Below are positions 1 to 21,756 of a stretch of DNA of 21,756 nucleotides, in pieces. The stretch covers positions 1 through 21,756 of the IMG/VR virus record IMGVR_UViG_3300012964_000063. The stretch is one strand, 5' to 3'. The notes beneath the pieces are model-generated. The model saw only the letters and a program-made list of their open reading frames with translations. It did not search any database and had not been told where the DNA came from. How positions within the stretch are numbered: position 1 is the stretch's first letter; every line of letters starts with the position of its first letter. The translations under genes and the position numbers were made by a program. The stretch is from a virus.

Positions 1-1
1 A

Positions 2-133
2 GCCGCCATCCGCGCGAAGATGCAGGCCAAGGACGACAACGGCAAGTTGAAGTTCTTCACCGACGCGAAGTACCGCAACGACGTGGAAGCGGAGATGCGG
101 GCCTTCTACCAGCAACAGCAGGGGGCTGCGTAG
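2..133 (+). CDS. 3' end of a head gene, possibly scaffolding protein (partial)
   Basis: An open frame enters from the left edge and ends at a TAG at 131-133, giving the last 43 residues of a protein. The tail is charged and hydrophilic, with a patch reading KFFTDAKYRNDVEAEM followed by a glutamine run and GAA. Its place directly before the capsid gene matches the scaffold (gene 9) slot of the T7 gene order, and a polar helical C-terminus suits a scaffold. The family cannot be assigned from this fragment, so the name rests on position. A portal or other head gene remains possible. Confidence 0.55.
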   Translation, partial: AAIRAKMQAKDDNGKLKFFTDAKYRNDVEAEMRAFYQQQQGAA

Positions 134-136
134 GCC

Positions 137-271
137 ATGCCACTGAAAAAGAGCGCGAGCAAATCCGCCTTCAGCTTCAACGTGAAGACGGAGATGGCGC
201 ACGGCAAACCGCAGAAGCAGGCGGTCGCCATCGCTTTCGCAACTCAACGGCGCGCCGGAAAACGCAAGTAG
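137..271 (+). CDS. 44-residue basic phage microprotein of unknown function
   Basis: The ATG lies three bases after the upstream stop, and the frame runs 44 codons to a TAG. The product is lysine/arginine-rich (starts MPLKKSASKSAF, ends RRAGKRK) and contains the segment KTEMAHGKPQKQAVAIAF. From memory, short proteins with a 'sxnvkxEmxxGKPqkQAvAIA' pattern are common in phage structural regions and have no known function. No strong Shine-Dalgarno is visible, so expression is probably coupled to the upstream gene. It could bind nucleic acid given its charge, but nothing in the sequence proves this. It is too short for usual gene-finder cut-offs. Confidence 0.7.
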   Translation: MPLKKSASKSAFSFNVKTEMAHGKPQKQAVAIAFATQRRAGKRK

Positions 272-282
272 TGCGCTTTCAC

Positions 283-308
283 CTTTGGCCTTCGAGAGAG
301 GGCCAAAG
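283..308 (+). other. 8-bp perfect hairpin downstream of the 44-aa gene
   Basis: CTTTGGCC (283-290) is the exact reverse complement of GGCCAAAG (301-308), with a 10-base loop TTCGAGAGAG. It begins 11 bases after the stop of the microprotein gene. No U-rich run follows (the next bases are CTAAAATC), so it is not a classical intrinsic terminator. An RNase processing site, a weak terminator or an mRNA-stabilising stem are all possible. Confidence 0.5.
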
Positions 309-375
309 CTAAAATCGCAAGATTCGGTTGGATCTGGCCGGGACCTCGCAAGAGCCGGCATCACGAACCACCCGG

Positions 376-396
376 TCGCAGCACGATACGCTGCGA
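376..396 (+). other. 7-bp hairpin in the capsid leader
   Basis: TCGCAGC (376-382) pairs with GCTGCGA (390-396) around a 7-base loop ACGATAC. It lies about 100 bases before the capsid start. No U-tract follows. It may stabilise the 5' end of capsid mRNA. This is a small stem and could be chance in GC-rich DNA. Confidence 0.3.
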
Positions 397-498
397 GGCC
401 AGACAGAGCCGACCACAAGTCGGGACCTCGGGTCGAGCCCAAACCGTGAAAGGCGGTCGGTGACTCCATCCATTTCCCCCTTGTAAAGGTAAAGAACC

Positions 499-1377
499 AT
501 GTCTATCAACCTCGGCGGCACTCCCAGCGCCACCACCAACGCGGCCGTCATCAGCTATGACGTCTCCGTGAAGATGGCCTATCAGGGCTCGAGCCGTCTG
601 CGCAACACCGTCACGGTGAAGTCGGGCGTCACGGGCGCTTCCCACAACTTCCGCAAGTTCGGTGCGGGCGTTGCGTCTCAGCACTCCAGTGCCGAGCTCA
701 TCACCCCGGCGGACTACACGCACGCCAAGGTGGCGGCCACCCTGTCGAATTGGCGCATCGGTGACTACACCGACCTGTTCGACCAGGCCGAGACCACGGT
801 TGACGAGCGCGCTGCGCTCGCCGAGTCGAACGCCAAGGCGATCGGCCGTGCCGAAGACCAGCTCATCATCGACGCACTCGACGCGGCCACGAGCCTCGCC
901 GGTACGGTCGACGAGGATCTGGGTGCGACGAACTCTCCCATCAACAAGGAAAAGCTGCTCCGCGCGAAGCGGTATCTGACGGCCAAGCAGGCTGACGCCA
1001 CCCAGCACACGCTGCTGGTGAATGCGATCGGCATGGAAGGCGCGCTGTCGGAAGTCGAAGTGACGAGCGCTGACTACCAGACCATGCGCGCGCTGGCCGA
1101 GAACGGCGGCACGCTGCAGGGCAAGTCGGCCTTCGGCTTCAACTGGGTGGTCCTCGAGGACCGTGCGGAGGGTGGCCTCCCGGTGGGCTCGGCGAGCATC
1201 CGCCTGTGCTTCGCGTACGATCGTTCCGCGGTCGGTCTCGCGACGGCGCTCGAGCCGTCGACCCGCGTCGACTTCATTCCCGAGCGGTACGCTTACCTCT
1301 CGCAGGCGGTCCTCAAGGCCGGCGCGACGGTGATCGACAGCAACGGCGTGGTCGAGGTGCAGTCGTACGAGGCGTAA
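499..1377 (+). CDS. Major capsid protein
   Basis: This 292-residue protein is called as the shell-forming major capsid protein. It has a mixed alpha/beta composition, with an early region (about residues 25-75) resembling the N-terminal arm and beta strands of podoviral coat proteins (KMAYQGSSRLRNTVTV, then HNFRKFGAG). A helical middle follows (about 95-130, with ALAESNAKAIGRAEDQLIID), typical of the HK97-fold spine helix. No transmembrane segments are present. The start ATG is preceded by AAAGG nine bases upstream. Position also supports the call: a small head gene lies before it, a strong terminator after it, and gp11/gp12-like tail genes downstream, the T7 layout. The family feels like the T7-like / Phage_capsid_2 type, assigned from memory rather than by search. 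Confidence 0.85.
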   Translation: MSINLGGTPSATTNAAVISYDVSVKMAYQGSSRLRNTVTVKSGVTGASHNFRKFGAGVASQHSSAELITPADYTHAKVAATLSNWRIGDYTDLFDQAETTVDERAALAESNAKAIGRAEDQLIIDALDAATSLAGTVDEDLGATNSPINKEKLLRAKRYLTAKQADATQHTLLVNAIGMEGALSEVEVTSADYQTMRALAENGGTLQGKSAFGFNWVVLEDRAEGGLPVGSASIRLCFAYDRSAVGLATALEPSTRVDFIPERYAYLSQAVLKAGATVIDSNGVVEVQSYEA

Positions 1378-1383
1378 GCCTCA

Positions 1384-1418
1384 AGGGGCCGGGTAACACC
1401 GGCCCCTGTCTTTTCCTT
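1384..1418 (+). terminator. Strong intrinsic terminator after the capsid gene
   Basis: AGGGGCCGG (1384-1392) pairs perfectly with CCGGCCCCT (1399-1407) around a 6-base loop GTAACA. It is followed by a pyrimidine tract GTCTTTTCCTT (1408-1418). It starts six bases after the capsid stop. It is placed like the T7 T-phi terminator after gene 10 and would limit transcription of downstream genes relative to capsid. Confidence 0.88.
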
Positions 1419-1441
1419 CAATTTCATCGAGGAACACTTCA

Positions 1442-1738
1442 ATGGCTTACTCTCGCGCAAACCTCCAGCGCGTCGGCCCGCAGAACTCCAATGCGCCGAC
1501 CCTCTGGACCTACTCGGACACGGGTTCGGCCCTGACCACGATCGACGGCAGCGGTTACTTCAATGACGCTGCGGACGTGCTTCAGGTCGGCGACGTGATC
1601 TTCGTCAACGCCTCGTCCAGCACTTTCGGCATTCAGGTCGTGCGCAGCAATACGCGCGACATGACGGCTTCACCGCCGGTCGAAGGCGTGGTCGATACGT
1701 CCAACGCGGTCGCGCTGGGTTCGATCAACAGCGACTAA
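1442..1738 (+). CDS. Probable head decoration / head-accessory protein (98 aa)
   Basis: This small protein of 98 residues begins at an ATG with GAGGA eight bases upstream. It is predicted to be beta-rich. The segment GSGYFNDAADVLQVGDVIFV (about residues 37-56) resembles a motif seen in phage head fibre or decoration proteins and in the C-terminal domains of structural proteins, where a 'GYF..A.d.LqvGD.I.v' strand pair recurs. It sits directly after the capsid gene and is bracketed by two intrinsic terminators, so it may have its own transcript level. A role on the capsid surface is inferred from size, composition and location. The biochemical function is unknown, and it could also be a tail-adaptor accessory. 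Confidence 0.65.
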   Translation: MAYSRANLQRVGPQNSNAPTLWTYSDTGSALTTIDGSGYFNDAADVLQVGDVIFVNASSSTFGIQVVRSNTRDMTASPPVEGVVDTSNAVALGSINSD

Positions 1739-1748
1739 GATGAGTCGC

Positions 1749-1781
1749 AACCGGGGGCGGCCTTCGCCCCCGGTTCTCTTT
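1749..1781 (+). terminator. Strong intrinsic terminator after the 98-aa gene
   Basis: AACCGGGGGCG (1749-1759) pairs with CGCCCCCGGTT (1765-1775), an 11-bp perfect stem with a 5-base loop GCCTT. It is followed by CTCTTT (1776-1781). It starts ten bases past the stop of the preceding gene. It is the second such element within 400 bases. Confidence 0.88.
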
Positions 1782-1802
1782 AACGCACAAGGAATTCTCG
1801 AA

Positions 1803-2045
1803 ATGGCATTCGTCAGTTTCGCTCGAGCCATGCAGAAGCCCGCGTTTCTCAAGGCCGCCAAGGCCGCAGGACTGCGCGGCGAGTCCGACATGGCTGATCG
1901 CACACGGCGCGAGGCGCAGACCAACCACACCTGGGCGAAGTATCCGCCCGGCGCTGGCACGGACGCAATTGCCGCTCCGCGTGTCAACGGCAACATCAAG
2001 ATCGACATCGCCGCAGCCAAGACTGCGCATCTGGCGCTGAGTTAA
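1803..2045 (+). CDS. 80-residue unknown small protein
   Basis: The ATG at 1803 has AAGGA nine bases upstream and lies just after the second terminator. A longer in-frame start at 1740 would place the terminator stem inside the gene, so 1803 is preferred. The product is soluble and has no membrane segment. The N-terminal half is basic and alanine-rich (residues 7-24), and the C-terminal half has a patch RVNGNIKIDIAAAKTAHLAL. The family is not recognised. It is the first gene of the unit that continues into the enzyme block, so it may be a virion accessory protein or a partner or substrate of those enzymes; neither is shown. Confidence 0.65.
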   Translation: MAFVSFARAMQKPAFLKAAKAAGLRGESDMADRTRREAQTNHTWAKYPPGAGTDAIAAPRVNGNIKIDIAAAKTAHLALS

Positions 2046-2065
2046 GTTCGTTCAAGGAGAAGCCT

Positions 2066-2668
2066 ATGCCGGCACTGCTGGTTGTTGGCTCGGCCCCGTG
2101 TGCACAAGCGGACCTCGCCAAGGCCCGCGCGATGTACTCGGACGCCGAGATCATGACGGTGAACGGCGCGTGCACGATGGTGCGTGATGCGCAGCACATG
2201 CTGAGTGGGCACACGGCCAAGGCCAAGGAATTCGTCGCGGCGCGCAAGAAGGCGTTCCCTGACGCTTCGCTCCCGCGCGTGCATGCGAACACGCTGAACA
2301 AGCACCTGAACTCCAACAAGGTCGTGCACCCGATGGTCACGGACTGGTGGGGCGGGGAGATGTCCAGCGGCGCGACGAGCGCGGGCAAGGCGGCGCTGAT
2401 CGGGATAGCGATGGGTTTCCATCCGATCATTCTGTGCGGTTGCCCGATGGACGGCAGTGGGTATGACCCGGCAGAGGCCGTCGTCCCGCAGGACAGATCC
2501 TGCGCGCGGATCGGCGACGCTGCGATGCAGAACCGCCGGACGATCATGGGTTACCGTGAGAAACTGATCTCGCTTGCGCGCACGGTGTTCAAGGACAAGG
2601 TGTTCAGCATGTCGGGGTTCACCCGGCAGCATCTGGGGACCCCTCCTGAACAGGACTGGACATGCTGA
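2066..2668 (+). CDS. MptE/DUF115-like Rossmann-fold protein ('norphogenetic protein' type)
   Basis: This 200-residue protein starts at an ATG with a strong AAGGAG just upstream. The N-terminus LLVVGSAPCA (residues 4-13) is a nucleotide-binding Rossmann turn. Later, TSAGKAALIGIAMG (about 104-117) is followed by a hydrophobic strand and CGCPMDG (124-130). This is the layout of DUF115/MptE-like proteins, where a conserved 'G.iI..GcD' strand follows a helix. Phage members are often annotated 'norphogenetic protein'. DUF115 members include enzymes acting on sugar or pterin diphosphates, and some occur in glycosylation loci. Its stop overlaps the next start (2662), so the two are translated together. 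Specific activity is unknown; a role in preparing or transferring a sugar group is inferred. Confidence 0.65.
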   Translation: MPALLVVGSAPCAQADLAKARAMYSDAEIMTVNGACTMVRDAQHMLSGHTAKAKEFVAARKKAFPDASLPRVHANTLNKHLNSNKVVHPMVTDWWGGEMSSGATSAGKAALIGIAMGFHPIILCGCPMDGSGYDPAEAVVPQDRSCARIGDAAMQNRRTIMGYREKLISLARTVFKDKVFSMSGFTRQHLGTPPEQDWTC

Positions 2669-3543
2669 TCTGGGCGCTGGACGACCGCCCGTACGACCAC
2701 TACGGTCTTGAACTGCAGTCGGCCGGCATCGCGCGCGGGCACGACGTGCGCTTGTTCAAGCGCGCGGAACAGGTGACGGCACCTGGCTACGTGTTCATGC
2801 GGCTCGATCAACGCGAACCGCGACTGACGTTCGACCGGCAGCAGTACAGCGCGCTGGTCGGCCGCGAAGGACTGAAGTTCATTCAGGACCCCGGCCAGAT
2901 CCACGCGTACGAAGACAAGTTGGCGCAGACGATGATGTGGCGTACGTTCATGCCGGAGACGCAGATCATGACGTCTCGCGACACGGCGCAAACGTACGCG
3001 CACCTCGCGCCGTACCCGCTCGTGTCCAAGTCTGCCATCGGCTCGGCCAGCCACAACGTTCGGCTTCTGCAGGACGACAGCGCCGCGCAACGAGAGATCG
3101 CGGCGATCTTCAGCAAGAACGGGATGGCTGTCTCGCTCGGGCGGCAGAAGGACTACTGGTTGATCCAGCGGTTCATTCCGCACGAAGTGACGTACCGCGT
3201 GACTGCCGTCGGCACGAAGCGGCACATCTACCAGCGGTTCAACTTCAAGGACCGTCCGATGGCCGCGCCGTCGGCGGTGATTCCGACGCAGCCTCTGCCG
3301 ATGGGCCCGCTGGCCGAGACGGTGCTTGAGTTCAGCAACAAATTCTTCGCCGCAGCAGAAACTCAGTGGTGCGCGATCGACGTGATAGCTGGATCTGACA
3401 AGCTATACCTACTCGAAACGGCATTGGGTTGGGCTCGAGGCAACGATGCCAGCGGCAATGCGCTGTTCTACGGCACGAAGCACTCGCTCTTGACGCAGCA
3501 CGAACTGCTGCTCGACGAAATCGAGGCCGGAGTGTTCGGGTGA
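2662..3543 (+). CDS. ATP-grasp family enzyme (RimK-like ligase candidate)
   Basis: This 293-residue protein has the ATP-grasp layout. The N-terminal domain (about 1-75) ends in a D-rich helix start (DPGQIHAYEDKLAQTMMW, 76-93, the usual 'D..NK..q..l' step), then MPETQIM (97-103). The ATP-binding strand carries K123 with a glycine/serine-rich loop (SKSAIGSASHNV). WLIQRFI (166-172) matches the adenine-side 'v.QefI' strand. D240 in CAIDVIAG and E252 in YLLETALGW fit the metal-binding acidic residues. Family members ligate an acid to an amine or thiol with ATP, including peptide tagging by RimK. The start overlaps the previous gene by 7 bases, and its stop overlaps the GTG of the next gene. The acceptor is unknown. 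Late expression suggests a virion or small-molecule target. Confidence 0.8.
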   Translation: MLIWALDDRPYDHYGLELQSAGIARGHDVRLFKRAEQVTAPGYVFMRLDQREPRLTFDRQQYSALVGREGLKFIQDPGQIHAYEDKLAQTMMWRTFMPETQIMTSRDTAQTYAHLAPYPLVSKSAIGSASHNVRLLQDDSAAQREIAAIFSKNGMAVSLGRQKDYWLIQRFIPHEVTYRVTAVGTKRHIYQRFNFKDRPMAAPSAVIPTQPLPMGPLAETVLEFSNKFFAAAETQWCAIDVIAGSDKLYLLETALGWARGNDASGNALFYGTKHSLLTQHELLLDEIEAGVFG

Positions 3544-4250
3544 GCCGCTACCAACGTTCGGTAGTTCTCGTTACGTGGTTGTGGCGCAACGGCTGGCGGC
3601 CGGGCATGTACGATCACAGACATGTGAATCGCCTCTACCGTCAGTTACAAAGGCACATGACGGGGAAGTGGAAATTGGTCTGCGTGACCGACGACCCTAC
3701 GGGTATCGAGTGCGAGACCTTCCCGCTGTGGTCCATGCCTGAGCCGCTGTTGCCGGAATTGAAGGACCCCACACCGAATTGCTACGCGCGGCTGAAGTTG
3801 TTCGACCCCGGCACGGCGTGCCTGTTTGGCGCCGACCTGTTGGTGTCGATCGATCTGGACACGACAGTGTACCGCGATCTCAGCCCGCTCTTTACGGACG
3901 AGCCGTTCAAGATCATGCGCAACGAGCGCGCGGATACGGCCAAGTATTGCGGCACACTGTGGCAACTGAGGCCGGGCGCGCATCCCGAAGTGTGGCGGGA
4001 CTACGACCCGGTGCTGACTCCGCACATCACGTACACGGATCTCGGGTTGTACGGCAGCGATCAGGCGTGGTTGTCGCACAAGATCCCGGACGCCCCGACG
4101 TGGGGTCCGCGCGACGGAGTGCTGTGGAACAAACGCTGTCGGACGCACAAACTGCAGGACGGCGTACGACTGATCTACTTCGCGGGAGATACCAAGCCGT
4201 GGGACGAGAAGTGCCGGCTAACGCATCCAGCACTGTACACGCCGCTATGA
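3540..4250 (+). CDS. GT-A-fold glycosyltransferase 1
   Basis: This 236-residue protein starts at GTG 3540, overlapping the upstream TGA in a GTGA junction. It has a beta strand and helix at the N-terminus (VVLVTWLW), a nucleotide-sugar domain with VCVTDDP (48-54), and a DxD motif in SIDLDTTVYRD (104-113; D105/D107). Downstream are YGSDQAWL (171-178) and a final YFAGDTKPWD (213-222), matching the 'SDQ.wl' and 'F.G..KPw' signatures of GT-A enzymes of the GT8-like kind. It would transfer a sugar from an NDP donor using a metal ion. It shares these motifs with the second GT at 4840-5514, so the two are paralogues. The acceptor and sugar are unknown. No signal peptide or membrane segment is present, so it acts in the cytoplasm. 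Confidence 0.82.
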   Translation: MSRYQRSVVLVTWLWRNGWRPGMYDHRHVNRLYRQLQRHMTGKWKLVCVTDDPTGIECETFPLWSMPEPLLPELKDPTPNCYARLKLFDPGTACLFGADLLVSIDLDTTVYRDLSPLFTDEPFKIMRNERADTAKYCGTLWQLRPGAHPEVWRDYDPVLTPHITYTDLGLYGSDQAWLSHKIPDAPTWGPRDGVLWNKRCRTHKLQDGVRLIYFAGDTKPWDEKCRLTHPALYTPL

Positions 4251-4864
4251 AGTCCCCCGCGCGCGACCCACATTTCGCGACGAACTCGGTGCACGGCTAC
4301 TGGGCGCAGGAACCACTCATCAAGAGGGTGCTGTCCTTCGTGCCGCAGCGACGGGCCGCGGTCGACGTCGGTGCGCACATCGGTGTGTGGACGCAGATGT
4401 TGGCCGCGCAGTTCAAGCAGGTCTATGCGTTCGAGCCGGTCGCCGAGAATTTCGAGTGCTTGCGCGCGAACGTCGATCAGCCGAACGTACACCTGCATGC
4501 GGTGGCGCTTGGGGCGGGTTGCGGTTTTTGTGACCTGACTCTCCCGACCGGAGGCAACTCTGGCACGTGGCGCACCAAGCATCGCGTCGGAGAAACCCTC
4601 GTGGTGCCTCTCGACGCGCACGGTTTGTTGGACGTCGACCTCATCAAGATCGACACGGAAGGCACGGAGGGCGAGGTTCTTCAGGGCGCCAGAGAGTTAC
4701 TCGAGCGCTGTCACCCGCACGTGTTCTTCGAGGACAACGGTCTCGGGCAGAAGTATTTCGGGAAGGACTGGGCGAACCCGCGCAGCGTGCTCGAGGAGTT
4801 CGCGTACGTCCGGATTGCGCGACTGCAGAAGAACGAGTTGTGGGCGCCGAAACTCTCACGGTAG
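4247..4864 (+). CDS. FkbM-family SAM-dependent methyltransferase
   Basis: This 205-residue protein starts at ATG 4247 in an ATGA overlap with the preceding stop. SAM motif I is AVDVGAHIGVWT (38-49), followed by the acidic strand end YAFEPVAEN (60-68). IKIDTEGTEGEVLQGA (133-148) is the diagnostic FkbM signature, and HVFFEDN (158-164) follows. FkbM enzymes methylate hydroxyl groups, often on sugars or polyketides, and many lie in glycan loci. Between two glycosyltransferases, O-methylation of the sugar being attached is the simplest reading. That is inference; direct methylation of a protein acceptor is an alternative. It is full length for the family. Confidence 0.88.
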   Translation: MKSPARDPHFATNSVHGYWAQEPLIKRVLSFVPQRRAAVDVGAHIGVWTQMLAAQFKQVYAFEPVAENFECLRANVDQPNVHLHAVALGAGCGFCDLTLPTGGNSGTWRTKHRVGETLVVPLDAHGLLDVDLIKIDTEGTEGEVLQGARELLERCHPHVFFEDNGLGQKYFGKDWANPRSVLEEFAYVRIARLQKNELWAPKLSR

Positions 4865-5514
4865 CGTGCGTCTACCGTCCTGGCGGCGGGTTTGATGACT
4901 CGTACGTCTACAAACTGCGCGACGCGTTCGGCCGGCACTTGCACGTTCCTCACCGCTTTGTGTGCCTGACAAACCGGCCGCTGACCGTTGATCGGATACC
5001 ACTGGAGCGGCGGTGGCCTGGCTGGTGGTCGAAGCTGGAGTTGTTCCGGGCCGGACTGTTCTCGGGGCCCGTGTTCTACACGGATCTCGACACCGTGATC
5101 GTGAGCGACGTGACCGACATTGCAACCGCTGCATATGACTTCGCGTGCGGAACGAACTGGAAAGGCTGCGGCACGCACATCAGTTCAGCGGTCATGGCGT
5201 GGGATGGCCGGACAGACCTGAGTAACATCTATCAGTCGTTCGATCTCGCGGCGGTTGAGCGGTACGAACAGAGTTGGGAGCGATGGGGCGATCAGGGCTG
5301 GATTCAGGATCACTTGAATCGGCCCTTCAAGTGCCTGCTGAAACGGTGGCCGAACCGCATCGTCCACACCAAGACGCACGTCTGGAAGGGGCGACACGCG
5401 ACCAACGCTCCGGCGCCCAAAGACGCTTCGATTGTCTGCTTCTCGGGGCGCCCACGGCCGCACGAACTGCCGCCGGGCAACCCACTACTGAGGGCATGGA
5501 ATGGCGAACATTGA
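4840..5514 (+). CDS. GT-A-fold glycosyltransferase 2
   Basis: The frame has no ATG near its start. GTG 4840 gives 224 residues and overlaps the methyltransferase by 25 bases; it is the best start because conserved sequence (VACVYRPGG) begins just after it. The DxD motif lies in FYTDLDTVIVSD (79-90; D82/D84). WSKLELFR (63-70) is the usual helix before the DxD strand. SSAVMAWDG (115-123) fits the acceptor-side strand, WGDQGWIQ (149-156) matches the 'DQ.wi' motif, and VCFSGRPRPHE (199-209) matches the terminal 'F.G.PrPh'. It shares this motif order with the enzyme at 3540. Its end overlaps the tail tube gene by 14 bases, tying the block to virion synthesis. Donor and acceptor are unknown. Confidence 0.8.
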   Translation: MGAETLTVACVYRPGGGFDDSYVYKLRDAFGRHLHVPHRFVCLTNRPLTVDRIPLERRWPGWWSKLELFRAGLFSGPVFYTDLDTVIVSDVTDIATAAYDFACGTNWKGCGTHISSAVMAWDGRTDLSNIYQSFDLAAVERYEQSWERWGDQGWIQDHLNRPFKCLLKRWPNRIVHTKTHVWKGRHATNAPAPKDASIVCFSGRPRPHELPPGNPLLRAWNGEH

Positions 5515-6064
5515 GACCCAGACCAAGATCGGCTTGCTGTCGAAGGCTCTTATTTTGATCGGAGAAAAGCCGCTCAACTCTCTGTCCGACGAGCGCTATG
5601 GCGCCACGGTCGGTTCGAACCTGTTCGAACTCATCTACGAGAACGAACTCCAGTCCAATCGCTGGCGCTTCGCCTGCGCCAAGGTAGCGCTCAGCCGCCT
5701 TGTCGATGTGCCGCTCAACGAGTGGCAGTACGCTTTTCAGCTTCCCCCCACCATGCTGCTGCCAATCGGCATTTTTCCCGCAGCCCCTTACGAAATCTAC
5801 GCAGACCGCCTGTACACGGAGCAGTCGACTATCGAGTTGGACTATATGTTCAAACCCGACGTCACGGCCGTGCCTGCGTACTTCTCGACGCTGATGGTCT
5901 ACGCGCTCGCGCGGGACATGGTCAAACCGATCACCGAATCGGAGAACGCGGTGGTCACGTTCATGAAGAAGTACCAGTTCCAGCGGGACCGCGCGATGTT
6001 CGCGGACGCGCAGGGCCGGCCGAACTCCTCGATCGTCTACTCGCCCTTCACGGATGTCCGGTAA
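5501..6064 (+). CDS. Tail tubular protein A (gp11-like)
   Basis: This 187-residue protein is close in length to T7 gp11 (196). It begins with a helical segment (QTKIGLLSKALILIGEKPL) followed by LSDERYGATVGSNLFELIYENEL and RWRFA. These are hallmarks of the gp11-type adaptor, which joins the portal to the tail nozzle. Aromatic-rich middle residues (YAFQLPP, YEIYADRLY) and a PAYFSTLMVYALA helix follow the family pattern. The start ATG has GAGGG at 5490-5494. It is followed at once by the gp12-like gene, the normal pair. Confidence 0.88.
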   Translation: MANIETQTKIGLLSKALILIGEKPLNSLSDERYGATVGSNLFELIYENELQSNRWRFACAKVALSRLVDVPLNEWQYAFQLPPTMLLPIGIFPAAPYEIYADRLYTEQSTIELDYMFKPDVTAVPAYFSTLMVYALARDMVKPITESENAVVTFMKKYQFQRDRAMFADAQGRPNSSIVYSPFTDVR

Positions 6065-8575
6065 GTGCGCACGCACGTTCTCCAGAACAACTTTTTGGCC
6101 GGGGTTCTCGACCCGCGCGCCAAGACGCGCGTGGAAACCGCGAGCTACAACAATGGACTGCTGGTAGGCGTGAACATCACGCCGCACCAGCTCGGCGGTG
6201 TGCGGCGCCGGCAGGGGCTGAAGTACCTCGCCACCGTGCCGAATCAGCTGACGCGCATCAGCTCGGGCATCACGGCCACGGCACCGAATGGCGGCACGGC
6301 GAACAACGCCAAAGATGACAGCAACACGACATTAGTGACGACTACGAGCACTGTCGGCACGACCGATCCTTTCATAGTCGTCCACTACGATCTGGGTAGC
6401 GCGAAGTCTGTGCTGTTCGCCGACGTCGAGGATATCTACAGCGACGGCGGGTCGAGCACGCAGTTCCGCATCCAGTACAGCACGGACGACAGCAACTGGA
6501 CCACGTGGGGCACCGCGTTCCCGGCGCTTGATGTCACGGCGCGCAGTTATCGCCGGGGTGGCACCGCCGTCTCGGCCCGCTACTGGCGAGTGGTCAAGAT
6601 CGGCGGCACCGACATGGGCGCGGTGCACATCACCCTCGCGAACTTCACCCTGTGGCAAGACGCGGGGACCATATCCGCCGGGCGCCTCTTCGGATGGGAA
6701 GTCTCTACCGAGAGCCGGTACATACTCGCGCTCACGGACCGCTCGGCAACGATCTTTTCGGCCGGGGTACAGGTGGCTCAGCTGCCCTCCCCGTACGCGA
6801 ACGCAGATCTCGCGGAACTCGACGGCACGACCAGTGCCGAGTCGCTGATCGTCGTGCACAAAGACTACGCGCCGCGGTTCTTCGTGCAAGAACTGGATGG
6901 GAATTTCCAGACCTTCCAGATCGTGTTCGACAGCGTGGCCAGCTTCGACTACAACGACAGCAGCAGCCCGACAGCTACTTCGGACGTGCAGGCCATCGTC
7001 TTCGCCTCGGGGTGGGTCGAAGGAGACACGTTCCAGATCTCGCTGGGCAAGGGCGCCCTCGGCGAAGCGAAGTCCGCTGCGGTGTCTTTCGCCGGCGACA
7101 ATGCCACGACTGCGGCCAACATCCAGAGGGCGGTACAGGACCTCTGGACGGTGCAGGCATTCGACGGCGTGACTTGCGCGCGCACAGGCGCGCTGACGTT
7201 CACGGTCACGCTCGCCAATGCCAGCGCTGCGGCGTACGACAAGATGACTGGTATTCCGCTCAGCAGTTCGGCACAGATAGCGGTAACGCATTCCGCGACA
7301 GGAACTTCGCGAACCGAGCCGGTGTGGAGCGCGACTCGCGGGTATCCGCGCACAGTGGCGTTCTTCGAAGGGCGCCTGTACTTCGGCGGTACCCGATCGC
7401 GCCAGCAGACGCTCATCGGGAGCCAGGTCAATAACCCATTGGCTTTCGAGATCGGCGAGGGACTGGCCGACGACCCTGTCATGATTACGCTGAACGGCGC
7501 GCAGCTCAACGCGATCACGGGGCTGTTCGCCGGACGCACGCTGCAACTGTTCACCTCCGGCGGAGAGTTCCGCTACGTGAAGGACCAAGGCGCCCCGGTG
7601 ACACCTGGCGACACCCCGGTCAATCAGACCCAGTATGGCAGTGCGCGCACCAAGCCGGTCACGATCGACGGTGCCACCGTCTATGTCCAGCGGCACAAGC
7701 GTTCGATCCGCGACTTCCGGTTCGACTACACTGAGAACGCCTACAACTCGCTGGGCATCTCGGCGCTGGCCGCGCACCTCGTCTACGACGTCAAGGACCT
7801 CGCAGCGTGGAACGGCTCCGCCGTCGACGAGATCGGTTTGGTGTTCGTGGTCAATGGGGCTAACCCGGACACGAGCACTGACGCGTTCCCCGACGGCACG
7901 GTCGCAGTGCTCAATACGCGCAAGGAAGCGAACATCCAAGCGTGGACGATCTGGACGACCGCCGGAGAGTTCAAAGCCGTAGCCACCGTACTCGAGGATA
8001 TCTATTTCCTTGTTTCGCGAACGCTCAACGGCACGAACGTTCTGACTCTGGAGACCGCGGACTACGACTACTACACCGACTGCGCGACGCAGGTCGCGAA
8101 CAGTCCGGCGTCCACCACAGTCACGGGGCTGAGCCACCTCAACGGTGTTGAGTGTCGGGTGCGCGCCGATGACTTCGTTCTGGAGAACGTCACGCCCAGC
8201 GCGGGCAGCGCCACGATCGCGCGCGCCAGTTTGGCGGTAGAAGTGGGGCTGGACTGGACGCCAGAAGTCACTCCCATGCCCTTGCAGAACATGCTCGCGG
8301 TCGGTTCGAACCTGATGCGCAAGAAGCGCATCGTGAAGGTACGCGCTTCGGTGCGTAATACTTTGGGCCTGCTCATGAACGGCCGGCCGTTGGCTGATCG
8401 GTACTGGGACCAGAACAACTTCGACGAAGCGGCCACGCCGTACACGGGTGTGCATGAGTTGGAAGAGACGACCAACTGGGATCAGGCTGAAGACAAATTG
8501 GTGGCCTTTACGCAGGTTGATCCGCTGCCGATGGAACTTCTTGGCATCGACGTCCAGATGGAAACCTCGGAATAA
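6065..8575 (+). CDS. Tail tubular/nozzle protein B (gp12-like) with an inserted discoidin-like domain
   Basis: The gene starts at GTG 6065, directly after the stop of the previous gene. The first residues (VLQNNFLAGVLDPRAKTRVE, then SYNNGLLVGVNI) match the conserved N-terminus of gp12-like nozzle proteins, which supports the GTG. It is 836 residues against 794 in T7. The protein forms the tail nozzle below the gp11 ring. Residues about 70-198 (bases 6272-6658) are an extra block: VVHYDLGSA, FRIQYSTDDSNWTTWG and ARYWRV follow the order of F5/8 type C (discoidin) folds, which often bind carbohydrate. The core resumes with LFGWEVSTESRYIL. The remainder contains family motifs such as FFEGRLYFGGTRSRQQTLIGS and AYNSLGISALAAHLVYDV. 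The insertion could contact the host surface. Confidence 0.88.
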   Translation: MRTHVLQNNFLAGVLDPRAKTRVETASYNNGLLVGVNITPHQLGGVRRRQGLKYLATVPNQLTRISSGITATAPNGGTANNAKDDSNTTLVTTTSTVGTTDPFIVVHYDLGSAKSVLFADVEDIYSDGGSSTQFRIQYSTDDSNWTTWGTAFPALDVTARSYRRGGTAVSARYWRVVKIGGTDMGAVHITLANFTLWQDAGTISAGRLFGWEVSTESRYILALTDRSATIFSAGVQVAQLPSPYANADLAELDGTTSAESLIVVHKDYAPRFFVQELDGNFQTFQIVFDSVASFDYNDSSSPTATSDVQAIVFASGWVEGDTFQISLGKGALGEAKSAAVSFAGDNATTAANIQRAVQDLWTVQAFDGVTCARTGALTFTVTLANASAAAYDKMTGIPLSSSAQIAVTHSATGTSRTEPVWSATRGYPRTVAFFEGRLYFGGTRSRQQTLIGSQVNNPLAFEIGEGLADDPVMITLNGAQLNAITGLFAGRTLQLFTSGGEFRYVKDQGAPVTPGDTPVNQTQYGSARTKPVTIDGATVYVQRHKRSIRDFRFDYTENAYNSLGISALAAHLVYDVKDLAAWNGSAVDEIGLVFVVNGANPDTSTDAFPDGTVAVLNTRKEANIQAWTIWTTAGEFKAVATVLEDIYFLVSRTLNGTNVLTLETADYDYYTDCATQVANSPASTTVTGLSHLNGVECRVRADDFVLENVTPSAGSATIARASLAVEVGLDWTPEVTPMPLQNMLAVGSNLMRKKRIVKVRASVRNTLGLLMNGRPLADRYWDQNNFDEAATPYTGVHELEETTNWDQAEDKLVAFTQVDPLPMELLGIDVQMETSE

Positions 8576-8577
8576 CC

Positions 8578-9084
8578 ATGATAGCAATTCCCATGATCGC
8601 TATGGCAGTCGCCGGTGTCGCGAAGACGGTAGTCGGCTACAACGCGATGCAGGACCAGTCGAGCGCGCTTCTCGGGCAGGCGCGGCAGGAGAAGGACGCT
8701 GCGCAGCAGCGCGAAATTGAACGACGCCGTGATCTGATGCGTGCGCTGTCCGCGCAGAACGCTCAAGCGGGCGCCGCCGGCGTGGAAACCAGCGGATCTA
8801 CTCAGGGGCTCATGCTCACCGACATCAAGCAGAACCAGCAGGATCTGCTGACGGACGTATCCAACACCAGTCTGAAAAATCGCGATCTGAGGCAGCGAGC
8901 CGCAAACGCGCGCCGCGCTGGAACTTGGGGCGCTGTTGGAGGGCTGCTAGAAACTGCTAAAGGCGCTGCGGGTGCGTGGCCTGGTAGTGCCCCCAGCACC
9001 GGCGGGGGTGCCGCTTCCGGCGAAGCAGGCGGCTTTGGCGCGGGGACTGGCGGCATCTACGGCGGCCAAGGAGCGAAGCTCTAA
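8578..9084 (+). CDS. Internal virion protein (gp14-like)
   Basis: This 168-residue protein is near the size of T7 gp14 (196). It has a hydrophobic N-terminal helix (IAIPMIAMAVAGVAKTVVG, 2-20), then a long charged helix (QEKDAAQQREIERRRD). The segment AAGVETSGSTQGLML (66-80) matches the 'aGv..sGs...l' motif of phage core proteins that enter the cell envelope during ejection. The C-terminus is glycine- and alanine-rich (about 130-165). Its place after gp12 is the T7 gene 14 slot. It likely forms the outer-membrane part of the ejection conduit. Confidence 0.75.
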   Translation: MIAIPMIAMAVAGVAKTVVGYNAMQDQSSALLGQARQEKDAAQQREIERRRDLMRALSAQNAQAGAAGVETSGSTQGLMLTDIKQNQQDLLTDVSNTSLKNRDLRQRAANARRAGTWGAVGGLLETAKGAAGAWPGSAPSTGGGAASGEAGGFGAGTGGIYGGQGAKL

Positions 9085-10673
9085 TGGCTCTCCGATACCG
9101 CGAACTGCAGGCCCCGACCGTGATACAGCCGGGGTATTACGATGGCGGCAGCCGCGAGGCCGCGGCCGCGTTGAGCGATACGCTGGGAGCCTTCGGCAAA
9201 CTGGCGACCGACTATGGCGTCAAGCAGGGCACCGCTCGCGGTGAGCAGGCCGGGGCGCAGGCCGGCGCCAGCGGCAACCCGGACTTCAAGAAGGGCATGT
9301 GGCTCATGACGGCGTATGGTCAGGCGTTCAACAATTCGGCGATGCGCAGCTACGCGATCAAGTCCGAAGCCGACGCCGAAGATCAGGCGGCCCGTCTTGA
9401 GGTGCAGTCGGCAGACAACCCGGACACGTTCCGCCAGCTCTACGGGCAGGTGGCACAGGAGACGCTCAAACACGCGCCGCCGGAAGCGCGCGCAGTCCTG
9501 ACGGATCTCTACAACAAGCGGATGATCGAGGGCGTCGCGCGTCTGAGCCGCGGACAGGCCACAGAGTACAACAAGCAGGCCCGGTCTGATTTGGCGGAAG
9601 GCATCGGTCGTTCCACGGACCGCATCGCTCGGTTACGTTCGACAGATGACCCGACGCAACACGCGCTGGCCGATCAGGAAGAGGCGAAGTTGGGGTTGAT
9701 GATCGACGGATCTCAGCGCGATGGCACGCTGAGCGCGGTCGAGGCGCAGGCGCTGCACAAAGACGCCTACGACCAGGCGATCACTCAAACCGTGCAGACT
9801 CGCTTCGACAACGAGCTGGGCAACCCGTACGGCGATCCTGTGAAGTTCATCCAGAATCTGCAGGAACAGAACAAGACCAGCGACATCCTCTCTCCTGAAC
9901 AAGAAGACAAGTTGACTGGCAGTCTCTTCGCGCAACTGCGTGATCGCAACGCGTTGCGCACTGAGGCGACTACGGCCCAGCGGTTGGAGCGTGAGCAGCG
10001 TTGGCAGGAAGGCGAGAAGACTGCCACCGAGCTGTGGCTGGGCCACCGGCTCAATAACACAACGCTCCTGCGGATGGTCAGCAGTGGCGATCTGGACCCT
10101 GGCCTTGGCCGCATCTTGGCCAGTTCCCTGACGTCCGCGGCCAGCGAAGGTCCGTCAGATCCTCGCGCGCTCATGGAAGCGACGCTTGATCTGGACAAAT
10201 TGGATGAGCGGCAACTCCTCACTTACCCCGGTCTGTCACGCGGCGATCGTGAGAGTCTCATCAAGAAGCGCGCTGAGAACGCCACCGGCTGGCGCGCCAC
10301 GCAACAGGCGCGCGAGGGCGAGCAGCGTATCGACCGATCTCTGGGCATCGCCCCCGGTACGATGACGGCCACGTTGTCCGACGCGCAGAAGACCGCGCGG
10401 CAACGCGCAATGACGTCTTGGTACAACCAAGTCGACGCATTGCCCCCGCTGGAGCGGCAGGCCAAAGCGATCAGCATTTCCGAGGACGTGATTTCCACCA
10501 CGATCAGCACCGACACGCAGCTGACGATTGAACGCAAGATGCAGAGCCGACAGGCAGTCATCGACGAGTACGCCAAACTGGGCGACCTCGACGAGGAACA
10601 GCAGAAACAGCGGCAGCTTACACTGGACGCTCTTGACTCCTCGATCTCCCGTCTTCGCGCGAAGGTGAAATAA
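9084..10673 (+). CDS. Internal virion/ejection protein in the gp15 position
   Basis: This 529-residue, largely helical, hydrophilic protein overlaps the previous stop by one base (TAATG). AAGGAG lies ten bases upstream. It has no membrane segment or enzyme motif. Charged helices with repeated E/K/R/Q stretches (about 285-305 and 480-525) fit a tube- or core-forming protein. Similarity to T7 gp15 is weak by eye; the assignment rests on position between a gp14-like protein and a large ejection protein, and on composition. It may assemble around the periplasmic part of the ejection tunnel. Confidence 0.6.
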   Translation: MALRYRELQAPTVIQPGYYDGGSREAAAALSDTLGAFGKLATDYGVKQGTARGEQAGAQAGASGNPDFKKGMWLMTAYGQAFNNSAMRSYAIKSEADAEDQAARLEVQSADNPDTFRQLYGQVAQETLKHAPPEARAVLTDLYNKRMIEGVARLSRGQATEYNKQARSDLAEGIGRSTDRIARLRSTDDPTQHALADQEEAKLGLMIDGSQRDGTLSAVEAQALHKDAYDQAITQTVQTRFDNELGNPYGDPVKFIQNLQEQNKTSDILSPEQEDKLTGSLFAQLRDRNALRTEATTAQRLEREQRWQEGEKTATELWLGHRLNNTTLLRMVSSGDLDPGLGRILASSLTSAASEGPSDPRALMEATLDLDKLDERQLLTYPGLSRGDRESLIKKRAENATGWRATQQAREGEQRIDRSLGIAPGTMTATLSDAQKTARQRAMTSWYNQVDALPPLERQAKAISISEDVISTTISTDTQLTIERKMQSRQAVIDEYAKLGDLDEEQQKQRQLTLDALDSSISRLRAKVK

Positions 10674-12028
10674 TGGCTGCCACGGACATCGACTCGCCCG
10701 ACTTCGACGCGCACGCGCTGGTCGAGGCGAACAACGCCAAGGCCGCGCAGATCACGGCGGAGAAGCGAGCCAATTCGTTCATGGGCAAGACGATGCAGGC
10801 GGATCGCGCGATCCACCAGTACGTGCAGGACCTGCCGGGGAACATCTCGGCGGGATTGGTCACGGCGTTCCTCAACACCGCCGACAACCTGAACAAGTAC
10901 GACGAATGGTTCACCACGCCGGCGGACTACGCAGTCGCCAACGCCAAGCAGGGCAAACTGTCCACCGAGCCGACACCGCTCGAGCCGCTCATCCCGGCGG
11001 CCGTCCTCGACCCGGTACGCCGGTTGCGCGACTGGATGGCGGAAGGCAAGACGGGCGTCGCCGACGAGGTCACGCAGGGGATCGCGCAGTTCGCGATCCC
11101 CTACGCGGGATTCGCCAAGGCGTTCGGGCTGGCCAGCGGCGCGGGCACGGCGGCGAATGTGATCGGTACGGCGGGAGCTGACGTGGCGTCGGGGATGACG
11201 GTTCAGACGCCGCACGACGGTCGTATGGCCGATCTGCTCGACCTCGCCCGGCACAGTCACGGCAAGTTTGCGGACGTACTGCACACGATCGCCCCGGACG
11301 GCAGCGCGATCAACAGCTACATTGACTGGATGACGGCGCGCGAAGGCGAGACCGGCGCCGAGGGGCGCTTCAAGAACGTGGTCGACAATCTGGTGTCGAG
11401 CGCCGTCCCGGCGGGGCTCATCTACGCCGGCGCGAAGACGTTCCGAGGAGCTCGCCATATGCTCGGTTTTGGTGCAGAACCGCTCCCGGCGGGGCCCGCG
11501 GCCGCCGCGCCCGCAGCGCCGCCGGCCGCCGCCCCCAAGGCATCGACCCCGGGTTTCACCTTCAGCGCTCCTGAGACCTCCCCGGTGGGCGTGGTCCGGC
11601 TGAACACGACGAATCCGGACATGATGCACGAATACACGCACGCCGGATCTCAGGTGATCCGCGCCCAGCAAGGCGGCGAGGACGTAGGCTTTATCGCTTT
11701 CCACCCGACGGAAGACGGGAAGTTGCAAATCAATCGCAGCAAGATGGCCCCAGACAAGCAAGGCCAGAAGGGCGGGCAGGGCCTGCTGCTGCAGGCGCTG
11801 GACGCGGCCGCCCAGCAGGGCAAGCCGCTGGTGTCGGACAACACCGTCACGGCAGCCCAGCTCCGCGTATACGCCTCGCTGGAGCGGCAGGGCGCCATCC
11901 GGGTCACGTACGCCGAGCCCGCCAAAGTCAAGGCGGCGCTGGCCAAGAACGACCCTCGGGTCGTCGTGAAGGCCCCGGGCAGCGGCCCGCTCGTCACCTC
12001 GATCGAACGCATCACTCCGGGGAAGTAG
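10673..12028 (+). CDS. Ejection/virion protein with C-terminal GNAT-like domain
   Basis: This 451-residue protein overlaps the previous gene in a TAATG junction, with AAGGTG upstream. Residues 1-260 are helical with weakly hydrophobic stretches (about 135-170 and 243-256). An alanine/proline linker spans about 270-292. The C-terminal part (about 325-415, bases 11645-11917) reads like a GNAT acetyltransferase: a strand GEDVGFIAFHP, then QGQKGGQGLLLQALDAAAQQG (the usual acetyl-CoA loop 'R/Q..G.G..Ll' and helix), SDNTVTAAQLRVYASLERQGA (the 's...a...y..L...Gf' ending). The first glycine loop is imperfect, so catalysis is not certain. A virion-borne acetyltransferase could act on a host target after ejection. 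Confidence 0.6.
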   Translation: MAATDIDSPDFDAHALVEANNAKAAQITAEKRANSFMGKTMQADRAIHQYVQDLPGNISAGLVTAFLNTADNLNKYDEWFTTPADYAVANAKQGKLSTEPTPLEPLIPAAVLDPVRRLRDWMAEGKTGVADEVTQGIAQFAIPYAGFAKAFGLASGAGTAANVIGTAGADVASGMTVQTPHDGRMADLLDLARHSHGKFADVLHTIAPDGSAINSYIDWMTAREGETGAEGRFKNVVDNLVSSAVPAGLIYAGAKTFRGARHMLGFGAEPLPAGPAAAAPAAPPAAAPKASTPGFTFSAPETSPVGVVRLNTTNPDMMHEYTHAGSQVIRAQQGGEDVGFIAFHPTEDGKLQINRSKMAPDKQGQKGGQGLLLQALDAAAQQGKPLVSDNTVTAAQLRVYASLERQGAIRVTYAEPAKVKAALAKNDPRVVVKAPGSGPLVTSIERITPGK

Positions 12029-12031
12029 CAC

Positions 12032-14905
12032 ATGGCTGATCTGGGTCTCACCAAAGCGATTGCCGGCGCCGTCCGGGCCGGGGCGCGGGGCGCCAAGGTC
12101 CTGCGGCCGGTCGAGAAGGAAGTTCTCGCGAAGGAAGCGGCGGCCGCGGCTGAGAAGGCGGCGGCTGAGCAAGCGGCGGCGCGCGCGGGCGCGACGGCCC
12201 CGGAAGCCCCCGCTCCTGCGCCGGCGGCACCCCCGGCCAGCCCGATCCAGCAAGAAGCTGCCGGGTCCATCAAGGCGGCCACGGATCAGAGCGCGGTCAT
12301 CGGCCCTCGGGAGACCTTGCCTGGCGCTCCCGCGGCGGACGCCGTGCGCTCCACGTCGCCCGAGTCGCAGGTGATCGACAGCACAGTCCGGGCCAGCGGG
12401 AACCTGCCGCCGGCGGCCGCCGCGGAACCCCGGCTCGTCCTGCCCGAGGCGCAGGTGCCGGTGCACGTGACGGCCGAGCGGCTGTCGACAGCGGAACTGG
12501 GCAACTACGCGCTCGACGAAGCGCACATGCCAAATTTCGACCGGATCGAGACGACGGACGGTATCAAGGCCACCATCGCCGACTTCGCCGAGCAGAACAA
12601 GGTCAAGATTAACGAGGCCCGCCGCGAGGTCATCACTCACGAGCAGCTCAAAGGACTGGCCGGAGATCTCGGGCTGGGCGAAGATGTCATCGCCCCGGTG
12701 CTTGCACGCGAGAGCGGCGGTACGCTCAACGCGGAGACGATCCTTGCTTCCCGGCAGGTGCTGGTGAGCAGCGCCGATCGCCTGAAGACACTGGCCGACA
12801 AGATCTCTGCCGGTGGTGCAACCGACCTTGAGAAGGTGCAGTTCGCCCGACAGGTTCAGTTCCATCAGGAATACCAACGCCAGTTCATGGGCGCCCGAGC
12901 CGAAGCTGGCCGCGCGCTGAACGCGTTCGCGATCCCGGTAGGCAGCGATGCCCGGCAGATCACTGAACTCGGCCAGTTGCTCGACAAGGTCGGCGGCGAC
13001 ATCAACCGCATGGCGGATGCGATCCACCTAAGCACCAACACGGCAGGTATAACCAAGGCGACACAGGCGGGCATCTTCCGCCGCCTCGGCCGCGCTGCGC
13101 AGAACCTCGCGCGCCGCGTCTTCGTCAACGGCATCCTATCCCAGCCGGTGACGCACGCGGTCAACGCCACGGGCAACCTTGTCTACCAAGGCATGCGCTC
13201 AGCGGAGCTGGGCGCGGCCGCGCGCATGGGCCGATTCCTCGGGTCGCAGGACGGCGTACTGGTGGGAGAGGCGATGGCCAATCTGCACGGCGCATGGCAG
13301 GCCACGTCGGACGCGTGGCGTATCGCGTCGCGGGTGATCCGCACAGGCAAGACGCTGGACAACGTTCTGAAATTCGAGGTTGGTGCTCAACGCACTACGG
13401 ACATCCTGCCCGAACTGGACAAGCCGTTCATCGGTCGCCTGCTCAACATCGTTGATCAGGTGGTCGACGTTCCTACCGCGCGCGGATTGGCGGCGGTAGA
13501 CGAGGCATTCAAGATGCTGGCCTACCGCGCGGAGGTTGAGCGGCAGGTATTCCGTGAGGTTCATGCGCAGGTATTCTCGGGCAACATGCAGTTGACCGAC
13601 GTGGAAGCGGCGACGCGGAACCTGATGGAGCACCCGACTCCCGAGATGGAGAAGGCTGCCGAAGACTGGGCGCGCGAGGCGACATTCCAGACGCCCCTCG
13701 GCAATTTCACCGGCAGCCTCAACGCGGCGCTGCGGCAGGTCCCGATCATGACGCTCGTCGTGCCGTTCGTGCGCACGCCGGTCAACCTGTTCAAGGTGGC
13801 GTACGAGCGCTCGCCGCTCGGTATCTTCTCGACGAAGTTCTGGGACGAGGTGTCGAAAGGTGGCGCGGCGCGCGACATGGCGCTCACCAAGTACGCCATC
13901 GGCACAGCGACCTCGACGATGGTGGTCTATGAAGTCGCGCACGGTAACATCACCGGCGCCGGTCCGCAGGACCCCGCACAGCGTAAACTGTGGGAGGCTA
14001 ACGGCAATCAGGCGTACTCGATCCGGACGTACGATCCGACACAGGGCAAGCATGTGTGGAAATCGTACGCACGCCTAGAGCCGTTCGCCACGGTCATCGG
14101 GGCAACAGCCGACGCGACCGAGATCAGCGCCTATCTGAATGCAGACGTCGAGACACTGCAGGATCCGGGCACGCAGTCGTGGCACGCGGCCGCGGCGATC
14201 ATCGCCGGGATCATGAACAACACCGGCAACAAGACATTCATGAAAGGACTGGCGGACTTTGTCGATGTGCTGCACGATCCGCAGTCGCAAGCGAAGCCAT
14301 ATATCACGGGAATGACTGCGGCGATGATGCCGTACTCCGGGGCTCTCAAGGCGGTGCGCAACACGCAGGACCCGTACCTGCGTGAAGCGTGGTCGATCGT
14401 CGACAAACTGCGCGACGAGACTCCCGGACTGTCCAAGGACATGCCTGTGGCGCGTTCACTGTTCGGCGAACCGCGGCTGAAGAACTCCAGTTCGCTTCTC
14501 GGCGTGATGACCCCCATGCCCGAGCGGGACGTGAAGCACGATCCGCTCTACACCGAGTTGCAACAGTTGATGTCGGACACACATCTCGTGCCGTTGATCA
14601 TGCCGGACAAGCGCGTGAACGGCATGCTGCTCAACCCCAAGGAGTACGAGCGGCTGACGTTGATCTCGCGTACGCAACCGATTTTCGACGGGGGCACCGT
14701 CACCCTGCGCGAGAAGATCGCGGATCAGATGGATACCGAGGTCTACAAAGACGCCACGCTCATGCACAAGGTCGAACTCATCAAGAACCTGCAGCACTCG
14801 GCGGACGAGATCGCCCGGCAGCGCCTGCGGGAAGAAGATCCTCTCTACGCAGAACGCCTCGCCGTCTATCAGGCCAAGCGCGACCGCCTCCGTTTCGGAC
14901 AATAG
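12032..14905 (+). CDS. Large ejection protein (gp16 position, polyvalent-like)
   Basis: This 957-residue protein sits where T7 carries gp16 (1318). The N-terminus (1-100) is alanine- and proline-rich and low in complexity. No lytic transglycosylase domain with its ES and Q..A motifs is visible. The middle (about 355-420) has RRVFVNGILSQPVTHAVNATG, and about 570-700 has PFVRTPVNLFKVAYERSPLG, then GNITGAGPQDP, then SYARLEPFATVIG. Together these resemble the large-polyvalent-protein-associated domain (LPD38-like, from memory) found in phage ejected proteins. The C-terminus is charged and helical. It probably spans the inner membrane during DNA entry. Confidence 0.65.
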   Translation: MADLGLTKAIAGAVRAGARGAKVLRPVEKEVLAKEAAAAAEKAAAEQAAARAGATAPEAPAPAPAAPPASPIQQEAAGSIKAATDQSAVIGPRETLPGAPAADAVRSTSPESQVIDSTVRASGNLPPAAAAEPRLVLPEAQVPVHVTAERLSTAELGNYALDEAHMPNFDRIETTDGIKATIADFAEQNKVKINEARREVITHEQLKGLAGDLGLGEDVIAPVLARESGGTLNAETILASRQVLVSSADRLKTLADKISAGGATDLEKVQFARQVQFHQEYQRQFMGARAEAGRALNAFAIPVGSDARQITELGQLLDKVGGDINRMADAIHLSTNTAGITKATQAGIFRRLGRAAQNLARRVFVNGILSQPVTHAVNATGNLVYQGMRSAELGAAARMGRFLGSQDGVLVGEAMANLHGAWQATSDAWRIASRVIRTGKTLDNVLKFEVGAQRTTDILPELDKPFIGRLLNIVDQVVDVPTARGLAAVDEAFKMLAYRAEVERQVFREVHAQVFSGNMQLTDVEAATRNLMEHPTPEMEKAAEDWAREATFQTPLGNFTGSLNAALRQVPIMTLVVPFVRTPVNLFKVAYERSPLGIFSTKFWDEVSKGGAARDMALTKYAIGTATSTMVVYEVAHGNITGAGPQDPAQRKLWEANGNQAYSIRTYDPTQGKHVWKSYARLEPFATVIGATADATEISAYLNADVETLQDPGTQSWHAAAAIIAGIMNNTGNKTFMKGLADFVDVLHDPQSQAKPYITGMTAAMMPYSGALKAVRNTQDPYLREAWSIVDKLRDETPGLSKDMPVARSLFGEPRLKNSSSLLGVMTPMPERDVKHDPLYTELQQLMSDTHLVPLIMPDKRVNGMLLNPKEYERLTLISRTQPIFDGGTVTLREKIADQMDTEVYKDATLMHKVELIKNLQHSADEIARQRLREEDPLYAERLAVYQAKRDRLRFGQ

Positions 14906-14917
14906 GAACTCACCCCA

Positions 14918-16684
14918 ATGACTTCGATAGATAACGTCACGGACATCACGCCGCGCCGGCAGTATGTCGCTTCGGCTGCACAGACTGCCTTCGACTACCC
15001 ATTTCCGATCTTCACGGATGCAGATCTGCTCATTGACGTCGATGGCACCACACAGGCGCTAACCACGGACTACACTGTAAGCGGGGCCGGAGCCGACACC
15101 GGCGGCACAGTCACGTTCCTGTCAGCCATGAGTGGCGGGGAAGTGGTCACGATCTATCGAGATACGGCGATCGAGCGGACCACAGACTTCCGGCAGAACG
15201 GTCCGTGGACGGCGGCCTCGACCAACGACCAGCTCGACAAACTCACGGTCATCTGCCAGGAGCTGGGCGCGAAGATCAAGCGCTGCATTCGCTGGCCGTT
15301 CACCGCGGCACAGACGGACGCCGGGCTTGAGTTGAGCCCGCTCTCGAACTGGTACGGCAAGATGCTACGCATCTCCAGTACGGGGGTACTCGAAGCAGCC
15401 GATATCATCTCATCGGTCGTCGCGCTTTCTGCAGACGTTATCGGCCAGCTCATCCATCCGCGGACGGCAGCGGAGATCGCGGCAGGCATCACGCCGACGT
15501 ACTACTGGTACATGGCAGGAGATGTCCGCCGATATGGCGGTGACATACAGACCGCGATCAACGCCAATCCGCTCGGGTACGTGTGGCTGCCTGCAGGCAC
15601 CTATGCGTTGGGGGCGACAGGACTAGTCCTGCCAACCACGGGCTGCCGGATTGAGGGTGCATCGCGCAACGGCGCGATCATCACCTACACCGGCACTGGC
15701 ACCGCGATCGACGGATTCACCAACGGCGCGAGTTATCTCGCCCTGGGGCATTTCACGCTGCATTGCTCGGACGACGCGGCGAACGGCTTCTCTTTCGGCA
15801 ATTCATGCCGGCAGATTCTGCTGGATGACATCTTCGTTCAGGGTAGCGGCGCCGCGGGCAATACGGGTGCGGCCTTCCTGCTGTCCTCTGGCAACGGTTT
15901 TAGCGGCAACCTATCGGCGAACCTGATCTACGGCTTGGGATTCAAGTACGGCGTCAAGTGCGTGGGCGTCGTCTCCGGCAGCAACACGTGGACCTCCATG
16001 TCATTTACTCAGTGCTGGCTGGCGGGTCGCAGCGCCGGCATCATCGCAGGCAGCGCCGGTATCTGGTTCGACGCGAACACTAACGGCGTAGGCTCCAGTT
16101 TCATCGGGGGCTCCGTCGAGTCCTTTGATGTGGGCCTGCGGGTCGATGACGGCAGCTATGGCCTGGATTTCGCAGCGGACAATGAGGGTAATAACACTGC
16201 GTACACGGTGGGCAACACGTTCGTGGGCCGGATAAAGCTGTTCAACTCCACCGGCAACGGGCAAGAAGCGAGCCGCAATGGCACTTCGCAGACTTGGTGG
16301 CAGTGCCGACAGCTCCTCGGAGAAGTCGAGGAAGAAAATTACTATGACCGGAAATTCCTTCTGTACGATGACTCCAGTGCTTCGGCGACCTTTGGAATCT
16401 ACCGCGGCTCCAAGACGAAATCATTCATCTCCGGTACGGCCAACCCAACGTTGAAGGCGGGATTCGTCCTGGGTGTTGAAGCCGATGCCGCGGGTGTTCG
16501 CAACTATATGACAGTGTGCGGTCATCGCCTGGGCTGGGATTCGTCTGCCCCCGCGTCCGGGACATGGGGGCAAGGCGATGTCATGTGGAACACCGGGGCT
16601 GCCGCGGGAGGCGCCCCCGGTTGGGTTTGCACGGCCGGCGGGACTCCCGGAACGTGGAAGGCAATGGCGAACGTGGCTGCGTAA
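14918..16684 (+). CDS. Tailspike: T7-fibre N-terminal domain plus beta-helix
   Basis: This 588-residue protein starts at an ATG with AGGA upstream. Residues 1-125 match the T7 tail fibre N-terminal domain (Phage_T7_tail): RRQYVASAAQTAFDYPFPIF, LTTDYTVSGAG, GEVVTIYRDT, and ERTTDF followed by a helix with LDKLTVICQEL. This domain docks to the tail. Residues about 185-470 have GGDIQTAINANPLGYVWLPAGTYALG and short glycine-rich turns, as in pectate-lyase-type right-handed beta-helices of tailspikes that bind or cleave surface polysaccharide. The C-terminal GDVMWNTGAAAGGAPGWVCT is a small domain common at fibre ends. Catalytic residues cannot be picked out. The stop overlaps the next start. Confidence 0.85.
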   Translation: MTSIDNVTDITPRRQYVASAAQTAFDYPFPIFTDADLLIDVDGTTQALTTDYTVSGAGADTGGTVTFLSAMSGGEVVTIYRDTAIERTTDFRQNGPWTAASTNDQLDKLTVICQELGAKIKRCIRWPFTAAQTDAGLELSPLSNWYGKMLRISSTGVLEAADIISSVVALSADVIGQLIHPRTAAEIAAGITPTYYWYMAGDVRRYGGDIQTAINANPLGYVWLPAGTYALGATGLVLPTTGCRIEGASRNGAIITYTGTGTAIDGFTNGASYLALGHFTLHCSDDAANGFSFGNSCRQILLDDIFVQGSGAAGNTGAAFLLSSGNGFSGNLSANLIYGLGFKYGVKCVGVVSGSNTWTSMSFTQCWLAGRSAGIIAGSAGIWFDANTNGVGSSFIGGSVESFDVGLRVDDGSYGLDFAADNEGNNTAYTVGNTFVGRIKLFNSTGNGQEASRNGTSQTWWQCRQLLGEVEEENYYDRKFLLYDDSSASATFGIYRGSKTKSFISGTANPTLKAGFVLGVEADAAGVRNYMTVCGHRLGWDSSAPASGTWGQGDVMWNTGAAAGGAPGWVCTAGGTPGTWKAMANVAA

Positions 16685-18336
16685 TGACCGACGTCGTCCT
16701 CAAAGGATTGTTCCTGCAGTCGAGCCGCGGAGTGAAGATCGCGGACGGTGGCGGCGCGACCTGGTCCTTTGACCCGGCGACGAACACGCTGAGCGTCGCC
16801 ATCGCGAGTGGCGGCGTCAGCGGGTTCGACGAGGCGGCGCAGGACGCGGTCTTCAACGCGATCGCCGACAGCACCAGCATCGACGTCACGTACAACGACG
16901 CTGGTAACGCGTTCTCGCTGGTTGTTCTCCCGGGCGGCGTGGACCACAACTCGCTGCTCAACTTCTCGGCCAACAAGCACCTCGACCACACTGCCGTCAG
17001 CTTGACCGCTGGCGCCGGCCTTACGGGCGGCGGCGACATCTCCGCTTCGCGCACGTTCGACATCGGCGCCGGCACTGGCATCACGGTCAATACCGATGAC
17101 ATCGCGATCAATCAAGCGTTCACACCAACATGGACCGGCCTGCATACCTTCACGAACAGCATCACCGCTAACCATATCGACATCGGCGAAGCTGACACGA
17201 TGGTGCTGAATGGCGGAACGATCGCCGCCCAGCTTCAGATCAACAGCGACACGTTGGCGATCGCCGAGATCCACACGCACTCTAGCGCGGGCGCAACGTT
17301 CGCGCCGATTCTCTACGGCGCACGCGGACGAGGCACCGAAGCGTTGCCGGTCATCGTCTCCAACGGCGACTACCTCCTGCGCTTCGTCGCGGTAGGGTAT
17401 GACGGCGTGGACTACGCCGCTGGTGCGTCGATCGACTTCATCGTGGACGCCACGCCGGGCTCCAACGACATGCCGACGGCGATCGTGTTCAGCACGACGC
17501 CAGACGGCACGCAAGTTCCCGTCGAGGCGATGCGCATCGGTTCCACGAAGCTCGTTACGTTCGCCGATGGCCTGACGACTGCCGGGGTGATTGATCTCGG
17601 ACACGCAAGCGATACGACGATTGCGCGCGTCAGCGCTGGCGTGGTGTCGATCGAAGGTAACAACATCATCACGACGGCGTCGTACACGGCGTCCGATGTG
17701 CTCTCGAAGCTGCTCACCGTGGACGGTGCCAGTTCGGGGCTCGACGCGGACTTGCTTGATGGGATCAGCTCTGCTGGCTTCCTGCAAACCAGCACCTATC
17801 AGGCGTTGACGCCGACGTGGACCCAGATTCATACGTTTAGCGCTACGCCCGTCTTCAACGCCGGCATTACCGTCAATGCGGCTGCTAGGAATGTCGCGAG
17901 CCTGGCCCAATCGGCGCAGTCCTTCGGCAACACCACCGACAACCCGACGTTCACCTTTCTCGGGACCGGTCTCACCACTCACAACGGGGCGGTGTACGTC
18001 GACCGCAACACCAAGAATTGCTTCGTCCTGAACAGCTCCGGCACCAACTACGGGTTCATCCAAAACAACGGCGCGGACTCGTGGGCTCTCGGCACGGGCA
18101 CGGACATCGACACGCTGGGGACCGCGGCCCTGACTTGGACCAAGGCGCTGTTGCTGACGTTCGGCGGCCCGGCGGTCACGAAGGGCTACACGGTCTCCAC
18201 CCTCCCGGCCGGGACGACCGGCGCCATTGCGCACGTCACCGATGCGCTGGCGCCAACTTACCTCGCCACGCTCGTCGGCGGCGGCGCGGTAAAAACGCTA
18301 GCGTTCTACAATGGTGCAAACTGGGTGGGAGCCTGA
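16684..18336 (+). CDS. Second tail fibre / receptor-binding protein
   Basis: The ATG at 16684 overlaps the upstream stop (TAATG) and gives 550 residues; longer in-frame starts would lie inside the tailspike gene. It is beta-rich and glycine-rich with fibre motifs: GLTGGGDI and GTGITVN (common in fibre shafts), two imperfect copies of a TPTWT(G/Q)(L/I)HTF unit (about residues 148 and 376), and DADLLDGISSAGF, a widespread phage fibre repeat. The last 50 residues (GYTVSTLPAGTTGAIAHVTD to FYNGANWVGA) match a small C-terminal domain shared by many fibre proteins. It lacks the T7-type anchoring domain, so it may attach to the first spike or be a side fibre. Confidence 0.78.
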   Translation: MTDVVLKGLFLQSSRGVKIADGGGATWSFDPATNTLSVAIASGGVSGFDEAAQDAVFNAIADSTSIDVTYNDAGNAFSLVVLPGGVDHNSLLNFSANKHLDHTAVSLTAGAGLTGGGDISASRTFDIGAGTGITVNTDDIAINQAFTPTWTGLHTFTNSITANHIDIGEADTMVLNGGTIAAQLQINSDTLAIAEIHTHSSAGATFAPILYGARGRGTEALPVIVSNGDYLLRFVAVGYDGVDYAAGASIDFIVDATPGSNDMPTAIVFSTTPDGTQVPVEAMRIGSTKLVTFADGLTTAGVIDLGHASDTTIARVSAGVVSIEGNNIITTASYTASDVLSKLLTVDGASSGLDADLLDGISSAGFLQTSTYQALTPTWTQIHTFSATPVFNAGITVNAAARNVASLAQSAQSFGNTTDNPTFTFLGTGLTTHNGAVYVDRNTKNCFVLNSSGTNYGFIQNNGADSWALGTGTDIDTLGTAALTWTKALLLTFGGPAVTKGYTVSTLPAGTTGAIAHVTDALAPTYLATLVGGGAVKTLAFYNGANWVGA

Positions 18337-18337
18337 C

Positions 18338-18421
18338 ATGATTTCAATCACTCGCTACCTCACCCCCCAGGCTCTCAACATCCCGACCGGGGCGACCGGC
18401 GCCGCTTGGTTTGTAGGGTAG
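18338..18421 (+). CDS. 27-residue microORF after the fibre gene
   Basis: ATG 18338 begins one base after the fibre stop. GGGAG (18327-18331) lies six bases upstream, and the frame runs 27 codons to a TAG. The peptide starts MISITRYLTPQALNIPTG and ends in AAWFVG. It has no membrane helix and no known family. Its C-terminus recalls the hydrophobic fibre-end motif of the gene before it (NWVGA). It could be a real fibre-associated peptide or a leftover of a C-terminal domain; translation is plausible but unproven. Confidence 0.4.
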   Translation: MISITRYLTPQALNIPTGATGAAWFVG

Positions 18422-18451
18422 ACATTTCATTTTAACTTGAGGAGAACGACA

Positions 18452-18667
18452 GTGGAGAAGCAGATCGCAGCGTTTATTCGGGACGTCATGAACAAGGCCG
18501 TCGTACCCTCGAACGACCAGTACCAGCAGAACCTCGGCGCCGCCAAGAAGTGGCTCGAGGCGATCATGTGTGGCACCTTGGTGGTTGCCCCGCCGCTGGT
18601 CACGCCGGCCGCAGCCAAGGCGAAAGAAGTGATCCTCACCGACGGCACCGGCACGGAGGAAGCATGA
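18452..18667 (+). CDS. 71-residue unknown protein at the start of the lysis module
   Basis: AGGAG (18440-18444) lies seven bases before GTG 18452, which is taken as the start; the TTG at 18437 falls in the ribosome binding site itself. An A/T-rich patch (18422-18437), unusual for this genome, precedes it. The product is 71 residues: an amphipathic N-terminal part (MEKQIAAFIRDVMNKAVV), a weakly hydrophobic centre (AIMCGTLVVAPPLVTPAA) and an acidic tail (DGTGTEEA). The centre is too short and proline-broken to be a sure membrane helix. The stop overlaps the endolysin ATG. No family is recognised. Confidence 0.65.
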   Translation: MEKQIAAFIRDVMNKAVVPSNDQYQQNLGAAKKWLEAIMCGTLVVAPPLVTPAAAKAKEVILTDGTGTEEA

Positions 18668-19278
18668 TATCCGCCGACCAGTTGAAGCGGATCCTCCCGC
18701 GCTGTCTGGATCCGAACCTGTGGACGGCAGCGCTCAACGCTGCGGCCGCCGAGTTCGACTTCGGCTCGAACGTGCGCATGGCGGCGTTCCTCGCGCAAGT
18801 CGGGCACGAGTCCGACCAGCTGAACGCGGGACGCGAGAATCTCAGTTATTCCGTCCGGCGGCTAATGGCGGTATGGCCGCGGCGCTTCCCGACAGAGGAG
18901 AGCGCGCTGCCCTACGCCCGCAATCCCGAGCGGCTGGCCAATACGGTCTACGCCGATCGGCTGGGCAATGGTTCCTTCGCCAGCGGCGACGGCTGGAAGT
19001 ACCGGGGCGGCGGGCTGCTGCAGCTCACCGGGCGGGCGAACTACCGCGAGGCGGGCGCCGCGATCAATCAGCCGCTGGAGATCTCTCCGGCAAAGATCGA
19101 GATCCAGCTGATCTCGGCTCGCGCGGCGGGCTGGTTCTGGAAGGCGCACGGCTGCAACGAACTCGCCGATGCCGGCGACTTCGACAAGATCACGGAGACC
19201 ATCAACGGCCCGGCGAAGGTCGGGCTGGACGCCCGCATCCTTCTGTGGCGAACCGCGCAGCAGGTACTAGGCGCATGA
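18664..19278 (+). CDS. Endolysin, glycoside hydrolase family 19 type
   Basis: The ATG at 18664 overlaps the upstream stop (ATGA) and has GGAGGA four bases before it; the protein is 204 residues. The GH19 (chitinase-like/phage lysozyme) pattern is clear: AFLAQVGHES (41-50) with catalytic E49, then GDGWKYRGGGLLQLTGRANY (108-127), the most conserved GH19 stretch, and TINGP (179-183). Such enzymes cut the beta-1,4 glycan of peptidoglycan. No signal peptide or cell-wall-binding domain is seen, so release depends on a holin. Holin- and spanin-type genes follow immediately. Confidence 0.93.
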   Translation: MISADQLKRILPRCLDPNLWTAALNAAAAEFDFGSNVRMAAFLAQVGHESDQLNAGRENLSYSVRRLMAVWPRRFPTEESALPYARNPERLANTVYADRLGNGSFASGDGWKYRGGGLLQLTGRANYREAGAAINQPLEISPAKIEIQLISARAAGWFWKAHGCNELADAGDFDKITETINGPAKVGLDARILLWRTAQQVLGA

Positions 19279-19511
19279 AAGCAGCAGACGTTCGTCGGCA
19301 AATTCACTCGCGTGTAGCGGAGTGGGTTCCTTCACTCGGAGGCCGCAGATTCCTTCTGACCGTCGGGTCCGGGCTGATGAACGTGCTGCTTCTGCTGATC
19401 GGCAAGATCAGCCAGGAGACATACCTGACAATCACACTCGCCACGACGGCGGTGTACATCGGGGCCAACACTTATCAAAAATCGAAGGGAGTCCCGGATG
19501 AGCCTAAGTAG
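19275..19511 (+). CDS. Small two-TM membrane protein, holin candidate
   Basis: This 78-residue protein starts at ATG 19275 in an ATGA overlap with the endolysin stop. Two hydrophobic segments are visible (about 26-43, FLLTVGSGLMNVLLLLIG; about 50-66, YLTITLATTAVYIGANT) separated by a short KISQE turn, with charged ends. This is a class II holin shape, and similar small membrane proteins occur beside endolysins in many phages. It overlaps the Rz start at its 3' end. Function as a pore-forming timer is inferred from topology and position. Confidence 0.68.
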   Translation: MKAADVRRQIHSRVAEWVPSLGGRRFLLTVGSGLMNVLLLLIGKISQETYLTITLATTAVYIGANTYQKSKGVPDEPK

Positions 19512-19890
19512 CATTTTCGGCGGGCTGAAGAACTTCGCCAACCCGTGGCTGCTGCTCGCGGTTGTGTTGTTGGTGGCTGGCGCCGGCGCGACAGGATGGC
19601 ACTACGGCGCGACGGTCGAAGCAGGGAAACAGGCGAAGACGGAACTGTTGATCCAGCAGGCCGGGGACGCGGCACAGAAGGCGGCAGCGACCGAGATCTC
19701 GAAGATCAAGGTCGTCAACCAAACCAACCAGACGAGACTCGAACGGGAGATTGTCCATGTACCGGATTTTTCTCAGTGCCACACTGGCCCTGACGCTGTG
19801 CGCGTGCTCAACGATGCACTTACCAACAAAGCCGGGGCCCAGCCCACTGGTCATAGCGTCGTGCCCGATGCTAACGGAGTTGTCCGATGA
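19498..19890 (+). CDS. Rz: Inner-membrane spanin (Rz-like)
   Basis: This 130-residue protein has AAGGGAG (19485-19491) six bases before the ATG. One N-terminal membrane helix (17-35, WLLLAVVLLVAGAGATGWHYG) is followed by a long charged periplasmic helix (about 40-90, ALKE/Q-rich: EAGKQAKTELLIQQ, EISKIKVVNQTNQTRLEREI). This is the Rz topology: it spans the periplasm and, with Rz1, fuses the membranes at the end of lysis. The Rz1 gene overlaps it in another frame, the classical spanin arrangement. Confidence 0.85.
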   Translation: MSLSSIFGGLKNFANPWLLLAVVLLVAGAGATGWHYGATVEAGKQAKTELLIQQAGDAAQKAAATEISKIKVVNQTNQTRLEREIVHVPDFSQCHTGPDAVRVLNDALTNKAGAQPTGHSVVPDANGVVR

Positions 19891-19975
19891 CTCGTTCGGA
19901 ACCGTCGCGAAGAAGCTCGTCGAAGTCGCGGGCCAGTACTACGCGTGTCGTCAAGCGGCTCTCGCCGGTGAGTAA
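19757..19975 (+). CDS. Rz1: Outer-membrane lipoprotein spanin (Rz1-like)
   Basis: ATG 19757 lies inside the Rz gene in another frame and gives 72 residues. The N-terminal signal peptide (MYRIFLSATLALTLCAC) ends in a lipobox LCAC, with C17 the predicted lipidation site. A proline-containing stretch (LPTKPGPSPLV) follows, as in Rz1 proteins, then a short helical C-terminus with two further cysteines (SCPML and YYACRQ). The last third extends beyond the Rz stop. It should partner Rz as the o-spanin. Confidence 0.85.
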   Translation: MYRIFLSATLALTLCACSTMHLPTKPGPSPLVIASCPMLTELSDDSFGTVAKKLVEVAGQYYACRQAALAGE

Positions 19976-20258
19976 GCTGGACCGCTACGGCGAGGAACTC
20001 GCCAGCCACGAGCGGCTGGCATCCATCGAGACCCGGCTCGCCGGCATGGAGTCCGTACACCGCGAGATGAAGCACGCGCAGGAAGGCTTCCGGAAGGAAA
20101 TCATGGAGGCGCTGAGCAGCAGCAACGAGCGGCTGACGCAGGTGCACATCGATTTGGCCCGCTACCGCGGCGCGTGGGGAACGCTGGTCATGGTCTTCAC
20201 CGCGCTGTGGGCGGTCATCACTCTCTCGCGGGACTGGATTCTCTCGCACTTCAAGTAA
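19887..20258 (+). CDS. Coiled-coil protein with one C-terminal TM, possible holin/antiholin
   Basis: ATG 19887 overlaps the Rz stop (ATGA) and has GGAG (19876-19879) upstream, giving 123 residues; GTG 19968 is a shorter alternative (96 residues). The first 27 residues are basic and serine-rich and are forced by overlap with Rz1. The middle (about 30-92) is a predicted coiled coil (EELASHERLASIETRLAGME and further heptads). The C-terminus has one membrane helix (96-113, AWGTLVMVFTALWAVITL). A C-terminally anchored protein beside spanins may be a second holin, an antiholin or another envelope protein. The family is not certain. Confidence 0.65.
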   Translation: MTRSEPSRRSSSKSRASTTRVVKRLSPVSKLDRYGEELASHERLASIETRLAGMESVHREMKHAQEGFRKEIMEALSSSNERLTQVHIDLARYRGAWGTLVMVFTALWAVITLSRDWILSHFK

Positions 20259-20305
20259 TGTGCACATCCTCGATCAAATCGTCGCGTTCGTCAGGGGGAG
20301 CAGAA

Positions 20306-20833
20306 ATGGCCGATACGCAGCAGCGCGCAGCCTACAAATGGGAAGACCAGTGGGAGACTTGGAACCGAGTCTCCGCTTCCGACAGGCGTGTTCGCTCTGC
20401 GATCCGCAGCGCGGAACGCCATTATAAGATTAGGCCCACAAAAATTCTGATCGTCGCCAAGAACCGCAACCATGAGCGGGTCGACGCGCGCACGGGCAAG
20501 GGCAAGAAGCTGACTTCACAGTACGATCCGACGCCGCACACCATCACTATCCGGCCGCGGCACCGGAACGTTGCAGTAGCGCTGCACGAAGCCGCGCACG
20601 CCATCCACGACGAACTGTTCGGCAACCTCTCGCGCCCCGAATTGGAGTCGCACGGGCCGATGTGGCTGGGCATCTATCTATGGTTGCTTGCTGACGCGAA
20701 GGTGGCGCCGCGTCGTGCGCTTCTGGCTTCTGCCAAGTCGTCCGGTCTGAAGTGGCGGCCGCTGGCGTGTGTCGCGCCTGATCGTATCCGTCAGGCTTAC
20801 CGCGGATTCGTGGAAACCGCCGAGTTCGTCTGA
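20306..20833 (+). CDS. HExxH zinc metallopeptidase-like protein
   Basis: AGGGGGAG (20293-20300) precedes ATG 20306, so this start is preferred over ATG 20258 despite the latter's overlap with the upstream stop. The 175-residue product has a metal site LHEAAHAIHDE (93-103; HEAAH 94-98) and, 18 residues later, SHGPMW (115-120). The latter supplies a third ligand candidate (H116) in the 'HGP.W' arrangement of SprT/WLM-like and related phage metallohydrolases. The N-terminus is basic (KWEDQWETWNR, RVRSAIRSAERHY). No signal peptide or membrane segment is present. It is the last rightward gene; substrate and role (host protease, capsid or lysis related) are unknown. Confidence 0.75.
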   Translation: MADTQQRAAYKWEDQWETWNRVSASDRRVRSAIRSAERHYKIRPTKILIVAKNRNHERVDARTGKGKKLTSQYDPTPHTITIRPRHRNVAVALHEAAHAIHDELFGNLSRPELESHGPMWLGIYLWLLADAKVAPRRALLASAKSSGLKWRPLACVAPDRIRQAYRGFVETAEFV

Positions 20834-21756
20834 ATCCTCCTCGCGAGGGCTTCCTTCAAGCCTTCCTGTGTCGTGTCCTTCCTGCTCAGCAGGTCTCGAT
20901 AATCCTCGTCGATCGTGCCGTCCGCGCTGATGTAATGCACGCGGCCGTTCTTGCCGAGCCGGCGAACCCCACCGAACAAGCGGCCATTGAGTTGTTGCCA
21001 CTGCAGCAAACTCGGCGTCATGCCGTACCACACGACATTCTCGCAGCCGGACTTGTGCAGGTTCACGCCTTCGCCAGCGCTGTCCGGGTGCACCAGTAAC
21101 CACTGGATCTTGCCGGCATTCCAATCGTCTTCGTCCTGCTCGGTACGTAGCACCCGCCAGCTGCGTTGCCGGTACTTCCCCAGTGTCGCTTTGATCCGCT
21201 CCAGATCGTGTTTGAAGTAGTACGAGATCATCACCTGCTTGTCGCCGAGATCCTCCAACAACTCCTCCAGCGCGTTCAGCTTCTCGCCGTGGATCTCCAT
21301 GATCGCGCGCTCCACCCCCGCGTAGACAACCCCGTTGGCCAGCTGCAACAGCTTCTGATTGAGCGCTGCGCTGTTCGGCGCGGTGAGTGTGCGGCCGCCG
21401 ATTTCGGCGACCATCTTGCGTTCGAACTCTCGGTAGAGTTTCTTCTGGTGTGGCTGCAGCTCTACCCGGATCGGATTGTAGATGATCGGCGGCAACTCCA
21501 TGTAGTCTTCTGTCCGCAGCGTCAGGACCAGATCGGCAATCGCTTCCTGAATTTCCTTGTCGGCCCCGTGCTTGAGCCGCCATGGGCTGTAGTCGCCGAA
21601 GCCAGGCGGGTCGAACCAGCGTTGTTTGTAGGCGTCCTCGGTGAACCCGAGGCGCTTGCCCTGATCGAGCAGGTATATCTGCGCCCATAGGTCCGCGTAC
21701 CCGTTCGGCGACGGCGTGCCCGTGAGCTCCACCAGCCGAGGGAACAGCCGGCGCAC
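20797..21756 (-). CDS. SNF2-type superfamily 2 helicase (5' part outside the window)
   Basis: The leftward frame continues past the right edge; its GTG at the edge is not a credible start because helicase motifs I and II must lie upstream. In the 319 visible residues, LTGTPSPNGYADLW (11-24) is motif III of SNF2-like enzymes. The second RecA-like domain follows: MISYYFKHDLERIKATL (strand and helix), then WLLVHPDSAGEGVNLHKS (219-236, motif V) and WQQLNGRLFGGVRRLGK (253-269, motif VI with arginine finger). Such phage helicases act in replication or recombination. The C-terminus overlaps the + strand metallopeptidase by 37 bases, tail to tail. Confidence 0.88.
   Translation of the reverse strand: MRRLFPRLVELTGTPSPNGYADLWAQIYLLDQGKRLGFTEDAYKQRWFDPPGFGDYSPWRLKHGADKEIQEAIADLVLTLRTEDYMELPPIIYNPIRVELQPHQKKLYREFERKMVAEIGGRTLTAPNSAALNQKLLQLANGVVYAGVERAIMEIHGEKLNALEELLEDLGDKQVMISYYFKHDLERIKATLGKYRQRSWRVLRTEQDEDDWNAGKIQWLLVHPDSAGEGVNLHKSGCENVVWYGMTPSLLQWQQLNGRLFGGVRRLGKNGRVHYISADGTIDEDYRDLLSRKDTTQEGLKEALARRIQTNSAVSTNPR

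Follow-up and report, generated by a model that had tools for sequence, protein, structure and literature searches.

A variable enzyme cassette at a fixed site between the capsid and tail adaptor genes of a phage clade, a candidate virion-glycosylation locus

Glycosylation of phage particles is already known from mycobacteriophages, in which, as cited in a later paper, glycans on the capsid and tail tube shield the virion from immune recognition (Freeman et al. 2023, Cell Host Microbe, as cited in PMC12619734). Among bacterial enzymes, Maf modifies flagellin, a cell-surface protein; its central domain is PF01973 and resembles Cst-II, and one Maf enzyme also accepts CMP-Kdo (PMC11339370). The locus described here lies in a virus record 21,756 bases long, the whole of which was analysed and is called the window, and it joins a Maf/Cst-like gene to four further enzyme genes inside a virion operon.

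Layout of the enzyme block

The initial annotation had placed five translationally coupled enzyme genes at 2066-5514, between head and tail genes, and this layout was reproduced exactly by the ORF coordinates (Table 1): all five ORFs are on the plus strand, with stop/start overlaps at 2662, 3540, 4247, 4840 and 5501. The head and tail flanks were recognised from the match to phrog_3437 upstream and those to phrog_394 and phrog_376 downstream; the latter (7e-100) belongs to tail tubular protein B, downstream of tail tubular protein A, and the tail gene set starts with these two T7-like proteins. An AAGGAG ribosome-binding site precedes the first cassette gene. The GC content of the block (0.61-0.64) and its third-position GC (0.75-0.84) are the same as in the flanking genes, so that by composition the block is not a recent foreign patch. 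No tRNA or Rfam matches were found in the window.

Table 1 Features of the capsid-adaptor region of the window
Feature	Position	Strand	Evidence and remarks
Major capsid (major head) protein	499..1377	+	phrog_3437 2.2e-43; left boundary of the cassette site
Terminator-like hairpin	1384..1407	+	3' of the capsid gene; 9-bp stem, 8 G-C pairs
98-aa protein	1442..1738	+	phrog_18004 2.9e-17; capsid-gene neighbour
Small ORF	1740..2045	+	likely real start ATG 1804; replaced in relatives by fibre-like, collagen-like or other variable genes
Maf/Cst-like ("MptE-like") putative glycosyltransferase	2066..2668	+	fold match; conserved core gene of the site
ATP-grasp ligase, RimK/LysX/ArgX class	2662..3543	+	four-sequence profile against PDB and Foldseek
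GT-A glycosyltransferase 1 (GT1)	3540..4250	+	GTG start; phrog_1962 1.8e-9; DxD motif SIDLDTTV
FkbM-family SAM methyltransferase	4247..4864	+	PF05050 1e-15; phrog_8156 6.8e-25; motif VDVGAHIGVWT
GT-A glycosyltransferase 2 (GT2)	4840..5514	+	GTG start; phrog_1962 6.5e-32; DxD motif YTDLDTVI
Tail tubular protein A (T7 gp11-like adaptor)	5501..6064	+	phrog_394 1.1e-34; right boundary of the cassette site

The hairpin after the capsid gene is suggestive only, the regional terminator total being not above that of shuffles; it would make expression of the cassette depend on read-through, at a lower level, as happens past the terminator after T7 gene 10. The neighbouring 98-aa protein, possibly a decoration protein or a glycan acceptor, occurs in 33 of the 34 loci that span the site, phages without the cassette included.

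A fixed site with a conserved first gene and exchangeable downstream genes

Using the capsid protein as bait, 40 loci were recovered from IMG/VR, nearly all with 56-92% identity and several on contigs of 54-60 kb, and one MAG contig was added to the relatives by a genome scan. The Maf/Cst-like gene occupied the site in all 21 non-redundant capsid-baited relatives with a capsid identity of at least 56% and a contig spanning capsid to adaptor, and was also seen on incomplete contigs reaching far enough; it was absent from all eight spanning capsid-baited loci with a capsid identity of 33-42%. Four loci found with the Maf/Cst-like protein as bait (L057, L073, L076 and L077) are outside the 21 counted. 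Three of them (L057, L076 and L077) carry the gene between capsid and adaptor with no recognised glycosyltransferase and, since the capsid identity of L076 and L077 is only 40-43%, the core gene may predate the glycosyltransferase cassette.

Among 24 spanning clade loci (the window, L057 and L073 included), a phrog_1962-type glycosyltransferase occurs in 21 (all except L016, L043 and L057), FkbM in 12 and ATP-grasp in 4. The whole five-gene order is repeated in two relatives, L004 and L018, whose proteins are about 43-68% identical, so that the observed arrangement is not a chance one; L012 has the first three cassette genes, followed by the contig end, and the ATP-grasp relatives within the clade are those of L004, L012, L018 and L073. 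Co-occurrence in other phages, raised at the outset as a check, was borne out: both the site and its Maf/Cst-like gene are clade-wide, and similar blocks exist among the head genes of unrelated phages. The set of five is nevertheless not invariable, and its first gene is the only universal one. In IMG/VR scans for close relatives, the ATP-grasp and tail tubular B proteins, each used singly as bait, retrieved nothing, and GT2 retrieved one contig. Nothing was found by tblastn of the Maf/Cst-like and ATP-grasp proteins against GenBank phages, which indicates that there is no cultured close relative.

In whole-contig searches, all 15 phrog_1962 matches in 11 contigs and all six FkbM matches fell within the capsid-adaptor interval, which accounts for 4-20% of each contig. 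A full-length match to the Maf/Cst-like protein was located in this interval in 14 of 14 contigs (a second match in G007, a 36-residue fragment, was ignored). The transferase genes lie within or adjoining the virion operon, and this arrangement is conserved in the relatives.

The identity of the Maf/Cst-like protein tracks that of the capsid (Spearman 0.83), as does that of the adaptor (0.86), and the corresponding values are 0.68 for the last glycosyltransferase and 0.23 for FkbM, all of them descriptive because the pairs are not independent. The relative closest to the window by capsid in the identity table, L002, shares 87% identity in the capsid, 31% in the last glycosyltransferase and 29% in FkbM; for L018, these values are 70, 58 and 45%. 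Two loci with DNA about 94% identical, L008 and L010, differ by a clean presence/absence of FkbM between the Maf/Cst-like and glycosyltransferase genes and, being one methyltransferase apart at the site, offer a natural comparison. In other relatives, the slot contains an NAD-dependent epimerase, a C-methyltransferase, a Methyltransf_11 enzyme or a family-2 glycosyltransferase; collagen-like, fn3 and tail-fibre-like proteins adjoin it, and unrecognised or non-enzymatic variable genes are found at the site in L002, L004, L016 and L043. The first gene is inherited with the capsid, and those downstream of it undergo exchange, gain or loss.

The cassette enzymes and similar blocks in unrelated phages

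The "MptE" label initially given to the first gene proved misleading. Its AlphaFold2 model (pLDDT 94.8) was matched by Foldseek to CstII (1.4e-6), CstI (1.3e-5) and Maf (5mu5; 1.3e-4), not to a pterin kinase, and all eight significant PDB matches (E <= 0.001) were Campylobacter CstII/CstI or Maf flagellin glycosyltransferase. This confident model firmly supports a predicted Cst/Maf fold, i.e., the fold of a CMP-sugar-type glycosyltransferase. At the sequence level, PF01973 matched with E 0.016, below the Pfam cut-off; a PDB profile search returned no Cst and chance methyltransferase matches only, and hhalign against the single sialyltransferase-like sequences of S20, phiNP and L075 (see below) gave short, low-probability matches, for which no sequence homology is claimed. 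G8, P11, H49 and G125 are invariant even in members about 30% identical, and N33 and S105 are nearly invariant even in distant ones. In a tentative by-eye alignment with CstII, the conserved Gln Q155 may correspond to the catalytic His188, so the chemistry of the phage enzyme may differ from that of CstII.

The ATP-grasp call for the second gene was right. A Pfam scan of the protein alone gave no match, and a profile of four relatives and Foldseek agree on the RimK/LysX/ArgX class: the profile matched LysX/RimK-type PDB chains (2e-4 to 3vpd), and the low-confidence model (pLDDT 66) matched ArgX/RimK (ArgX 1.9e-9). The ATP-grasp fold and the nucleotide-binding lysines and loop are present according to the profile alignment and this low-confidence model. 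At the same time, the metal-binding ExN motif is altered to E-T-A/S in all four aligned sequences, and the enzyme is therefore classed as an ATP-grasp of RimK-like type and assigned to neither RimK nor LysX. The two genes called glycosyltransferases are such by the phrog_1962 profile match and a DxD motif in both, and the FkbM call is certain (PF05050 58.7 bits against a cut-off of 22.7, with the motif in Table 1). GT2 is usually the last cassette gene ahead of the adaptor and is homologous to PmgQ of P1 and HdmD of P7.

Seven contigs outside the clade (L085-L091) carry an ATP-grasp gene, followed by a glycosyltransferase gene in six and by the contig end in the seventh; in L088, L089 and L090, a methyltransferase gene lies between the two. 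Their readable upstream flanks are portal (L085, L086 and L089) or head-morphogenesis genes (L090), and the readable downstream flanks are neck-like (L089 and L091). Tetraselmis viridis virus S20 (NC_020840.1) resembles the window in having an enzyme block (sialyltransferase-like, glycosyltransferase, methyltransferase, FkbM, glycosyltransferase) before the head-closure gene Hc1, with FkbM and the last glycosyltransferase matching the clade profiles at 3.5e-45 and 2.4e-39; the gene upstream of this block, annotated as hypothetical, is probably the capsid gene by position. Unlike the window, S20 has unrelated siphovirus-type head/tail genes and no recognised ATP-grasp. In a further locus, L075, a single 746-aa frame fuses a glycosyltransferase, a Maf/Cst-like protein and a second glycosyltransferase, with a head gene and a sialyltransferase-like gene close by, and in Citrobacter phage phiNP, a sialyltransferase-like gene overlaps a glycosyltransferase gene of the GT2 family (1.6e-64). 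These cases indicate that Cst/Maf-type or sialyltransferase-like genes and this glycosyltransferase family recur together and that several lineages place them by connector genes. The glycosyltransferases of P1 (PmgQ), P7 (HdmD) and phiNP are homologous to that of the cassette at 28-34% identity, but their genes are not between capsid and connector, the phiNP pair having lysis genes on one side and terminase genes on the other; P1 can dispense with PmgQ (PMC10695390).

Proposed function and comparison with known systems

The best explanation, which we hold with moderate confidence, is that the block forms a cassette for variable virion glycosylation, in which the Maf/Cst-like enzyme is probably the core transferase; a virion protein as the target, the nature of the donor sugar and the chemistry are inferences. 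A place in a late operon is no proof that the target belongs to the virion; the placement and variation of the cassette favour such a target. The phage would be a podovirus of a Gram-negative host, the spanin-like gene pointing to an outer-membrane host. From its fold and place, the Maf/Cst-like enzyme may put the first sugar on an exposed residue of a virion protein (Ser/Thr by analogy with Maf), and the acceptor would be an abundant one: the capsid, its 98-aa neighbour or the fibre-like proteins from the same site. A search of 15 virus records revealed no CMP-sugar synthetase and, considering also the outer-membrane host suggested by the spanin-like gene, the donor may be a host CMP-sugar, perhaps CMP-Kdo, which Kdo-making Gram-negative cells normally have available. 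Judging from their families, GT1 and GT2 would extend the chain, the FkbM enzyme would O-methylate the glycan and, least certainly, the RimK/LysX-type ATP-grasp might link an amino-acid or peptide-like moiety to the sugar or to the protein. The loci with a Maf/Cst-like gene but no recognised glycosyltransferase (L057, L076 and L077), together with those lacking a phrog_1962-type one (L016, L043 and L057), suggest that the core enzyme may act alone or have a different role. Exchange of the cassette would then change the particle coat in a serotype-like manner, serving adsorption, evasion of surface recognition or stability. A more specific version, in which the stripped-down Maf-like enzyme conserved across the clade O-glycosylates a virion protein with host CMP-sugar (Kdo or nonulosonic acid) and the exchangeable cassette writes phage "serotypes", the ATP-grasp adding amino-acid groups to the coat, is less probable and is put forward tentatively.

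The main rival, unlikely on present evidence, is that the target of the enzymes is a glycan of the host surface (LPS, capsule or flagellin), modified late in infection, for example to keep released particles off debris or to shut out rivals. Host seroconversion is an established role of phage glycosyltransferases (as mentioned in PMC12619734), Maf itself modifies cell-surface flagellin (PMC11339370), and an integrase-like gene in 2 of 15 virus records means that some of these phages may be temperate; however, the genes are inside the virion operon and do not occupy a position typical of lysogenic conversion, the genes scanned included neither a membrane flippase nor a Gtr-like protein, and the capsid/connector placement recurs in unrelated phages. 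It is more doubtful that the post-capsid junction is a moron hotspot tolerating any insert, with enzymes lacking a particle-linked common function. That cassette genes come and go, and that non-enzymatic or unrecognised variable genes share the site, would fit such a hotspot, but the Maf/Cst-like gene is present in every clade member and co-inherited with the capsid, the recognisable inserts are sugar or methyl enzymes or surface-fibre-like proteins and not random cargo, and the glycosyltransferases occur nowhere else in the 11 contigs.

Glycosylation of modified bases of the phage genome, for which phage glycosyltransferases are also known (as cited in PMC12619734), is improbable here given the structural-operon location and the action of Cst/Maf-fold enzymes on glycans or proteins; moreover, a thymidylate-synthase/hydroxymethylase homologue was found in none of 15 virus records, some of which may be incomplete, other base-modification routes being possible. 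Slightly less probable still is the release of a small glycosylated or peptide-like molecule of the graspetide or glycopeptide type into host or medium: the ATP-grasp does resemble RimK and graspetide ligases, but most cassettes lack it, and neither a precursor-peptide gene nor an exporter was recognised in the block. We give the least credence to the first gene being a nucleotide or pterin metabolic enzyme unrelated to glycans, as the family name of PF01973 and a thiamine pyrophosphokinase placed 49th among the fold matches (E 0.08) would have it, against the uniformly Cst or Maf identity of the top eight matches and the fusion to glycosyltransferases in L075.

If the virion-glycosylation reading is true, these phages would have particles with genetically swappable sugar coats, as bacteria have O-antigens, and phage surface variation would become a readable locus. 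It would also give a reason for the sugar enzymes among the capsid genes of many environmental phages and provide a source of compact Maf-like enzymes for protein glycosylation.

In the literature, incompletely covered for subscription journals, no report was found joining phage, FkbM, glycosyltransferase and ATP-grasp. The glycosylated mycobacteriophages are actinobacterial siphophages, and their system is not known to include a Maf/Cst-like core, an ATP-grasp or an exchangeable cassette. The Maf flagellin glycosyltransferases are like the phage core protein in fold, in the relationship to PF01973 and in the proposed transfer of a CMP-linked sugar to protein (PMC11339370), but the phage protein, of about 200 aa, is without the N- and C-terminal domains of Maf. 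Compared with these systems, what is new in this clade is the fixed site maintained clade-wide, the Maf/Cst-like core, the exchangeable downstream enzymes and the ATP-grasp partner.

Possible sugar-binding and surface-type proteins

The galactose-binding-like domain in tail tubular protein B may, judging from the sequence matches in the table, be a sugar-binding module in the nozzle. The collagen-like and fn3-domain proteins encoded by relatives L013, L020 and L009 are candidate glycan acceptors. Two further relatives, L008 and L010, which are elsewhere approximately 94% identical, differ in a second non-homologous stretch located 5' of the capsid gene (L008:1043-3969 versus L010:7975-9828). 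No PHROG match was found for the small HEAAH-motif protein of the window.

Features of the window and of related loci
Feature	Position	Basis or remark
Tail tubular protein B (nozzle), residues ~71-177: probable galactose-binding-like domain of the F5/8 type C kind	window 6275-6595	PF22633 (6e-4) and PF00754 (9e-4), both under cut-offs
Putative internal virion protein	window 10673-12028	Weak GNAT acetyltransferase match, residues ~317-400
Rz-like spanin gene	window 19498-19975 (stretch including the ORF of the next row)	phrog_1152
Small ORF overlapping the Rz-like gene in a different frame	window 19751-19975	Resembles o-spanin lipoprotein (LTLCAC)
Small protein	window 20174-20833	Zinc-protease-like HEAAH motif
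Collagen-like and fn3-domain proteins	L013:12155-13225; L020:7096-8301; L009:7906-11031	Capsid-adaptor interval, as for the cassette

Lysis genes and host type

Because an Rz-like spanin gene is accompanied by an overlapping o-spanin-like ORF, the sequence points to a Gram-negative host for the window phage. This evidence is at odds with the Nocardiaceae label of L043, a MAG contig holding a phage of the clade (72% capsid protein identity), and this contig was probably misbinned.

Enzyme blocks outside the clade

On either side of the ATP-grasp/glycosyltransferase block of contig L085 lies a copy of the same small gene family (L085:7490-8011 and 10924-11445), as if the block had arisen or moved together with a duplication. 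On contig L075, one open frame (L075:7229-9490) joins a glycosyltransferase, an MptE-like and a second GT-A-like domain; it lies close to a head gene and to genes for a UDP-glucose dehydrogenase and a sialyltransferase-like protein.
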